From Cellulosimicrobium cellulans (lineage in GTDB: Bacteria; Actinomycetota; Actinomycetes; Actinomycetales; Cellulomonadaceae), in contig NZ_JAFGYF010000005.1 in assembly GCF_016921195.1 (NCBI RefSeq), forward strand, positions 62,001 through 126,000: a stretch of DNA of 64,000 nucleotides, written 5' to 3'. Of this stretch, positions 1 through 64,000 are shown one piece after another (positions within the stretch are counted from its first letter, which is position 1; every line of letters begins with the position of its first letter). The notes under the pieces are model-generated. The model made no database searches, was not told where the DNA came from, and was given only the letters and a program-made list of their open reading frames with translations. Both the position numbers and the translations under genes were made by a program.

Positions 1-288
1 GCGCGAGACGTTGTGCTGCACGCGGTAGCCGCAGAAGAGGACGGTACGGCCGTCGTCGCGCCGCAGCGGCACGGCGACGTTCACCTCGCGCCGGGGCGTC
101 GCCAGCATCTCGTGCAGGCCGTCGTCGTAGCCGAGGAAGGCGACCGCGCCCGCGAGCTGCGCGTGCGCGGTGTCGAGGGCGGACGCCGGTGCGGTCGCCG
201 CGTCGGGTCGAGGGGTCGTGCGGGGAGCGGGGTCGTTCGGGCTGGGGTCGCCGCCGGTGAAGGTGGGCGGCACGGACGTCGTCGTCAC
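1..288 (-). CDS. gdhA: Glu/Leu/Phe/Val dehydrogenase, N-terminal part (cut by window edge)
   Basis: The first 96 codons of a gene that runs off the left edge of the window. The translation starts MTTTSVPPTFTGG and, after a low-complexity Pro/Ala/Thr leader of about 38 residues, enters the conserved start of amino-acid dehydrogenases (QLAGAVAFLGYDDGLHEML, then REVNVAVPLRRDDG and GYRVQHNVSR). That last motif precedes the substrate-binding PxKGG segment in this family, which lies outside the window. The expected reaction is NAD(P)-dependent oxidative deamination of glutamate to 2-oxoglutarate. The GTG start is chosen because a good ribosome site (GGAGG) lies about 5 bases upstream. It sits next to proline catabolism (PutA yields glutamate), which fits but does not prove a link. 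Confidence 0.82.
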   Translation of the reverse strand, partial: MTTTSVPPTFTGGDPSPNDPAPRTTPRPDAATAPASALDTAHAQLAGAVAFLGYDDGLHEMLATPRREVNVAVPLRRDDGRTVLFCGYRVQHNVSR

Positions 289-311
289 GGTTCCTCCGGT
301 TCGAGGTTCTC

Positions 312-341
312 CTCGGTGCCGCGGGGGTGTGCGGCACCGAG
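312..341 (-). terminator. Hairpin terminator after aldo/keto reductase
   Basis: A perfect 11-base stem, CTCGGTGCCGC / GCGGCACCGAG, with an 8-base loop. It lies 34 bases past the stop of the aldo/keto reductase and just upstream of the dehydrogenase start. There is no clear T tract, as is common for terminators in GC-rich actinobacteria. Confidence 0.6.
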
Positions 342-374
342 GGTCACGCTACCCCCGGAGCGGGCGCTCGCCCC

Positions 375-1181
375 TCACGCGCCGCGGCGGTGCCCCAGGG
401 CGTCGATCGCCGCGAGCTCGTCCGCGGTGAGGGAGAACCCGGTCACCCGGAAGTTCGCCTCGATCCGCTCCGGCGTCACCGACTTCGGGATGACGACGAA
501 CCCGTGGTCGAGGTGCCAGCGCAGCACGACCTGCGTGGGCGTGACGCCGTGCGCGGCCGCGACCTCGGCGAGCACGGGCGCGTCGAGGTCGGTGCGCTTG
601 AACGGGCTGTAGCCCTCGAGCACGACGCCGCGCTGCGTGAGCTCGTGCGCGAGGCGGTGGTCGTAGTCGGCCGGGCTCCACGGGATCTGGTCGACGGCGG
701 GCGTCTCGCCGACCTGCTCGGACAGGACGTCGACCTGCTCGACCGAGTAGTTGCTCACCCCGATCGAGCGCACCTTGCCCTCGTTCCGCAGCTCGACGAA
801 CCGCTCCCACACCCAGGGCGACGCCTCGCCGGACGGCGGCCAGTGGATGAGCCACAGGTCCACGTGGTCCGTGCCGAGGTCGCGCAGCGACGCCTCGAGC
901 GTCTCGCGCTCGCGGCCCGCGGCGTCCGGCGGGAGCTTGGTCGTGACGAACACGTCGGCACGGTCCACGGTCGAGTCGGCGAGCGCGCGCCCGACCTGCG
1001 CCTCGTTGCCGTAGCCCGTCGCGGTGTCGACGTGCCGGTAGCCCACGTCGAGCGCGTGGCGCACGGCGCGGTACGCGTCGTCGCCCTCGGACTGCCAGGT
1101 GCCGAGGCCGAGCAGCGGCATCGCGCCGCCGGGCAGGTCGACGGAAGGGACGGCGCCAGGGGAGGAGTCTGTGGTGGTCAT
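375..1181 (-). CDS. Aldo/keto reductase (2,5-diketo-gluconate reductase type)
   Basis: 268 residues forming a complete (beta/alpha)8 aldo/keto reductase of the short AKR5 type. The catalytic tetrad is visible: Asp and Tyr in VDTATGYGNEAQVG, Lys in VFVTTKLPP and His in LWLIHWPP. The family signature IGVSNYSVEQ and the C-terminal NADPH-binding segment VVIPKSVTPERIEANF are present. It should reduce aldehydes or ketones with NADPH in the cytoplasm; the substrate cannot be told from sequence. The ATG at the 3' end of the interval is preceded by a weak GGCGGC ribosome site. It follows an AraC-type regulator on the same strand, with the 60-base palindromic repeat in between, so the regulator may control it. 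Confidence 0.9.
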   Translation of the reverse strand: MTTTDSSPGAVPSVDLPGGAMPLLGLGTWQSEGDDAYRAVRHALDVGYRHVDTATGYGNEAQVGRALADSTVDRADVFVTTKLPPDAAGRERETLEASLRDLGTDHVDLWLIHWPPSGEASPWVWERFVELRNEGKVRSIGVSNYSVEQVDVLSEQVGETPAVDQIPWSPADYDHRLAHELTQRGVVLEGYSPFKRTDLDAPVLAEVAAAHGVTPTQVVLRWHLDHGFVVIPKSVTPERIEANFRVTGFSLTADELAAIDALGHRRGA

Positions 1182-1241
1182 GCCGCCAGTGTCCGTGCCG
1201 GACGCGGACGCTCGCCACCGCGCGCGTCTCGCCCCGCCTGT

Positions 1242-1301
1242 GCCGAACCCGGCGACATCCCCGGGTTCGGCGCGTGGCGCGACCACAACCCCGGGTTCGG
1301 C
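1242..1301 (-). repeat. 60-base three-armed palindromic repeat, intergenic copy
   Basis: Read on the minus strand this is exactly 60 bases: a GCCGAACCCGG arm followed by GGTTGTGG, a variable stretch, a second GCCGAACCCGG arm, a short loop, and its perfect complement CCGGGTTCGGC. A second copy of identical length lies at 3646-3705 inside putA. About 44 of 60 positions agree, and nearly all differences fall in the loops. The end hairpin may double as a terminator for the AraC-type gene that stops 15 bases away. Confidence 0.75.
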
Positions 1302-1315
1302 AGCGGGAGGGGTGG

Positions 1316-2065
1316 TCAGCGGCGCGTGCGACGGCGGTACTGGGCCGGGGTCTCGCCGGTGAGGCGCGCGAACGTGCGCGTGAACGACGGCTGGTCGTAG
1401 AACCCGCTCTCCGCCGCGACCTCGCCGATCGACGCCGTGCTCCCGGCGAGCAGGCGCGTCGCGTGGTCGACCCGGGTGCGCAGCACGAGCTGGCGCGGTG
1501 TCACGCCGTACACGCGCCGCACGCGCCGGTCGAGCACCGCCGACGTGGAGCCGGCTGCCTCGGCGAGCCGCGCCGTCGTCCAGCGGGCCCCGAGGTCCGC
1601 CTCGACCGCCGCGACGAGCGCCGCCATCGAGGCCATGGTCGCGTCGTCCGCCGCGCCCGCCCGCAGGTCGTGGGAGACGGACACGATCCCGACGAGGCGG
1701 CCCGCGTCGTCGTGCACGGGGAGCTTGGACGTGAGGAACCAGCCCGACGTGCCGCCCAGCCGCCGGATGCGCTCGAGCTCGCCCCGCAGCGCGCGCCCGC
1801 GCAGCACCTCGGCGTCCTGCTGCTCGTAGCGCTCGGCGAGCTGCGCGACGAACAGGTCGCGCGCCCGCCGGCCCAGCACCGCGCGGCGCGAGCGCTCGTG
1901 GGTCCGCGCGACGAACACCGGGTTGACCGCGACGTACCGGCCCGTGACGTCCTTGGCGCAGAACATCGTGTCCGGCAGCTCGTCCATGAGCGCGACCATG
2001 GCGGGGCTGAGGGCGGCGAGGAGCGCCTCGCCCTCGGGCCACAGGTTGTCGCGGACGGGTGCCAT
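1316..2065 (-). CDS. PAS domain-containing AraC-family transcriptional regulator
   Basis: 249 residues. The N-terminal half (about 10-140) looks like a PAS sensor: DELPDTMFCAKDVTGRYVAVNPVF near the start and GWFLTSKLPVHDDAGRLVGIVSVSHD at its end. The C-terminal half (about 155-249) is an AraC-type double helix-turn-helix: LGARWTTARLAEAAGSTS is the first HTH and IGEVAAESGFYDQPSFTRTFARLTGETPAQYR is the typical second HTH and tail. A PAS input in place of the usual cupin suggests sensing of a small ligand or redox state. It is divergent from putA (53 bases between start codons), so regulation of proline catabolism or of the downstream aldo/keto reductase are the two likeliest roles. Neither is shown. 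Confidence 0.85.
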   Translation of the reverse strand: MAPVRDNLWPEGEALLAALSPAMVALMDELPDTMFCAKDVTGRYVAVNPVFVARTHERSRRAVLGRRARDLFVAQLAERYEQQDAEVLRGRALRGELERIRRLGGTSGWFLTSKLPVHDDAGRLVGIVSVSHDLRAGAADDATMASMAALVAAVEADLGARWTTARLAEAAGSTSAVLDRRVRRVYGVTPRQLVLRTRVDHATRLLAGSTASIGEVAAESGFYDQPSFTRTFARLTGETPAQYRRRTRR

Positions 2066-2118
2066 GTCGCCCCGGATCGTACAAGACGAGTCACCACGAC
2101 CCGAGGCACCCTGGAGGG

Positions 2119-5100
2119 ATGAGCAACGACGCGCCCGCCCGGCCGCTCCCCACCCCCGGAGCCGTCGGCGACACGACCTTCACTTCCCCGGACGACCTCG
2201 TCGAGGAGGCCGTGACCCTGGCCCGGCGTTGGCTCGCCGCCAGCGAAGGGGCGGGAGACGCCCGCGCGCGCAGGACCGCCGAGCGGCTCGGCGCGCTCGT
2301 CTCGGATCCCACGGGCCTCGAGCTCGCGGTCCGGTTCGTCGACGACGTCGCGCGGCCCCAGGACGTACAGGTCGCCGCGCGGGCGCTCGGCCGGCTCGGT
2401 GAGCTCGCGGGGAGTGCGGGCTCGTTCCTCGGCCCGGTCGACCGGACCCTGCTGCGCGTCGGGGCGGGGGTCGCCCCGGTGCTGCCGCGCGTCGTCGTGC
2501 CCGCCGCGCGCGTGCGGCTGCGCCAGCTCGTGGGCCACCTCGTCGCCGACGCCGGGAGCGGCCTCGGCCCGCACCTCGCCCGGACGCGGGCGGAGGGCTA
2601 CACGCTCAACGTCAACCTCCTCGGCGAGGCCGTGCTCGGCGAGGCCGAGGCGGACGCGCGGCTCGAGCGCACGCTCGCGCTGGTGCGTCGCCCCGACGTG
2701 GACTACGTGTCGGTCAAGGTGTCGTCCGTCGCGTCGCAGCTCGTCACCTGGGACCTCGACGGGTCGTGCGCGCGCGTCGTCGCGCGGCTCCTGCCGCTCT
2801 ACCGGGCCGCGCGCGAGCACGGCGTCTTCCTCAACCTCGACATGGAGGAGTACAAGGACCTCGCGCTCACGACCGCCGTCTTCCGCGAGATCCTCGCGCA
2901 CGACGACCTGCACGACCTCGAGGCCGGGATCGTGCTCCAGGCGTACCTGCCCGACGCGCTCGGCGCGCTCGACGGGCTCACCCGGTTCGCGACCGAGCGC
3001 GTCGCCGCCGGGGGAGCGCCGATCAAGGTCCGCCTCGTCAAGGGCGCGAACCTCGCGATGGAGGCCGTCGAGGCCGAGCTGCACGGGTGGCCGCAGGCGC
3101 CCTACCCGACCAAGCCCGACGTCGACGCGAACTACGTCCGCCTGCTCGACCACGCGCTGCGTGAGCCACGCACCGACGCCGTGCGCATCGGCGTCGCGAG
3201 CCACAACCTGTTCCACGTCGCGCTCGCCGTGCTCCTCGGCCGGGCCCGTGGCGTGAGCCACGCGCTCGACGTCGAGATGCTCCAGGGCATGGCCCCCGGC
3301 GAGGCGCGCGCCGTGCGCGACGAGGTCGCGGCCGACCGCGTCGAGAGCGGCCCGCACGCGGGGCGCGGCGGTCGCGTCGTGCTGTACACGCCCGTCGTGC
3401 GCGACGAGGACTTCGACGTCGCGATCTCCTACCTCGTGCGCCGCCTCGAGGAGAACGCCGCCGAGCAGAACTTCCTGCACGCCATGTTCGCGCCCGACGC
3501 GTCGCCGGGGGGCAGCCCGATGGACCGCCAGGAGGCCGCGTTCCGCGCGTCCGTGCGCCACGGGGTGCACTACGCGGACGCCGACGTGTCGCCGCGCCGC
3601 CGCCCCCGCGCGGGGGCCCCGACCGCCGTCGGGCCGCACCAGCCCGCCGAGCCCGGGGTTATGGGCCAGGATGGCGCCGAACCCGGCCGTAAGCCCGGGT
3701 TCGGCGGGTTCGCGAACGCGGCCGACACCGACCCCGCCGTCGCCGCCTCGCGCGACTGGGCGCGGCACGTGACCGGGCCCGAGTCCGGGTACGTGCCCGT
3801 CCGCACGTCCCCGCTCACCTCCGTCGCGCAGGTGGACGACGCCGTCGCGACCGCCGTGCGCGCGACCGCGGCGTGGTCGCGGGTCGCGCCGACCGCCCGC
3901 GCCGCGGCGCTGCGCGCCGTCGCCCGGCGGCTCGAGGAGGCGCGCACCGACCTCGTCGCCGCGATGGTGCACGAGCCGGGCAAGACCGTCGCCGAGGCCG
4001 ACCCCGAGGTGAGCGAGGCCGTCGACTTCGCGCGCTACTACGCCCGGTCCGCCGAGGACCTGGACCGCGTCCCGGGCGCCCGGTTCACGCCCGACGGCGT
4101 CACGCTCGTCACGCCGCCGTGGAACTTCCCCGTCGCGATCCCCGTGGGCGGGGTCCTCGCGGCGCTCGCGGCCGGGTCCGCCGTGCTCGCCAAGCCCGCG
4201 CCGCCGACGCCGCGCTGCCTCGAGGTCGCCGTCGAGGCGATCCACGCGGGCCTGCGCGACGCGGTGGCTGCGGCGCCCGGGGACTTCGCGGGGCTGGACG
4301 CGGGTTCGGTCGCCGAGGTCGTGCAGTACGTGCGCGTGCCCGACGACGAGCTCGGCACGCGCCTCGTCACGCACGACGACGTCGCGCGCGTCGTGCTCAC
4401 GGGCTCGATCGAGACCGCGCAGCTCTTCGCGCGGTGGAAGCCGACGCGCCCGGTGCTCGCCGAGACGTCGGGCAAGAACGCGCTCGTCATCACGCCGTCG
4501 GCGGACCTCGACCTCGCGGTCGCCGACCTCGTGCGCTCGGCGTTCGGGCACGCCGGGCAGAAGTGCTCGGCCGCGTCGCTCGCGATCCTCGTCGGCTCGG
4601 CCGGCGACCCGCGGGCGGAGACGGGGCGGCGCGTGCGGCGCCAGCTCGTCGACGCGGTGCGCTCGCTCGCCGTCGGGCCGGCTACCGACGTCTCGACGAC
4701 CATGGGCCCGCTCACCGAGCCCGCGTCGGGCAAGCTCCTGCACGCCCTGACGACCCTGGAGCCGGGGGAGTCGTGGCTCGTGCGGCCCCGGCAGCGGGAC
4801 GGCGGGCCGGACCTCGAGGGCCGTCTCTGGACGCCGGGTCTCAAGGAGGGTGTCGCTCCCGGGTCGCCGTTCCACCTCACCGAGTACTTCGGTCCCGTGC
4901 TCGGGATCATGACCGCCGCGACGCTCGACGAGGCGGTCGCGCTCCAGAACGCCGTCCCGTTCGGCCTGACCGGCGGCATCCACAGCCTCGACGACGCCGA
5001 GGTCGAGCGCTGGCTCGACGCCGTCCAGGTGGGCAACGCCTACGTCAACCGGCACATCACCGGCGCGATCGTGCAGCGGCAGTCGTTCGGCGGCTGGAAG

Positions 5101-5748
5101 CAGTCGGCCGTCGGGCCGGGCGCCAAGGCCGGCGGGCCGAACTACGTCGCGCAGCTCGGCCGCTGGAGCGACGCGACGGGCGAGGACACCGACGAGGGTG
5201 CGGGGACGTCGTCGGGCAGCACGGCGCCGGGGCGAGCCGCGCCCAGCGACGCCGCGCCGCCCGCGCGCGACGCCGCTCCCGAGGCATGGCTCGCCTGGGC
5301 GAAGGCCGACGACGCGCGGTGGTGGGAGCGCGAGTTCTCGGTCGGCCACGACCCCTCGGGGCTGCACGTCGAGTCGAACGTGTTCCGCTACCGCCCGGTC
5401 GACGTGCTCACCGTGCGCGTCGGCGCGGACGCGCTGCCGATCGAGGTCGAGCGCGTGCTGCACGCTGCGCGCACGGCGGGCGTGCCGGTCGTCATCGTGC
5501 CGTCGTCCGGCGAGCCCGCGGTGAGCGACGACGACTTCGCGCGCCGCGTCGCGTCCGGCGCGGTCCGGGGACGGGTCCGTGTCGTCGGCTCCGCGCCCGG
5601 GCTGCACGAGGCCGTGGCCGAGCGCGTCGGCGACGTCACGGTCCTGGACCACCCCGTCGTCGCGAGCGGGCGTCGCGAGCTGCTCACGGTCCTGCACGAG
5701 CAGGCGGTCAGCCGCACGACGCACCGGTACGGGCACGTGAAGCGCTGA
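2119..5748 (+). CDS. putA: Bifunctional proline dehydrogenase / L-glutamate gamma-semialdehyde dehydrogenase
   Basis: 1,209 residues, oxidising proline to glutamate through P5C. The FAD-dependent PRODH barrel occupies roughly 90-460 (VKVSSVASQL, LNLDMEEYKDLALT, IKVRLVKGANLAMEAVEAE, RIGVASHNLFH). The NAD-dependent P5C dehydrogenase spans about 560-1030, with VTPPWNFPVAIP, catalytic Glu782 in LAETSGKN and catalytic Cys816 in GQKCSAAS. The last 150 residues resemble the C-terminal extension of actinobacterial PutA. The start ATG follows GGAGGG at 2113; an earlier in-frame ATG at 2059 lacks a ribosome site. Unusual: a 60-base palindromic repeat (3646-3705) is translated in frame as about 20 extra Pro/Gly-rich residues (near 510-529) in the linker between the two enzymes. 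No N-terminal ribbon-helix-helix is present, so this is not the self-regulating enterobacterial form. Confidence 0.95.
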   Translation: MSNDAPARPLPTPGAVGDTTFTSPDDLVEEAVTLARRWLAASEGAGDARARRTAERLGALVSDPTGLELAVRFVDDVARPQDVQVAARALGRLGELAGSAGSFLGPVDRTLLRVGAGVAPVLPRVVVPAARVRLRQLVGHLVADAGSGLGPHLARTRAEGYTLNVNLLGEAVLGEAEADARLERTLALVRRPDVDYVSVKVSSVASQLVTWDLDGSCARVVARLLPLYRAAREHGVFLNLDMEEYKDLALTTAVFREILAHDDLHDLEAGIVLQAYLPDALGALDGLTRFATERVAAGGAPIKVRLVKGANLAMEAVEAELHGWPQAPYPTKPDVDANYVRLLDHALREPRTDAVRIGVASHNLFHVALAVLLGRARGVSHALDVEMLQGMAPGEARAVRDEVAADRVESGPHAGRGGRVVLYTPVVRDEDFDVAISYLVRRLEENAAEQNFLHAMFAPDASPGGSPMDRQEAAFRASVRHGVHYADADVSPRRRPRAGAPTAVGPHQPAEPGVMGQDGAEPGRKPGFGGFANAADTDPAVAASRDWARHVTGPESGYVPVRTSPLTSVAQVDDAVATAVRATAAWSRVAPTARAAALRAVARRLEEARTDLVAAMVHEPGKTVAEADPEVSEAVDFARYYARSAEDLDRVPGARFTPDGVTLVTPPWNFPVAIPVGGVLAALAAGSAVLAKPAPPTPRCLEVAVEAIHAGLRDAVAAAPGDFAGLDAGSVAEVVQYVRVPDDELGTRLVTHDDVARVVLTGSIETAQLFARWKPTRPVLAETSGKNALVITPSADLDLAVADLVRSAFGHAGQKCSAASLAILVGSAGDPRAETGRRVRRQLVDAVRSLAVGPATDVSTTMGPLTEPASGKLLHALTTLEPGESWLVRPRQRDGGPDLEGRLWTPGLKEGVAPGSPFHLTEYFGPVLGIMTAATLDEAVALQNAVPFGLTGGIHSLDDAEVERWLDAVQVGNAYVNRHITGAIVQRQSFGGWKQSAVGPGAKAGGPNYVAQLGRWSDATGEDTDEGAGTSSGSTAPGRAAPSDAAPPARDAAPEAWLAWAKADDARWWEREFSVGHDPSGLHVESNVFRYRPVDVLTVRVGADALPIEVERVLHAARTAGVPVVIVPSSGEPAVSDDDFARRVASGAVRGRVRVVGSAPGLHEAVAERVGDVTVLDHPVVASGRRELLTVLHEQAVSRTTHRYGHVKR
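3646..3705 (+). repeat. 60-base three-armed palindromic repeat, copy inside putA
   Basis: Same element as 1242-1301 but in opposite orientation: a GCCGAGCCCGG arm, GGTTATGG, a variable part, then GCCGAACCCGG, an 8-base loop and CCGGGTTCGGC. The length of 60 bases keeps the putA frame open and encodes an Ala-Glu-Pro-Gly-rich stretch in the interdomain linker. The arms are conserved and the loops differ from the other copy, which suggests selection on structure or a structure-dependent spreading mechanism. Confidence 0.75.
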
Positions 5749-5753
5749 GCCCG

Positions 5754-6974
5754 CTACCTCGTGGGTGCGGCCCGCGCAGACGAGACGGTCACCGACGCCG
5801 CGTCGCGGAACGCGCGCAGGCGGTCGGCCTGCTCGGCGACCGCCTCGACGAGCCCGGCGTCCCACGGGACCCACGGGTCGGTGAGGATCGTGAGCCGCCG
5901 GCCGGCCGTGCGGGGGCGCCACGTCCCCACGACCTCGCCGTCGGCGAGCACGGCCCCGGGCCGGCCGAGGACGCGCCACAGGTCCTTGGCGCGCGCCTCG
6001 TCCGCCACGAGCGTGGAGCGGTCGCGCAGCTGGAGGTACAGGTCGTAGGGGCCCACGAGCCGGACGACGGGCGCACCTGCGCCCGGGCGTGCGTCGCGGC
6101 GACGCGCCGCGGCGCCCGGGAGCCGATCGACGTCGCCGGCCAGGGCCCAGCGATCGGCAGGGCGCGCGCCGGGCTCGGCGTCGGCGATCTCGACGCGCAC
6201 CGCGTCGTCGGGCCAGTGGGCCCGCACGTCCTTGACCGGCGCGTCGAGGAACCCCGCGACGTCCTGGACGCTCGAGGCGGGGAAGAAGCGCAGGTAGCCC
6301 CGCACGACGTCGAGGCGCGGCGGGGCGTCGCCCCCGAGGCGGCCGTAGAGCGACGGCTCGAGACCGGGGACCCGCCGCAGCACGGGCGGCGACGTGCCGG
6401 GCTCGAGCTCGAGCCCGGCCTGGAGCGCGGCGAGACGGAACGTCTGCTCGTAGCTGTGCGTCGCGCCGCAGGGGCGGCACCAGCGCAGGTGCGGCTCGGG
6501 AAGGCGCGGCGTGAGTCGCGTCGAGAGGTCTCCCTTGACGGTCGGTCCGACGACGAGCTCGCGCTCGAGCCGTGCCTCGGTGCGCAGGGCGTCCAGGACG
6601 GCGATCCCCGCCGCGCGCAGCGGCCGGCTCGCGTCGTAGACGCGCTTGGCCGCGTCGGGCTCGGAGAGCGGGGCGGTCGCGACGGCGACGTCGCCCAGGT
6701 CCGCGCGCCGGTAGACGTGCGGCGCGCCGCGCAGCGTCCAGGCGAGGGCGAGGTCCGGCGGGAGGCTGCCCGGCGCCACGGCCGGGGCGCCGCGCACGGC
6801 GAGGGCCCAGGCGGCGCCGTCGGGTCCCGTGTCCTGCACGCCCAGGTCGAGCACGGCGACGTCGGTGGGCGAGGCGGCCGCGCCCGGCGCGCGGTCGAGC
6901 TGCTGGGCGTGCCAGCGTGCCGCCAGCACGTCGGCGCGCGAGAGCGGGGTCGGGGGTGCCGAGGACGAGGTCAC
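5754..6974 (-). CDS. Winged helix DNA-binding domain protein (AlkZ/HTH_42 family)
   Basis: 406 residues, matching the family of winged-helix proteins that includes the DNA glycosylase AlkZ/YcaQ. Conserved stretches include LSRADVLAARWHAQQL at the start, LAWTLRGAPHVYRRADL, and near the end VGPYDLYLQLRDRSTLVAD with a QxR/QxD-like segment, then LWRVLGRPGAVLADGEVVGTWRPR. AlkZ proteins unhook interstrand crosslinks, but many family members have no tested activity, so the exact role stays open. The GTG start is supported by an upstream -10 box (TAGCCT) only 6 bases away, meaning a leaderless message. The gene converges on putA with just 5 bases between stop codons. Confidence 0.8.
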   Translation of the reverse strand: MTSSSAPPTPLSRADVLAARWHAQQLDRAPGAAASPTDVAVLDLGVQDTGPDGAAWALAVRGAPAVAPGSLPPDLALAWTLRGAPHVYRRADLGDVAVATAPLSEPDAAKRVYDASRPLRAAGIAVLDALRTEARLERELVVGPTVKGDLSTRLTPRLPEPHLRWCRPCGATHSYEQTFRLAALQAGLELEPGTSPPVLRRVPGLEPSLYGRLGGDAPPRLDVVRGYLRFFPASSVQDVAGFLDAPVKDVRAHWPDDAVRVEIADAEPGARPADRWALAGDVDRLPGAAARRRDARPGAGAPVVRLVGPYDLYLQLRDRSTLVADEARAKDLWRVLGRPGAVLADGEVVGTWRPRTAGRRLTILTDPWVPWDAGLVEAVAEQADRLRAFRDAASVTVSSARAAPTR

Positions 6975-6980
6975 GACCTC

Positions 6981-6986
6981 AGGCTA
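6981..6986 (-). promoter_or_regulatory. -10 box of a leaderless promoter
   Basis: On the minus strand TAGCCT ends 6 bases before the GTG start of the winged-helix gene, so the transcript would begin at or next to the start codon. No ribosome site fits in the gap. Confidence 0.5.
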
Positions 6987-7042
6987 CGAGTGTCCGCCCA
7001 CGTCGCCGCGGCGCCCGCAGCAGGACGCCACGGCAGGGGAGG

Positions 7043-8059
7043 TCAGACCGAGTCGCGCTCGACGAGCTCCGGGGAGAGCACCTGCGATGAGATCTCGTCC
7101 CCGCGCCCGCCGACGAGGTCGAGCAGGAGGTCGGTCGCGCCCCGGACCATCTCGACCATCGGGTTCTGGACCGTGGTGAGCGGGGGCGACGTCGTGGCCG
7201 CGTTCGCGAGGTTGTCGAAACCGACGACCGACACGTCGCGCGGCACGTCGCGACCGTGAGCCGCGAGCACGCGCAGCGCACCCTCCGCCATGAGGTCGGA
7301 CGCGACGAACAGGCCGTCGACGTCGGGGTGCGCCGCAAGGATGCGCTCCATCGCGGCAGCGCCGCCCGCGACGGCGAAGTCGCCGATCTCGACCGCGTCG
7401 TCGGGCAGGCCCGCACCCTGCAGCACCTCGCGCCAGCCCGTGAGCCGGTCGACTCCGGCCGTCATGTCCTGCGGGCCGGCGATCGTCGCGATGCGACGGC
7501 GGCCCGCCTCGACGAGCCGGCGCGCCGCGAGGCGGCCGCCCTCGACGTTGTCGACGTCGACGTAGAGGAGGTCGGGCGTCGGGCGGAACGGCCGCCCGAC
7601 GAACACCGCGGGCAGCCGGGCCGCGAGCAAGGCCTCCTCGAGCTCGTCGTCGCGGTGGTGCGACGCGACGATCGCGCCGTCCACGTGCCCGCTGCTCAGG
7701 TAGCGCACGATGCGGCCGGGCTGCTCGTCGGGCCGCGCGAACAGCAGGACGAGCTGGAGGTCCGTGCCGCCGAGGGCCGCACTGACGCCGCGCATCGTGC
7801 CCGCGAGGAACGGGTCGGTCAGGATGCGCTCGTCCGGCTCGGGGACCACGAGGGCGATCGAGTCGGTGCGGCGCGTCACGAGCGAGCGGGCGGCGCGGTT
7901 GGGCGTGTAGCCGAGCTGCGCGACGGCGGCGTCGACCGCCGCCTGGGCCTCGGGGGACACCCGCAGGCCGCCGTTGATGGCGCGCGACGCCGTCGAACGT
8001 GAGACACCCGCCGTCTGGGCCACCTCGTCCAGGGTCGGCGCGGAGCGCAGGCTGTTCAT
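7043..8059 (-). CDS. cebR: LacI-family repressor, CebR-like
   Basis: 338 residues with the LacI architecture: an N-terminal helix-turn-helix and hinge (PTLDEVAQTAGVSRSTASRAINGG, about 8-31) and a periplasmic-binding-like sugar sensor (residues 60-338; DSIALVVPEPDERILTDPF, DGAIVASHHRDDE, DGLFVASDLMAEGALRVL, VSVVGFDNLANA). In Streptomyces CebR represses cellobiose/cellotriose uptake and utilisation genes by binding TGGGAGCGCTCCCA, and is released by cellobiose. Here the gene follows bglC at the end of a cebEFG-bglC operon, and three sites of that type lie before cebE, which supports the assignment. The ATG is preceded by a possible -10 (GATACT) 6 bases upstream, so cebR may also have its own leaderless promoter. 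Confidence 0.85.
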   Translation of the reverse strand: MNSLRSAPTLDEVAQTAGVSRSTASRAINGGLRVSPEAQAAVDAAVAQLGYTPNRAARSLVTRRTDSIALVVPEPDERILTDPFLAGTMRGVSAALGGTDLQLVLLFARPDEQPGRIVRYLSSGHVDGAIVASHHRDDELEEALLAARLPAVFVGRPFRPTPDLLYVDVDNVEGGRLAARRLVEAGRRRIATIAGPQDMTAGVDRLTGWREVLQGAGLPDDAVEIGDFAVAGGAAAMERILAAHPDVDGLFVASDLMAEGALRVLAAHGRDVPRDVSVVGFDNLANAATTSPPLTTVQNPMVEMVRGATDLLLDLVGGRGDEISSQVLSPELVERDSV

Positions 8060-8114
8060 CACGACAGTATCCCGCGCGCGGCCGCTCGACCGCACCGCCC
8101 CGCTCACCGTGTCG

Positions 8115-9650
8115 TCACTCCCCGGCGGCGGCGTCCACGGCGGACGTCTCGCGTGCCGGGACCGCGTTGTCACGCGCGACCTGCGCGTACCACGCGCCGC
8201 TCGCCTTGACCGTGCGCTCCTGCGTCTCGTAGTCGACGCGGACGATGCCGAACCGCTTGGTGTAGCCGAGCGCCCACTCGAAGTTGTCGAGGAGCGACCA
8301 CGCGAAGTACCCGCGGACGTCCGCGCCCGCGTCGATCGCGTCGCGCGTCGCACGCAGGTGCGCGTCGATGAACTCGAGCCGGTCCTGGTCGTCCACGGAG
8401 CCGTCCTCCCCCACCGTGTCGGGGTAGGCCGCGCCGTTCTCCGTGATGTACATCGCCACGCCGCGCGGCCCGGTGAAGTCGCGCTGCAGACGCGTGAGCA
8501 GGCGCGTCAGCCCCTCAGGCTGCACCTCCCACCCCATGTCCGTGCGAGGCAGCCCGCGCGAGCGGTCGTGCACGCCGTCGGCGGCGGGGTACGGGGACGA
8601 CGTCGTACGGACCGGCGCCTCGTCCGCGGGCTCGTCACGCACGCCCTCGGGGCGCGTCCCGCCCCCGGCCGCGGCCGCGGGCAAGGGGTGGCCGGAGACG
8701 GCGCCGCCGTTGTAGTAGTTGACCCCGAGCGTGTCGATCGGCGTCGAGATGATCTCGAGGTCGCCGTCCTTCACGTGGTCGAGCAGACCGTAGGGCGCGA
8801 CGTCCTCGAGGACGTCCTCGGGGTACTCGCCGTGGAAGACCGGGTCGAGGAAGATCCGGTTGAACTGCCCGTCGATACGGCGGGCGGCGTCGACGTCGGC
8901 CGGGTCCTGCGGGTCGACCGGGTCGGAGACGGTGAAGTTCAGCGTGAGGCCGAGGTTCGCGTCCGGCGCACGCTCGCGCAGCGCCTGGACGGCGAGGCCG
9001 TGGCCGAGCAGGAGGTGGTGCGCCGCGGCGAGGCCGTCCTCGCGCGACTGGCGGCCGGGCGCGTGCACGCCCGCGGTGTAGCCGAGGAAGGCCGAGCACC
9101 ACGGCTCGTTGAGCGTCGTCCACACGCCCACGCGGTCGCCGAGCGCCTCGTGCATCGTCACCGCGTACTCGGCGAAGAGGTAGGCGGTGTCGCGCGACGT
9201 CCAGCCGCCCTTCTCCTCGAGCGCCTGCGGGAGGTCCCAGTGGTACAGCGTCAGCCAGGGCAGGATGTCCGCGCCGAGCAGCTCGTCGACGAGACGGTCG
9301 TAGAAGGCGATGCCCGCCGGGTTGGGCGCGCCGCCGTCGGGCCGGACGCGCGCCCACGACGTCGAGAACCGGTACGTGCCGAGGTTGAGCTCGCGCATGA
9401 GCGCGACGTCCTCCCGGTACCGGTGGTAGTGGTCGCACGCGACCATGCCGTCGTCGCCGTTCACGACGGCGCCCGGCACACGGGCGAACGCGTCCCACAC
9501 CGAGTCCGTGCGGCCGTCGGTGTGCCCTGCGCCCTCGATCTGGAACGCCGCGGTCGCGGCGCCCCAGAGGAAGCCCGGGGGCATCTCGACGCGTCCGGTC
9601 GCGGTCGCCGGGTTCGGGAGGAGGGGCGCGGACGGGACGAAGCTGGTCAT
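8115..9650 (-). CDS. bglC: GH1 beta-glucosidase
   Basis: 511 residues, a full-length glycoside hydrolase family 1 enzyme that should split cellobiose and short cello-oligosaccharides to glucose in the cytoplasm (no signal peptide). The N-terminal signature PPGFLWGAATAAFQIEGA is present, as are the acid/base Glu in TTLNEPW (about residue 180) and the nucleophile Glu in YITENGAAYPD (about residue 403). The C-terminal block is SLLDNFEWALGYTKRFGIVRVDYET. The region VSGHPLPAAAAGGGTRPEG (near 315-335) is an Ala/Gly-rich loop longer than usual. The start is set by AAGGA about 9 bases upstream. It lies after the Ceb permeases and before cebR, so it works on sugar brought in by that transporter. Confidence 0.94.
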   Translation of the reverse strand: MTSFVPSAPLLPNPATATGRVEMPPGFLWGAATAAFQIEGAGHTDGRTDSVWDAFARVPGAVVNGDDGMVACDHYHRYREDVALMRELNLGTYRFSTSWARVRPDGGAPNPAGIAFYDRLVDELLGADILPWLTLYHWDLPQALEEKGGWTSRDTAYLFAEYAVTMHEALGDRVGVWTTLNEPWCSAFLGYTAGVHAPGRQSREDGLAAAHHLLLGHGLAVQALRERAPDANLGLTLNFTVSDPVDPQDPADVDAARRIDGQFNRIFLDPVFHGEYPEDVLEDVAPYGLLDHVKDGDLEIISTPIDTLGVNYYNGGAVSGHPLPAAAAGGGTRPEGVRDEPADEAPVRTTSSPYPAADGVHDRSRGLPRTDMGWEVQPEGLTRLLTRLQRDFTGPRGVAMYITENGAAYPDTVGEDGSVDDQDRLEFIDAHLRATRDAIDAGADVRGYFAWSLLDNFEWALGYTKRFGIVRVDYETQERTVKASGAWYAQVARDNAVPARETSAVDAAAGE

Positions 9651-9683
9651 GGGTCGATTGTCCTTCGAGAGGTCGAGGAGTGG

Positions 9684-9714
9684 CGCGCGGGCGGGCGGTG
9701 GGCCCGCCCGCGCG
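9684..9714 (-). terminator. Strong hairpin between cebG and bglC
   Basis: A perfect 13-base stem, CGCGCGGGCGGGC / GCCCGCCCGCGCG, with a 5-base loop, inside the 129-base gap between cebG and bglC. It may act as a partial terminator or as an mRNA stabiliser that sets different levels of transporter and glucosidase. Confidence 0.5.
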
Positions 9715-9779
9715 ACGGTCGGCCGCGCGGCGGCGCGCACCGGGCGGTGCGCGACGGGGCCGCGCGGTGGCGCCGGGCG

Positions 9780-10700
9780 TCAGCCCTTGACGGCGCCCTG
9801 CATGATGCCCGCCACGAGCTGGCGGCCGGTGAACATGAAGATGACGATGAGGGGGAGGGTCACGAGGAAGATCCCCGCCATGACGAGCGAGTAGTCGACG
9901 AAGTAGTTCGCCTGGAGGGATCGCACGACCAGCGGCAGCGTCGGGTTGTTCTGGTTGAGCACGATCGACGGCCAGAAGAAGTTCGTCCACTGCTGCACGA
10001 ACGTGAAGAGGCCGAGCATCGCGGCGGCGGGGCGCGCGGCGGGGAGCGCGATCGACCAGAACGTGCGGAACATCGACGCACCGTCGACGCGGGCCGCCTC
10101 GATGAGCTCGTACGGCAGCGCCTCGCCCAGGTACTGCGTCATCCAGAAGACGCCGAACGTGGTGACGAGCGCCGGCACGATGACCGCCTGGAGCTTGCCG
10201 ATCCAGCCCAGGTCCGACATGAGGATGTACATGGGGATGACGCCGAGCTGCGTGGGGACCGCCATCGTCGCGATGACGAAGACGAGCAGCGGGCCACGGC
10301 CGCGGAACCGCAGCTTCGCGAACGAGAAGCCGGCCAGGGTCGAGAACAGCACGACCGAGAGCGACGTGAGCACCGCGACGACCACCGAGTTCCACGCGGC
10401 CTTCCAGAAGTTGATCGCGTCCGAGCTCATGACGTCGGCGAACCGGTCGAACAGGCTCGCGTCCGGCAGGAGCTGCGGCAGTGCGCTGCGCGAGATCTCC
10501 TCGGGCGTCGACGAGCCCAGGATCAGGGTGAAGTACAGCGGGAACACCGAGATGAGCAGGACGATCCCGAGGATCGTGTACGTGACCCAGCGGGGCCGGC
10601 GCTGGGCGCCACCGACGTACTTGCCGGCGCGGCGGCGTCGGGCGGCGGCGCGGGCCGCGCCGGGTCCGGCGGTCTGGGCGATGACGGGGACGGAGCTCAT
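9780..10700 (-). CDS. cebG: Cello-oligosaccharide ABC transporter permease (MalG type)
   Basis: 306 residues, an inner-membrane permease of the CUT1 sugar family. An Arg-rich cytoplasmic tail is followed by six predicted membrane spans (first near 38-60, VTYTILGIVLLISVFPLYFTLIL). The family EAA loop contacting the ATPase is visible as YELIEAARVDGASMFRTFWSIALP (near 190-215). Its ATG overlaps the cebF stop (ATGA), and GGAGGAAG lies just upstream, so translation is coupled. No ATPase gene is present. CebEFG systems typically use the shared ATPase MsiK encoded elsewhere, so that is expected here too. Confidence 0.9.
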   Translation of the reverse strand: MSSVPVIAQTAGPGAARAAARRRRAGKYVGGAQRRPRWVTYTILGIVLLISVFPLYFTLILGSSTPEEISRSALPQLLPDASLFDRFADVMSSDAINFWKAAWNSVVVAVLTSLSVVLFSTLAGFSFAKLRFRGRGPLLVFVIATMAVPTQLGVIPMYILMSDLGWIGKLQAVIVPALVTTFGVFWMTQYLGEALPYELIEAARVDGASMFRTFWSIALPAARPAAAMLGLFTFVQQWTNFFWPSIVLNQNNPTLPLVVRSLQANYFVDYSLVMAGIFLVTLPLIVIFMFTGRQLVAGIMQGAVKG

Positions 10701-11821
10701 CGCTTCCTCCGGTCGGTCGTGCTGGCGGCGGTCGGGACGGACGCCTCGGTCCCCGCGGCGGAGCGCTGGGCGGAGAGGGCGTCCTCGGCGCGGCGGCGAT
10801 TGCGCGCCTCGCTCTGGCGGCGCACCGACCGCGGCGGCCGTGGCCGCGCGTTCGACGTGGCGATGCGGCGGGTCACGAGGAAGTTGATCATCCCGATGAC
10901 GATGATGAGGAGGAACAGCAGCCAGGCGACCGCGGCCGCGCGGCCGAAGTTCTTCTGGTTGCCCCACGCGACGTCGTAGAGGTAGAGCACGGTGGTCATC
11001 CACTGCCGGTCGGCGCCGCCGAGGCCCTGCGCGTCGTACATGCGGGGCTCGTCGAAGATCTGCAGGCCGCCGATGGTCGACGTGATGACGACGAAGATGA
11101 TCGTGGCGCGGATCTGCGGGACGGTCACCGAGAAGAACTGGCGCACGCGCCCGGCGCCGTCGATGATCGCCGCCTCGTAGAGCTCGCGCGGCACGGCCTG
11201 CATCGCGGCGAGGAAGATCAGCGCGTTGTAGCCCGTCCAGCGGAAGTTCACCATCGAGGCGATGGCCACGTGGCTCGCGAGCGCGTCCGCGTGCCACCGG
11301 ATCGGCTCGATGCCGACGAGGCCCAGGAGCTCGTTGATGAGGCCGTACTGGTCCGCGAAGAGGCGGCCGAAGATCATCGACACCGCGACGGGAGCGACGA
11401 CGTAGGGGAGCAGGACTCCCATGCGCCAGAACGTGGCGGCGCGCAGGTTCTGGTCGAGGAGCGCGGCGATCGCGATGGCGGCGATCACCTGGGGCACCGA
11501 CGACAGCAGGAAGATCGAGACGGTGTTGCGCAACGACTTCCAGAACGTCGGCTGCGCGAGCACGTCCGTGTAGTTCTGCAGGCCGACGAAGTCGCCCTGG
11601 CCGCCGAGCAGGTTCCAGTCGTAGACCGAGACCACGGCGGTGTACACGAGCGGGAAGAGCCCCGTGATCGCGAACAGGATGAAGAAGGGCGAGATGTACA
11701 GGTAGGGCGAGACCTTGACGTCCCAGCGGCTCAGGCGCTGGGAGAAGCCGACGCGGCGCGGCGCGCGCGGCGTCGGCCCGCTGAGCCCGGGCGTGGGCTG
11801 GGTGGGCGAGATGACGGCCAT
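10697..11821 (-). CDS. cebF: Cello-oligosaccharide ABC transporter permease (MalF type)
   Basis: 374 residues, partner permease of CebG. Six membrane spans are predicted, the first at about 42-64 (LYISPFFILFAITGLFPLVYTA). The EAA motif is ELYEAAIIDGAGRVRQFFSVTVPQ (near 220). The C-terminal 70 residues are an unusually long Arg/Ala/Ser-rich cytoplasmic tail not needed in typical family members. The N-terminus is Pro/Thr-rich. It lies 121 bases downstream of cebE, separated by a strong hairpin, and overlaps cebG by 4 bases. Confidence 0.9.
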   Translation of the reverse strand: MAVISPTQPTPGLSGPTPRAPRRVGFSQRLSRWDVKVSPYLYISPFFILFAITGLFPLVYTAVVSVYDWNLLGGQGDFVGLQNYTDVLAQPTFWKSLRNTVSIFLLSSVPQVIAAIAIAALLDQNLRAATFWRMGVLLPYVVAPVAVSMIFGRLFADQYGLINELLGLVGIEPIRWHADALASHVAIASMVNFRWTGYNALIFLAAMQAVPRELYEAAIIDGAGRVRQFFSVTVPQIRATIIFVVITSTIGGLQIFDEPRMYDAQGLGGADRQWMTTVLYLYDVAWGNQKNFGRAAAVAWLLFLLIIVIGMINFLVTRRIATSNARPRPPRSVRRQSEARNRRRAEDALSAQRSAAGTEASVPTAASTTDRRKR

Positions 11822-11898
11822 GTGGGTTCCTGGGCTGCTGGTGGCTGCTGGGTCGCTGCCGGGGCGGCGGCGGGCGGGAGCGCCCGCGGACGGACATG

Positions 11899-11939
11899 GA
11901 CGGGGCCGGTGCGGCAGGTCGTGCCGCCCCGGCCCCGTC
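11899..11939 (-). terminator. Hairpin just after cebE (attenuator)
   Basis: A near-perfect stem of about 18 pairs (GACGGGGCCGG...GCGGCA with TGCCGC...CCGGCCCCGTC, one mismatch) starting 3 bases past the cebE stop. In binding-protein operons such a structure usually protects the upstream message and reduces read-through, giving excess binding protein over permease. Confidence 0.65.
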
Positions 11940-11942
11940 AGG

Positions 11943-13274
11943 TCACAGACCCAGGTCCTGGAAGGACTGGAGCGTCTTCTGCCACGAGGACGCGGCGTCG
12001 TCGGTCTTCTCGACGTCCACGCGCTTGATGCCGTCCTGGACGGTCGTGTGGATCGAGAAGTAGTGCGCGCCCTTGAACGGAGCGCTGTCGATCGCGAGCG
12101 CCCGGTTCACGAAGATCGTGCCGACAGGGGCGTCGTTGAAGAAGTCGTTCGTGAACGACTGCACGGCGTCGGACTCCTGCGCCTCGAGCTGCGACGGGAA
12201 CGTGCCGGCGTTCTCGAACGCGGTCGTCTGCTGCGCCGGGTCCGTGAGCCACGCCGCGAGCTCCTTGGCCGCCTCGGCGTGCGGGCCGGAGGCCGGGACG
12301 GTGAGGAACGAGCCACCCCAGTTGAGACCGCCGCCGGGGAAGACGTCGGCGACGTTCCAGCCGGTGACGCCGCCGGAGCGCTCCTCGATCGGGCCGGTCA
12401 TCCAGGCCGGGCAGATCATCGTCGCGAAGCCGTTGTTCTGGAACGCGGCGTCCCAGTCACCGGACCACTGCTCGAGGCCCGCGGACAGGCCGTTCGTCGT
12501 CGACTGCTCGACGACCGTGTCGTAGATGTCGATGATCGGCTGGTTCGACGCGAGGTCCTTGGGCGTGCCGTCGGCCTCCTCGTACGCGTTGTCGATCTGG
12601 TTGACCATCGCCTGGGAGATCGACATCGCGGAGTCGTACCAGGCGGCGTCGCTCGCGGCGACGAAGGTCGCGCCCGCGGCGAAGTAGTCGTCCCAGGTCG
12701 CGTCCTCGCCGCCGAGGAGCTCCGCCACCTCGGCGGGGTCGGTCGGAAGGCCGGCGGCCTCGAAGAGGTCCTGGCGGTAGCAGATCGCGCTCGGGCCGAT
12801 GTCGGTGCCGTAGCCGATGAGCTTGCCGTCCGGCGTCGTCGCCTGCTGGACCTTCCAGTCCACCCAGCGGCCGTCGAGCGACGGGTCCGTGAGGTCGGTG
12901 AAGAGGTCGGGGAACTGCATGAGCTCGGGGAGCCAGTCGACCTCGATGGCCTCGATGTCCGCCAGGCCCTCGCCGCCGGCGGCGAGCTTGGTCGTGAGGT
13001 TGGTGCGCGCGTCCTCGGACTTCGCCGCCTTGGTCTGCTTGACGGTGACGTTCGGGTGCTCCTCGGTGTACGCGGCGAGGAGCTCGTCGGTGTACCCGAA
13101 GTCGTTGAACGTGGCGACGGTGAGCGTGATCTTCTCGTCGTCGGAGCCCGTCTCGGCGCCGTTCGAGCCGGAGCCGCTCGAGCACGCGGTCAGGGTGAGG
13201 GTGATGGCCGCGAGGCCTGCGACGGCGGTGATCGCCTTGCGGGGCCGGCGGGTCGTACGGGTGCTGCTCAGCAC
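11943..13274 (-). CDS. cebE: Cello-oligosaccharide-binding lipoprotein
   Basis: 443 residues, an extracellular family 1 solute-binding protein. The lipoprotein signal is clear: basic residues, a hydrophobic stretch and the lipobox LTAC, making Cys31 the lipidated residue. A Ser/Gly linker (SSGSGSNGAETGS) follows. The mature part shows SBP motifs such as ITLTVATFNDFGYTDELLAAY and LIGYGTDIGPSAICYRQDLFEAAGLP. The start used is the GTG five bases after GGGAG; an upstream in-frame start would place the regulatory sites inside the protein. It heads the ceb operon and should hand cellobiose or cellotriose to CebFG. Confidence 0.92.
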   Translation of the reverse strand: MLSSTRTTRRPRKAITAVAGLAAITLTLTACSSGSGSNGAETGSDDEKITLTVATFNDFGYTDELLAAYTEEHPNVTVKQTKAAKSEDARTNLTTKLAAGGEGLADIEAIEVDWLPELMQFPDLFTDLTDPSLDGRWVDWKVQQATTPDGKLIGYGTDIGPSAICYRQDLFEAAGLPTDPAEVAELLGGEDATWDDYFAAGATFVAASDAAWYDSAMSISQAMVNQIDNAYEEADGTPKDLASNQPIIDIYDTVVEQSTTNGLSAGLEQWSGDWDAAFQNNGFATMICPAWMTGPIEERSGGVTGWNVADVFPGGGLNWGGSFLTVPASGPHAEAAKELAAWLTDPAQQTTAFENAGTFPSQLEAQESDAVQSFTNDFFNDAPVGTIFVNRALAIDSAPFKGAHYFSIHTTVQDGIKRVDVEKTDDAASSWQKTLQSFQDLGL

Positions 13275-13304
13275 GGTGACTCCCTTGTCGGTGGGGCGGG
13301 GTCG

Positions 13305-13318
13305 TGGCAGCGCTCCCA
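13305..13318 (-). promoter_or_regulatory. CebR-type operator, proximal
   Basis: TGGCAGCGCTCCCA, matching the known CebR site TGGGAGCGCTCCCA at 13 of 14 positions. It lies in the cebE leader, about 30 bases before the start codon. Confidence 0.75.
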
Positions 13319-13326
13319 CCTCCGAA

Positions 13327-13344
13327 TGTGGTAGCGCTTCCACA
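13327..13344 (-). promoter_or_regulatory. CebR-type operator, central
   Basis: TGTGGTAGCGCTTCCACA is an almost perfect palindrome with the LacI-family AGCGCT core. It lies just downstream of the -10 box of the cebE promoter, around the predicted start of transcription, where bound repressor would block initiation. Confidence 0.8.
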
Positions 13345-13354
13345 CAACGGGGTG

Positions 13355-13384
13355 ATCGTGCTTTCCCATCGGAACCCGTGTCAA
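13355..13384 (-). promoter_or_regulatory. cebE promoter
   Basis: On the minus strand a perfect TTGACA (complement of 13379-13384), 18 bases, then CACGAT (complement of 13355-13360). It lies between the central and distal operators, in the classical layout for repression. Confidence 0.65.
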
Positions 13385-13408
13385 GCCGCGGTCGCGACGG
13401 GGAAGGCG

Positions 13409-13422
13409 TGGTTGCGCTCCCA
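13409..13422 (-). promoter_or_regulatory. CebR-type operator, distal
   Basis: TGGTTGCGCTCCCA matches the CebR consensus at 12 of 14 positions. It lies about 25 bases upstream of the TTGACA box and could support looping with the two downstream sites. Confidence 0.6.
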
Positions 13423-13538
13423 CTCCGGCGTCTTCGCAGGTCACAGGCGTTTCCGGACCGACCGATCGGTAGGGTTTGGCGGAAATCGTTACCGGTTCGA
13501 GACCGGTTCCGCGGCGGCTCGGGCGCCGGTGCGCCGCG

Positions 13539-14039
13539 TCAGCGCGCGAGCCATTCCCGGCCCGCGGCCTCCTCCGCCGCGAGCGCCGCGCGGACGGCCT
13601 CCGCGGCCGCCTGCTCGATCGCGCCGCCGAACAGCGGCACCGAGGCCTTCACCTCGCCCGTGTAACGCTCGACGGTCCCGTCGCCGTCGGGGGAGAGCGT
13701 CACCGTCCCGGTGAGCCGCACGGGGGCGCCGGTGATCTCGAGCGACACGGTCCCCGACCGCTCGCCGTCGCGCTCGGGTTCCCACGCCTCGGCCTGGCGG
13801 AGCTCGAGCTGGCCCCCGACGAAGGACCGGACGTGGGCCGGGATCTGGTCGGTGGGCAGCGTGCGACGCACGGTCACGGTGAACCCCTCGGCGGCACCGC
13901 CGGTGACGTCGACCTGCTCGACTCGGGCGTCGGCGCCGCCCGAGCGCGCGGCGCGCCAGCGGACGAACTCCTCGTCCGCGAGCATCGCGCCGACCTCGGG
14001 GACGGCAGCGGGGTAGCGGAGCTCGACGCTCAGGTGCAC
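13539..14039 (-). CDS. DUF2505 domain-containing protein
   Basis: 166 residues, starting MHLSVELRYPAAVPEVGAMLADEEFVRWRAAR, the typical opening of the actinobacterial DUF2505 family, which is thought to have a START/SRPBCC-like fold. It continues with alternating beta strands (GFTVTVRRTLPTDQIPAHVRSFVGG, SGTVSLEITGAPVRLTGTVTL) and ends in an Ala-rich helix. It is small, soluble, without signal peptide, and of no known function. The GTG start follows GAGGAGG. It diverges from pdtaS. Confidence 0.8.
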   Translation of the reverse strand: MHLSVELRYPAAVPEVGAMLADEEFVRWRAARSGGADARVEQVDVTGGAAEGFTVTVRRTLPTDQIPAHVRSFVGGQLELRQAEAWEPERDGERSGTVSLEITGAPVRLTGTVTLSPDGDGTVERYTGEVKASVPLFGGAIEQAAAEAVRAALAAEEAAGREWLAR

Positions 14040-14161
14040 GGGACCTCCTCGGGCCACGGGCCGACGTGCCGCCGACCCGTGCGGGCGGCCGCCGGGTCGG
14101 TCGGCGGGTTCGGGCGACCGCGCGCGCGGGCGCTGAGGGGACTCTACCGGTCCGACCCCTC

Positions 14162-14167
14162 TACGCT
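14162..14167 (+). promoter_or_regulatory. -10 box of leaderless pdtaS promoter
   Basis: TACGCT ends 7 bases before the GTG at 14175. It argues that translation starts at this GTG rather than at the ATG 9 bases further on. Confidence 0.5.
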
Positions 14168-14174
14168 GGGGTCC

Positions 14175-15665
14175 GTGTCTGCCATGAGTGACCTCATCTC
14201 CCGCCACGCCGACCTCAGCCCGGCGGACAACGAGTGGTTGCACCTGCTCGTGGGCGACTGGCAGGTGATCTCCGACCTCGCCTTCGCGGACCTGGTCCTG
14301 TGGCTCCCCACGACCGACGGCAACTTCGTCGCCGTCTCGCAGTGCCGCCCGTCGACCGGCGCGACCGTCCACTACGACGACATCGTCGGCTCGTTCGCGC
14401 CGGAGGGGCAGCGCCCGCAGCTCGAGCGCGCCCTCACCGAGGCCCGGTCGCAGCGTTCGCGCGAGCCGCGCTGGTTCGGCGCGTACGCGGTCCGCGAGGA
14501 GGCGATCCCGGTCGTCCACGAGGGCCGGGCGATCGCCGTCGTCGCGCGGCAGACCAACCTCGGGAGCGGGCGCACGCCCTCCCGCCTCGAGCTCAACTAC
14601 GTCGAGGCCGCGGACGACCTCATCGCGATGATCTCGCGCGGCGAGTTCCCCTTCCCGAACGCGGCGACGGGACCGCGCCGCGGCGCCCCGCGCGTCGGCG
14701 ACGGCCTCATCCGCCTCAACTCCGAGGGCGAGGTCCTCTACGCGAGCCCCAACGCGCTGAGCTGCTTCCACCGCCTCGGCGTCATCGGCCCGCTCGTCGG
14801 TCGGTCGCTCGCGGAGGTGACGGCCGACCTCATCGAGCACCAGACCCCGGTCGACGAGTCGCTCCCGCTCGTCGTCATGGGGCGCGCGCCCTGGCGCACG
14901 GAGATCGAGGCGCAGCGCGTCGCGCTCTCGCTGCGCGCGCTCCCGCTGACCGAGTCGGGTCAGCGCATCGGTGCCGTGCTGCTCTGTCGCGACGTGTCGG
15001 AGCTGCGGCGGCGCGAGCGCGAGCTCATCACCAAGGACGCGACGATCCGCGAGATCCACCACCGCGTGAAGAACAACCTCCAGACCGTCGCCGCGCTCCT
15101 GCGCCTCCAGGCCCGCCGTATGGACGTCCCCGAGGCGCGCGCAGCCCTCGAGGAGGCCATGCGCCGCGTCGCGACGATCGCGCTCGTGCACGAGAGCCTG
15201 TCGCAGACGCTCGACGAGGAGGTCGAGTTCGACGACATGGTGGGCCGGGCCCTGCGCCTCGCCGCCGACGTCGCGTCGGCCGACACGAGCGTGCGCACCG
15301 TCCGCACCGGGAGCTTCGGGCTCGTGCCCGCGGAGGACGCCACCCCGCTCGCCCTCATCCTCACCGAGCTCGTCACCAACGCCGTCGAGCACGGCCTCGC
15401 GAAGCAGGAGACCGGGACGGTCGAGGTCGCGGTCGAGCGCGAGGGCTCCGCCCTGCGCATCGTGGTCGCGGACGACGGCGTCGGCATGCCCGACGGCGAC
15501 GTCGCCCGGGCGGGCAAGGCCGCGAAGAGCGGGCTGGGGACGCAGATCGTGCGCACGCTCGTGACGAACGAGCTCGGCGGCACCATCGAGTGGTCGCCAC
15601 GTCCCGGCGGGGGCACGCAGGTCGTGCTCGCGCTCGTCCTGCGCGACGGCAACCGGCAGGGCTGA
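14175..15665 (+). CDS. pdtaS: Sensor histidine kinase, PdtaS-like
   Basis: 496 residues, a soluble cytoplasmic kinase of the HisKA_2/HATPase type that, in mycobacteria, phosphorylates the RNA-binding antiterminator PdtaR. An N-terminal GAF-like domain (about 1-150; VISDLAFADLVLWLP) is followed by a PAS domain (about 175-285). Next comes the phosphoacceptor region REIHHRVKNNLQTVAALL (His295), then an ATPase with LTELVTNAVEHG, DDGVGMP and SGLGTQIV. The GTG start gives MSAMSDLISRH, which aligns with the start of the mycobacterial protein as I recall it, and a -10 box sits 7 bases upstream. It converges on whiB1, the same neighbour as in Mycobacterium. Confidence 0.88.
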   Translation: MSAMSDLISRHADLSPADNEWLHLLVGDWQVISDLAFADLVLWLPTTDGNFVAVSQCRPSTGATVHYDDIVGSFAPEGQRPQLERALTEARSQRSREPRWFGAYAVREEAIPVVHEGRAIAVVARQTNLGSGRTPSRLELNYVEAADDLIAMISRGEFPFPNAATGPRRGAPRVGDGLIRLNSEGEVLYASPNALSCFHRLGVIGPLVGRSLAEVTADLIEHQTPVDESLPLVVMGRAPWRTEIEAQRVALSLRALPLTESGQRIGAVLLCRDVSELRRRERELITKDATIREIHHRVKNNLQTVAALLRLQARRMDVPEARAALEEAMRRVATIALVHESLSQTLDEEVEFDDMVGRALRLAADVASADTSVRTVRTGSFGLVPAEDATPLALILTELVTNAVEHGLAKQETGTVEVAVEREGSALRIVVADDGVGMPDGDVARAGKAAKSGLGTQIVRTLVTNELGGTIEWSPRPGGGTQVVLALVLRDGNRQG

Positions 15666-15710
15666 GCCCCTCGGGCCCGGCGCACGACTGCCTGGCACGA
15701 CCGCCCGGCA

Positions 15711-15752
15711 CGACGACGGGCCGCCACCCCGGAGGGTGACGGCCCGTCGTCG
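15711..15752. terminator. Bidirectional terminator between pdtaS and whiB1
   Basis: A long hairpin: CGACGACGGGCCG and CGGCCCGTCGTCG pair perfectly, extended by CACCC/GGGTG after a single mismatch, with a 4-base loop. It lies between two convergent stop codons and can serve both. Confidence 0.75.
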
Positions 15753-15788
15753 ACGTGCTGCTCGACGCCCGTGCAGGGCGGAGCGTGG

Positions 15789-16037
15789 TCAGCCGGCGCG
15801 GCGCGCGCGGGCGGTGCGGCGCTTGAGGGCGCGGCGCTCGTCCTCGGAGAGGCCGCCCCAGACGCCCGCGTCCTGCCCGGACTCGATGGCCCACTTGAGG
15901 CACGTGTCGACGACGTCGCAGCGACGGCAGACGGCCTTCGCCTCCTCGATCTGGAGGAGCGCGGGTCCGGTGTTGCCGATGGGGAAGAAGAGCTCGGGGT
16001 CTTCGTCGAGGCAGGCTGCGCGGTGGCGCCAGTCCAT
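15789..16037 (-). CDS. whiB1: WhiB-family iron-sulfur transcription factor (WhiB1 type)
   Basis: 82 residues. Four cysteines bind a [4Fe-4S] cluster: Cys9, Cys37, Cys40 and Cys46 (C-x27-C-x2-C-x5-C). The turn GVWGG (58-62) and the basic tail ERRALKRRTARARRAG, which binds DNA, follow. The opening MDWRHRAACLDEDPELFFP and the length match WhiB1, an NO-sensitive, usually essential partner of the main sigma factor. The position next to pdtaS supports orthology. Confidence 0.93.
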   Translation of the reverse strand: MDWRHRAACLDEDPELFFPIGNTGPALLQIEEAKAVCRRCDVVDTCLKWAIESGQDAGVWGGLSEDERRALKRRTARARRAG

Positions 16038-16260
16038 GATCGTCGTCTCCTTGGCAGAGGGGAGCCTGGTCGCGAGGTGATGGCTCGTCGCGGTGATGCC
16101 CGGCAGGGGGCTGCCTGGACCAGGGCTCGAGGCGGGGGGTGATTGATGCTTGAACCAGGTTCACACCTCGTGAAGCGCAGCACAAGGGGTTACGAGAGAG
16201 TTTCCATCGCATGAATCGTGAGGTCTTCGTCACACGGGTGTGAAGCCGCAGGTCGGCGCG

Positions 16261-16266
16261 TACGCT
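16261..16266 (+). promoter_or_regulatory. -10 box of a leaderless promoter
   Basis: TACGCT followed by 8 bases and the GTG at 16275; no ribosome site lies in the gap. Confidence 0.45.
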
Positions 16267-16274
16267 GGGTGATC

Positions 16275-16736
16275 GTGCCTCCTCGCAAGCCCTCCGGACA
16301 GCCGCCCGAGCAGCCGCCGACGACGCCTTCACCGGCGCCCGACGGCGCGTCGCGACCCCCGGCGCTGACCGCGCTCGTCGTCGGGGTCGGGATCGAGGTC
16401 GCGGTCCTCGCCGTGGGTGCGGTCCTCCTCCTCGTCGAGCTCGTGCGCGGCGGGTCGCAGTCGTTCGGGGTCAGCGTGTTCCTCGTCGTCTTCGCGCTGG
16501 GCGTCGCCGCGGTGCTCGCGGCGAGCCTGCGCGGCCTGCTGCGCGGGCAGCGCTGGGCGCGGTCGCCGGTCGCGACGTGGCAGATCCTCCAGGCGGTCGT
16601 GGCGATCAGCTCGCTCCAGGTGGGCGTCACGCCGTGGGTCGTCGCCGCGCTCGTGCTCGCCGTGGTGGTCTTCGTCCTCCTCATGCTGCGGCCGGTCGTC
16701 GAGGCGACGACCCGTGACTCGCGGGCCGCGGCCTGA
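16275..16736 (+). CDS. Small four-span membrane protein, function unknown
   Basis: 153 residues. A Pro-rich cytoplasmic tail of about 30 residues (PPRKPSGQPPEQPPTTPSP) is followed by four hydrophobic segments: near 32-55 (ALVVGVGIEVAVLAVGAVLLL), 65-88, 100-118 and 122-142. I recognise no domain with known function. The GTG is chosen because it begins the Pro-rich actinobacterial style N-terminus and has a -10 box 8 bases upstream. It is convergent with the large ATPase gene. Confidence 0.65.
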   Translation: MPPRKPSGQPPEQPPTTPSPAPDGASRPPALTALVVGVGIEVAVLAVGAVLLLVELVRGGSQSFGVSVFLVVFALGVAAVLAASLRGLLRGQRWARSPVATWQILQAVVAISSLQVGVTPWVVAALVLAVVVFVLLMLRPVVEATTRDSRAAA

Positions 16737-16773
16737 CACCAGGGCCGCGCCGGACACCCGGGCACCCGGTGCG

Positions 16774-19700
16774 TCACGCCTCATGCCCCGGCTGGGCGTG
16801 ACCGGACGTCCCTGAGGCTCGACCGCCCGCCGAGGGCAGCGCGAGCTGCACCGGGGTGAGCCGGGCACCCTGGACGAGCACGCCGCGGCCGGGTCGCGGC
16901 CGCCCCGGCTCGGCGAGCCACTCGAGGCCACGACCGAACACCTCGGTGCTGCCGCGCTCACCCGGCGCCAGGACGATGCCGACGCGCACGCCGCGCAGGT
17001 CCGCGAGCGGGCCGCGCAGCGCCGACGCGGCTCCGCCGGTCGTCGCGGACGCGAGGAGCACGAGGCCGTCCCGGCAGGCCGCCGCGAGCCGTTCGCCCTC
17101 GACCACGCAGAGCTGGACGAGGAGGTCCAGGTCGTCGACCACGACCACGCCGGGCGGCACCGGCGGACCGTTCTCGCGCGCGTCCTCCTGCCCGGTCTCG
17201 CGCGTGCCGGCGGCGACGGCGTCGAGGAGCGCGCCGACGTCGGCCGGCGCGTACCGGCGGACCACGCGCGTCCGGGGTCCAGCGGCCGCGGCGAGCGCGT
17301 CGTCGCGAGCGACCACCGCACGCAGGGCGCCCGCGCGCGCGACGTGCCGCGCGAGCAGGGTCAGCGCGTTCGTGCGCCCCGAGCCCGGCGGGCCGACGAC
17401 GAGCGCTCCGCCCGACACGTCCAGCGTGACCGTGGCGGCCGTGTCGCCGCCCCGCCCCACCGGGACGTGGAGCGCGTCCGACGTCGGGCGTGGACGGTCC
17501 GCCGCACGGAGCGGACCGGGATCCGCGAGGTCGGCGGGGACGACCCGCGCGGGCAGCGGCAGGAGTCGGAAGCCTCGGGGCCGCGCGTCTCGGTCCGGTG
17601 CGCCCGGCCCGGCGGCGGCCGGGAGCGGCGCCCTCCCGGGCGCGAGGCGCGGCGGCGGTTGCGCGGGGAGGGCGACCTGGCACAGGACCGGTTCGCCGGG
17701 ACCGAGCCACACGGCGCGCCCCGCCGGACCTCCGCGCCCGGCGAGCGCCGAGGGCACGCCCAGCGCCACGTCGTCGTGACGGTCGCGCGAGACCATGACC
17801 GCGCGCACCCCGACCAGCGACGACAGCCCCGCCACCGCCGCGCTGCCGCACCCCACGGCGACCGCGGCGGGGCCGGCGAGCACGTCCGTGAGCGCGTCGG
17901 CGCCGGCACCGCCCGCCACCCCCGCGAGGACCGACCGCACGGCGTCGACGTCGTCCACGAGGAGGAGCACCCGGTCGGTCGGGTCGTCGGTCCCCGCGGG
18001 GCGCGCCTGGCCGTCGTCGTGACCGGCGAGCAGCCGCAGGAGGCGGACGAGACGGCGCGGGTCGTCGCGGTCGACGATCGTCCCCGCCCCCGGGTGGGTC
18101 GCGAGGTCCGCGAGCCCCGACCCGACGGCGTGGACCGTCCACCCGCGCGCGAGCGCGGCCCGTCCCACGGTCCGCAGCGCCGTCGTGCGGCCCGAGCGTG
18201 CGCGGCCCAGCACCGCGAGGTGCCCGTCGCGGGGGTCCCACCGGACGACGGTCCGGCGTTGCAGGTCGGGGTCGTCGCCGAGCGCCACGGGCAGCGCCGC
18301 CACCCCGGACAGCACCTCGTCACCCAAGGGGCCGGACCGACCGTCCCGCGGGCCCGCAGGGTCCTCCTGCGGGACACCGGCCCCGAGCTCGCCGTCATGC
18401 GCCGTCGCGCCCGCCGCGCGCGCGACGGCGGCGAGGTCGTCCTGCCCGACCCGGTCGGGCAGGGCGGGCAGCCACGGCGGCGGCCCCGGGCGCAGGCCGG
18501 CGCGCTCCGCGACGTCGCGGGCCGCGGCCACGATCCGGGGGAGCCGGTCGTCAGCGGGCCGAGCTGCTCCCGCGCCGGGCGCGTGGCAGTCGTCGTGCAC
18601 GGGGGAGGGTTCGCGGTCGAGCCCTCGTGCGACGCCCCACGGAGGAGCGTCGCGTGCACCCGACGCCGAGGCGCGCGCCGGAGCCCCGGCCCGGGCGCAC
18701 TGCACCGCGAGCGGAGGTTCGGCACCCCGGCGCAGGACGAGCCGCCCCGGCGCCGACGCCGGGACGAGCGCCGCCAGCGGAGACTCGACGACGTCGCGCG
18801 AGTCCGCGACGTCGACCACCCGCAGGGCGAGGCGCAGGGTGATGTTGGCCCGCACGTCGGCGCTCACCGCCCCGGCGGGCCGCTGCGTCGCCAGGACGAG
18901 GTGCACGCCGAGGGAGCGGCCCTGGGCGGCGACGCGCAGCAGGCCGGGCAGCAGGTCGGGCAGGTCGTCGGCGAGCGCACGGAACTCGTCCACCACGACG
19001 ACGAGCCGTGGCAGCCGTCCTCGGGGGAGCTCGTCGACGCTGGTCGCGCCCGCCACGGCGAGCACGCGCTCGCGCCGCCGCAGCTCGGACCGCAGCCCGG
19101 CGAGCGCGCGACCGGCGAGGCCCGGGTCGAGGTCGGTCACCGTGCCCACGACGTGCGGCAGGAGACTGCACGCCCCGAAGCTCGCGCCGCCCTTGAAGTC
19201 GACGAGCGCGAACGACAGCTCCGCCGGCGAGCGCGCGAGCGCGAGCCCCGCGACGAGGGTCTGGAGGAGCTCCGACTTGCCCGCTCCCGTGGTCCCGGCG
19301 ACGAGCACGTGCGGGCCGTCGCGGACGAGGTCGACCGTCACCGGTGCGCCCCCGGAGCCGACGCCGAGCACGACCCGCAGGCCGGTCCCGTCGCGCCGCG
19401 CCGCGTCCTGCCAGCGGGCGCCGACCCACGCGGCGAGGTCGTCCGGCTCCGTCGGCAGGCCGAGGAGGTCACCGAGCGCGACGTCGGCCGGCAGCGAGGG
19501 CGAGGTCGGGTCGCCGGGGTCGTGCCCGGCCGGGTCGGTGCCGCCGAGGCGGCCGAGGTGGTCCGCCGCCGCGAGCCGACGGGCGAGCGCGACGGCCCAC
19601 TCCTCGCTCGCCCCGACGTGCTCGCGCTCGGTGCGCGCGTCGTCCGGGCCGGTGACCACGACGGTCGGGCCGGCCACGTCCACGACCGTCCGGCACCACG

Positions 19701-21114
19701 CCGGGACGCGGGCCACGTCGTCGAGCACGAGGAGCAGGTCGGTCCCCGCGGCCCTGAGCCGCTCCCAGGCCCGGGCGAGCTCGCCCGCGGGCGGCACCCC
19801 GTCGACGACGAGGACGGCGGCCGGGCCGGTCGGCGGTCGTGCGGCGTCCAGCGAGCCGACGGCGCCGGCGTGCGGTAGCCACCGGCACCAGGCCCAGTCG
19901 GCCGCGGCGTGCGGCGGGTGCCGGAACGTCGCCACGGCGCCCGCCGACAGGAGCTCCCCGAGCACGGCCCGCGCGGCGGCGAGCGCGAGGGCGCGGGGGC
20001 CGACGACGGCGACGCAGCCGTCGGGGAGCCGCACGGGCGCGACGGGTTCGACCGCGGCGCCGCTCGGGTCCACGCCCTGGACCGACCGTGCCCCGCCAGG
20101 CGGCGTGACGACCGGTGCGAGGCGGGCGACCGTCGCCCAGGTGAGCGCGTCCGCGGGCCGAGGGCACAACGGGTCGACGGGCGTCGTCGCTCGCGCGTCG
20201 TCGCCGCCCGGCGACCGCCTCACGTCGGAGCCCGGACCTCTGCGACCCCGGCGGGCCGCGCGGCGTCGGCGAGCCTCGACGAGCGCGGGGACGAGGAGCG
20301 CCAGCGGTCCGGCGAGGGCGAGCAGCGCGTACAGCGGCTGGCGGAACGTCACGGCGAGGGTGAGCGACGCGACCGCGGGCACGGCCGCCGTCGCGAGGTG
20401 GCCGGTGCTCGGCCGGCCCGGCGACGCGTCGACCGAGGCCGGGCCGACGGGGCCGGTGCGGGGACCGTGCACGAGGACGGGGCGCGGGCGCAGGGCATAG
20501 GCGCCGTGGGGCGTCACGAGGGCGTCGCCCGCGCGCCACCGCACCGTGCGCCACGAGGCGACCCGGCGACCGGCCCGGGCAGGTCGTGCGACGAGGACCG
20601 CCGCGTCGTCGGGCACGCGGCGGGTGCCGCGCGGCGCACGGACGCGGACCCGTGTGCCGCGGCGCGTGCCGCGTCGGCGGACGTCGAGCGCGTCGACCCG
20701 GGTGCGGCCCGTGCCGTCCGGGACGGCGACGAGCCGCCCCGCGTCCCCACCGGCGAGGACGGCCACGTGGAGCGGCGCGGCGAGCACGGCGTCCGGGCGG
20801 GCCGCTCCGGCGACCGGCCTCCCGTCGGCGGGCGCGACGGCGACCGTCGCCCCGGGGAGCAGGGGTCGGGTCCCGCAGCGCTGGTCGTCGTCGACCGGGA
20901 CGCCGTCCACGAGCAGGGCGGCGGTGCGCAGCTCCGGGCGGCACACGAGCTCGGCGAGACCGGCGCGCACGTCGCCCAGGCGCGCCCCGGCCGGGAGCAG
21001 GACGTCCGTGGCCGGGTGCACCGTGACGCGCAGCCACGCCTCGCCCCGTGGCCCGGCGTGCTCGGGCGCGGACGGCGCGGGGCGGGTGACGCGGGACGGC
21101 GGGGCGGGCAGCAC
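16774..21114 (-). CDS. Orphan FtsK/SpoIIIE-type triple ATPase (EssC/EccC-like)
   Basis: 1,446 residues. A beta-rich N-terminal region (about 1-200), reminiscent of the FHA-bearing front of EssC, leads to two membrane spans (about 238-285). Three ATPase modules follow. The first is intact: Walker A GTTGAGKS (near 605), DFKGGASF, and Walker B RLVVVVDEFRAL (near 705). The second (LGRARSGRTTAL, near 970) and third (VGPPGSGRTNAL, near 1240) have Arg in place of the Walker A Lys. In type VII secretion such proteins drive export of WXG100 proteins, but no WXG100, EccB, EccD, EccE or mycosin gene is in view. The GTG start has only a weak ribosome site, and the N-terminus is the least certain part. 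Confidence 0.8.
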   Translation of the reverse strand: MLPAPPSRVTRPAPSAPEHAGPRGEAWLRVTVHPATDVLLPAGARLGDVRAGLAELVCRPELRTAALLVDGVPVDDDQRCGTRPLLPGATVAVAPADGRPVAGAARPDAVLAAPLHVAVLAGGDAGRLVAVPDGTGRTRVDALDVRRRGTRRGTRVRVRAPRGTRRVPDDAAVLVARPARAGRRVASWRTVRWRAGDALVTPHGAYALRPRPVLVHGPRTGPVGPASVDASPGRPSTGHLATAAVPAVASLTLAVTFRQPLYALLALAGPLALLVPALVEARRRRAARRGRRGPGSDVRRSPGGDDARATTPVDPLCPRPADALTWATVARLAPVVTPPGGARSVQGVDPSGAAVEPVAPVRLPDGCVAVVGPRALALAAARAVLGELLSAGAVATFRHPPHAAADWAWCRWLPHAGAVGSLDAARPPTGPAAVLVVDGVPPAGELARAWERLRAAGTDLLLVLDDVARVPAWCRTVVDVAGPTVVVTGPDDARTEREHVGASEEWAVALARRLAAADHLGRLGGTDPAGHDPGDPTSPSLPADVALGDLLGLPTEPDDLAAWVGARWQDAARRDGTGLRVVLGVGSGGAPVTVDLVRDGPHVLVAGTTGAGKSELLQTLVAGLALARSPAELSFALVDFKGGASFGACSLLPHVVGTVTDLDPGLAGRALAGLRSELRRRERVLAVAGATSVDELPRGRLPRLVVVVDEFRALADDLPDLLPGLLRVAAQGRSLGVHLVLATQRPAGAVSADVRANITLRLALRVVDVADSRDVVESPLAALVPASAPGRLVLRRGAEPPLAVQCARAGAPARASASGARDAPPWGVARGLDREPSPVHDDCHAPGAGAARPADDRLPRIVAAARDVAERAGLRPGPPPWLPALPDRVGQDDLAAVARAAGATAHDGELGAGVPQEDPAGPRDGRSGPLGDEVLSGVAALPVALGDDPDLQRRTVVRWDPRDGHLAVLGRARSGRTTALRTVGRAALARGWTVHAVGSGLADLATHPGAGTIVDRDDPRRLVRLLRLLAGHDDGQARPAGTDDPTDRVLLLVDDVDAVRSVLAGVAGGAGADALTDVLAGPAAVAVGCGSAAVAGLSSLVGVRAVMVSRDRHDDVALGVPSALAGRGGPAGRAVWLGPGEPVLCQVALPAQPPPRLAPGRAPLPAAAGPGAPDRDARPRGFRLLPLPARVVPADLADPGPLRAADRPRPTSDALHVPVGRGGDTAATVTLDVSGGALVVGPPGSGRTNALTLLARHVARAGALRAVVARDDALAAAAGPRTRVVRRYAPADVGALLDAVAAGTRETGQEDARENGPPVPPGVVVVDDLDLLVQLCVVEGERLAAACRDGLVLLASATTGGAASALRGPLADLRGVRVGIVLAPGERGSTEVFGRGLEWLAEPGRPRPGRGVLVQGARLTPVQLALPSAGGRASGTSGHAQPGHEA

Positions 21115-21160
21115 GCCGCGATGGTGCCCGACGAGGCGGCCTCCGCGCCCGGGGACGAGC

Positions 21161-21196
21161 GCGCCCCTGTGGACGGAGGTCCGTCCACAGGGGCGC
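21161..21196 (-). terminator. Terminator after the ABC exporter permease
   Basis: A perfect 16-base stem, GCGCCCCTGTGGACGG / CCGTCCACAGGGGCGC, with a 4-base loop. It lies 30 bases past the permease stop and upstream of the large ATPase gene, so the two are separate units. Confidence 0.8.
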
Positions 21197-21226
21197 GCGT
21201 CGGCCGTCAGGCGGACGGGTCGCGGC

Positions 21227-23785
21227 TCAGTCCACGGAGAGCGCCGCGACGGGCGACGTGCGGGCGGCCGTCCGGCCGGGCACGACGGACGCGACGAGCC
21301 CGGCGACGAGCGCGACGACGAGCACGAGCGCGACGTCCCGCCACGGCACCGCGAGCGACACGTCGCCCATGACGCTCAGCGCCGTCGCCGCCCCGGCCCA
21401 GCCGTACAGGACACCGAGCACGATGCCGAGGACCGCGCCCACGCCCGCGATGAGCATGCCCTCGATCGCCAGCATCCACCGCAGCTGGGCACGGCTGAGC
21501 CCGATCGCGCGCAGCGTCGCGGACTCGCGGCGCCGCTCGATGACGGAGAGCGAGAGCGTGTTCGCCACGCCGATGAGCGCGATGACGACCGCGACCGCGA
21601 GGAGCCCCACGATGACCCCGAGCACCGTGTCGATGACGCTCTGCATCGCCGCGCGCTCGACCGCGATGCCGGCGACCTCGACGGGCGTGTCCGACTCGAC
21701 GATCGCGTCCTGGATCGCGGGCACGACCTGCGTCGCCGCGTCCGTGTCGTCGAGCCCGACCCACAGCCGGGACACGACGGCGTCCGGGTCCAGGGTCCGC
21801 GCGTCGTCCGCGTCGAGGAGCCAGCCGGACCCGATGGCACCGACGTGGGCGGTCGCCTCGAGGGTCGCCCCGTCCGGCCCGGTGAGCTCGAGCGTGTCGC
21901 CCTCCGCGACGTCCCAGGACTCGGCGTCCGCCTCGGGGACCATGACCGTGCCGGGGGCGAACGCCGCGAGCACGTCGGGCGTGCGCACGACGTCGCGCGC
22001 CTGGTCCGGGTCGACGCCGTGCATCGTCATCTCGGCGCCGTCGAGCAGCGTGACCGTGACCCCGGAGAGCTCGACGACGCGCGAGACGCCCTCGGTCCCC
22101 GCGACGGAGCGCACGACGTCGTCCGGCACGGCGTCGCCCGTCGACCCGTAGGCGTCCGTCGCGACGAGGACGTCGACGGGGTACTGGTCGTCGAGCGCCG
22201 CGTCGAGCGAGGTGCGGGCGCTCGCGGCGCCGGTCGACATCATCGCGACGAGCGTGACGCCGATGAGCAGCGCGGTGCTGGTCGCCGTGGTCCGGCGCGG
22301 GTTGCGCAGCGTGTTCGCGGTGGCGAGCCGCGCCGTCGACCCCGTGCCGGCGAGGAGCCGGCCCACGAAGGACACGACGCCCGGCAGCCAGTACACCGCG
22401 CCGACGAGCACGCCGACGAACGACAGGGCGCCGCCCGCGACGCCCGCGAGGAGCCCGATCTCGGGGTTGCCGGTGCTGCCGAGCCAGATGCCGCCCCCGA
22501 GGACCGCGAGGCCGCCGAGGGTGAGCAGGCTCGCGACCACGAGACGCACGCGGCCGCCGCCGCGCGAGAGGCTCGGCGCGTCGGCCGGGCGCAGCGCCTC
22601 GAGCGGAGCGACGCGCGTGGCGGCCCGCGCCGGGGCGAACGACGCGACGACCGTCACCAGCGTCCCCACGAGCAGCGGCACGAGGACGACCGCGGGCGTC
22701 ACCGTGATCGTGGCCGGGATCGGCACGCCCAGGTCGGCGCCACGGGCCACGAGGAGCGCGACCTGCGTGAGGAGGCCGCCCAGCAGGATGCCGCCCACGG
22801 AGGACAGGACGCCGAGGATCGTCGCCTCGGTCAGGACCGACCGGGCGAGCTGCGACCGGTTGGCGCCGACGGCCCGCAGGAGGGCGAGGGTGCGCGTGCG
22901 CTGGGCGACGAGCACCTGGAACGTGTTCGCGATGACGAGCGCCGCGACGAGCAGCGCGACCGCGGCGAACCCGAGGATGACGTAGGTGAAGACGTCCTGG
23001 TCGCCGGTCATCTTGCGGGCCTGCGCCTGGGCGTGCTCGTCGGGCGTCACGGCCTGGGCCTCGTCCGGGGACGCGGCGACGAGGGCCGTGCGCGCGGACT
23101 CGAGGTCGGTGCCCGGCGCGAGGCCGACCATCGCCGCGGAGTAGGTGCGCTCGGGGTCGTCCGGCGCGGTCTGCGCCGACTCCCACGCGGACACGTCCTC
23201 GGCCGTGACGACGACGGCTCCGCCCATCTGGGCGTACGCGCCGTAGGGGTCGTCGGTCGTCCCGACGACGGTCAGCTCGTCGCGGACCTCCTCGTACGCG
23301 CCGCCGTCGGGCGCGGCGTCGTCCCACACGTTGCGCGAGCTCGTGACGGTGTCGCCGATGTCGACGCCGAGGCGCTCGGCCACGGCGGTCGGCAGGGAGA
23401 CCTGCCCGCTCGCCGTCGGCATCGACCCCTCGACGACCTCGAGCGCCTCGAAGCGCGGGTCGGAGGGTGCGGGGACGCCGAGCTGGAACACGCGCTTCGC
23501 GCCGTGCGACAGGTCGAGGTAGGTGAACTGGACCGCGTCCACCGCGTCGACGCCCGGGACCGAGCGCAGGGCGTCCACGTCGGACGCCGTGAGGTCGCTC
23601 GGCGCGGAGACGACGAGGTCCGCGTCCGCGAACTGCGCCGCGATCGAGTCGTTCGTGGTCTGGGTGATGACGTTGCCCGCGATCAGGGTCGCCGTGACGA
23701 ACGCCGTCCCGATGACGATCGCGACGCCGGCCGCGACGAGGCGGCCGATGCTGCGGCGCATCTGCGCCAGGGTGAGGCGGAGCAT
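21227..23785 (-). CDS. ABC exporter permease, FtsX/MacB type with two FtsX repeats
   Basis: 852 residues with a duplicated layout: a membrane span at 15-37 (LVAAGVAIVIGTAFVTATLI), a large outside domain, three spans at about 265-405 (VILGFAAVALLVAALVIANTFQVLVAQRTRTLALLRAVGANRSQL), then a second half with the same order. The second half ends in VIALIGVANTLSLSVIERRRESATLRAIGLSRAQL. Both 'R.r..alLRAvGa.r.ql' FtsX signatures are present. Such exporters move peptides or lipids or act mechanically on the envelope. It overlaps its ATPase by one base (TGATG), so the pair is translated together. Confidence 0.9.
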   Translation of the reverse strand: MLRLTLAQMRRSIGRLVAAGVAIVIGTAFVTATLIAGNVITQTTNDSIAAQFADADLVVSAPSDLTASDVDALRSVPGVDAVDAVQFTYLDLSHGAKRVFQLGVPAPSDPRFEALEVVEGSMPTASGQVSLPTAVAERLGVDIGDTVTSSRNVWDDAAPDGGAYEEVRDELTVVGTTDDPYGAYAQMGGAVVVTAEDVSAWESAQTAPDDPERTYSAAMVGLAPGTDLESARTALVAASPDEAQAVTPDEHAQAQARKMTGDQDVFTYVILGFAAVALLVAALVIANTFQVLVAQRTRTLALLRAVGANRSQLARSVLTEATILGVLSSVGGILLGGLLTQVALLVARGADLGVPIPATITVTPAVVLVPLLVGTLVTVVASFAPARAATRVAPLEALRPADAPSLSRGGGRVRLVVASLLTLGGLAVLGGGIWLGSTGNPEIGLLAGVAGGALSFVGVLVGAVYWLPGVVSFVGRLLAGTGSTARLATANTLRNPRRTTATSTALLIGVTLVAMMSTGAASARTSLDAALDDQYPVDVLVATDAYGSTGDAVPDDVVRSVAGTEGVSRVVELSGVTVTLLDGAEMTMHGVDPDQARDVVRTPDVLAAFAPGTVMVPEADAESWDVAEGDTLELTGPDGATLEATAHVGAIGSGWLLDADDARTLDPDAVVSRLWVGLDDTDAATQVVPAIQDAIVESDTPVEVAGIAVERAAMQSVIDTVLGVIVGLLAVAVVIALIGVANTLSLSVIERRRESATLRAIGLSRAQLRWMLAIEGMLIAGVGAVLGIVLGVLYGWAGAATALSVMGDVSLAVPWRDVALVLVVALVAGLVASVVPGRTAARTSPVAALSVD

Positions 23786-24609
23786 CAGGCGCGCACCGCC
23801 TGCGACGCCGTGGGGGCGGAGCCGTCGGCGCCCGGCGCCTCGAGCGTGCGCAGGGCGTCGAGCCCGGCGAGCACCGACTCGGGCGTCGGGTCGCTGATGT
23901 CGCCCGCGATCCTCCCGTCGGCGATGAGCACGACGCGGTCCGCGTAGGCGGCCGCGGTCGGGTCGTGCGTGACCATGATGATCGTGCGGCCGAGCTCACG
24001 GACCGACCGGCGCAGGAAGCTCAGCACCTCCGCGCCCGAGCGCGAGTCCAGGTTGCCCGTCGGCTCGTCGGCGAAGACGACCTCGGGCCCGGCGATGAGG
24101 GCGCGCGCGATGGCGACGCGCTGCTGCTGCCCGCCGGACAGCTCGCTCGGCCGGTGGTTCAGCCGCGCCTCGAGGCCGAGCGTCCGGACCAGCGTGTCGA
24201 ACCACGCGCGGTCGACCTTGCCGCCCGCGAGCTCGACGGGGAGCGCGATGTTCTGCTCCGCCGTGAACATGGGCAGGAGGTTGAACGACTGGAACACGAA
24301 GCCCACCCGGTCGCGGCGCAGCTGCGTCAGCGCGTTGTCGTTCAGGCCCGTGACCTCGGTGTCGCCGATGAAGGCGTGCCCGCTCGTCGCGGTGTCCAGC
24401 CCCGCGAGCAGGTGCATGAGCGTCGACTTGCCCGAGCCCGAGGGGCCCATGATGGCCGTGAAGTGGCCGCGCTCGAAGTCCACGTCCACGCCGTCGAGGG
24501 CGTGCACCGCCGCCTCGCCCGTGCCGTAGGTCTTGCGCAGCGAGCGGGCCCGGACCGCGGGCGGGCCGGCGGGGGCGGGGTCGGTGGGGCGGTACACGGT
24601 CGTGTCCAC
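23785..24609 (-). CDS. ABC exporter ATP-binding protein (MacB/LolD type)
   Basis: 274 residues. Walker A GPSGSGKST, Q-loop VFQSFNLLP, signature LSGGQQQRVAIARAL, Walker B VVFADEPTGNLDS and the switch His in MVTHD are all intact. The C-terminal 40 residues are an Ala-rich extension. The GTG start follows AGGAGA at 7 bases. It pairs with the FtsX-type permease. The upstream neighbours are a NarL-type response regulator and its kinase, a pairing often found for exporters responding to envelope stress or antimicrobial peptides. Confidence 0.92.
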   Translation of the reverse strand: MDTTVYRPTDPAPAGPPAVRARSLRKTYGTGEAAVHALDGVDVDFERGHFTAIMGPSGSGKSTLMHLLAGLDTATSGHAFIGDTEVTGLNDNALTQLRRDRVGFVFQSFNLLPMFTAEQNIALPVELAGGKVDRAWFDTLVRTLGLEARLNHRPSELSGGQQQRVAIARALIAGPEVVFADEPTGNLDSRSGAEVLSFLRRSVRELGRTIIMVTHDPTAAAYADRVVLIADGRIAGDISDPTPESVLAGLDALRTLEAPGADGSAPTASQAVRA

Positions 24610-24805
24610 GTCATCTCCTGAGTACGTCGTCGAGGGTCGTCGTCGGGTCCGTCGCGCGCTCGCACCGACCAGGTCGGAGGCGTGCGTCGGGATCGTGGAC
24701 GACGCTACGGACCGGGCACGCCCCGCCGCGTCCGGCGAGGGTCGGGTCCTGCACGGGAGGCGGGTCATCCCGTGGTCGTACCCGACCCGCGCCGAGGGCT
24801 GACAC

Positions 24806-24844
24806 GACGGCGCCCCACGGGTCCGGGACCGGTGGGGCGCCGTC
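24806..24844 (-). terminator. Terminator between two-component system and ABC exporter
   Basis: A perfect 13-base stem, GACGGCGCCCCAC / GTGGGGCGCCGTC, with a 13-base loop. It lies 15 bases past the response-regulator stop. It separates the regulatory genes from the exporter, which then needs its own promoter. Confidence 0.78.
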
Positions 24845-24858
24845 GGGGGGCAGGGGAG

Positions 24859-25593
24859 TCAGGCGCCCGGCCGGACCAGCCCCGTCTCGTAGGCCGTGAC
24901 GACCGCCTGGACGCGGTCGCGCGCGCCGAGCTTGGCGAGGATGCGGCCGACGTGCGTCTTGACCGTGGCCTCGGCGACGAACAGGTCGCTCGCGATCTCG
25001 GTGTTGGACCGGCCGCGCGCCATGAGGACGAGCACCTCGCGCTCGCGCTCGGTGAGGCCCTCGACGGCGGCGTGCGCGGGGGAGTCCTCGACCTGCTCGG
25101 CGGGCAGCGCGGTCACCAGGTGCTCGAGCAGGCGCCGCGTGGACGAGGGCGCGATGACGGCGTCGCCGCGGTGCACCGTGCGGATCGCGGCGAGCATCTC
25201 CTCGGGCGGCGCGTCCTTGAGCAGGAACCCGCTCGCGCCGGAGCGGATGGCCTCGAGCACGTACTCGTCGAGGTCGAACGTGGTGAGGACGATGACCTTG
25301 GGCGCGTGCCCGCCGTCGGCCGCCGCGGCCGTGAGCCGGGCCGTCGTCTGGAGCCCGTCGAGGTGCGGCATGCGGACGTCCATGAGTACGACGTCGACCG
25401 GGTGGTCGGCGAGCAGGCGCAGGGCCTGCAGCCCGTCGCCCGCCTCGACCGCGACCGTGAGGTCCGGCTGCGAGTCGATGACCATGCGGAAGCCCGCGCG
25501 CACGAGCTGCTGGTCGTCGACGAGCGCGATGCGCACGGGCTCGTGCGGCTCCGGAGCGTACGCGTCGTCGTGGGCGGGGAGGGCGTCGGTCAT
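24859..25593 (-). CDS. NarL/LuxR-family response regulator
   Basis: 244 residues. The receiver domain (20-140) has the acidic pair Asp26/Asp27 in RIALVDDQQLVRAGF, the phosphoacceptor Asp72 in DVVLMDVRMPHLDG, and the switch Thr and Lys (VIVLTTFD, GFLLKDAPPEEM). The LuxR helix-turn-helix (about 180-235) reads GLTEREREVLVLMARGRSN, then VAEATVKTHVGRILAKL. It lies 55 bases downstream of its DesK-type kinase and just upstream of the ABC exporter, which is the probable target. Confidence 0.94.
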   Translation of the reverse strand: MTDALPAHDDAYAPEPHEPVRIALVDDQQLVRAGFRMVIDSQPDLTVAVEAGDGLQALRLLADHPVDVVLMDVRMPHLDGLQTTARLTAAAADGGHAPKVIVLTTFDLDEYVLEAIRSGASGFLLKDAPPEEMLAAIRTVHRGDAVIAPSSTRRLLEHLVTALPAEQVEDSPAHAAVEGLTEREREVLVLMARGRSNTEIASDLFVAEATVKTHVGRILAKLGARDRVQAVVTAYETGLVRPGA

Positions 25594-25648
25594 GGTGTCC
25601 TGTCGGTCCGAGCGGCTACGGGCGGTGCGGGTCGCGGGGCGGCGGTGG

Positions 25649-27169
25649 TCAGGCGGGCGGCGGTGGGGGCGGGGCAGCCGCGCCGGCCGGCGCCGTCCGG
25701 CCGGGCCCCATCCTGCCCGACGGTGCGGGTGCGGGTGGCGGCACCGGGCGCGCCGGGCCGGGCGTCGGTGCCGCGACGGGCGGGGGCGTACCACCGGGGG
25801 CCGGGGGGACCGGGATGCGCAGGTGCACCCGGAAACCCCCGCCCGCGCGCGGCCCCACCTGCACGGACCCGCCGAAGAGCGCGGCCCGCTCGCGCATCCC
25901 CAGCACGCCGTAGCCGCCGGGCCGCGCGTCCTGGTGAGCCTCGGCGGCGGTCGACGCGCCGCGACCGTCGTCCTCGACCTCCAGGTCGAGCGTGGTGGCC
26001 CCCCACCGCACGACGACGGTGACCTCGGGGTCCGGGCCCGCGTGCTTGAGCACGTTGGTGAGCGCCTCCTGGCACACGCGGTAGACCGTGAGGCCGGCCC
26101 CGGGCGGCAGCGGGCGCGACTGCCCGACGCGGACGAACGACACGCGCATGCCGCTGTCGCGGACCTGGGCGACGAGCGCCTCGAGGTCGGCGGTGTCCGG
26201 CTGCGGGGCTCGCTCGAGCGCCGTCGTCGCACCGCTCGGCGGCGCCTGCTGCTCGGACGCGCTCGGCCCGTAGGGGGAGCCCGTGGCCGCGCTGCCGGCT
26301 CCTCGCCCCGCGGGGAGCGCGAGCGTCCCTCCGGGCCCGACGGCGGCCCCCGGCGGCACGACGACGCGCGGCGGCTCGGAGCGGAGGACGCCGAGGAGCC
26401 GGCGCATGTCCGCCAGCGCCGTGCGCCCCGTCTCGGACACGGTCGCGAGCGCGCGCGTCGCGGCGTCCGGGTCGTGCGCGGCGGCGTACCGCCCGCCGTC
26501 GGCCTGGGCGATGATGACGGACAGGGAGTGGGCGACGATGTCGTGCATCTCCCGCGCGATGCGGGCCCGCTCCGCGGCGGTCGCGATCTGCGCCTGCTGG
26601 TCGCGCTCGACCTCGAGCCGTTCCGCGCGGTCGACGAGCGCGGCGATCGTCTCGCGGCGGGAGCGGCGCACGAGGCCGAACGCCCAGACCGCGAGGAAGG
26701 TCATGCCACCGAACGCGGACGTGAAGAAGACCATCGTCGCGAGGTCGGTGAGGCGACCGGACAGCAGGCCGAGCGCGATCCCGAGGACGACCGCTCCGAC
26801 GAGGGAGGACACGATAGCCGTCCGGTGCGCCCAGCGCGGGCCGTAGACCGTGACGGAGTAGAGCGCGACGAGCACCGCGAAGTCGGCGGGGAAGATCAGG
26901 AGGTAGCCCGCGAGCAGGTGGACGAGCGCGACGGAGTACACCGTGATCGCGGAGGCCAGCGGGCGCGCGCGACGCCACGGGAGGGGAGCGAGCAGGAGCG
27001 CGGCCCAGAACGCCGCCCAGCCGCCGCTCGTGCCGATCCCGCTCGCGCCGGCCGCCGAGAACGCCGCCGACGCGGGCACGAAGACCACCGCGAGGACGAG
27101 CGTGACGGTGAGGTCCACACCGAACCGGTGCTCGTCGGACCACTGCCCGAGGCGCTCGTACCATCCCAT
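25649..27169 (-). CDS. DesK/NarX-type sensor histidine kinase
   Basis: 506 residues. Four to six membrane spans lie between 17 and 160 with very short loops, typical of intramembrane-sensing kinases. HisKA_3 then has ARIAREMHDIVAHSLSVI with phosphoacceptor His209. The ATPase domain shows CQEALTNVLKHAG and GYGVLGMRERAALFGGSV. A Gly/Ala/Pro-rich insert of about 60 residues (near 260-320) separates the dimerisation and ATPase domains, and the last 55 residues are almost only Pro, Ala and Gly. Both are unusual for the family and look like disordered linkers. The ATG follows GGAAGG. Confidence 0.9.
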   Translation of the reverse strand: MGWYERLGQWSDEHRFGVDLTVTLVLAVVFVPASAAFSAAGASGIGTSGGWAAFWAALLLAPLPWRRARPLASAITVYSVALVHLLAGYLLIFPADFAVLVALYSVTVYGPRWAHRTAIVSSLVGAVVLGIALGLLSGRLTDLATMVFFTSAFGGMTFLAVWAFGLVRRSRRETIAALVDRAERLEVERDQQAQIATAAERARIAREMHDIVAHSLSVIIAQADGGRYAAAHDPDAATRALATVSETGRTALADMRRLLGVLRSEPPRVVVPPGAAVGPGGTLALPAGRGAGSAATGSPYGPSASEQQAPPSGATTALERAPQPDTADLEALVAQVRDSGMRVSFVRVGQSRPLPPGAGLTVYRVCQEALTNVLKHAGPDPEVTVVVRWGATTLDLEVEDDGRGASTAAEAHQDARPGGYGVLGMRERAALFGGSVQVGPRAGGGFRVHLRIPVPPAPGGTPPPVAAPTPGPARPVPPPAPAPSGRMGPGRTAPAGAAAPPPPPPA

Positions 27170-27262
27170 GCCTTCCAGCCTAGGCAGGGGGCGGTCGCAG
27201 GGCGTCCCACCACGGTCGCAGAGATCACGGGACACGATGGGACCGAAGTCGTACTGATGCCC

Positions 27263-27268
27263 TAGCAT
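27263..27268 (+). promoter_or_regulatory. -10 box of leaderless response-regulator promoter
   Basis: TAGCAT ends 6 bases before the ATG at 27275; there is no ribosome site in the gap. Confidence 0.5.
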
Positions 27269-27274
27269 GAGCGA

Positions 27275-27958
27275 ATGACCCACGTACTGCTAGCGGAGGA
27301 CGACCCGGCGATTGCCGAACCTTTGGCGCGCGCACTGACACGTGAGGGTTACAACGTCGTCGTCCAAGGAACTGGTCAAGGGGCGATCGACTCCGCGAGC
27401 GGTGCGGACATCGTGGTGCTCGATCTGGGCCTTCCGGACATGGACGGCCTCGACGTCGCGCGCGAGATCCGGCACAAGGGTCTGACCACCCCTGTGCTCG
27501 TGCTCACGGCCCGGGCCGACGAGGTGGACCTCGTCGTGGGCCTCGACGCCGGCGCCGACGACTACGTCACGAAGCCGTTCCGGCTCGCCGAGCTGCTCGC
27601 CCGGGTGCGGGCCCTGCTCCGCCGCTCGCACGGCGAGCAGGTGGACGAGGAGGAGCTCGCCGCGCAGGACGTGCGCATCGACGTCTCCGCGCACCGCGCC
27701 TTCCAGGGCGAGCGCGAGCTGCACCTGACCACCAAGGAGTTCGAGCTGCTGCGCGTGCTCGTGGCGAGCGCGGGGTCCGTCGTCGTGCGCGACGCCCTCA
27801 TGCGCGACGTGTGGGGCTCCGAGCCGGTCGGCTCGACGAAGACGCTCGACATGCACGTGTCGTGGCTGCGCCGCAAGCTCGGTGACGACGCGAACGCGCC
27901 GCGGTACATCTCGACGGTCCGGGGGCTCGGGTTCCGCTTCGAGACCGGCGAGAGCTGA
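27275..27958 (+). CDS. OmpR-family response regulator
   Basis: 227 residues. The receiver domain (1-118) has VLLAEDDPAIAEPL at the start, phosphoacceptor Asp50 in IVVLDLGLPDMDGLDV, and the switch Thr and Lys (VLVLTARAD, DDYVTKPFRLAELL). The winged helix (130-225) shows HLTTKEFELLRVLVASAG, then VGSTKTLDMHVSWLRRKLGDD and STVRGLGFRFE. It is the first gene of an operon with the kinase that starts 44 bases after its stop. The start codon appears leaderless. Confidence 0.94.
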   Translation: MTHVLLAEDDPAIAEPLARALTREGYNVVVQGTGQGAIDSASGADIVVLDLGLPDMDGLDVAREIRHKGLTTPVLVLTARADEVDLVVGLDAGADDYVTKPFRLAELLARVRALLRRSHGEQVDEEELAAQDVRIDVSAHRAFQGERELHLTTKEFELLRVLVASAGSVVVRDALMRDVWGSEPVGSTKTLDMHVSWLRRKLGDDANAPRYISTVRGLGFRFETGES

Positions 27959-28002
27959 CCGGCCCCGACCGGGGGACGAGGACACGGGGAGCGAGGAGCA
28001 GC

Positions 28003-29337
28003 GTGCGGCGTCGGATGCTGCAGGCCACGGTGGCGGCCGTGGCCGTCGCCGTCATCCTCCTCGGGTTCCCGCTCGCGTTCTACGGTGCGCGGTTCGTGCT
28101 CCAGGGCGAGGTCGACGACGTCACGTCGCGCGTCGAGCGCCTCGCCCGGTCGATCGACGCCCGGCTCGCCGCCGGCGACGAGATCCCGGACTACGTCATC
28201 GAGGACGCGGTCCAGCCCCGCGCGAGCGACCCGGCGGCCCAGGTCTACGTCACGCTGCCCGACGGCACCGTGCTCACCGCCGGCCCGGAGGTCACCGGAC
28301 GCGGGATCGAGCAGCCCCTGCACTCCGAGTCGGGTGCGCTCGTCACCCTCACCGTCTCGTACTGGGACGCCTACCTCCAGGCCGCGCAGGTCGTGCTCCT
28401 CGTCGTGGCCGCCGCCATCGTCGCGTTCGCGGCGGGCATCGGCATGGCCGTGTGGCAGGCCAACCGCATCGCCGCGCCCCTCGTCTACCTCGCGGCCTCC
28501 GCCGAGCAGCTCGGCTCGGGACAGGTGCGCCCGCGGCTCGAGCCGTCGGGGGTCGAGGAGATCGACCTCGTCGCCGCCGAGCTCGCCCGCAGCTCCGACC
28601 GGCTCGCGGGGCGCCTCGCGGCGGAGCGCCAGTTCGCCGCCGACGCGTCCCACCAGCTCCGCACGCCGCTCACCGCGCTGAGCATGCGGCTCGAGGAGAT
28701 CTCGATGGCCTCGGACGACCCGGCCGTGCAGGAGGAGGCCCGGATCTCGCTCGAGCAGGTCGAGCGCCTGGTCGGCGTCGTCGACGACCTCCTGGCGTCC
28801 TCGCGTCGCGCGCAGGGCGGGACGACGGAGGCCGTGAACCTGCTCGAGGTCGTGCACCAGCAGGAGGAGGAGTGGGTCCCGACGTTCGCCAAGGCGGGGC
28901 GCGAGCTCGTCGTCGACGTCCCCGCGGAGTACCAGGTGCTCGCGACGCCCGGGGCGCTCGCGCAGGTCCTGGCGACCCTCATCGAGAACTCCCTCAAGCA
29001 CGGCGGCGGCACGACGACGGTCCGCGCGCGCCCGTCGGGCACGAGCGGCGCGATCGTCACGGAGGTGTCGGACGAGGGCGCCGGCGTCCCGGACGATCTG
29101 GCGCCGCGCATCTTCGAGCGGGAGGTGACCTCGGGTGCCGGGACCGGCCTCGGGCTCGCGCTCGCTCGTGACCTCGCGGCGTCCGACGGCGGTCGGCTCG
29201 AGCTCGCGCAGCGCCGTCCGGCCGTGTTCGCGCTCTTCCTCGCAGGTGTGCCGCGGCGCCTGGACCCGCGCGTCGTCCTGCCGACGGGGGTCGCGGTCTC
29301 CGCGCACGGTCGGCGTCGGCGCCGCCGCCGCGGCTGA
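28003..29337 (+). CDS. Sensor histidine kinase (OmpR partner)
   Basis: 444 residues with the classical layout: membrane span at 8-30 (VAAVAVAVILLGFPLAFYGARF), an outside sensor of about 95 residues, a second span near 125-148 (VVLLVVAAAIVAFAAGIGMAVW) and a HAMP domain (ANRIAAPLVYLAASAEQLGSG). HisKA follows with phosphoacceptor His217 in FAADASHQLRTPLTALSMRLEE. The ATPase has LIENSLKHGGG, VSDEGAGVP and GAGTGLGLALARDLA. The tail is Arg-rich. GTG start with GAGGAG upstream. It follows the response-regulator gene, so the two form a signal pair; the stimulus is unknown. Confidence 0.92.
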   Translation: MRRRMLQATVAAVAVAVILLGFPLAFYGARFVLQGEVDDVTSRVERLARSIDARLAAGDEIPDYVIEDAVQPRASDPAAQVYVTLPDGTVLTAGPEVTGRGIEQPLHSESGALVTLTVSYWDAYLQAAQVVLLVVAAAIVAFAAGIGMAVWQANRIAAPLVYLAASAEQLGSGQVRPRLEPSGVEEIDLVAAELARSSDRLAGRLAAERQFAADASHQLRTPLTALSMRLEEISMASDDPAVQEEARISLEQVERLVGVVDDLLASSRRAQGGTTEAVNLLEVVHQQEEEWVPTFAKAGRELVVDVPAEYQVLATPGALAQVLATLIENSLKHGGGTTTVRARPSGTSGAIVTEVSDEGAGVPDDLAPRIFEREVTSGAGTGLGLALARDLAASDGGRLELAQRRPAVFALFLAGVPRRLDPRVVLPTGVAVSAHGRRRRRRRG

Positions 29338-29367
29338 CGTCACGCCGCGGACGCTGCGCCGGACCTC

Positions 29368-29892
29368 TCAGCGTGCCGTGGCGTCCTGGGGTGCGGTGGG
29401 GGCGCCCTCCGCACGGTCGCCCGTGAACACGAGGCGTCGGTAGGCGACGTAGCGGAACGCGGTGCCGAGCGCGAGCCCGACGACGTTCGCGGAGACGTTC
29501 TTGGCGAGCGGGGACGTGAGGCCGAGCGCGTACGTGGAGATCGCGAGGCAGCCGACCGCGATGAGCATGCCGCCCACGTTGACGACGACGAAGGCCGCGA
29601 GCTCGCGACCGCGCGCCTGCGTGCGGCGCGCGGAGAACGTCCAGTAGCGGTTGCCGACCCACGCGACGAGCGTCGCGACCGCGACCGACACGATCTTCGC
29701 GGTGAGCGGCTTGTGCCCGAGGACCTCTCCCGGCCCGAAGCTGAGCAGGTTGAACAGGCCCAGGTCGACCACGTAGGCGACCGCGCCGACGGATCCGAAC
29801 TTGGCCAGCTCCCGCACCCGGGCGAGCGCGCGCTCGCGTCGCGGCAGGGCCGCCGCGGAGGCCTCGGCTCGCCGGTCCAGGTCGCTCGTCAC
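29368..29892 (-). CDS. GtrA-family membrane protein
   Basis: 174 residues with four membrane spans in the GtrA pattern: KFGSVGAVAYVVDLGLFNLL (about 30-50), a second near 65-85, AAFVVVNVGGMLIAVGCLAI (about 100-120) and a fourth near 130-150. The motif VAWVGNRYWTFSAR between spans 2 and 3 is typical. GtrA proteins are proposed to flip polyprenyl-phosphate-linked sugars for polysaccharide decoration. It is divergent from purK, as I recall for mycobacteria. The GTG start has a -10 box (TAGCCT) 6 bases upstream. Confidence 0.88.
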   Translation of the reverse strand: MTSDLDRRAEASAAALPRRERALARVRELAKFGSVGAVAYVVDLGLFNLLSFGPGEVLGHKPLTAKIVSVAVATLVAWVGNRYWTFSARRTQARGRELAAFVVVNVGGMLIAVGCLAISTYALGLTSPLAKNVSANVVGLALGTAFRYVAYRRLVFTGDRAEGAPTAPQDATAR

Positions 29893-29898
29893 CCCCCG

Positions 29899-29904
29899 AG
29901 GCTA
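29899..29904 (-). promoter_or_regulatory. -10 box of leaderless gtrA-like gene
   Basis: TAGCCT on the minus strand, 6 bases before the GTG start codon. Confidence 0.45.
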
Positions 29905-30016
29905 CCGGCCGCTCCTGAGCGTCGCCCGGGTGCCGGGGGGCGGCCACCGGGTCGCGGGGCCGAGGAGCCGACGGTCCGGAGTCCGGGCGACGCGCGGGCA
30001 CGCGCCGCCCAGGCAC

Positions 30017-30022
30017 TAGGGT
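30017..30022 (+). promoter_or_regulatory. -10 box of leaderless purK promoter
   Basis: TAGGGT followed by 8 bases and the purK GTG at 30031. Confidence 0.5.
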
Positions 30023-30030
30023 GGGTGCAC

Positions 30031-31284
30031 GTGGCAGCCCCAGTGATCGCCGTGGTCGGCGGAGGACAGCTCGCACGCATGATGGCCCCCGCGGCCGGAG
30101 AGCTCGGCGTGCACCTGCGCGTGCTCGTCGAGGCCCCGGACTCGTCCGCGGCCCAGGTCGTGGTCGACGCCCCCGTGGGCGTCGCGTCCGACGAGGCCGC
30201 GATCCGCTCGCTCATCGCCCCTGCGGGCGCCACCCCGGCGGACGTGCTGACCTTCGAGCACGAGCACGTCCCGAACGCGCTGCTCACCGACCTCCTCGAG
30301 CACGGCACGCCCGTGCGTCCCGGTCCGGACGCGCTCGTGCACGCGCAGGACAAGATCGTCATGCGGCGCCGGCTCACCGAGCTCGGCGTGCCGTGCCCGC
30401 GCTGGGCAGCGCTCGCCACCGCGCCCGACGCCGCCCGCGCGTCTCTCGCGGAGTTCCTCGCCGACGTCGGGGGCGAGGCCGTCGTGAAGACGGCGCGCGG
30501 CGGGTACGACGGCAAGGGCGTGCGCGTCGTGTCGGTCGCCGAGGGCGGTGCCGAGCAGGTCGCGGAGTGGATCGAGGCGGCCGCCGCGGACGGCCCCGAG
30601 CTGCTCGTCGAGGAGAAGGTGCCCTTCACGCGCGAGCTCGCGGTGCTCGTCGCACGCCGTCCGTCCGGCGGACCCGACGGTCGCGGCGAGGTCCGCACCT
30701 GGCCCGTGGTGGAGTCGATCCAGCGCGACGGCGTGTGCGCCGAGGTGATCGCTCCCGCGCCCGGGCTCACCGACGCCGAGGCGGAGCGCGCGCGCGAGGT
30801 CGCGGTGCGGATCGCGGAGGGGCTCGACGTCACGGGCGTCCTCGCGGTCGAGATGTTCGAGGCCGCGGGTCCGGACGGGCCGCGCGTGCTGGTCAACGAG
30901 CTCGCGATGCGTCCCCACAACTCCGGCCACTGGACCATCGACGGCGCGGTGACGAGCCAGTTCGAGCAGCACCTGCGCGCGGTGCTGGACCTCCCGCTCG
31001 GCGACACGACGGCCACGGCGCCCTGGACCGTGATGGCGAACGTGCTCGGGTCGACGCTCGCCGAGCTCACCGACGCCCTGCCCGCCGTCCTCGCCGCCTT
31101 CCCCGACGCGAAGGTCAACCTGTACGGCAAGGGCGTGCGCCCCGGGCGCAAGCTCGGGCACGTGAACGTGAGCGGCGACGACCTGGACGAGGTCCGGCGT
31201 CGGGCCCTGGCCGCGGCCGCGATCCTGCGGGGCGAGCGTCTCGCGAGCACAGACGAGGCCACCGAGAACGAGGAGCGAGCATGA
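30031..31284 (+). CDS. purK: 5-(carboxyamino)imidazole ribonucleotide synthase
   Basis: 417 residues, an ATP-grasp enzyme that carboxylates AIR to N5-CAIR in purine synthesis. The N-terminal preATP-grasp fold opens with [25 protein letters not shown]-grasp signatures follow: [35 protein letters not shown] (ATP-binding loop) and [30 protein letters not shown] near the end. It is followed by purE with a 4-base ATGA overlap, so the two subunit genes are translated in tandem. Confidence 0.96.
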
Positions 31285-31820
31285 GCGAGAACCCTGTCGT
31301 CGGCATCGTCATGGGGTCGGACTCCGACTGGCCCGTCATGGAGGCCGCGGCCGACGCCCTCGCCGAGTTCGGCGTGCCCGTCGAGGTCGACGTCGTCTCC
31401 GCCCACCGCATGCCTGTCGAGATGATCGAGTACGGCCGCACCGCCGCCGAGCGCGGTCTGCGCGTGATCGTCGCGGGCGCCGGCGGAGCGGCGCACCTGC
31501 CGGGCATGCTCGCCGCCGTGACGCCGCTGCCCGTGATCGGCGTCCCCGTGCCGCTGCGCCACCTCGACGGCATGGACTCGCTCCTGTCGATCGTGCAGAT
31601 GCCCGCGGGCGTGCCCGTCGCGACGGTCTCCGTCGGCGGGGCGCGCAACGCGGGTCTGCTCGCCGCGCGCATCCTCGCGGCCGGCACGGACGACGACGCC
31701 GCGCGCCTGCGGGACAAGATGGTCGCCTTCCAGGCGGACCTGGGCGACCAGGCGCGCGCGAAGGGTGCACGCCTGCGCGCGTCGCGGTCCGGGGAGCAGC
31801 GCACCGGCTTCGGCGCCTGA
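31281..31820 (+). CDS. purE: N5-carboxyaminoimidazole ribonucleotide mutase
   Basis: 179 residues, converting N5-CAIR to CAIR. The signature [15 protein letters not shown] is at the start, with [11 protein letters not shown] (catalytic His) and [25 protein letters not shown] after it. The C-terminal tail ends in basic residues. It overlaps purK, and GAGCGAGC lies upstream as a ribosome site. Confidence 0.96.
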
Positions 31821-31893
31821 CGACCGAGCAACCGGTCGTGTGCACGTCGGCCGTCGTTCACCGGCCGTCTGCCGCGCGGTCATCGCGGCGACC

Positions 31894-31899
31894 TACCGT
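31894..31899 (+). promoter_or_regulatory. -10 box upstream of a short leaderless ORF
   Basis: TACCGT followed by 8 bases and the GTG at 31908. Confidence 0.4.
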
Positions 31900-31907
31900 G
31901 TCGGCCC

Positions 31908-31997
31908 GTGAGACCACCCCGGTACGAGCAGGTCTGCCCGCGACAGGGTGAGGTCGACCACCGCCCCGGCGGGGAGCGGTCATGGTGCTCCACGTGA
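31908..31997 (+). CDS. Possible leaderless upstream ORF (29 residues) overlapping the acyltransferase start
   Basis: Starting 8 bases after a -10 box, a GTG opens a 29-codon frame (VRPPRYEQVCPRQGEV at its beginning) that ends with TGA at 31995-31997, 16 bases inside the acyltransferase gene. Its layout matches the short frame before rfbB at 50559. It may act as a leader peptide for translational coupling. It contains two Cys codons. No homology is recognised, and this may be chance. Confidence 0.3.
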   Translation: MRPPRYEQVCPRQGEVDHRPGGERSWCST

Positions 31998-34087
31998 GCG
32001 TCACGTCCGCTCCGCGCCATGCCCGCCCCGACGTCCGGACCGGGGTCCCGAGCGCGGGCCCGGCCGTCCGCCGCGCCGACCTCGACGGGCTGAGGGCGCT
32101 CGCCGTCCTGATCGTCGCCGTCTACCACGTCTGGGTGCACCGCGTCTCTGGAGGAGTCGACGTCTTCCTCCTCCTCTCCGGGTTCTTCGTCGGGGGCGCT
32201 CTCCTGAGGTCCTTCGAGCGAGGCGCACCACCTGATCTGCGCCGGTACCTCCCACGGCTCGCGCGCAGGCTTCTCCCGACGTTGCTGGTCGTCGTCGCGG
32301 CCGTGCTCGTGGCCTCGGCGCTCCTTCTGCCCCGGACCCGATGGGACGACGTGGCGTCGGAGTCGTTGGCGTCGCTCGCCCATCTCGAGAACTGGTGGCT
32401 CGCCGGCTCGGGGCAGGCCTACGGCGCGGCGGACGTGACGCAGAGCCCGCTCCAGCACGTCTGGTCGCTGTCGGTGCAGGGCCAGCTCTACGTCGGGGTC
32501 CCGCTGCTCCTGCTAGCCGTGTGGCGGCTCGCCGGTCGAGCTGGTGCGATCGACAGGTCGCGGGTGGTCCTAGCCGTCGTCGTCACCGCAGCGGTCGCGT
32601 CCTTCGTGTACGCCGCAGTCTCGGTAGCAGCCCGTCCGCAGACCGCGTACTACGACACCGCCGCGCGGGCGTGGGAGTATCTGCTGGGCGCCGTGCTGGC
32701 GGTCGCGCTCGTCCGGGCCCGCACGCCGCGGCCTCGGACCGGGCTCGTCGGCTGGGTCGGCGTCACCGTCGTGCTCCTCTCCGGAGTGATCGTGGACGGC
32801 GGGGCGTCGTTTCCCGGCCCGGCGGCTCTCGTCCCCCTCGCGGGCGCGAGCCTCGTGATGCTCGCGGGTGCCGGGACCGGGGCGTCGACCGGTGTGACGC
32901 GCCTCCTCGCGTGGGGGCCGTTGTCGCGGGCGGGGTCCTACGCCTACGCCTTCTACCTCTGGCACTGGCCCGTGCTGGTCATGGTGGTCGTGCTTCGGGA
33001 CCGGCCCGTCGGCTGGCTCGCAGGCGCCGGAGTTCTCGTCCTCTCGGCGCTGCTCGCGATCGGGACGAAGCACTTGATCGAGGACCCGTGGCGGGACGCC
33101 GCGCGCGTCGGGCACCGTCGAGCGGTCGCGCGGCCACGGCGCCCGCTCGCCGCCATCGCGGCGGTGACGGTCGTCGTCGTGCCCCTGGCGTGGCTCGGCT
33201 ACGTCGCGTCGGTCCGCGCGGACGTCGGCGAGGGCGGCGGAGATCTGCGCACGCATCCGGGTGCGATGAGCGTCGTCGAGCCGTTCCTCTATGCGACGGA
33301 CGAGTCTGTGGCCCCGATCCCCGACGTGCTCGCGGCGGGGGAGGACAAGGTCCGTGCCGTGTTCGACGGGTGCGGGACTCCCGGCGGGGACGCCAGCGTG
33401 ACGGTGTGCTCCTACGGTGACCTGGACGCGGACCGGGTCATCATGGTGGCTGGTGGCTCCCACGCCGAGCAGTGGATCGACGCGGTCGCGGCGGTCGGCG
33501 AAGAACGAGGGTTCCGCGTGGACTCGATGATCCGCTGGGGCTGTTCATTGTTCGACGGCACCGACGGGATGGAGATCTGGGTCGAGGCGGACCCGACGTG
33601 CGGCGACTGGACCCAGAACGCCCTCGAAGAACTCGAGGAGAGGAAGCCCGACGTGGTCCTGACGACCTCGACCCGTCCGGCAGGAGACGGTGCCACGACC
33701 CGGGAGATCGTGCCGGGGGCCTACGTCGCGGCGTGGGAGCGGCTCAACCGCGCAGGGATCACCGTCGTCGGCCTCCGCGACAACCCCTGGCTCGCGTCGT
33801 CGGCGCTCGAGTGCCTCGCGTCGGCGAGCGAGATCACCGAGTGTGCGGTGGAGCGCGCCGACGTCCTCGACGAGGTCGACCCGACGTCCCTGGTCCGGCT
33901 GGCGGACGCAGGGGCGGACGTGCGGTTCCTCGACCTCGACGACCTCCTGTGCCCGGAGGAGACGTGCCCCTTCGTCCAAGGCGGCCGCGTCGTCTACCGA
34001 GACGACCACCACCTGACGCGGACGTACACGATGTCGACCGTCCCGGTGCTCGACGAACGGCTCGGCCCTCTTCTCGACTGGTGGTGA
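31982..34087 (+). CDS. OafA/YrhL-type acyltransferase with C-terminal SGNH domain
   Basis: 701 residues. The N-terminal two-fifths is an acyltransferase-3 membrane domain with about ten spans; VRRADLDGLRALAVLIVAVYHVWVHR carries the conserved catalytic His, and DVFLLLSGFFVGG follows. After the last span (near 395) comes an extracytoplasmic SGNH-like hydrolase region with MVAGGSHAEQWIDAV (near 485) and DDHHLTRTYTMSTVPVL (near 680) as the catalytic blocks. Proteins of this class O-acetylate cell-wall or exported glycans. It is the first gene of the polysaccharide region and converges on the LCP pair. Confidence 0.9.
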   Translation: MVLHVSVTSAPRHARPDVRTGVPSAGPAVRRADLDGLRALAVLIVAVYHVWVHRVSGGVDVFLLLSGFFVGGALLRSFERGAPPDLRRYLPRLARRLLPTLLVVVAAVLVASALLLPRTRWDDVASESLASLAHLENWWLAGSGQAYGAADVTQSPLQHVWSLSVQGQLYVGVPLLLLAVWRLAGRAGAIDRSRVVLAVVVTAAVASFVYAAVSVAARPQTAYYDTAARAWEYLLGAVLAVALVRARTPRPRTGLVGWVGVTVVLLSGVIVDGGASFPGPAALVPLAGASLVMLAGAGTGASTGVTRLLAWGPLSRAGSYAYAFYLWHWPVLVMVVVLRDRPVGWLAGAGVLVLSALLAIGTKHLIEDPWRDAARVGHRRAVARPRRPLAAIAAVTVVVVPLAWLGYVASVRADVGEGGGDLRTHPGAMSVVEPFLYATDESVAPIPDVLAAGEDKVRAVFDGCGTPGGDASVTVCSYGDLDADRVIMVAGGSHAEQWIDAVAAVGEERGFRVDSMIRWGCSLFDGTDGMEIWVEADPTCGDWTQNALEELEERKPDVVLTTSTRPAGDGATTREIVPGAYVAAWERLNRAGITVVGLRDNPWLASSALECLASASEITECAVERADVLDEVDPTSLVRLADAGADVRFLDLDDLLCPEETCPFVQGGRVVYRDDHHLTRTYTMSTVPVLDERLGPLLDWW

Positions 34088-34116
34088 GGGGTGGCGGCCC
34101 ACGCCGCTGGCGATCG

Positions 34117-35568
34117 TCAGCCTGTCGGGAGCCCGCCGACCTGTCCGGGCGACAGGTTGCCGTCACGGATGTCGACCCAGAACTGGCCGACGGTATCGGG
34201 GTCCAGCTGCACGGTCGACCCCACGTTGCCGCCCGGGCGGTAGTCGGGGTTCGAGATCGGCGGTGTGCCCGTGATGCCGTCGGGACCGTTGGCCTTGCGG
34301 AACGCGAGCGCGAGCTTGCCCAGGTCGATGATGCCGGTGCTCTGGTCGACCGTGAGGGATCCGAGACCCGAGTCCAGCAGCGAGACCTGGTCGCCCGGGC
34401 GGAACAGGATGCTCGGGTTCGCCGCCTTCGAGCTGATGGCGCCGATCACCTGGCGCTGGCGCTCGGCGCGTCCGATGTCACCCTTCGGGTCGGAGTAGCG
34501 CATTCGCGAGAACGCGAGCGCGGTGTGGCCGTCGGCGACGTGGCACCCGGCCGTCCAGACGAGCTCGCTCCTCGGGTCGTTCACGTCGTAGTCGAGGCAC
34601 AGCTCGACGCCGCCGACGGCGTCGACGATGCCCTCGACCCCGCCGAACCCGACCTCGACGTAGTGGTCGACCGTGAGGCCGGTGAGCTGCTCGACGGTCT
34701 GCACGAGCAGCGGCGGGCCGCCCCACGAGTAGGCCGAGTTGAGCTTGCTCGCGCCGTTGCCGGGGATCTCCGCGTAGGTGTCGCGCGGCAGGCTGATGAG
34801 CGCGACCGGACCGCTGGGCGGGGCGTGCAGGAGCATGATCGTGTCCGTGCGCGCGCCCTCGGTGCCGTCCTCGCTGATGCCCTCGCCGCGCGCGTCCGAG
34901 CCGGCGAGGAGGTAGGTGTTCCCGGGTGTGCCGGGCGCGCCGGAGAGGGCCTCGACGTGCTGGATCTTGCCGTTCGCCCAGATGAGCAGGCCCACCGGCC
35001 AGGCGAGGAGCGCGACGATCACGACGCAGGCGACGAGCCCGACCACGCGGCCCTTGCGGACGCGGAAGCCGCCCCCGCCGGTCCGCGGTGCGGCCGGGCC
35101 CGACGGCGGTCGACCGCCCCGGTCTCCCGGCCCGCCCGTGCGTGGGCGCGGGGACGCGTTCGGGCGGCTCCGCGGCGTCGTCGGCACGGCCTGGGCACCC
35201 GCGCGAGGCGCGGACGAGACGCGCGGGGGAGTCGACGCTGCTTGTCCGGGCTGGCGCGCCGGAGCGACGGACGGGGGGAGGCCCGACGCCGCCGAGCTCG
35301 TCCGCGCGCGCGGGCTGCGGGCGGGAGGTGCGGGCGGGGGCGTGCCCTTGCGTGCAGGGGTCACGGGGATCTCGCGCGACGACTGGCGCTTGATGCGCGG
35401 CTCGAGCCGCACGGCGTCGTCGGGGGCGGAGGGACGGGGTCGCGCCTGGGCACGTCCGCTGTTGCCCACCGCGATCGCGTCGTCGACCGACGACGGCCGC
35501 GGGGCGCGGCCGCCCTGCGGCGTGAAGCTGGGAGGGAGCGACCGGGGGTCGCGCGACGGGTCGGTCAT
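34117..35568 (-). CDS. LCP-family (LytR-CpsA-Psr) glycopolymer ligase with long disordered N-terminus
   Basis: 483 residues. A Pro/Ser/Arg-rich cytoplasmic tail of about 170 residues leads to one membrane span (about 173-195, VVGLVACVVIVALLAWPVGLLIW) and an outside LCP domain (215-400). Conserved LCP blocks are visible: LLAGSDARGEG, RTDTIMLLHAPPSGPVALISLPRDTYAEIPG, KLNSAYSWGG and GHTALAFSRMRYSDPKGDIGRAERQRQVI. LCP enzymes attach polysaccharides from lipid carriers to peptidoglycan. It lies 4 bases after a second LCP gene, so both are co-transcribed. The ATG has no strong ribosome site. Confidence 0.92.
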   Translation of the reverse strand: MTDPSRDPRSLPPSFTPQGGRAPRPSSVDDAIAVGNSGRAQARPRPSAPDDAVRLEPRIKRQSSREIPVTPARKGTPPPAPPARSPRARTSSAASGLPPSVAPARQPGQAASTPPRVSSAPRAGAQAVPTTPRSRPNASPRPRTGGPGDRGGRPPSGPAAPRTGGGGFRVRKGRVVGLVACVVIVALLAWPVGLLIWANGKIQHVEALSGAPGTPGNTYLLAGSDARGEGISEDGTEGARTDTIMLLHAPPSGPVALISLPRDTYAEIPGNGASKLNSAYSWGGPPLLVQTVEQLTGLTVDHYVEVGFGGVEGIVDAVGGVELCLDYDVNDPRSELVWTAGCHVADGHTALAFSRMRYSDPKGDIGRAERQRQVIGAISSKAANPSILFRPGDQVSLLDSGLGSLTVDQSTGIIDLGKLALAFRKANGPDGITGTPPISNPDYRPGGNVGSTVQLDPDTVGQFWVDIRDGNLSPGQVGGLPTG

Positions 35569-35572
35569 GGCG

Positions 35573-36865
35573 TCACCCGCACTGCGCGGTCTCGTCGGCG
35601 GCGGAGAACGCCTCCTTGCCGGCTTCCTTCGTCTGCACCGGGGCGGGCTCCGAGGACGCGTGGTCCGGCGGCACGTCTGCGCTCTCCCCGGCCTGTGACG
35701 GCGGCTCCGTGGCCTCGACCGCGCCGTCGGGTCCGCCAGTCTCGTCGGCGGCGGGTGCGGGCGCGACGATCGGCTCGTCGGCGCGCACCTTCGCCCACAG
35801 CTCGTCGGCCTCTGACGTCCAGACGACCTTCGCGTCGGGGTCCTGCGGGTCCGGCGCGTTCGGAACGGTCATGAAGGTGATGTTGCCACTGGTCGCGCCC
35901 TTGAGGCTGAAGGCGAGCCCGGCGAGGCTCGGGATCGACGAGAGGTTGTCGCTCATGGTGAGCGACTTGGTGCCCGCGTCGACGAACCCGTAGATCTGAC
36001 CGAGGTCCGAGAGCACGTTCTTCGAGAGAACCTGATTCACCGTCGCGGCGAGGAGCTGCTGCTGACGGCCGATGCGGCTGAGGTCCGACCCGTCGCCCAC
36101 GCCGTAGCGGGCGCGCGCGAACCCGAGCGCCTGGGCACCGTCCAGCGTCTGCCAGCCCGCGGCGAGCTGGAGGTCCGCCTTGGGCGAGTCGATCGCCTCC
36201 GGGATGCAGATGGGGACGCCCCCGATCGCCGTGACCATGTTCTGGAAGCCGGCGAAGTCGACCACGACGAAGCCGTCGACGAACACGTCGGTGAGGCTCT
36301 CGACCGTCTGCACCGTGCACGCGGCGGCGGAATCGACGTCGCCGCCGACAGTCGCGCCGTTCGCGAACGCCGCGTTGAAGCGCGTGTTCACGGGTGCGGT
36401 GGTCTTGCCGTTCGTCATGTGGCAGACGGGGACGTCCACGCGTGAGTCTCGCGGGATCGAGATCATCTCGACCCTGGAACGATCGGCGGAGACGTGCATG
36501 AGGATCGTGGTGTCCGAGCGCATCCCCTCGACGCCCGCGACCTCGTGGCCGTTCTCGCCCCCGCGCTCGTCCGAGCCCATCACGAGGATGTTGAGCGGCT
36601 TGCCGGCGTTGGGGTCGCTCGGGTTCGGGGTGGACTGCTCAGGTCGGTCCGTGACGAGCTCGAGTGCGTTCGACGAGGCGATGTTGCTCTGCATTTTCGA
36701 CAGCGTCGACGCGCCCCCGATCGCGCCGAAGGTGACGACGGCGGTGGCCACGAGGCTGGCCACGCGGGCGACGCTGTAGCGCCGCAGCGCACGCGCGTGC
36801 GCAGGCCCGCGCGACGGCCGGGAGGCCGCCACGGCACGGCTGCGGGCACGGGCGGGTGACGTCAC
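35573..36865 (-). CDS. LCP-family (LytR-CpsA-Psr) glycopolymer ligase
   Basis: 430 residues. A short basic tail and one membrane span (about 33-55, SLVATAVVTFGAIGGAS) lead to the LCP domain (80-300): ILVMGSDERGGENG, RSDTTILMHVSADRSRVEMISIPRDSRVDVP, NTRFNAAFANG and AQALGFARARYGVGDGSDLSRIGRQQQLL. An acidic Ala/Pro-rich tail of about 90 residues follows, ending in Cys-Gly. The GTG start has TATGCT 8 bases upstream, pointing to a leaderless message. It is divergent from the glycerophosphotransferase-like gene, so wall-polymer synthesis and attachment genes share this 200-base control region. Confidence 0.92.
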   Translation of the reverse strand: MTSPARARSRAVAASRPSRGPAHARALRRYSVARVASLVATAVVTFGAIGGASTLSKMQSNIASSNALELVTDRPEQSTPNPSDPNAGKPLNILVMGSDERGGENGHEVAGVEGMRSDTTILMHVSADRSRVEMISIPRDSRVDVPVCHMTNGKTTAPVNTRFNAAFANGATVGGDVDSAAACTVQTVESLTDVFVDGFVVVDFAGFQNMVTAIGGVPICIPEAIDSPKADLQLAAGWQTLDGAQALGFARARYGVGDGSDLSRIGRQQQLLAATVNQVLSKNVLSDLGQIYGFVDAGTKSLTMSDNLSSIPSLAGLAFSLKGATSGNITFMTVPNAPDPQDPDAKVVWTSEADELWAKVRADEPIVAPAPAADETGGPDGAVEATEPPSQAGESADVPPDHASSEPAPVQTKEAGKEAFSAADETAQCG

Positions 36866-36873
36866 GAGAGTCG

Positions 36874-36879
36874 AGCATA
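36874..36879 (-). promoter_or_regulatory. -10 box of leaderless LCP promoter
   Basis: TATGCT on the minus strand, 8 bases before the GTG start. It lies in the 201-base divergent gap 36866-37066, which also holds TAGCCT/TACGCT boxes at about 37004-37014 for the opposite direction. Confidence 0.55.
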
Positions 36880-37066
36880 GGCGCGGCGTGCGGCATCGCG
36901 GCGACCGGCGAGCGAGCGCCGCGTGGAGGAGTTGTGACGGCTCGTCCTCTTGGTGCGACACGTCCGTCCGACGCGGGTGGCTCCGCAGTCGGGCGTGGTG
37001 CAATAGCCTACGCTCCGAGGGGGCAGGGGACTCCCGTCTTCGTCGTCCCGACCACGAGAGGTGTGT

Positions 37067-38587
37067 GTGCGAACAGTCCGCCGGTCACTGTCCACCCTCC
37101 GAATGCTCGCACACCGGCTCGTCGCGGTCGACGAGCGCACCCAGCGGACCGACGAAGACGTTCGGCGCATCGACGAGATCACGCGCCGACTGGAGCGCGC
37201 GCTCGAGGCACTCGCGCGCGACACCGAGACGCTCCGCGCGGAGAACGCGGGCCTCGAGCGCCGGCTCCTGGATCTCGAACGCTCGGAGAACGCTCGTGCG
37301 GACGTGGTAGCGCGGTCGCTCTCGGCCCTCCACGACACCGTCAACCTCTCTGCGCGTCGAGGTGCCTTCGCGCGTCGAGCCACGCGCGTCGTCGTCCTCA
37401 CCCACCACGTTGAGTCGTGGGACAGCCTCGACGACATCGTCCGGATCATGAGGGAGTCCGAGGACTTCGAACCGGTCGTCGTCTCGATCCCCCGGCGGTT
37501 CGACGGCGACGGTGCGCTCCGGGACGAGGAGCTGGTGCACCGCGAGCTCGCATCGCGAGGGGTCCCTCACCTGCGCGCGTCCAGCGAGATGGTGAGCGAC
37601 CTCCTGCGTTTCGTCAAGGTGCTCGAACCGGACGTGATCATCCGGCAGTCCCAGTGGGACCGGGACGTCGACGAGCGGCTCGCGGTCGAGCTGCTCACCT
37701 TCGCGCGGATCTGCGTCGTCCCGTACGAGACGATGAATCTCGTCGTGAACGTGCCGGACCCGCGCCGCGGCATCGTCAATACGGCGGTCGATGCCGAGCT
37801 ACACCGCGTCGCCTGGCTGGTCTTCTGCGCCAACGAGGCGGTGCGAGCGGACGCGGTCCGCGACGGGCTGCTGGAAGGGCGTCAGTTCCGGGTGGTCGGG
37901 CACCCGAAGGCGGACGTGCTCCGCACAGCGCGACCGGCGTGGCCCGTGCCTTCCGAGGGTCCCGGCGGGCCGCGTCGGCCGCGCGTCGTCTGGTCGTCGC
38001 ACCACTCCATCGGAGCCGGCTGGACCTGCTTCGGCCTCTTCCCCGAGGTGGCCGAGGAGATGCTCGAATGGGCCCGCGAGGGTGAGGTCGAGATCGTATG
38101 GATGCCGCACCCCGCGCTGCTGCCCTACGTCGACCGACCGACGTCGTCGTACTCGCGCGAGCAGATGGACGACTGGCGCACGCGCTGGGACGCGCTGGAG
38201 AACACCCACGTCGTCCAGGGCTCGCGGTATGCCCCGGTGCTCGCGGCGGCCGACGCCATGATGACCGACGGCCTGAGCATGCTCGTGGAGTTCCAGGTCC
38301 TCAACAAGCCCGTGCTGTTCCTGGAGCGATCGGGCCACCGCCCGTTCACCGCGGTCGGGACGAAGGTCGTGGAGGGCACGCACTCCGTCGACGGCGTCGC
38401 GAGCGCGCGTCGCGTGCTCGAGCGCGTGCGCACCGAGGGGGACGACCTGTCGGACGTGCAGCTCCGCAACGTGCGCGAGCTCTTCGGGGAGCCGGGCGCC
38501 GCGGCGCGGGTCGTCGAGGTCATGCGTGAGGAGATCGGCCTGCTCCGCGCCCGGCCAGGTGTCTTCCCGGACCGTGGCACAAGGTAG
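37067..38587 (+). CDS. CDP-glycerol glycerophosphotransferase-like protein with N-terminal coiled coil
   Basis: About 506 residues. Residues 1-95 are strongly helical and charged with heptad-like spacing (DERTQRTDEDVRRIDEITRR, RRLLDLERSENARADVVAR), indicating a coiled coil. From about 105 a GT-B-like fold starts (RVVVLTHHVESWDSLDDIVRI). The donor half carries VWSSHHSIGAGW, VEIVWMPHPALLPYVD and, near 390-420, ADAMMTDGLSMLVEFQVLNKPVLFLERSGHRPF. That last block matches the TDxxS...D.L.L.KP.IF block of TagF-type enzymes. It probably builds or modifies a polyol-phosphate or related wall polymer. GTG at 37067 is preferred because GAGAGG sits 6 bases ahead; a GTG two codons earlier overlaps it. Confidence 0.75.
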   Translation: MRTVRRSLSTLRMLAHRLVAVDERTQRTDEDVRRIDEITRRLERALEALARDTETLRAENAGLERRLLDLERSENARADVVARSLSALHDTVNLSARRGAFARRATRVVVLTHHVESWDSLDDIVRIMRESEDFEPVVVSIPRRFDGDGALRDEELVHRELASRGVPHLRASSEMVSDLLRFVKVLEPDVIIRQSQWDRDVDERLAVELLTFARICVVPYETMNLVVNVPDPRRGIVNTAVDAELHRVAWLVFCANEAVRADAVRDGLLEGRQFRVVGHPKADVLRTARPAWPVPSEGPGGPRRPRVVWSSHHSIGAGWTCFGLFPEVAEEMLEWAREGEVEIVWMPHPALLPYVDRPTSSYSREQMDDWRTRWDALENTHVVQGSRYAPVLAAADAMMTDGLSMLVEFQVLNKPVLFLERSGHRPFTAVGTKVVEGTHSVDGVASARRVLERVRTEGDDLSDVQLRNVRELFGEPGAAARVVEVMREEIGLLRARPGVFPDRGTR

Positions 38588-38590
38588 CCT
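38585..38590 (+). promoter_or_regulatory. -10 box of leaderless GT2 promoter
   Basis: TAGCCT overlaps the stop codon of the preceding gene and lies 7 bases before the GTG at 38598. Confidence 0.5.
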
Positions 38591-38597
38591 GCTCGGC

Positions 38598-39578
38598 GTG
38601 CTCGGACCCTCCGCCTCTTCCCCCTCGCCGCGCGTCATCGCGGTCGTGGTCGCGTACAACCGGCGTCAGTTGCTCGTCGAGGCGCTCGACGCGCTCGCCG
38701 CTCAGGACCGTCCGCTGGACGCGGTCCTCGTGGTCGACAACGCCTCGGACGACGGGTCGAAGGACGCTGCGGCCCAGCACACGGTCGGGGCCACGGTGCT
38801 CGCGCTCGACGAGAACACCGGGGGCGCGGGCGGGTTCACCGTCGGGATCGCCCACGCGGTCGACGTGCTGGGTGCCGATCTCGTCTGGTTGATGGACGAC
38901 GACACCATCCCGACGTCGACGGCGCTCGCAGCCCTCCTGCGGGCCCGGGAGGAGTACGACGGCCCCGTCGCCGTCCTGGGGAGCCGCGTCGTGTGGCACG
39001 ACGGCCGCGACCACCCCATGAACACGCCGCGACCCCGTCCGGGCGCGACGCCTGCCGAGCTCGCCTCCGCCCGCGCGGCCGGAGGCACCCCCGTGAGGTC
39101 GTCGTCCTTCGTGTCGATGCTCGTCGACGCCCGTGCGGTCCGGTTCCACGGGCTGCCCGTGGCGGACTACTTCATCTGGAACGACGACTTCGAGTTCTCC
39201 GCACGTCTCCTACGCCGGGGCACCGGGCTGGCGGTGCACGCGAGCGTCGTCGAGCACCGGACCAAGAGCTTCGGCGCGACAGACGCGGACCCCGGCGAGC
39301 GCTTCTACTTCGAGGTGCGGAACAAGACGTGGATGCTGCTGCGGTCGGCGTCGCTGGGGCCGTTCGAGCGAGTCCTGTACGGGGGTGCGACGCTGCGGCG
39401 CTGGTTCCGAACGCTCCGGCGGTCCCGCAGCCGCGGGGTCCTCGTCCGCAGCGGCGCACGCGGGCTGCGTGACGGGCTGCTGCGAGCCCCACGCCCCAAC
39501 GTGGACGTCCTGCGAAGCGCCGGCATCGACCTGGGGCCGGTCGCACGGCTCGACCGCGGCCGGAGGGGCGCGGCGTGA
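38598..39578 (+). CDS. GT2 glycosyltransferase (GlfT/rhamnosyl-transferase-like)
   Basis: 326 residues, a GT-A enzyme. Opening VIAVVVAYNRRQLLVEALDAL, then VLVVDNASDDGS, ENTGGAGGFTVGIAHA and the metal-binding DDD in VWLMDDDTIPTSTAL. A further acidic block NDDFEFSARLLRRG and the following HxS segment (VVEHRTKSFG) match the galactofuranosyl/rhamnosyl branch of GT2. No membrane span is seen; the basic C-terminal third probably sits on the membrane. The neighbouring UDP-galactopyranose mutase makes a galactofuranosyl role attractive but unproven. It overlaps the next GT2 gene by 4 bases. Confidence 0.85.
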   Translation: MLGPSASSPSPRVIAVVVAYNRRQLLVEALDALAAQDRPLDAVLVVDNASDDGSKDAAAQHTVGATVLALDENTGGAGGFTVGIAHAVDVLGADLVWLMDDDTIPTSTALAALLRAREEYDGPVAVLGSRVVWHDGRDHPMNTPRPRPGATPAELASARAAGGTPVRSSSFVSMLVDARAVRFHGLPVADYFIWNDDFEFSARLLRRGTGLAVHASVVEHRTKSFGATDADPGERFYFEVRNKTWMLLRSASLGPFERVLYGGATLRRWFRTLRRSRSRGVLVRSGARGLRDGLLRAPRPNVDVLRSAGIDLGPVARLDRGRRGAA

Positions 39579-40411
39579 CGGCACCGTTCTCGGTGCTCCT
39601 GCCGGTCTACCGCGGCGACCGACCCGACTACCTCCGGCGTTCCTTCCGTTCCGTGGTCGAGGACCAGGAGGTGCGCCCGTCCGAGGTGGTGATCGTCCGC
39701 GACGGCCCGGTCGGCGAGGAACTGTCGCGGACGCTCACCGAGCTCACCTCCCGGAGCACGGTGCCGGTGGTCAGGGTGGACCTCGCCGAGAACGTCGGCC
39801 TGGCGTTCGCGCTCGAGGCCGGTCTGGCGGCGTGCTCGCACGAGATCGTCGCGCGCCAGGACGCCGACGACGTGAGCCTCCCGCACCGCTTCGCCGTGCA
39901 GGTGCCACTCGTGGACGGCGGCCTGGACGTCGTCGGGTCCGCGATCGAGGAGTTCAGCGGGGAGGACGAGGAGCCGGGAGCCGGCCTCGTGCGCGTCCCG
40001 CCGCTCAGCGCCGAGGAGATCGCCGATACGTCGCGGTTCGCCTCGCCGTTCAACCACCCGACCGTGGTCTTCCGCCGATCGGTCATCGCCGCGGTCGGCG
40101 GGTACGAGGACCTTCCGCTCATGGAGGACTACTGGCTGTTCGCGCGCCTCGTCACCCACCGTGCTCGGATGGCCAACGTCGCGGAACCGCTCGTCCGCTA
40201 CCGCGTCGGCGCGGGAGCGTATGCGCGCCGCGGAGGGGCCCGGCTACTGCGGTCGGAGCTCGAGCTGCAGCGTCGGCTCCGCCGTGAGGGCTTCACGACC
40301 CTCGGGCAGGCGGCGCGCAACGTCGCCGTCCGCGGGGGGTACCGCCTCGTCCCGGAGACGGTGCGCAGAAACCTCTACCGGACGTGGGTGCGGCTCCGTC
40401 GCTCCGGCTGA
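39575..40411 (+). CDS. GT2 glycosyltransferase
   Basis: 278 residues. GT-A motifs: FSVLLPVYRGDRPDYLRRSF, VIVRDGPVGEEL, ENVGLAFALEAGLAACSHEIVARQDADD (the DxDD metal site), then SPFNHPTVVFRRSVIAAVGGYEDLPLMEDYWLFARL, which is the conserved acceptor-side block. The last 60 residues are basic and amphipathic. The start codon GTG overlaps the previous stop (GTGA). It probably adds one sugar of the wall polysaccharide repeat. Confidence 0.9.
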   Translation: MTAPFSVLLPVYRGDRPDYLRRSFRSVVEDQEVRPSEVVIVRDGPVGEELSRTLTELTSRSTVPVVRVDLAENVGLAFALEAGLAACSHEIVARQDADDVSLPHRFAVQVPLVDGGLDVVGSAIEEFSGEDEEPGAGLVRVPPLSAEEIADTSRFASPFNHPTVVFRRSVIAAVGGYEDLPLMEDYWLFARLVTHRARMANVAEPLVRYRVGAGAYARRGGARLLRSELELQRRLRREGFTTLGQAARNVAVRGGYRLVPETVRRNLYRTWVRLRRSG

Positions 40412-40447
40412 GCCTCGCCGCGCGCCGCCGTCGGCGTCGCCTCGCCG

Positions 40448-40503
40448 ACCGTCGAGGCTGCGGCCCGGTAAACATACCGTCGAGGCTACAGCCCGGTGAA
40501 CAT
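40448..40503. repeat. Tandem 28-base repeat upstream of glf
   Basis: Two adjacent 28-base copies (40448-40475 and 40476-40503) starting ACCGTCGAGGCT and ending CCCGGT(A/G)AACAT; 25 of 28 positions match. They fill the middle of the 186-base gap before glf. The local AT content is higher than around. It may be a protein-binding region for glf control. Confidence 0.7.
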
Positions 40504-40597
40504 TTCGTGACGAACGGTCCGCGCGAGGACTCCGGCGACGGCGTTCCGAGCGAGACGGCTAGTCTGTTCCGGTTGTCATCGCTACCGAGGAGTATGA

Positions 40598-41785
<1,188 letters not shown>

Positions 41786-41810
41786 CCAAGGCACGGGAGT
41801 GGGGGGGCGC

Positions 41811-44066
41811 ATGAGCACGGTGTCGGCGTCCGACGTGGGGCGTGCCGTGTCGGACGACGTCCGGACCGAGCCGGTGACGGCAGGCCGGGACCCGCGGTGG
41901 GGCCTGGCCGCCGTCGCGGCGGTCGTGGTCCTCGCTCTCGTGCCGCTGCTGTTCGAACCACGCTTCTACTTCGCCGACGACACGCAGGCAGGCGCCTACC
42001 CGATCTGGGTCCAGCTCGGGGGGCACCTGCTGCAGGGTGAGCTCCCGTTCTTCGAGCCGTCGCGATGGATGGCGGGGAACTACGTCGCCGAAGGTCAGTG
42101 GGGTCTGTTCAACCCGGTGGTATGGCTGATCGGCCTGTTCGCCGCGAGCGTCCCCGACCCGGTGCTGGTGAGCTCGGTCGTCAAGATCGTCTTCCTTGCC
42201 ATCGCGAGCGGTGGCGCCTACCTCCTGGTGCGCTCGTACCACGGGTCACGCCCTTGGGCAGCCGTCGTGGCCGTGCTCCTCCCGTTCACGGGGTTCACGC
42301 TGTACATCGACGCGGCGTCCTGGGTCACCGCCCTCTTCGTTTGGGCCCTGCTCCCGTGGGTCTGGTGGGGGCTGCGGCGGACGCTGCTCGCTCGCGGCAA
42401 CCCTGCCGTCCCGTTCGTCCTCGGCTACGTCCTCATCACCGTGGGGTACGTCCACGGTACGCTCATGCTCTGCGTCGTGACCGCGGCAACTCTTCTCGAC
42501 GGCGCCCTCGCGCAGCGGTGGCGCGACGTCGTCCGGGTGCTGGGCGTGGGAGTGCTTCTCGGACTCGTCGCCCTCGCCGTCTACCTGCCCGGGGTCCTCA
42601 CCGCGCCGGTGACGGCGCGCGCCGACGACTCGATCTTCAACACGAACTTCATGTCGCCCGACCTCTCCGGGCTGGCGACGGGCGGCACGCCCCTGGCGCG
42701 GCCCTGGCTGACCGGGTTCTGGTCGGTTCCCGTGTCGGCCCCGCTCATGTACGTCGCATGGGTTCTGCCGCTGGCGGTCCTCGTCTCCCCGGGCCGGGCG
42801 CGTCCCCTGTGGCGATCGCTGGCTGGCCTCCTGGCGGTGGGCGCGACCGCCGCGGTCCTCGCGTTCGGCCCGAGCGATATGGGCCCGCTCCGGTTCCCGG
42901 GCCGGGTGCTCCCCTACTTGTTCCTCGTGCTGCTCGTGCTGTTCGGGGTTCTCCTCAGCCGCGCGTCGGTGAAACCAACCCGAGGCCGCGTGATCGGTGC
43001 CCTGACGTTCGTCGTCGTGGGTGCGGCGTTCGCGTGGTTCGAGTCGCCGGGCTGGTGGAAGGTCATCGGTCTCGGCGCGGTCCTCGCCGCAGTCTGCGTC
43101 CTGCTCGTCCTGCGCCTGGTGACCCGGGAGGCTCGGCCGTCGTCGATCGTCGCCGTGGTGATCCTCGGGACGCTTGCGGTCACGACGGCCCAGCACTTCT
43201 TCTTCCCCCGCTCGCCGCTGCCCGACTTCGGGCTGCCGGAGGCGCGGGCGGACTACGGTCACGCGCTCGCCGGGATCGGCGGCGACGTCCTCGTGATCGG
43301 CAAGCCGGCGTTCGAGGGTGAGTGGTGGCGCCACACCCTGTACGCCAACGCGTGGTACCTCAACGACGCCAGCGTCGTGAACGTCTACTCGCCGATCGCG
43401 CACCAGGCGTTCAGCGAGGAGCTCTGCATGGACGCGCACGGCGTGGTGTGCTGGGAGGTCTTCGACGACTTGTTCGAGGAGGACCCGAGCACGGGACGAC
43501 CGCTGCTCGACCTCCTTTCGGTCAACGCCGTGCAGGTTCTGGCTCGCCCGGGCGAGCCCGAGGCCGGGCAGGCCGACCCCTACGAGGACGCGTCCGTCCC
43601 GGACGGCTGGTCCGAGGTGGCCCGCGACGACACCAGCGCCGTGTGGGTCCGCGACCAGCCGGTCGACGGCGCGGGAGGGGTCGTGTGGACGGCTCCTGGT
43701 GTCGCGCTCTCGTCCGTCGAGACCGACGCGCGGAGCGTCACCTTCCAGGTCGACGAGGTCGCGCAGGACGGCGGCCAGGTCGTCCTGTCACGGCTCGACT
43801 GGCCGGGCTACGAGGTCGTCGGTGCGTCCGTGGGGGAGTCGCTGCGCGGCTACCTCCTCACACTCGACGTCCCGGCCGGGTCGGAGGGCGAGACGGTCAC
43901 CGTGACCTTCGAGCCTCCGGCGTGGACGGCGTGCCTGACGGCGCTCGCGACGGCGCTCGCCTGCGCGACGATCTGGGCGGTGGCGGCCGCTGTCTCCCGT
44001 CGTCGGCGCGGGGCGGCGGACCGGCCCGTGGACGTCGACGGCTCGTCCGTCACCCGGGCGGACTGA
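41811..44066 (+). CDS. Large polytopic membrane protein (YfhO/GT-C-like), function unknown
   Basis: 751 residues. About 11 membrane spans lie between 25 and 460 (for example AAVAAVVVLALVPLLF and VLPYLFLVLLVLFGVLLSRA). They are followed by an outside domain of about 240 residues and a last span near 710-735. The first loop after span 1 has acidic residues (YFADDTQAGAYPIW) as in GT-C enzymes that use polyprenyl-linked sugars. The overall plan resembles YfhO/O-mannosyl-type proteins. I infer transfer or export of a lipid-linked glycan; the acceptor is unknown. ATG with a GGAG-rich site. Its 3' end overlaps the convergent gene by 17 bases. Confidence 0.7.
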   Translation: MSTVSASDVGRAVSDDVRTEPVTAGRDPRWGLAAVAAVVVLALVPLLFEPRFYFADDTQAGAYPIWVQLGGHLLQGELPFFEPSRWMAGNYVAEGQWGLFNPVVWLIGLFAASVPDPVLVSSVVKIVFLAIASGGAYLLVRSYHGSRPWAAVVAVLLPFTGFTLYIDAASWVTALFVWALLPWVWWGLRRTLLARGNPAVPFVLGYVLITVGYVHGTLMLCVVTAATLLDGALAQRWRDVVRVLGVGVLLGLVALAVYLPGVLTAPVTARADDSIFNTNFMSPDLSGLATGGTPLARPWLTGFWSVPVSAPLMYVAWVLPLAVLVSPGRARPLWRSLAGLLAVGATAAVLAFGPSDMGPLRFPGRVLPYLFLVLLVLFGVLLSRASVKPTRGRVIGALTFVVVGAAFAWFESPGWWKVIGLGAVLAAVCVLLVLRLVTREARPSSIVAVVILGTLAVTTAQHFFFPRSPLPDFGLPEARADYGHALAGIGGDVLVIGKPAFEGEWWRHTLYANAWYLNDASVVNVYSPIAHQAFSEELCMDAHGVVCWEVFDDLFEEDPSTGRPLLDLLSVNAVQVLARPGEPEAGQADPYEDASVPDGWSEVARDDTSAVWVRDQPVDGAGGVVWTAPGVALSSVETDARSVTFQVDEVAQDGGQVVLSRLDWPGYEVVGASVGESLRGYLLTLDVPAGSEGETVTVTFEPPAWTACLTALATALACATIWAVAAAVSRRRRGAADRPVDVDGSSVTRAD

Positions 44067-46395
44067 GCGGGATCCGCGCCAGCGCGGCGTCGTTCAGCAC
44101 GATGATCGTCGGTTGCGCGAGCCCGCTGTTCATGGCGATGAGCTCCGACCAGGTCGCCACCGCCCGCCGGTGGGCGTCGTCGAGCACGTAGACCGTAGGA
44201 GCGCCGCCGCCCTTGACGAAGACGGGCCCGCCGACGGGAGCGGCCGACGACCACGCCAGGGTGGCGCACGTCCCGGCGGTCAGCGGGGTCCTCGGGAGCG
44301 TCGCCGGCTCGGCCATGGCCGGCGGTCGGCGGAGCACCGTGCCCGTGACCCCGACGCCCCGGACCGCAGGGCAGTCGACGACGGGCGCGAGGACGCCCGT
44401 GGTCACGCGGTACGAACCGATCGTGCCGGCCGGCACGGTGACGACCTGGGTGCCCAGCCCGAGCGAGCGCGTGTCGGAGAAGGACTCGACCGGGACGAGC
44501 GAGAAGAAGCCGTCCACGAGGTACACCCGGGGTGCCGTCGGGCTCTTCACCAGGGAGCCCACCGCGAGGGTCTGCCCTAGGTCCGGGAAGGCGCGCAGGG
44601 TAGCGGCCGGTACGACGACGATCTCCGGCGACGCCCCCGCCGCGGCCGTCAGGTCCGCCCACCGGGCGACGGCCCGACGACCGCCGTCCTGGACCGCCCA
44701 GACCGTCGCCTGTCCGTCCTCCCGCAGGTAGACGGTCCGGTCCTGGACGGAGCTCCGCCGGGGGAGGGCCTCGAGGACAGACTGCGGGACGGTCGTGCGG
44801 GGGAGACCTGCCGTCACCGAGGGCGGCACGCGCCATGCCGAGGTCGTGCCGAGGAGGTGCACGGCGTCCCCCGGGCCGGTCAGCACGGGAGAGAGCGTGG
44901 CGCCACCGGGTACCTGTGCCAGGGAGGCGGTCGAGAGCCTGTTCGACACGAGGTCACGCAGCGGCGTGGTAGTCAGGAGACCGGCCGGCACCGCGCTCTT
45001 GGTCCCACCGGCGAGCAGCCAGGCGGCCCCGGACGTCCGGTCCGTCGCGACGACCGCGTCACGCGCGACGGGGGGACCGACGGGCACCGGCGCGACGACC
45101 GCGGCTGCGACCGTGGCCTGGACCCCGGGCAGCCCAGCCCCGGTGCGCGAACGCTCGTCGAGGATCTCGTGCCGCCGGGCCCCGGAGACGGACCATGCCT
45201 GGCCGTCCACGGAGACGGTGGTCCCGAGAGGTGCGCCCAGAGGGAAGGCGGCGAGCTGGCCGGACGCGAGGTCCACGTACGAGGTCGCGCAGGACGCTCC
45301 CGTCCATGCTGTGACGGTCGAGCACGAGGGGAAACGGTGACGCGCGCCGTTCGCGAGCCAGTAGAGCGCTCCGTCCGCGGGGTCGCGCGCGACCCGCCGC
45401 ATGGGCCCGGCGTCGGTGAGCCGCTGCAGGGACGCCGACGAGACGATGGCGACGTCGCCGAGCCGTGCCCGTAGCGTCTGGTAGAGCGAGTGGTCGGCGA
45501 CGTGGTGCCGCCTCTGTCCGACGACGAGGTAGACGCGCTCGTCGGCGGCGGTGCGGACCAGCGCGCGTCCCGCTGTCGGGTCGCCGAACCAGTCGCTGAA
45601 GATCCGCCAGAAGTTTCGGTTCCCGTAGGTCGAGCAGCGGTCGCCGGACCCGTAGAGCGAGGCAAGCGCCGCAGCGTTCGGCTGGTACGGGGTGTAGATG
45701 TACAGGGCCGCGGTCGCCTGGTTCTCGATGTAGACCTGCGAACTGCCGCAGGTCGCGTCGGGGTGGAACCGGATCGTGTTCGTCCGCCCGGCCTGATAGC
45801 CGTAGCGCGTGGCGTTGGCCCGGTACACCAGGAACTGTCGGGCGGCGCGGAACACCTGGTTCGAGAATCCGTAGTACTCGGTGTTGCACGGTGCGGTGTC
45901 CGGGCAGCCGAACCCCATCGCCGTCTGGTACGACTTCGCGGTGGGCCGCGTGCGCCCGACGAGGCTGTTCTCCTTCTCGAGGGTGACGAGAAGCACGCGC
46001 GGGTTGATCTCGCAGGCGGTCGCGACCTTGCGGATGATCCGGGCGGCGGACTCGTTGCTGGCGCCGGCATACTGCCAGCACAGGCCGACCTCGAGCGGAC
46101 GCGTCCTGGTGGTCTCGCGGAAGTCCTTGAGGCACGGCATCTCCCCGGCGACGCAGCCGCTCCCGCGTGCGTCGAGGAACGACTGGATCTCCGCTTCAGT
46201 CATGCTCTGGTAGTCGTAGAAGACCGCGTCGGAGATGAGCAGTCCGGGATCGAAGTTCGCCGCGTCGGCCGCCTCCGCGCTCGGGACAGGTCCCGACAGC
46301 CCGGCGAGCAGCGTGACAATCGCCGCGGCCCCCGCGACCAGGGTCCGCACCAGCGACCTCGCGGGACGCGCCTGTCCCGGTGTGCCCGTGCTCAC
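44050..46395 (-). CDS. Secreted lysozyme-like 'hemagglutinin'-type protein with VYLVxGG repeats
   Basis: 781 residues with a signal peptide (about 1-44, ending VPSAEA). Residues about 50-290 form a Cys-containing domain common in actinobacterial 'hemagglutinin' proteins: ISDAVFYDYQSMTEAEIQSFLDARG, then LVTLEKENSLVG with a Glu placed like that of lytic transglycosylases, and NRNFWRIFSDWFG. I infer a peptidoglycan-acting fold. The remainder holds about eight repeats with the core VYLVxGxxxHxVxxxxxL. Examples are RVYLVVGQRRHHVADHSLY and PRVYLVDGFFSLVPVESF. The same repeats occur in the PGRP amidase at 55154. The GTG start overlaps the preceding lipoprotein gene by 4 bases. Confidence 0.75.
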   Translation of the reverse strand: MSTGTPGQARPARSLVRTLVAGAAAIVTLLAGLSGPVPSAEAADAANFDPGLLISDAVFYDYQSMTEAEIQSFLDARGSGCVAGEMPCLKDFRETTRTRPLEVGLCWQYAGASNESAARIIRKVATACEINPRVLLVTLEKENSLVGRTRPTAKSYQTAMGFGCPDTAPCNTEYYGFSNQVFRAARQFLVYRANATRYGYQAGRTNTIRFHPDATCGSSQVYIENQATAALYIYTPYQPNAAALASLYGSGDRCSTYGNRNFWRIFSDWFGDPTAGRALVRTAADERVYLVVGQRRHHVADHSLYQTLRARLGDVAIVSSASLQRLTDAGPMRRVARDPADGALYWLANGARHRFPSCSTVTAWTGASCATSYVDLASGQLAAFPLGAPLGTTVSVDGQAWSVSGARRHEILDERSRTGAGLPGVQATVAAAVVAPVPVGPPVARDAVVATDRTSGAAWLLAGGTKSAVPAGLLTTTPLRDLVSNRLSTASLAQVPGGATLSPVLTGPGDAVHLLGTTSAWRVPPSVTAGLPRTTVPQSVLEALPRRSSVQDRTVYLREDGQATVWAVQDGGRRAVARWADLTAAAGASPEIVVVPAATLRAFPDLGQTLAVGSLVKSPTAPRVYLVDGFFSLVPVESFSDTRSLGLGTQVVTVPAGTIGSYRVTTGVLAPVVDCPAVRGVGVTGTVLRRPPAMAEPATLPRTPLTAGTCATLAWSSAAPVGGPVFVKGGGAPTVYVLDDAHRRAVATWSELIAMNSGLAQPTIIVLNDAALARIPLSPPG

Positions 46396-46988
46396 GGGAC
46401 GCTCACGGTCGTCGTAACGGAGGATCCCGCCGAGCCTGCGCCCTCGTAGCGGACCTGCGCCTCCCAGGCTCCGCTCGTGAGGTCTGCCAACGGGATCCCG
46501 AGCGGTGCGCACCACGTGACCTCGGCGTCAGGCCCCGCGGTTGCCGTGACCGCGACAGCGTCCGTGCCGCGCGTCAGGACGAGCGTGCAGGTCCCTCCGC
46601 GTTCGAGGACGGCGACGTACGCGTTGACCACGACCTCGCCGTCCTCGACGCCGGCCCAGGAGACCACCGGGTGCGCGTCGGCGGACGCGCCGGTCGGTGA
46701 CCCGTCCGCCGGCGCGTCGGGTGTCGGGGCTCCCTCCGGGGCGGGCGAGAGGCGCGTGCCGGACGGGGCGGGCTCGGGCAGGTCGTCGGTCCTGGGCGCA
46801 TCGACGGACGCCGTCACCGCCGTGCTCTCAGGCGAGGTCTCAGGGGTCGTGCGCGTCGAGGTCGGCGCGGCGGTCCTGCTCGCGGACCGGGCGTGGTCGT
46901 CCGTCGAGGGCTGTACCGAGCACGACGTGGTAGCGGCCAGGGCGGCGGCCGCGGCGAGCGGGACGAGCGAGCGGATCCGTGTCGACAC
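46392..46988 (-). CDS. Putative lipoprotein, Thr/Ser/Pro-rich, function unknown
   Basis: 198 residues. Signal sequence RIRSLVPLAAAAALAATTSC with a loose lipobox (T-T-S-C, Cys23), then about 80 residues of Thr, Ser, Pro and Asp likely to span the wall. A beta-rich C-terminal domain of about 85 residues follows (VVSWAGVEDGEVVVNAYVAVL, GTCTLVLTRGTDAVAVTATAG) with a Cys pair that could form a disulfide. No family is recognised. It is first in a unit with the lysozyme-like gene (4-base overlap), so the two may work together on the surface. The GTG start has TAGCGT 6 bases upstream. Confidence 0.7.
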   Translation of the reverse strand: MSTRIRSLVPLAAAAALAATTSCSVQPSTDDHARSASRTAAPTSTRTTPETSPESTAVTASVDAPRTDDLPEPAPSGTRLSPAPEGAPTPDAPADGSPTGASADAHPVVSWAGVEDGEVVVNAYVAVLERGGTCTLVLTRGTDAVAVTATAGPDAEVTWCAPLGIPLADLTSGAWEAQVRYEGAGSAGSSVTTTVSVP

Positions 46989-46994
46989 GGTTCG

Positions 46995-47000
46995 ACGCTA
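46995..47000 (-). promoter_or_regulatory. -10 box of leaderless lipoprotein promoter
   Basis: TAGCGT on the minus strand, 6 bases before the GTG start at 46988. Confidence 0.45.
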
Positions 47001-47078
47001 ACCGGACGGTCAGGATTCGGCGCGCGGAACGTCGCCCGCCCACGCTGCCCGGCGCGTGGTGCGCGCCCGAGCCGGCGG

Positions 47079-47924
47079 TCAGTCGCGAGGGAGCGGGCGC
47101 ATCCGCTTGCCGAGAGCCACGTAGGCGGCACGCCGCTGGAGGGCGACCAGTTTGGCCATGCGGTCTCCGCGCCGGACGTCGGAATCGCTGATCTCCGCGG
47201 GCGCGAGCCGCTGCGCGAGACGGTGGAACTCCGCCGCCTCGTCCGCCTGCGCCTTCATGAGGCGGACGGACCACTGGCTCGCGCTGACGCGGAACGCGGC
47301 GAGCGGACGGCGCAGCGCCACGACGTCGCCGGTGACCATGACGGGCGCGTAAGAGCCGGCGTCGATGTAGTAGCGCAGGTCCTGCCACCAGCCGGCGGCT
47401 CGCAGCGCCTCCGTGCGCAGCAGCACGCACGCCGGCTCGCCGAAGATGTTCGTTCCGGAGCGCACCGTCGCCCGCAGGGCAGCGGTGCCAGGGACGACCC
47501 CCTCCAGCGCGCCGAGACCCCGGCCGCGGAGGAACACCTCTCCCCGTGCGTCGACGAGGTCGCGCTGGGAGGCGACCATCACCGCGTTGCCTCCCGCGGC
47601 GTCGAGGGCCGCGACCTGCTCCGCGAGCATCGTCGGTCGCAGCAGGTCGTCGCCGCACACGAGCTTGAGGAGCTCGCCCCGGGCGAGCTCGCTGACCCGG
47701 TTCCAGTTGCGTCGTGCACCTCCGCCCGCCTCTGTCCGCTCGAGGCGCACCCGGGGGTCGGCGGCGAACTGCTGAAGCCGGTCCCAGGTGTCGTCCTGCG
47801 ACGCATGATCGGCGACGACGAGCTCGAAGTCCGTGAATGTCTGGTCGAGCACGGAGCGGACGGTCTCCTCGACGTACTCGGCGTTGTTGTACGCGGGGAC
47901 GACGACGGACACGCGGGGACTCAT
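47079..47924 (-). CDS. GT2 glycosyltransferase
   Basis: 281 residues. GT-A motifs: RVSVVVPAYNNAEYVEETVRSVLDQTF, ELVVADHASQDDTWDRL, then a GDD metal site in LLKLVCGDDLLRPTMLAEQV. The acceptor-side block is weaker (RYYIDAGSYAPVMVTGDVVALRRPLAAFRVSASQWSV). The C-terminus is basic. It overlaps the upstream GtrA-like gene by 4 bases, so the two are translated together; a GT2/GtrA pair is a recurring module for adding side-chain sugars. Confidence 0.88.
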   Translation of the reverse strand: MSPRVSVVVPAYNNAEYVEETVRSVLDQTFTDFELVVADHASQDDTWDRLQQFAADPRVRLERTEAGGGARRNWNRVSELARGELLKLVCGDDLLRPTMLAEQVAALDAAGGNAVMVASQRDLVDARGEVFLRGRGLGALEGVVPGTAALRATVRSGTNIFGEPACVLLRTEALRAAGWWQDLRYYIDAGSYAPVMVTGDVVALRRPLAAFRVSASQWSVRLMKAQADEAAEFHRLAQRLAPAEISDSDVRRGDRMAKLVALQRRAAYVALGKRMRPLPRD

Positions 47925-48451
47925 GCTTCGGACTCCTCAGCGGCTTTCGGGGACGGGTCCGCCGCAGGCTTCTTGCGGCGGAAGGAGAACCCCTTGTGGC
48001 CGAAGTAGCTGATCAACGCGGTCACGCAGGTGATCAGGAGCTGGGCGGGGATGGGGGCGAGGCCGAGCAGCTCGACCACGAAGGGCAGCGCGACGACGTT
48101 CACGCCGAGCGCTGCGAGGTTGACGACCTCGAACCGCGCGAGGTCGAGCCAGACGTGCCCGGTCACGCGGAAGACGAACCTGCGGTAGAGGACGAATGCG
48201 CACAGCACGGCCGCCACGTGGGCGCACACGAGGCTCGCCATGTACCCGTACGTGCCGAGGTGGTCGCGCAAGAGCAGCTCGAAGAAGATGAACCAGAACG
48301 TGCCGAGGACGGTGTTGAAGCCACCGACGATGAGAAAGGCGACGCGCTGGTCCTTGACGATCCGGAAAAGGGGTCCGAGCGTGCCCTGCATGCCTGCCGG
48401 AGGCTTGATCGGCGCGTCTTCGCTCGTCGGCGGCTCAGGGTCCATGACCAT
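47921..48451 (-). CDS. GtrA-family membrane protein (second copy)
   Basis: 176 residues, four spans in the GtrA arrangement: AFLIVGGFNTVLGTFWFIFF (about 38-58), then MASLVCAHVAAVLCAFVLY (70-90), RFEVVNLAALGVNVVALPFVV (107-128) and LLITCVTALISYFGHKGFSF (138-158). The ends are Pro/Lys-rich. It may flip a polyprenyl-phosphate sugar made by the divergent DPM1/GtrB-like enzyme at 48555. The start is the first of two nearby ATGs (48451 or 48445). Confidence 0.87.
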   Translation of the reverse strand: MVMDPEPPTSEDAPIKPPAGMQGTLGPLFRIVKDQRVAFLIVGGFNTVLGTFWFIFFELLLRDHLGTYGYMASLVCAHVAAVLCAFVLYRRFVFRVTGHVWLDLARFEVVNLAALGVNVVALPFVVELLGLAPIPAQLLITCVTALISYFGHKGFSFRRKKPAADPSPKAAEESEA

Positions 48452-48541
48452 CGAGCGGCAGTCCTCTTCTCGGGTTCACGGGGGCGTGGCGGGGCGGTGA
48501 GCAGGACCCCGCAGCCTGCCAAGGACGCGGGACCCAACGAC

Positions 48542-48547
48542 TATAGT
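48542..48547 (+). promoter_or_regulatory. -10 box of leaderless promoter
   Basis: TATAGT, close to the ideal TATAAT, ends 7 bases before the GTG at 48555. This is the clearest leaderless promoter in the window. Confidence 0.6.
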
Positions 48548-48554
48548 CTCCAGC

Positions 48555-49562
48555 GTGACGAACGAAGGCACGGCCGCTGCACCGCACCGGATATCGGTAG
48601 TCGTCCCGGTCTACCAGGGCGAGCGGACTCTTCCAGCGCTGCTCGAGGAGATCGACGCTCTGACGACGCCGTTCGTCACTCCAGGGGGGGTCGACGCCGT
48701 CGTTAGCGAGGTCTTCCTCGTCCACGACCACGGGCCGGACGGCTCGGCGGAGACGATCCGCGAGCTTTCGGCCCGGCACGCCTTCGTCCGGCCGGTCTGG
48801 CTCAGCCGCAACTTCGGTCAGCACGCCGCCACTCTCGCGGGCATGGCGTCGTCGGGTGGCGACTGGATCGTGACCCTCGACGAGGACGGCCAGCACGACC
48901 CCGCCGAGATGGGGGGCCTCCTCGACGCGGCGCTCCGCGAAGGCGCCGACGTCGTCTACGGAAAGCCGACCAACCAGCCGCCGCACAGCGCGTTCCGCAA
49001 CATTACGTCGCGGGGCTCCAAGCGGGTCATCGAGGTGCTGGCGGGGAGCTCGGACACGTCTCTCTACCAGAGCTATCGGCTCGTGCTCGGTGAGGTCGGC
49101 CGGTCCGTCGCTGCTTTCGCGGGCCCGAACGTCTATCTCGACGTGGCCCTGGGCTGGGTCAGCGGCAAGATCACGACCGCCCCGGTGACGCTCCGGGAGG
49201 AGGGGGAACGGAGGTCAGGATACTCGCTGCGGCGTCTCCTCTCCCACTTCTGGCGGATGGTGCTGTCCAGCGGGACGCGCGGGCTGCGCATCGTCAGCGG
49301 ACTGGGCGCGCTGTGCGGCCTCGCCGGGATCGTTGTCGCGATCGTCCTCGTCATCTCGCGCATCGTAGGCGGCCCGGTCGCCGAAGGCTGGACGTCGCTC
49401 ATCGTGGTCATCCTGCTCGGCACCGGCGCCATCCTCTTCGCTCTCGGCATCATCGCCGAGTACATCGGGGTCGCGGTCAACATGGCGATGGGCCGACCGC
49501 TCTACCTCATCGTCTCCGACCCTGCGCGCGGTCCGCTCGGCCGAGGAAGCCGCGCGCGGTGA
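48555..49562 (+). CDS. Polyprenyl-phosphate glycosyltransferase (GtrB/DPM1-like)
   Basis: 335 residues. A GT2 domain (ISVVVPVYQGERTLPALLEEI, VFLVHDHGPDGSAETI, LSRNFGQHAATLAGMASSGGDWIVTLDEDGQHDP) is followed by two membrane spans at about 245-268 (LGALCGLAGIVVAIVLVISRI) and 278-305 (SLIVVILLGTGAILFALGIIAEYIG). The RNFGQHAA and DEDGQ motifs are typical of enzymes that charge undecaprenyl phosphate with a sugar. It probably feeds the neighbouring GtrA proteins and GT-C-like transferases. The start codon is leaderless, and the stop overlaps the next gene's GTG. Confidence 0.9.
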   Translation: MTNEGTAAAPHRISVVVPVYQGERTLPALLEEIDALTTPFVTPGGVDAVVSEVFLVHDHGPDGSAETIRELSARHAFVRPVWLSRNFGQHAATLAGMASSGGDWIVTLDEDGQHDPAEMGGLLDAALREGADVVYGKPTNQPPHSAFRNITSRGSKRVIEVLAGSSDTSLYQSYRLVLGEVGRSVAAFAGPNVYLDVALGWVSGKITTAPVTLREEGERRSGYSLRRLLSHFWRMVLSSGTRGLRIVSGLGALCGLAGIVVAIVLVISRIVGGPVAEGWTSLIVVILLGTGAILFALGIIAEYIGVAVNMAMGRPLYLIVSDPARGPLGRGSRAR

Positions 49563-50512
49563 CATCCGCCCCCCCGACGCTCGTCGTCGGTGCGCGAGGA
49601 CTCCTCGGGAGCGCGGTGCGTCAGCGCGCCGCCGCGCGCGGTCTTCCGGTCGTTGCTGCGCAGGTCGACTGGTCCGTTCCGGAGGCCGCCGCACGGGACC
49701 TGGTACGCGCCGTGGACCAGGTCGTCGCGCTAGCGGGCGACGGTGGGTGGAGCATCGTGTGGTGCGCCGGCGCAGGAGTCACCGCGTCGACGGAGGAGGC
49801 GCTGCGAGCCGAGACCGAGGTCATGCGGGCGTTCGTCGCCGACCTCGCGCGCAGGCCCGCCGAACGGCTCGCGCGGTGCACGGTGTTCTTCGCGTCCTCG
49901 GCAGGCGGGCTCTACGCGGGAGCCGCGGACCCACCGTTCACGGAGTTGTCGACGCCCGCGCCCCTCGCGGCCTACGGTCGAGCCAAGCTGGTCGCCGAGG
50001 AGATCTTCTCCGGGTTGGCGGCCGGGGGAGTGCGGGTGGTCCTGGGGCGGATCTCCAACCTCTACGGGCCCGGACAGAACCTGACCAAGCCGCAGGGACT
50101 CATCTCCCAGTTCTGCCTGGCGCATCATCTCGCACGGCCCATCGGCATCTACGTCTCGTTGGACACCCTCCGCGACTACATCTACGTCGACGACTGTGCC
50201 GAGCTCGTGCTCGACGTCGTCGCCCGTGCGGCCTCGAACGAGCCCGGGTCGGCGCCGGTGACGAAGATCCTCGCCTCGCAGTCCTCGGTGACGATCGCGG
50301 CGATCATCGGGATGCTCCGCGCGATCTACAAGCGCAAACCTCAGGCGGTGCTGGCCGCCTCGCCCCTCGGCGCGCGGCAGGCGCGCGACTTGCGCTTCCG
50401 CTCCGTCGTCTGGCCAGACCTCGACGAGCGCCCGCTGACGCCGCTGCCCGTTGGGATCGCCGTCACCGGCGAGGACATCGGCCGGTCGCTGCGACTGCGT
50501 GGCCCAGCGTGA
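49559..50512 (+). CDS. NAD-dependent epimerase/dehydratase (extended SDR)
   Basis: 317 residues with a Rossmann start (TLVVGARGLLGSAVRQRA, GxxGxxG), VFFASSAGGLYAG, the catalytic YxxxK in AAYGRAKLVAEE, and GRISNLYGPGQNL as the substrate-side block. DTLRDYIYVDDCAELVLDVV is the usual late signature. It acts on a nucleotide sugar, but which one is not clear; the context suggests it supplies or modifies a precursor for this polysaccharide. Its GTG overlaps the previous stop codon (GTGA). Confidence 0.86.
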   Translation: MTSAPPTLVVGARGLLGSAVRQRAAARGLPVVAAQVDWSVPEAAARDLVRAVDQVVALAGDGGWSIVWCAGAGVTASTEEALRAETEVMRAFVADLARRPAERLARCTVFFASSAGGLYAGAADPPFTELSTPAPLAAYGRAKLVAEEIFSGLAAGGVRVVLGRISNLYGPGQNLTKPQGLISQFCLAHHLARPIGIYVSLDTLRDYIYVDDCAELVLDVVARAASNEPGSAPVTKILASQSSVTIAAIIGMLRAIYKRKPQAVLAASPLGARQARDLRFRSVVWPDLDERPLTPLPVGIAVTGEDIGRSLRLRGPA

Positions 50513-50544
50513 CCACGCCGACTGACCCGTCGGTCGAGATCCGC

Positions 50545-50550
50545 TAGATT
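50545..50550 (+). promoter_or_regulatory. -10 box upstream of rfbB leader ORF
   Basis: TAGATT followed by 8 bases and the GTG at 50559. Confidence 0.5.
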
Positions 50551-50558
50551 GGTTCGCC

Positions 50559-51607
<1,049 letters not shown>

Positions 51608-51625
51608 AGGATGGTTCTGCACGAC

Positions 51626-51670
51626 GAGGGCGGCGCCCCGGCACCCCTGTGGGTTCGGGGCGCCGCCCTC
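51626..51670. terminator. Bidirectional terminator between rfbB and repeat protein
   Basis: A perfect 15-base stem, GAGGGCGGCGCCCCG / CGGGGCGCCGCCCTC, with a 15-base loop, between two convergent stop codons. Confidence 0.8.
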
Positions 51671-51682
51671 GGGCCGCGGGGG

Positions 51683-52453
51683 TCAGCCGCAGGGAACAGG
51701 GTGGGGGAACCCTGCGGCTTGCCACTGCTGGTAGCTGAGCTGACCGTAGAAGCTGTTGCCGACGTACCAGAGCGCGTTGGTCCAGGAGTACGAGCACACG
51801 TAGTCGCCCGGGAGCATGCGCTGCGCCTTCGGCGTCGGTGAGCCTTCTGCTCGCCACTCGGCGTAGTTCACCGGATATCCCTGGCCGCTGCCGATCGAGA
51901 ACATGTAGGCGACCGAGCTGTCCCAGGTCAGCTTCATGAATCCCGCGTCCCCCAGAACCTCCGGGCTGGGCGAGCCCGCGGCCTTCCACTGGTTGAACGT
52001 CAGCTTGTGGACCTGGCCGTCGAGTTCGACGAAGATCTCGGAGGACGTCGCCCACTGGTGGTAGGTCGATCCCTCGATCCACCCGGCCACGCGCGGCGCA
52101 GGCTTTCCGGCGCGGGACCACTCCGCGAAGGTAAGTTTCTTCCACTCCCACTGGGTCGACGCCTTGTCGAAGAACGACACGGCGTAGATGTCGGCCGACC
52201 ACGGGTATTTGACGAAGTCCGTCGGGACGGGGCGAGGCGTCGGTCGCCCGGCGTCCAACCACTCCTGATAGGTGACGGGGTAGTGGAAGCCGTAGGCGTC
52301 GTCGTGGTAGTGCTGGAAGATCGTTCCCGAGTACGGCACGCTGTAGAAGCCGTCGGGCTGCGCCGCCGCGGGGGACGCGGTCACGAGGGCGAGTGCGCCG
52401 CCGGTGACGAGCGCGAGCAGAGTCGCAAGAGCGCGTCGAGTTCTCTGGTGCAT
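51683..52453 (-). CDS. Secreted EW-repeat protein (five repeats)
   Basis: 256 residues. A signal peptide (RRALATLLALVTGGALALVT, cut after ASPAAA) is followed only by five repeats of about 40-48 residues. Each has an aromatic-rich strand pair and ends in the signature: [60 protein letters not shown] and LSYQQWQAAGFPHP. No catalytic domain is present. I know no named family. By analogy to the carboxypeptidase-fused copy at 60573 I infer wall binding. The ATG at 52453 is chosen because AGGGA lies 5 bases upstream; an ATG six codons earlier would bury that site. Its paralogue lies next to it on the same strand. Confidence 0.75.
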   Translation of the reverse strand: MHQRTRRALATLLALVTGGALALVTASPAAAQPDGFYSVPYSGTIFQHYHDDAYGFHYPVTYQEWLDAGRPTPRPVPTDFVKYPWSADIYAVSFFDKASTQWEWKKLTFAEWSRAGKPAPRVAGWIEGSTYHQWATSSEIFVELDGQVHKLTFNQWKAAGSPSPEVLGDAGFMKLTWDSSVAYMFSIGSGQGYPVNYAEWRAEGSPTPKAQRMLPGDYVCSYSWTNALWYVGNSFYGQLSYQQWQAAGFPHPVPCG

Positions 52454-52478
52454 GAAGTCCCTGCCTGACATAAACCCT

Positions 52479-52510
52479 GCGCTCCTGGTCGACTACCAGG
52501 TTCGTCACAG
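52479..52510 (-). promoter_or_regulatory. Conserved 5'-UTR hairpin of EW-repeat gene, copy 1
   Basis: 32 bases shared with 53436-53467. On the message it reads CUGUGACGAA, a 6-pair stem CCUGGU/ACCAGG with 5-base loop, then AGCGC. A -10 box (TAGGCT, complement of 52519-52524) lies 8 bases upstream, so the element starts the transcript. Two stem pairs differ from the other copy in a compensating way. Confidence 0.55.
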
Positions 52511-52582
52511 GAAGCCACAGCCTACGGCGGGGGGACGGGTACTTGGGCCGGTCGCGGGGAATTCACCCGGGACCTTCGTCCT

Positions 52583-52627
52583 CCGTGTGCGGGCCAGGGC
52601 CAGGGCAGGTCCCTGGCCCGCACACGG
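52583..52627 (-). terminator. Terminator between the two EW-repeat paralogues
   Basis: A perfect 17-base stem, CCGTGTGCGGGCCAGGG / CCCTGGCCCGCACACGG, with an 11-base loop, 16 bases past the stop of the upstream paralogue. The two paralogues are therefore separate transcripts. Confidence 0.8.
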
Positions 52628-52643
52628 CGGGTCTGGGCGTCCG

Positions 52644-53411
52644 CTAGACCGTGCAGGTGGGGGAGGGGAACCCGGCCGCCCGCCACTGGTTGTACGTGAG
52701 CACGCCGCCGTAGCTCCAGCCGTTGTAGAAGAGGTCCTGCGTTCCGCTCATGGTGCACACCTCGTCACCGGGGAGCATGCGGGCGGAATTGGGGGTCGGC
52801 GACCCCTCCGACTTCCACCACTCGTAGGTGACGCTGTAGACGTCTTGGTTGGCGATGGAGTCGTAGAAGACGATCGTCGAGTCCCACGAGAGCTTGTAGA
52901 AGCCGCTGTCGCTGAGGACGTCGGGGACAGGCGAACCCGCCGCCTTCCACTGGTTGAGCGTGAGCTTGTGGGACTCGTCGTCGAGGTAGACGAAGACCTC
53001 GGAGCTGTTCGTGCCCCACTTGTAGTAATAGGAGCCCTCGATGTGCCCTGCGGTGCGAGGCGTCGGCTTGCCCGCCTTGGACCACTCGGCGAACGTGAGC
53101 TTCTTCCACTCCCACTGGGTCGACGCGTTGTCGAAGAACGAGACCGCGTAGATGTTGGACGACCACGGGTACTTGACGAAGTCGGTGGGGACGGGCTTCG
53201 GAGCCGGACGACCGAGGTCCACCCACTCCTGGAAGTTGAGGGGCTGGTGGTACTGCCCCGTGTGCGAGTGGTAGTAGAGCGCGCTCGAGTAGGGCACGCT
53301 GTATACGCCGTCGGACTGTGCCGAGGCGGAAGGGGCAGCAGCGACGGCGACGGCGCCGGCGGTGCCGAGGGCGAGGATCGACGCGAGGGCGCGTCGGAGG
53401 ACGTGGTGCAC
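52644..53411 (-). CDS. Secreted EW-repeat protein (five repeats), paralogue
   Basis: 255 residues, close paralogue of the 51683-52453 protein. Signal peptide RRALASILALGTAGAVAVAA cut after PSASA, then five repeats: [60 protein letters not shown] and LTYNQWRAAGFPSP. The block after the first repeat (PTDFVKYPWSSNIYAVSFFD and on) is almost identical between the two. Cys residues near the end (MSGTQD region and final CTV) match those of the paralogue and could form a disulfide. GTG start. It carries the same 5'-UTR hairpin, so the whole gene with its leader was duplicated. Confidence 0.75.
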   Translation of the reverse strand: MHHVLRRALASILALGTAGAVAVAAAPSASAQSDGVYSVPYSSALYYHSHTGQYHQPLNFQEWVDLGRPAPKPVPTDFVKYPWSSNIYAVSFFDNASTQWEWKKLTFAEWSKAGKPTPRTAGHIEGSYYYKWGTNSSEVFVYLDDESHKLTLNQWKAAGSPVPDVLSDSGFYKLSWDSTIVFYDSIANQDVYSVTYEWWKSEGSPTPNSARMLPGDEVCTMSGTQDLFYNGWSYGGVLTYNQWRAAGFPSPTCTV

Positions 53412-53435
53412 GTATACCTGCCTGGGTGCTCAACT

Positions 53436-53467
53436 GCGCTCCCGGCCGGCTGCCGGGTTCGTCACAG
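53436..53467 (-). promoter_or_regulatory. Conserved 5'-UTR hairpin of EW-repeat gene, copy 2
   Basis: Same 32-base element as 52479-52510, here with stem CCCGGC/GCCGGG. The -10 box TATGCT (complement of 53477-53482) lies 9 bases upstream. The flanks UGUGACGAA and AGCGC are unchanged between copies. Confidence 0.55.
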
Positions 53468-53535
53468 CGAAAGCACAGCATACGGCGCCCCCGACGGTGC
53501 TCCTGCCAGAGGTCGGGTGAGCCAGAACGACACCC

Positions 53536-54180
53536 TCAGTGCGACAGGTGACGCACGAACTCCTGGACGGCGCTCCACTCCGGAAGCAGCCCGGCCGCGT
53601 CGGCCTCGGCGAGGGTGGGCGCCGAGGAGTCCTTTGGTGAGAGCTCGTAGGTGAGCTCGCGCCCGTCGCGTCCGTTCCGCGGCCAATCGATATCGAGCGC
53701 TGGATCGAGTGGGTTGATGCCGTGCTCTCGCCCAGGGGCGTACGGCGCGGAGCACAGATAGGTGACCGTCGACCCGTCCTCGAGCGAAAGGAACGCGTGC
53801 CCGAGGCCTTCGGAGAGGAAGACCGCGCGACGGTCGACGTCGTCGAGCAGCACGGACGCGGTGCGACCGAAGGTGGGAGATCCCCGGCGGATGTCGACGA
53901 CGACGTCGAGCACGGCCCCGCGAGGGCAGGCCACGTACTTCGCCTGACCAGGTGGGACGTCGGCAAAGTGCACTCCTCGGAGCGCACCCGCCGCCGACAC
54001 CGACAGGTTCGCCTGCTTGAGCTCGAGGTCCCGGCCGGTCGTCTCGGCGAAGAGGTCTGACTTGAACCACTCGAGAAACAGGCCGCGGTCGTCCCCGTGC
54101 TGGGTAGGGGTGAAGGACCATGCTCCGGCGATCGGCAGTTCTTCCACCCGCACCAGGACTCTCCGTTCGTTCGAGGACAC
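53536..54180 (-). CDS. rfbC: dTDP-4-dehydrorhamnose 3,5-epimerase
   Basis: 214 residues, third step of dTDP-L-rhamnose synthesis. The cupin-like fold shows HGDDRGLFLEWFKSDLF, ELKQANLSVSAAGALRGVHF (the NxSxSxxGxLRGxHF block with catalytic His), KYVACPRGAVLDVVVDIRRGSPTFG and FLSEGLGHAFLSLED. The pyranose-binding Tyr lies in VTYLCSAPYAPGREHGI. The GTG start is tentative because a -10-like TATCAT lies only 3 bases upstream. It is divergent from rfbD (95 bases between starts), so the two may be co-controlled. Confidence 0.95.
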   Translation of the reverse strand: MSSNERRVLVRVEELPIAGAWSFTPTQHGDDRGLFLEWFKSDLFAETTGRDLELKQANLSVSAAGALRGVHFADVPPGQAKYVACPRGAVLDVVVDIRRGSPTFGRTASVLLDDVDRRAVFLSEGLGHAFLSLEDGSTVTYLCSAPYAPGREHGINPLDPALDIDWPRNGRDGRELTYELSPKDSSAPTLAEADAAGLLPEWSAVQEFVRHLSH

Positions 54181-54275
54181 CCGATGATAGACCCCGACGT
54201 GGGATCCGGACCTGCCAGGCCGACAGGGGCACTCGAACGCTAGGCTGTGTCGCCGTCGTCAACAGGAGGAGTCGC

Positions 54276-55136
54276 ATGCGTTGGTTGGTCACCGGGGCCG
54301 GCGGGATGCTCGGCACGGACGTCGTCGCGACGCTCGGCTCGAAGGGAGAGGTTCTCGCGCTCGGCCGCTCTGATCTCGACATCACGTCCGCCGAAGCGTG
54401 CCAGAACCTGCTCCGCGAGGGTGACGTCGTCGTGAACTGCGCTGCGTGGACCGACGTCGACGATGCCGAGACGCACGAGGGGGAGGCCTTTGCCGTCAAC
54501 GCCGTCGGCGCCGCGAACCTCGCAGTCGCAGCCGCGTCCGTCGGAGCGCGGATGGTGCACGTCTCCACCGACTACGTGTTCGACGGAGAGGCGGGGGTGC
54601 CATATGCAGCAGACGCTGCGCTCCACCCCGTCTCAGCCTACGGACGGACGAAGGCGGCGGGCGAGTGGGCGGTGCGGGCGGCGAGCCCGGCGCACCTCGT
54701 CGTGCGGACCGCCTGGCTCTACGGAGCCAACGGGTCCAGCTTTCCTCGGACGATCGCCAGACTCCTCCGTGAGCGGGGGAAGGTCTCCGTCGTGGAGGAC
54801 CAGACGGGCCAGCCGACGTGGACGGCGGACGTCGCCGAGCTCGTCGCCGCTCTCGTCGTCGCCGACGCGCCGGGCGGGGTCTACCACGCCACCTCGTCCG
54901 GTGCGTGCACCTGGTACGAGTTCGCGCGTGCGGTCGCTGTCGAGCTCGAGATCCCCGTGGAGGCAGTGAGCCCGACGACGAGCGAGGACTTCGCCCGGCC
55001 GGCACCTCGGCCGACGTATTCCGTGCTCTCGCACGACACGATCGAACGCGCGGGGGTGGCGGTGCTGGGCGACTGGCGTGATCGGTGGGCGGTCGCCGCC
55101 CCCTCCGTGGTCGGTGGGCCGGCAGCGGAGGGCTGA
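54276..55136 (+). CDS. rfbD: dTDP-4-dehydrorhamnose reductase
   Basis: 286 residues, last step of dTDP-L-rhamnose synthesis (NADPH-dependent). Rossmann start RWLVTGAGGMLGTDVV, then VVNCAAWTDVDDAE, VHVSTDYVFDGEAGVPY and the catalytic Tyr and Lys in SAYGRTKAAGEWAV. RTAWLYGANGSSFPRTI and VYHATSSGACTWYEFARAVAVE complete the family pattern. ATG with AGGAGGA 5 bases upstream. It converges on the PGRP amidase gene. Confidence 0.95.
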   Translation: MRWLVTGAGGMLGTDVVATLGSKGEVLALGRSDLDITSAEACQNLLREGDVVVNCAAWTDVDDAETHEGEAFAVNAVGAANLAVAAASVGARMVHVSTDYVFDGEAGVPYAADAALHPVSAYGRTKAAGEWAVRAASPAHLVVRTAWLYGANGSSFPRTIARLLRERGKVSVVEDQTGQPTWTADVAELVAALVVADAPGGVYHATSSGACTWYEFARAVAVELEIPVEAVSPTTSEDFARPAPRPTYSVLSHDTIERAGVAVLGDWRDRWAVAAPSVVGGPAAEG

Positions 55137-55153
55137 GAGGCCGTCGGCCGAGA

Positions 55154-56932
55154 CTACGCGTTCTGCCCTTGCCGGATCTCCGAGACCGCCTTGGGGGTCA
55201 GGATGCTGATCTCGGGCACACGACCGTCGTTCAGCGAGAGGAGCCGTGCCCAGGACGAGACCCAGTGGCGCGTCCCTCCTTGGACGAGGAACACGGAGTC
55301 GCTCGACGACGAGCGGATGAAGCGGCTCAGGGGTGGCCCTGCGGCGAGGCGCGACCACTGGGCGGCCGTGACGTCGACGGCGGCCGCGCAACTCGAGCCG
55401 AAGCTGGTGACCAGGTCACAGCTCGACGCGCGCCGCCTCGTGTTTCCGTCCACGAAGGCCACCGTCCCGTCCCGAGGGTCTCGAAGGAACCGCCCGAGCG
55501 GCTTGCCGGTCGCGAGGTAGGACAAGTAGCTGTCGGCCGCGTCGGAGACCCGACCCTGGGCGGAGAGGGAATCGAGGATTCCCGTCGTGGTGAGACGGTG
55601 CTTGGTGCCACCGACGACGAGATACACGTCAGGGCGGTATGGAGACATCACGAGGCTCCCCGTCGCTGTTCCCCAGAGCGCCGAGTACTTCGACTGCTCG
55701 GCCTTGACACGCCGTCGGATCTCGTCCTGCCGTACCCACAAGGTCTGGCCCGGACAGGAGGTCGAAGCGACGTCACGATGGCCGAAGATCGTCGGAAGCC
55801 GCTGCCCGTTGATCACGGTCGTCCCGCCCGCGTCGACGCCGTGGATCGACAGCTTCCAGCCGAGCAGCCGGACGATCGCGTCGACCGCGGCGTTGCTCAC
55901 GGTGGCGGTCTGGTAGTTCCCGAGGACCGACACGCCCGTCGTCGGGGTGTTGTAGCCAGAGACGTGGGCGCCCGTCGTCTCGAGCTCGATCCCGCCTGCA
56001 CGGCCCTCCCAGATCCGGCCGAACTTGTCGACGAGGAAGTTGTAGCCGATGTCCCCCCACCCGCGGGTCTGCGCGTGATACGCGTAGATCCCTCGGAGGA
56101 TCGCCGGGACGTCTCCCGTCCCGTAGGTGTTGGTGCCCGCCGTGTGGTGGATGACGGCGGCCTGGATGTTGCCCTGCGCGGGCGACCACGTCCGCAGCGA
56201 CTCGTCCGCGCCCCACTGGGCGCGGGAGTAGAAGGCGGGCGCCAGCGAGCTACCGGGATACCCCGACGCGACGGCGGCGTCGATCCCGGCGGACGCCGCC
56301 GTTCGGGCGCCCGACAATCCGCTCCCCGAACCTCCGCCGAAGCTCGCGGTGGCAGGCGGAGCGAGTGTGTCCGACGCGTCGGCAGCGCTCGTTCCCGGAT
56401 CGATGATCACGAGTTCGAGGTCGTGGACCTCGCCGACGGCCCCGGTGACCCGGGCTTCGACACGGGACGCGTCGCCGACCACGAACGGTGCCGTCCCGGG
56501 GACCCCGCCCTCGGAGCCCGGCTCGATCTCGAGGGCCTCCCAGCTGCTCACTCGACCGGTAGCGTCTTCGGACCGCACCTCGACAGTCAGCCCGGTCGGG
56601 TCTGCAGGGCCTTGCCAGACGACCCCGACCGTCGCAAAACCGGAGACGTCGGACGAGGCATGGAGGCCGTCGAGCGCGTCCGCCGCCCTCGCGTCGGGCG
56701 AGTCAGCCGAGAATGGCGCGACCGACGGCGACTCACCGTCGGCGGAGGCCGACTCGAGCGGCACCTCCTCCACCGACGGTTCGACCGGTTCGGGATTCGC
56801 CGTCGAGGGAACGGCTGCCGGCACCGCCGTGGAGGCCGTGGGACGGGCGATGGTCGGCCCGGCGACGAGCGTCGTGGCGAGCATGGTGAGGGACGCCGTC
56901 AGCGCGACGGCGCGCCGGGTTCGGGTCAGCAT
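55154..56932 (-). CDS. Secreted PGRP-type N-acetylmuramoyl-L-alanine amidase with VYLVxGG repeats
   Basis: 592 residues. Signal peptide (about 1-29) and a Pro/Ala/Glu-rich segment, then a beta domain of about 120 residues. The PGRP/amidase-2 catalytic domain follows (about 225-400): SRAQWGADESLRTW, the zinc His in AVIHHTAGTNTY, DIGYNFLVDKFGRIWEGRAGG, and GHRDVASTSCPG with the second His and the Cys ligand. The C-terminal 170 residues hold at least three repeats (VYLVVGGTKHRLTTTG, GTVAFVDGNTRRRASSC, SVFLVQGGTRHWVSSW), as in the 44050 protein. It should cut the stem peptide from MurNAc. The position between rfbD and rfbA suggests remodelling of wall that carries the rhamnose polymer. Confidence 0.9.
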   Translation of the reverse strand: MLTRTRRAVALTASLTMLATTLVAGPTIARPTASTAVPAAVPSTANPEPVEPSVEEVPLESASADGESPSVAPFSADSPDARAADALDGLHASSDVSGFATVGVVWQGPADPTGLTVEVRSEDATGRVSSWEALEIEPGSEGGVPGTAPFVVGDASRVEARVTGAVGEVHDLELVIIDPGTSAADASDTLAPPATASFGGGSGSGLSGARTAASAGIDAAVASGYPGSSLAPAFYSRAQWGADESLRTWSPAQGNIQAAVIHHTAGTNTYGTGDVPAILRGIYAYHAQTRGWGDIGYNFLVDKFGRIWEGRAGGIELETTGAHVSGYNTPTTGVSVLGNYQTATVSNAAVDAIVRLLGWKLSIHGVDAGGTTVINGQRLPTIFGHRDVASTSCPGQTLWVRQDEIRRRVKAEQSKYSALWGTATGSLVMSPYRPDVYLVVGGTKHRLTTTGILDSLSAQGRVSDAADSYLSYLATGKPLGRFLRDPRDGTVAFVDGNTRRRASSCDLVTSFGSSCAAAVDVTAAQWSRLAAGPPLSRFIRSSSSDSVFLVQGGTRHWVSSWARLLSLNDGRVPEISILTPKAVSEIRQGQNA

Positions 56933-57019
56933 CGTCCGGGCACCTCCTAGGAGACTCGGGCACCTGTCGGCGCCGTCGTCACGCTAACCCGTTGCCTCTC
57001 CCGTCGCGCGGGGGACGTC

Positions 57020-57883
57020 TCAGGAGTCGAGCAGCCCCAGAAGATACGTGCCGTAGCCGGACTTCACCAGCTTCTCGGCCCGAGCGCGCAGCTCGTCGTC
57101 CGTGAGGAAGCCCTGGCGCCACGCGACCTCTTCCGGCGAGCCGATCTTCAGCCCCTGCCGGTTCTCGATGGTCCGCACGAAGTCCGAGGCTTCGAGCAGC
57201 GAGTCGAAGGTCCCGGTGTCCAGCCACGCGGTGCCACGAGGAAGGACCTCGACCTGGAGCCTGCCTTGCCGCAGGTACTCGCGGTTCACGTCCGTGATCT
57301 CGTACTCGCCTCGCGCGGAGGGCTTCAGGTCGCGGGCGATCGCGACGACGTCGTTGTCGTAGAAGTACAGGCCCGGCACCGCGTAGTTGGACTTCGGTTC
57401 CTGGGGCTTCTCCTCGAGGGAGAGCGCGGTCCCGTTCTGGTCGAACTCGACCACGCCGTACGCGGTGGGGTCAGAGACCCGGTACGCGAACACGGCGCCT
57501 CCGTCGATCCCGTCGAAGCGGGTGAGCTGGGTCCCGAGGCCGGGGCCGTAGAAGATGTTGTCCCCGAGCACGAGCGCCGCGGAGTCGTCTCCGATGAACT
57601 CCGCGCCGAGCACGAAGGCCTGCGCGAGCCCGTTCGGTTCTGCCTGAACGGTGTACGTGATCGAGACGCCGAACTGTGAGCCGTCGCCGAGGAGCCGGCG
57701 GAACTGCTCGGCGTCGTGCGGCGTCGTGATGACGAGGATGTCCTGGATCCCCGCGAGGATGAGGGTCGAGAGCGGGTAGTAGATCATCGGCTTGTCGTAC
57801 ACGGGCACGAGCTGCTTGCTCACGCCGAGGGTGATCGGGTGCAGTCGGGTGCCGGAGCCGCCGGCGAGGATGATTCCGCGCAT
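57020..57883 (-). CDS. rfbA: Glucose-1-phosphate thymidylyltransferase
   Basis: 287 residues, first step of dTDP-L-rhamnose synthesis (Glc-1-P + dTTP). The nucleotidyl-transferase signature [37 protein letters not shown] opens the protein. [44 protein letters not shown] and [21 protein letters not shown] are the usual allosteric and active-site blocks. The ATG is internal to a longer open frame, but homologues begin exactly here. Its -10 (TAGCGT, complement of 57934-57939) overlaps the -10 of the divergent EW-repeat gene. Confidence 0.97.
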
Positions 57884-57932
57884 GGTGGCGATCTTCTCAT
57901 GCCAGGTCCGCCTGTCCGAGGCAGCGCCCGCA

Positions 57933-57939
57933 TACGCTA
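57933..57939. promoter_or_regulatory. Overlapping divergent -10 boxes
   Basis: The 7 bases TACGCTA read as TACGCT on the plus strand and TAGCGT on the minus strand. Thus rfbA and the EW-repeat gene at 57981 could compete for one RNA polymerase site. Confidence 0.45.
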
Positions 57940-57980
57940 CGATCCGCGTGTTCGCACGGCAGGTTTCCGGACGGAGAGCG

Positions 57981-58838
57981 ATGAAGCGGCTCGTGAAGAT
58001 CGTCGCGACGGCGTTGACGGCTGCCGCGCTGGGGCTCTCACTCGCGCCTCCCGCCAGTGCCGAGCCGAACACCTTCCTCGTCAAGTCCCGCTTCGACCCC
58101 ACGATCTATGAGATCTCGGTAGACGAGTCGGGGGCAGCCCTGGGCGGTCGGACTGCGCTGACCTACGCGGAATGGGTCGCCCGCGGGCGGCAGACCGCTC
58201 ACGTCCTCGAACCCGAGTACGCGGGTCTCCCGTGGTCGTCCACGATCTATGCGGTCACCAACTGGCCGGGCGAGACCTGGGCGGATGTCCGCCCCCTGAC
58301 GTACGCGGAGTGGGTCGGGGCAGGACGTCCGCCCGCCGACCGGTCCTTCCCGTTCTGTGAGCGGACGTGGTGCTCAGTCACGCGCTACCCGACATCGTCC
58401 GAGCTCTTCGTGGACATCGAGGGGTCGGGCGGGGTGCACAAGCTCACCTACTCCGAGTGGACGAGGATCGGCGCCCCCGAGGTGTCCCTCGTCCAGACCG
58501 TGGGCTACTACCGGCTCGCGTGGAACGACCGCGTCTTCGCGGCGACGCCGATCTCCATCGGGCCGCGTTCCGCTTACGACTCGGACGTGTACGCCACAGG
58601 ACGCTCGTTGACGCCCCAGGAGTGGCGAGCGTCCGGATCGCCGACCCCCAAGGTGGTCCCGTCCGCCGTGAGGGAGCGTTTCGTCGTCTTCGCGGGGAGC
58701 CGTGACGTCTATTACGACGGGCCAGCCGGCTTCTTCCCGATCACGTATCAGCAGTGGAAGGCGGCCGGTTCACCACCTCCGTCGCCGAAGCCCTTCGGCC
58801 CGCCGGTCGGCGGGATCGTCGTGGCGTCGTCCCGGTGA
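57981..58838 (+). CDS. Secreted EW-repeat protein
   Basis: 285 residues. Signal peptide ([20 protein letters not shown], cut after PPASA), then repeats with [64 protein letters not shown] and [16 protein letters not shown]. The strand part of each unit includes [11 protein letters not shown] or [13 protein letters not shown] Cys pair (FCERTWC) in the second unit is shared with the next protein. The ATG with GGAGAG is used; a GTG 11 codons earlier (57948) is an alternative if the message is leaderless. The stop overlaps the next gene's GTG. No catalytic domain is visible. Confidence 0.73.
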
Positions 58839-59848
58839 GCGGGGGACTCAGCGCGTCGACCCGTCCCGCGGTAGCGGTCGACGTGGTCGGCGACGAGGGA
58901 GGTGGCCTGTCGATCTCCGCCCGGAGCGGATTCCGGGTCCGGGCCGTCGCACTGTTGGTGGCGGCGTTCGCGTTCGCCGCGGCAGCGTCCCCGTGGGGAG
59001 CGGCACCCGCGGTCTCGACCGAGGCGTCGTTCGTGGTCAAGTCCCGCTTCAGTCCGAGCCTCTATCTCGTCGCTGGTTCTCCGGAGACGTGGGGGAGCAC
59101 CCGCAACCCGCGCCAGTATCTCGATCTGGGTTCCTGGCGGGCTCTCGGCTCTCCGGCGCCCGCCGTCTGGGAACCTCGCTACTCGTCGCCGCCGTGGAGC
59201 GACACCATCTATGCGCTGACCTACTGGCCGGACTCCGACGACAGGCACGATGCCCACGCAGACCCGCACGTCCTGACGTTCGACGAATGGCGGTCGGTCG
59301 GGAGCCCCAGGCCCGTCAAGGACTTTCGAGCATGTACCGACGCGAAAGCGATGTGCCGCGTGTTCTCTCGTCCGTCGTCGCTGACCGAGATCTTCGTCGC
59401 GGAGACGGCCGTGCACGCCCCTACCCACAAACTGGCCTACTCCGAGTGGGTCTCGATGGGACGTCCTCTCCCGGACCCGACGGATCGCCAGCTCGGCGTC
59501 TACCGGTACTCGTGGAGTCCCATCCTCTTCTGGGACGTCCCGGAGAACATCGGGCCCGTGCACCACTCCACGACCAACGGTCACTCTGACGCGTGCGGGT
59601 CGCGGCTCGGCTACGCAGAGTGGGTGCGAGAGGGCTCGCCGACACCTCAGACGATCTCGTCGAGCAGAGCGAGCAGGTTCATTCAGGGCCCCCCGCGAGG
59701 CTTCGGCTATGACGACGAGATCTGGTACGACGGCCCCGCGGGCTTCTTCCGGCTGACCTACGCCGAGTGGTCCGGTGCCGGATCACCGAGGCCGACATCC
59801 GTGAGCTTCACGCCGTTCCTTCCCTCGTCCTGGACCTGCACCAAGTAA
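58835..59848 (+). CDS. Secreted EW-repeat protein
   Basis: 337 residues. The hydrophobic signal segment lies at about 38-58 (VRAVALLVAAFAFAAAASPW), preceded by an unusually long N-terminal region, so the true start may be downstream. The mature protein shares its opening (SFVVKSRFSPSLYLV) with the preceding one ([15 protein letters not shown]). Units include LDLGSWRALGSPAP, HVLTFDEWRSVGSPRP, HKLAYSEWVSMGRPLP, SRLGYAEWVREGSPTP and FRLTYAEWSGAGSPRP. The GTG start overlaps the preceding stop (GTGA), so both proteins are made from one message. The units are longer and more diverged than in the 51683/52644 pair. Confidence 0.7.
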   Translation: MSGGLSASTRPAVAVDVVGDEGGGLSISARSGFRVRAVALLVAAFAFAAAASPWGAAPAVSTEASFVVKSRFSPSLYLVAGSPETWGSTRNPRQYLDLGSWRALGSPAPAVWEPRYSSPPWSDTIYALTYWPDSDDRHDAHADPHVLTFDEWRSVGSPRPVKDFRACTDAKAMCRVFSRPSSLTEIFVAETAVHAPTHKLAYSEWVSMGRPLPDPTDRQLGVYRYSWSPILFWDVPENIGPVHHSTTNGHSDACGSRLGYAEWVREGSPTPQTISSSRASRFIQGPPRGFGYDDEIWYDGPAGFFRLTYAEWSGAGSPRPTSVSFTPFLPSSWTCTK

Positions 59849-59873
59849 GAAGCATCGAGCCAGGCCGGCGATG

Positions 59874-60500
59874 TCAGCGGACACGGCCGACCGCCACAAA
59901 CTCGTTGTAGACGAAGAGCTCTCCTGCGCTCCGCGGGAACGGGAACGACGACCAGCCCTCGACCTCGAGACCGAGCGAACGGAAGATGCTCACGAGACGC
60001 GGACCGTCCACGAAGTCCGTGTGGCTCGAGTCGCTCCTGAACCCCCGCTCCTGTGGGCAGACCGCCATGACGACCGCTCCCGGCAGGAGCGTCTCGACGT
60101 AGGGGCGAAGGAAGCTCTCCTGGCTCCGCGGCTCCAGGTGCTCGAGCACGTGGGCCACCAGTAGCCCGTCCCGGGGACGGTCGCTGTCAGGAAGCTGGAA
60201 GAACTCGTCGGGCAGATACGCGCGGTGCCCCATGGCGCGGCAGAACGCCACGGACGTGGGGTTGTGGTCGACACCGACGCTTCCTGTGACGAGCGTGGAC
60301 AGGTTGCGACCGATCCCGCAGCCGAGGTCGATCGTCGACCGGCCACCCAGGTGTCGCCGCAGGTTCCATCGGTACGGAGCCTGGACGTGCAGCAAGCGCT
60401 TCCATGTGCTCCCCTGGAGCGCGCGGAGGCGGTCGGTGTAGTCCTCGGATGTCGTGTCGAGGTGCTGGGGTGCGCCGTCGAAGGCAGACTCTTCAGACAC
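59874..60500 (-). CDS. Class I SAM-dependent methyltransferase
   Basis: 208 residues. SAM-binding motif I STIDLGCGIGRNLSTL (about 55-70), acidic end of strand 2 GSVGVDHNPTSV, and motif post-I LLVAHVLEHLEPRS are clear, as in methyltransferase-11/-23 proteins. It may methylate a sugar, lipid-linked glycan or small molecule; the substrate is unknown. GTG is used because GGAGGGAAC precedes it directly; a longer open frame upstream has low-complexity His/Glu-rich sequence and is unlikely to be translated. It is divergent from the carboxypeptidase gene. Confidence 0.85.
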   Translation of the reverse strand: MSEESAFDGAPQHLDTTSEDYTDRLRALQGSTWKRLLHVQAPYRWNLRRHLGGRSTIDLGCGIGRNLSTLVTGSVGVDHNPTSVAFCRAMGHRAYLPDEFFQLPDSDRPRDGLLVAHVLEHLEPRSQESFLRPYVETLLPGAVVMAVCPQERGFRSDSSHTDFVDGPRLVSIFRSLGLEVEGWSSFPFPRSAGELFVYNEFVAVGRVR

Positions 60501-60572
60501 GTTCCCTCCAAGCTGCGCCGGTTCCGTCGAGAGTACACGGGGGGGGTTTCGGGACGCGGGAGGGGGTGCGAC

Positions 60573-61811
60573 GTGCAGGCCAAGACTCTCGCCAGCCGTG
60601 TGTTCGTCCTCGTGAGCGTGCTCGTCGGTGTGCTGCTCGTCGTCGGGGCGGTGGCTCACGCCGACGTGCGCCTCGACCGTCTCCCCCGTCAGGCGGACCG
60701 GTCAGGGGTTCTCGACGCGGGTGGAGGCGGGACTGTCGATCGCGATGGCGTGCTCGCGACGGCGACAGTGCAATACATGAAGAAGCCGCACGATCCCGCG
60801 ATCTATGAGGTCGACGGTGCTGCACGTCGTCAGCTCACCTACGCGCAGTGGGTCGCCGCAGGATCGCCGGTTCCCGAACCGACACGGACCGAGGTGGTCC
60901 GGTATCCGTGGTCACCGACCCTCTACGCGGTGACGTACTGGTCGTCAGCGGACTGGGACTGGGACAGGTTGACCTGGGAGGCATGGTCGGCAACGGGTTT
61001 CGTCGCACCGCGAGCGGCGGGATGGATCGACGGGAGCTCGATCTATCGGTGGGCTTCCGCGCCGGAGCTCTTCCTGCGGGGGCCCGACGGGAGCCTGCAC
61101 AAGCTTGCCGAGCAGGAGTGGGCGGCGACCGGGTATCGCGCTCCCTCGGTCCGCGCCAACCAGGGGTTCGTCAAGCTCACGTGGCACGACTCGATCGCAC
61201 GCATGTCCGATCTGCGCTACGGACAGGGGCGGCCGATCAGCCTTGCCGAGTGGCTCGCTGAAGGCTCGCCGACGCCTCGTGTCGCCGCGCGCTTCCCCGG
61301 GGACATCTTCGAGAAGGACTTCTCCGGCCCGGCGATCTTGTACTCAGGACCGACGGTGCAGAAGTACCTCACGCACGCCGAGTGGCAGTCGGCTGGCGCG
61401 CCGGCCCCCTACACAGGACGCAACGGACGGCTCGACACGTCGACGCTGTGTCCGGTGTCGTGGAATCGCTCGGTCCTCCTGCGGTGCGACGCCCAGCGCG
61501 CCCTCGAACGACTCAACAGCGCGTACTGGGGCCGCTTCGGGAGGTCGATGTCGATCGGCTACGGCTACCGGACCTACGCGACGCAGGTGTACCTCCGCAT
61601 GACGCTCGGCTCGGTCGCCGCCGTCCCGGGGACGTCGAACCACGGGTGGGGCCTCGCCCTCGACACCGCGGAAGGGTCGCAGCACGGCTTCGGATCGCCT
61701 TCGTACGAGTGGCTCAAGTTGAACGCGCCCGCGTTCGGGTGGCAGGCGCCGCGGTGGGCGTGGCAGGACGGTTCCAACCCGGAGTACTGGCACTTCGAAT
61801 ACACCGGCTGA
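60573..61811 (+). CDS. Secreted EW-repeat protein with C-terminal VanY-type D,D-carboxypeptidase
   Basis: 412 residues. An N-terminal hydrophobic segment (about 6-26, ASRVFVLVSVLVGVLLVVGAV) is a signal peptide or anchor. Five EW repeats follow (about 70-285): RQLTYAQWVAAGSPVP, DRLTWEAWSATGFVAP, HKLAEQEWAATGYRAP, ISLAEWLAEGSPTP and LTHAEWQSAGAPAP. The last 120 residues are a VanY/DdcB domain with GYRTYATQ, the zinc motif SNHGWGLALD and EYWHFEY, all needed residues in place. It should trim D-Ala-D-Ala stem peptides. This fusion is the best evidence that EW repeats act at the cell wall. GTG start with GGAGGGGG 7 bases upstream. Confidence 0.85.
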   Translation: MQAKTLASRVFVLVSVLVGVLLVVGAVAHADVRLDRLPRQADRSGVLDAGGGGTVDRDGVLATATVQYMKKPHDPAIYEVDGAARRQLTYAQWVAAGSPVPEPTRTEVVRYPWSPTLYAVTYWSSADWDWDRLTWEAWSATGFVAPRAAGWIDGSSIYRWASAPELFLRGPDGSLHKLAEQEWAATGYRAPSVRANQGFVKLTWHDSIARMSDLRYGQGRPISLAEWLAEGSPTPRVAARFPGDIFEKDFSGPAILYSGPTVQKYLTHAEWQSAGAPAPYTGRNGRLDTSTLCPVSWNRSVLLRCDAQRALERLNSAYWGRFGRSMSIGYGYRTYATQVYLRMTLGSVAAVPGTSNHGWGLALDTAEGSQHGFGSPSYEWLKLNAPAFGWQAPRWAWQDGSNPEYWHFEYTG

Positions 61812-61846
61812 CGGCGCTCCGTCACCGTGGCCGCCGGGCGCCGACC

Positions 61847-62623
61847 TCAGGAGGCCCGTTCGCTCTGCAGGAGCCGTGCGTGGCGGTCCGGGTCGGCATC
61901 AAGCCCGGCCGCGACGTCGGGCGCGAGGACGATGGCGGAGCCGTCCGCGCTCCAGAGCGCGACCAGCCCAGCGAGGACTTCCGAGATGCCGCGGCGCCCG
62001 TCAACCGTCTCGCGCGAACCCCGAGGGGTGATGAGGGCGGAGAACACTGCCGCGTGGGTCGTCGTGGAAGTGCCGTCGTCGAGCGCTGCCGCGTCAGGGT
62101 TGATGCCGGGCGCCAACCCGATTTGATCCCCGTACGTCATGACGGCCGACGCGGCATCGACCGCACCGGCAGGCAGGTCGCCGTCGAACCGGCGGGCGAG
62201 CGCCGGCAGCGTGACGGCGACGAGCTCGGCACGCATCCCGGTCCAGCGCTCGGGGCGCGTCGTCACGACGACGTCCGGTCGCGTGGCGCCGCCACCCGTC
62301 GTAGCGTCGTCCTCGGCGGCCACGAGCACGACCGTCGCTCCGACGCGCCATACAGCGAACGCCCAGACGACCGTGCGCCAATGCACGGGAAGGTCGAGGA
62401 CGACTCGTGTACCGGGGCCGGCGTCGAATTCTTCGACGAGAAGGTTGGTCGTCTTGTTGACCCAGTTCTCGAGCACGGCGCCGGAGAGCTCGACGCGCTC
62501 ACCGTCGTCGCCGTACCACGTCAGACGCGGCCGGCCCGGGTCCCGGGTCAGGAGATGCAGCAGGTCAGCGACGTGCGCGGGGCGGTCGCTGCGAGGTCCG
62601 AGGGGATGGGGAGCGGTCACCAT
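61847..62623 (-). CDS. TIGR03089 family protein
   Basis: 258 residues, an actinobacteria-specific protein related to the N-terminal half of AMP-forming ligases but without the full catalytic motifs. Typical blocks: LLHLLTRDPGRPRLTWYGDDGERVELSGAVLENWVNKTTNLL at the start and LDLPVHWRTVVWAFAVWRVGATVVLV in the middle. Function unknown. The ATG has TAGGGT 7 bases upstream and appears leaderless. It is divergent from whiB2; in mycobacteria a homologue also lies in the rmlD/whiB2 region, as I recall. Confidence 0.85.
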   Translation of the reverse strand: MVTAPHPLGPRSDRPAHVADLLHLLTRDPGRPRLTWYGDDGERVELSGAVLENWVNKTTNLLVEEFDAGPGTRVVLDLPVHWRTVVWAFAVWRVGATVVLVAAEDDATTGGGATRPDVVVTTRPERWTGMRAELVAVTLPALARRFDGDLPAGAVDAASAVMTYGDQIGLAPGINPDAAALDDGTSTTTHAAVFSALITPRGSRETVDGRRGISEVLAGLVALWSADGSAIVLAPDVAAGLDADPDRHARLLQSERAS

Positions 62624-62630
62624 GGACTCC

Positions 62631-62636
62631 ACCCTA
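62631..62636 (-). promoter_or_regulatory. -10 box of leaderless TIGR03089 promoter
   Basis: TAGGGT on the minus strand, 7 bases before the ATG. Confidence 0.5.
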
Positions 62637-62706
62637 GAGTGCTGATATCGCGTCCCGACATGTCGGAATTTCACCCCTCGCCTCCTCGTCGCTATCACAT
62701 TTCGGC

Positions 62707-62735
62707 TTGACGCCCGCGGACGACACGCGTGTAAT
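62707..62735 (+). promoter_or_regulatory. whiB2 promoter
   Basis: TTGACG (62707-62712), 17 bases, then TGTAAT (62730-62735). This is a good sigma-70-type match in an AT-richer stretch, giving a leader of about 60 bases before the whiB2 ATG. Confidence 0.6.
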
Positions 62736-62802
62736 TTCCTCAATGCAGTTTCCGGCGGGGTTCTCGCCACGAGGCCCGGCGAACGGCATGAAGGGGCGCA
62801 CG

Positions 62803-63132
62803 ATGTGGAACATGCTGGACGGGACGGGAGGGGCTTTCCCCTCCGACGCTGAACGAGAGGTGGAGCGCGTGGCACCGGTGCTGCCGCTCTTCGGCGAGCC
62901 GGTCGACGACTCGCTCATGGGGTGGCAGGAGCGCGCGCTCTGCGCCCAGACGGACCCGGAGGCCTTCTTCCCGGAGAAGGGCGGGTCCACGCGCGAGGCC
63001 AAGAAGGTCTGCACGGGCTGCGAGGTCCGCGCGGAGTGCCTGGAGTACGCGCTCGAGAACGACGAGCGGTTCGGCATCTGGGGCGGTCTCTCGGAGCGCG
63101 AGCGCCGCAAGCTCAAGCGCCGCGTCGTCTGA
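62803..63132 (+). CDS. whiB2: WhiB-family transcription factor (WhiB2/WhmD type)
   Basis: 109 residues. The iron-sulfur ligands are Cys47, Cys70, Cys73 and Cys79; GIWGG and the basic tail ERERRKLKRRVV follow. The stretch SLMGWQERALCAQTDPEAFFPEKGGSTREAKKVC is the hallmark of WhiB2/WhmD, a regulator of septation and cell division. The ATG at 62803 is chosen because AAGGGG lies 6 bases upstream; in-frame ATGs at 62788 and 62743 are possible and would add N-terminal residues. Confidence 0.9.
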   Translation: MWNMLDGTGGAFPSDAEREVERVAPVLPLFGEPVDDSLMGWQERALCAQTDPEAFFPEKGGSTREAKKVCTGCEVRAECLEYALENDERFGIWGGLSERERRKLKRRVV

Positions 63133-63263
63133 GGACGAGGACACCTCGGGCGGGTCCTCGTACGGGACGCCGGGCCGCACCCTGACGGGGTCACGACACC
63201 CCGCCACACCGGGGCGCGCAAATGCCGCGCCCGGAGCCGTGTCCGTCGCATGATCGACGGGAC

Positions 63264-64000
63264 ATGACTTCCTCCGACCTCACCACGTCCGCACGCAGCG
63301 CCCGCCCCGGCGACCTCACGCCGGGGGCGGCCGCGCGTGCCGCTGCGGTGCCGGGCGTCGTCGCGGCACCCGAGATCGTCGCCGCCATCACCGGGGCGCT
63401 GCCCGTCGTCACGACCGTCACGGCCGTGGTCGTGACACGCGGGAGCACGCCGTTCCTCGCGCACACCTTGGCCGCGCTGCGCGCACAGACGACGAGCCCG
63501 CACGCGGTCGTCGTCGTCGACGCCGCGACCGGCGACGCGACGCGTGAGCACGAGGGCCTCCAGCTGGGGGACGCGCGGTTCGTCGCGGCCCCGCGGGCCC
63601 GCTCGTTCGGGGACGCTGTCGATACCGCGCTCGCGCACGTCGAGCCGGGCACGTGGCTCTGGTTGCTCCACGACGACTCGGCCCCCGCGCCCGACGCGCT
63701 CGCCGAGCTCCTGCGCGCGGTCGAGCACTCGACCGCGGTCGCGGTGGCGGGACCCAAGCAGGAGCGCTGGACGGTGGGCAGAGGAACCGATCCCGCCGCG
63801 CCGTTCGAGCCGGGCACGGCGAGCCGCCTCGTCGAGGTCGGCGTCACGACGACGCCCCTGGGGCGGCGGATGACGGGGATCGACGACGACGAGATCGACC
63901 AGGGCCAGCACGACGCGCGCGACGACGTGCTCGCCGTCGGGCTCGCCGGCGCGCTCGTGCGCCGCACGGTGTGGCAGGAGCTCGGCGGGACCGACCCCGA
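63264..64000 (+). CDS. GT2-family glycosyltransferase (cut by window edge)
   Basis: Open from ATG 63264 to the end of the window, 245 codons without a stop. After an Ala-rich leader of about 50 residues comes a GT2 domain: VTAVVVTRGSTPFLAHTLAALRAQTT, AVVVVDAATGDA, and the DDS metal site in WLWLLHDDSAPAPDAL. AVAVAGPKQERW and LAVGLAGALVRRTVWQELGG follow, as in large actinobacterial membrane glycosyltransferases found beside whiB2. The C-terminal part, usually with many membrane spans, lies outside. The role is probably in wall polysaccharide assembly. Confidence 0.8.
   Translation, partial: MTSSDLTTSARSARPGDLTPGAAARAAAVPGVVAAPEIVAAITGALPVVTTVTAVVVTRGSTPFLAHTLAALRAQTTSPHAVVVVDAATGDATREHEGLQLGDARFVAAPRARSFGDAVDTALAHVEPGTWLWLLHDDSAPAPDALAELLRAVEHSTAVAVAGPKQERWTVGRGTDPAAPFEPGTASRLVEVGVTTTPLGRRMTGIDDDEIDQGQHDARDDVLAVGLAGALVRRTVWQELGGTDP

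Follow-up and report, generated by a model that had tools for sequence, protein, structure and literature searches.

An EW-signature repeat of exported actinobacterial proteins is probably an undescribed kind of wall anchor

The locus analysed here raises the question of what is done by five exported proteins that share a repeat, termed EW, and whose genes lie among those for dTDP-rhamnose. In the window (the whole 64 000 nt stretch of Cellulosimicrobium cellulans DNA that was analysed), gene calls and translations confirmed the five genes where a sequence-only reading had placed them: EW1 (51683–52471) and EW2 (52644–53411) on the minus strand, and EW3 (57981–58838), EW4 (58835–59848, with a GTG start overlapping the EW3 stop) and EW5 (60573–61811) on the plus strand. 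Each protein opens with a hydrophobic stretch that, by eye, is of the kind usual in signal peptides. Five units of ∼44 residues follow; the 25 units counted agree with the roughly 25 announced earlier. For EW1 the units lie at 52235–52357, 52094–52234, 51962–52093, 51830–51961 and 51698–51829. In EW1–EW4 these units make up the entire mature protein, as the earlier reading had held for four cases, while EW5 adds to its array (about 60750–61409) a C-terminal VanY/M15 carboxypeptidase domain (61479–61808; Pfam PF02557, E-value 3.2 × 10−9, 37.1 bits, exceeding the curated cut-off of 25). In a PDB sequence alignment the H, D and H of this domain, which we take to be zinc ligands, aligned identically to 5hnm, and three PDB relatives matched EW5 solely over residues 344–412.

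The repeat proposed for the five genes proved real, and its units stand out above chance. When a unit HMM was trained on EW1 and EW2 alone (ten units), all 15 units of EW3–EW5 scored 6.9–32.3 bits, against a best score of 4.0 bits among 600 shuffled EW3–EW5 sequences, and the HMM reported only the five EW genes among those called in the window by script. Across 65 units the consensus core reads approximately fyK..wsptIy.vt....LTYaEW.aaGsPtP; the pattern SxxIYxVxxW, previously ascribed to every unit, is by eye strict in unit 2 and nowhere else. The near-identical copies claimed for some genes were not borne out: identity between units of the same protein averages 31 % and reaches at most 43 % (50 pairs), which rules them out. 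The closest pairs instead lie between genes, at the same position in EW1 and its nearest paralogue EW2 (50–87 %). The array thus consists of five unlike units that resemble each other by position across proteins. For 64 of 65 units, the nearest unit in another protein sits at the corresponding position, and 44 of 69 EW proteins have five units (four in 15, three in five, and 1, 2, 6, 7 and 8 in one protein each), so a freely expanding tandem repeat is disfavoured; the array of five has the appearance of an ancient block that became fixed.

We found no credible family match for the EW signature, which accords with its description as lying outside named domains; profile and sequence searches of Pfam, NCBIfam, PHROGs and PDB sequences did not place the units in any characterized family. 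Against Pfam and NCBIfam (the latter covering the window EW proteins and ten neighbours), the EW parts of the window proteins gave only chance-level matches up to E 10 outside the VanY and amidase domains; in Pfam, nothing above chance level was returned there for LysM, SH3 types, WXL, CWB1/2, SLH or PG_binding. The best PHROGs E-value for EW1–EW4 was 0.025, the best for EW1 against PDB sequences was 0.68 (chance level), and a 13-row EW profile found no match among PDB sequences. Across 68 of the 69 EW proteins (L101:71-241, an edge fragment of 56 residues, was dropped; the set contains one identical pair, L103 and L121, and one nearly identical pair, L023 and L026), hmmscan at E ≤ 1 × 10−3 matched 27 Pfam families, of which the 25 listed are all partner domains; LysM, SH3 types, WXL, CWB1/2, SLH and PG_binding were absent among these 25, and known wall-binding modules were also absent from 30 EW proteins examined singly with Pfam. 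No description of the repeat was found among the open-access titles and abstract openings screened, which does not show that it is unpublished.

An AlphaFold2 model of mature EW1 (mean pLDDT 90.1, pTM 0.71) predicts the repeated fold that had been anticipated, each unit comprising three strands and a short helix. It had no convincing match among PDB structures. Many local Foldseek matches are, as we understand them, β-propellers; since the matches are local only, with TM-scores of 0.11–0.16 and rmsd of 12.9–22.9 Å among the 50 listed, the propeller envisaged as one possible fold is not supported. No whole-domain structural match supports a role in carbohydrate binding.

Clues to function come from the proteins to which EW is joined. 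Among the 68 proteins (Pfam, E ≤ 1 × 10−3), the peptidoglycan enzymes fused to EW are VanY (six), Peptidase_M23 (six), SpoIID and SLT (two each) and, more rarely, NLPC_P60 and Polysacc_deac_1 (one each); Amidase_2 is fused to EW in L051 and a Transglycosylas domain in L054. Such recurrent fusion to different peptidoglycan-active enzymes is a feature of wall-binding modules. EW lies N-terminal to VanY and M23, but C-terminal to SpoIID and Amidase_2, as a mobile module would. The EW–VanY pairing also seems to have more than one origin, because in a tree of 61 arrays (omitting one identical copy and seven by a length filter, including the eight-unit array of L110) the EW–VanY array of genome G551 clusters with further arrays of G551 and G679 (100/93) and not with the VanY arrays of EW5, G405 and G835. 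Other partners are not wall enzymes, namely CAP and GmrSD_C (two each), 5′-nucleotidase, FG-GAP, laminin-G and reprolysin, and they suit ‘surface’ better than ‘peptidoglycan’. As the nuclease-like GmrSD_C and the 5′-nucleotidase resemble secreted hydrolases for outside substrates, and an FG-GAP protein is also present, EW could be thought to bind polysaccharides of the environment or of competitors, in adhesion, nutrient capture or predation, rather than the producer's wall; however, the VanY, SpoIID, Transglycosylas and amidase partners, together with the rml neighbours, indicate the cell's own wall and make this very unlikely.

Those neighbours surround the EW genes in the window. RmlB (dTDP-glucose 4,6-dehydratase, 50612–51607, +), RmlD (dTDP-4-dehydrorhamnose reductase, 54276–55136, +) and RmlA (glucose-1-phosphate thymidylyltransferase, 57020–57883, −, divergent from EW3) scored above the cut-offs of TIGR01181, TIGR01214 and TIGR01207, respectively, while RmlC (dTDP-4-dehydrorhamnose 3,5-epimerase, 53536–54180, −, start at 54153 or 54180) matched TIGR01221 with E 7.4 × 10−40 and 136.6 bits, below the cut-off of 155.75 bits. 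A secreted N-acetylmuramoyl-L-alanine amidase that is not an EW protein (55154–56932, −; Amidase_2, E 1.4 × 10−15) lies between RmlD and RmlA; by eye, its C-terminal ‘YLV..G..RH’ repeats are distinct from EW. The same wall-polysaccharide region holds Glf (UDP-galactopyranose mutase, 40598–41785, +; above the TIGR00031 cut-off), and two LytR-CpsA-Psr glycopolymer transferases (34117–35046 and 35573–36832, −, starts approximate) exceed that of TIGR00350.

With an Rml neighbour defined as at least one protein per stretch with ≥ 40 % identity to a window RmlA–D, dTDP-rhamnose genes were found near six of 46 EW loci (G000, G405, G551, G835, G826 and G1235), in two orders and three tree lineages; in G826 RmlD alone was seen, ∼5 kb from the EW gene. 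The loci were counted by hand, with L087+L088 and L091+L114 as one each, and the stretches spanned 5–21 kb (64 kb for the window), some being ended by contig ends. The probability of six or more is 7 × 10−6 at a rate of 1 % per locus and 3 × 10−4 at 2 %, these rates being estimates and related genomes not independent. Five of the six EW–VanY proteins lie within the Rml-bearing stretches. Because EW genes have dTDP-rhamnose genes around or near them both in the window and in five further genomes, we regard a rhamnose/galactofuranose wall polysaccharide made by the surrounding genes as the likeliest ligand, an assignment that remains tentative at somewhat less than even chances. EW may instead bind peptidoglycan itself, with the rml vicinity merely reflecting a region of wall-biogenesis genes: the commonest catalytic partners act on peptidoglycan, and for 40 of the 46 loci the stretch retrieved contained no Rml neighbour. 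We consider this somewhat unlikely, given that rml nearness recurs across orders and lineages and that a module binding peptidoglycan alone ought to be less patchily distributed than EW is, but the rhamnose link may be restricted to some subfamilies.

Indeed, carriers amounted to nine of 221 genomes of the family and nine of 396 of the order (each tally including the own genome), and to two of 17 within the genus, all lower bounds from genome searches that scored 6–13 candidates per genome. Given this patchiness even within the genus, the ligand cannot be one for which an EW protein is indispensable. The domain occurs in two orders. EW genes can stand side by side, with five in the window (four EW-only), six in L084 (G826) and five in L088 (G551; four EW-only). 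This adjacency, together with unlike units in fixed order, could mean that EW-only proteins form a coat or lattice through EW–EW contacts, at which fused enzymes dock; a single EW match in nine of 18 carrier genomes (again lower bounds) would leave no partner there, and we find a lattice decidedly unlikely.

Four EW loci lie within prophage-like stretches. Two of these encode near-identical EW proteins of the own genome, one adjacent to genes for portal, head, tape-measure and endolysin proteins and the other near an integrase; in G679, EW–M23 proteins occur in two phage-like stretches, adjoining tail genes (gene starts in other genomes are approximate, as the caller was trained on window genes). 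The prophage-like copies in these two genomes contrast with the phage collections, where EW1 had no match in 50 697 phage records; nor did it in 72 556 plasmid records, and A1 had no relative on viral contigs.

The enzyme fusions, the wall-polysaccharide neighbours and the prophage-like copies together strengthen the case for cell-wall binding, and we consider it likely that EW is a secreted module docking proteins on the producer's own wall. The module, usually five ∼44-residue units each with a short EW-bearing helix, would be exported and then retain its carrier there. Fused forms such as EW5 would place an enzyme that edits peptidoglycan at its substrate, and the four EW-only proteins may serve as wall-bound decoration or spacers. 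A more elaborate, and unlikely, version makes EW a lectin for the rhamnose/galactofuranose polymer, encoded among the genes for its ligand, positioning wall-editing enzymes and coating the polymer, with prophage EW genes acting in lysogenic conversion by masking that same polymer, a likely phage receptor, and so blocking superinfection. If wall docking is correct, a group of Actinomycetota with secondary wall polysaccharides that have, in our judgement, received little study would gain a named wall-targeting module, many exported proteins now without a family match would be given a function, and a probe that binds wall polymers of rhamnose or galactofuranose would be at hand. It would also explain why the same protein appears in wall-polysaccharide gene clusters and in prophages.

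Wall-binding modules accompany wall hydrolases and also feature in phage lysins. Those catalogued for Gram-positive bacteria include LysM, SH3 types, WXL, CWB1, CWB2 and SLH (PMC5817068) and share with the proposed EW module non-covalent wall attachment and frequent repetition. EW differs from them in having no sequence match among the Pfam families shown, in its predicted three strands and EW-signature helix, and in its arrays of mostly five unlike units, and is probably a new kind of wall anchor in actinobacteria. PlyCB, the cell-wall-binding subunit of the phage lysin PlyC, would resemble it in targeting a rhamnose polymer (PMC4769845, PMC13059722). EccB1 chains top the structural match list for the EW1 model, and a further reading makes EW a divergent repeat of EccB/PlyCB type with the same role; the likeness is weak and unsupported by sequence, as EccB (PF05108) had no match in the window EW proteins at Pfam E ≤ 10, did not appear in the 68-protein scan among the 25 families listed (27 matched) and, in a profile comparison with EW, scored 10.7, within the range of shuffles, and such kinship seems improbable. 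VanY/M15 D-Ala-D-Ala carboxypeptidases share with EW5 the same domain, its H, D and H kept, but in EW5 an unnamed EW array precedes it. Finally, lectins of the tachylectin-2 type are five-bladed β-propellers and resemble EW in having five units of about 45 residues. Propeller blades are four-stranded and close into a ring, and the EW units are predicted to have three strands and a helix each; set against the likeness are the TM-scores of at most 0.16 among the 50 matches listed and the occurrence of EW arrays with unit numbers from one to eight.

Between 51.7 and 61.8 kb, five genes (51683(-), 52644(-), 57981(+), 58835(+) and 60573(+)) encode the leader-bearing proteins EW1–EW5, for which export is predicted and which contain five EW units each (core fyK..wsptIy.vt....LTYaEW.aaGsPtP). 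A profile built solely from EW1 and EW2 recovered all 15 units of EW3–EW5 at 6.9–32.3 bits, compared with a maximum of 4.0 bits on 600 shuffled sequences, and matched no other gene called in the window, bearing out the repeats that a sequence-only reading had proposed for these exported proteins. Its further claim of near-identical units in some genes did not hold, as identity between units of one window protein peaks at 43 %. Across 13 five-unit domains, mean unit identity was 45 % at the same position versus 29.5 % at different positions, and for 64 of 65 units the closest unit of another protein occupied the same position, with positions 3 and 5 forming the only clean groups in the unit tree. 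Judged from these sequences, the array appears to be an ancient block whose five units differ from one another, and a repeated fold is predicted for it by the structural modelling that the earlier reading had proposed. The GTG start of EW4 runs over the EW3 stop (58835–58838), which suggests translational coupling.

The EW portion of the window's proteins had no credible match in Pfam, NCBIfam or PHROGs, nor did that of 68 EW proteins among the Pfam families listed (25 of 27), and PDB sequences returned nothing credible for EW1 (best E-value 0.68) or for a 13-row EW-domain profile. The suspicion that the units lack a named domain was thus correct within Pfam, NCBIfam, PHROGs and PDB sequences, and EW is a genuine domain family without a name in the libraries searched. 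With the window's own genome counted, the 13-row profile detected it in 9 of 221 genomes from the taxonomic family (3 of 25 genera), 9 of 396 from the order (7 of 110 genera) and 3 of 394 from the class; with a five-row profile, the counts were 2 of 396 genomes for the phylum, 3 of 59 for relatives and 2 of 17 for the genus. Pooling all profile searches gave at least 18 carriers with 1–10 matches each (one in 9 of the 18, seven in the own genome, ten in G826), and a separate scan added five loci from Planctomonas deserti, an uncultured Microbacteriaceae and a Micrococcaceae bin.

Fusions recurred: among the 68 proteins, Pfam partners (25 of 27 families listed) comprised VanY (six), Peptidase_M23 (six), Excalibur (three), SpoIID, CAP, GmrSD_C and SLT (two each) and, singly, NLPC_P60, Polysacc_deac_1, Transglycosylas, 5'-nucleotidase, FG-GAP and laminin-G, among others, whilst Amidase_2 emerged from a separate Pfam search. 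EW5 itself holds a VanY domain (Pfam) that retains H, D and H in a PDB alignment. Enzymes lie N- or C-terminal to the array, and varied enzyme partners on either side are the usual behaviour of wall-targeting modules; the comparative evidence that EW proteins may be targeted to the wall is good. In three proteins (L011:3717–5159, L092:9144–10748 and L112:8571–10127) a secreted nuclease-like region precedes the array, a fusion that would not be expected of a wall-binding module; GmrSD_C scored above cut-off in the first and below it in the second (searched as L063), which the third resembles by eye, as it does the first.

The window's EW genes are intermingled with those of the dTDP-rhamnose enzymes RmlB, RmlC (match below cut-off), RmlD and RmlA, in a region that also encodes UDP-galactopyranose mutase (Glf), two LytR-CpsA-Psr transferases and a glycosyltransferase whose top match, GlfT1, fell far below cut-off. 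Six of 46 fetched EW loci (the window, G405, G551, G835, G826 with RmlD only, and G1235, from a different order) encode at least one protein ≥ 40 % identical to the window's Rml proteins; the other 40 had no Rml neighbour in the fetched stretches. Pfam matches back the presence of dTDP-rhamnose genes at L110, L088 and L091, and of a Glf gene adjoining an EW gene at L114. Five of the six EW-VanY proteins (EW5 and those of L027, L088, L091 and L110) sit in rml-linked stretches, the sixth being at L090. In a tree of 61 arrays (paired support values), EW1 and EW2 belonged to an eight-member group (98/97) that also included rml-linked G551 and G835 arrays and four G859 and G886 arrays lacking that link; EW3 and EW4 grouped with four G826 arrays, one rml-linked (100/95); and EW5 joined the VanY arrays of G405 and G835 in a group (94/98) whose members are all rml-linked. 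Thus, three lineages each include arrays found close to rml genes in at least two genomes. The EW-VanY array of G551 was placed apart, with other G551 and G679 arrays (100/93). EW arrays probably dock on the producer's own wall, where a rhamnose/galactofuranose polymer made by this cluster is a plausible, if tentative, ligand, and peptidoglycan a somewhat less likely one. If the polymer is the ligand, EW-only proteins would coat it.

'YLV..G..RH' repeats occur in P0007 (44050–46515(-)), which had no match in a Pfam search, and in the amidase P0006 (55154–56932(-)). Aligned with 30 EccB proteins, P0007 and its relatives from two genomes gave an hhalign probability of 87.8 (P = 3.3 × 10−6 by hhalign's own estimate), and the amidase P = 0.008 at best; the P0007 match hints that EccB-type repeats may exist outside type VII secretion.

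Two further EW proteins of the own genome (L023:16833–17765 and L026:223–1152; C1), ∼99 % alike by eye, each end in a C-terminal tail, which Pfam identified as Excalibur in the one searched singly. The former's gene belongs to a prophage encoding portal, major head and tape-measure proteins, and lies antisense, directly past an endolysin gene and a gene whose small product falls in an unknown PHROG; the latter's stretch (L025/L026) holds an integrase and, by our reading, a putative tape measure. Their near-identity suggests recent transfer between prophages. In G679, two phage-like stretches carry identical copies of an EW-M23 gene (L103:8442–9482 and L121:8046–9086), adjoined by tail genes and near a small protein that we read as a putative holin (no PHROGs match); the product of this EW-M23 gene may be an endolysin that bears a leader peptide. 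Prophage EW proteins could mask the polymer, and such positions are typical of lysogenic-conversion and lysis genes. In its functional kind, the EW family belongs with one already known.
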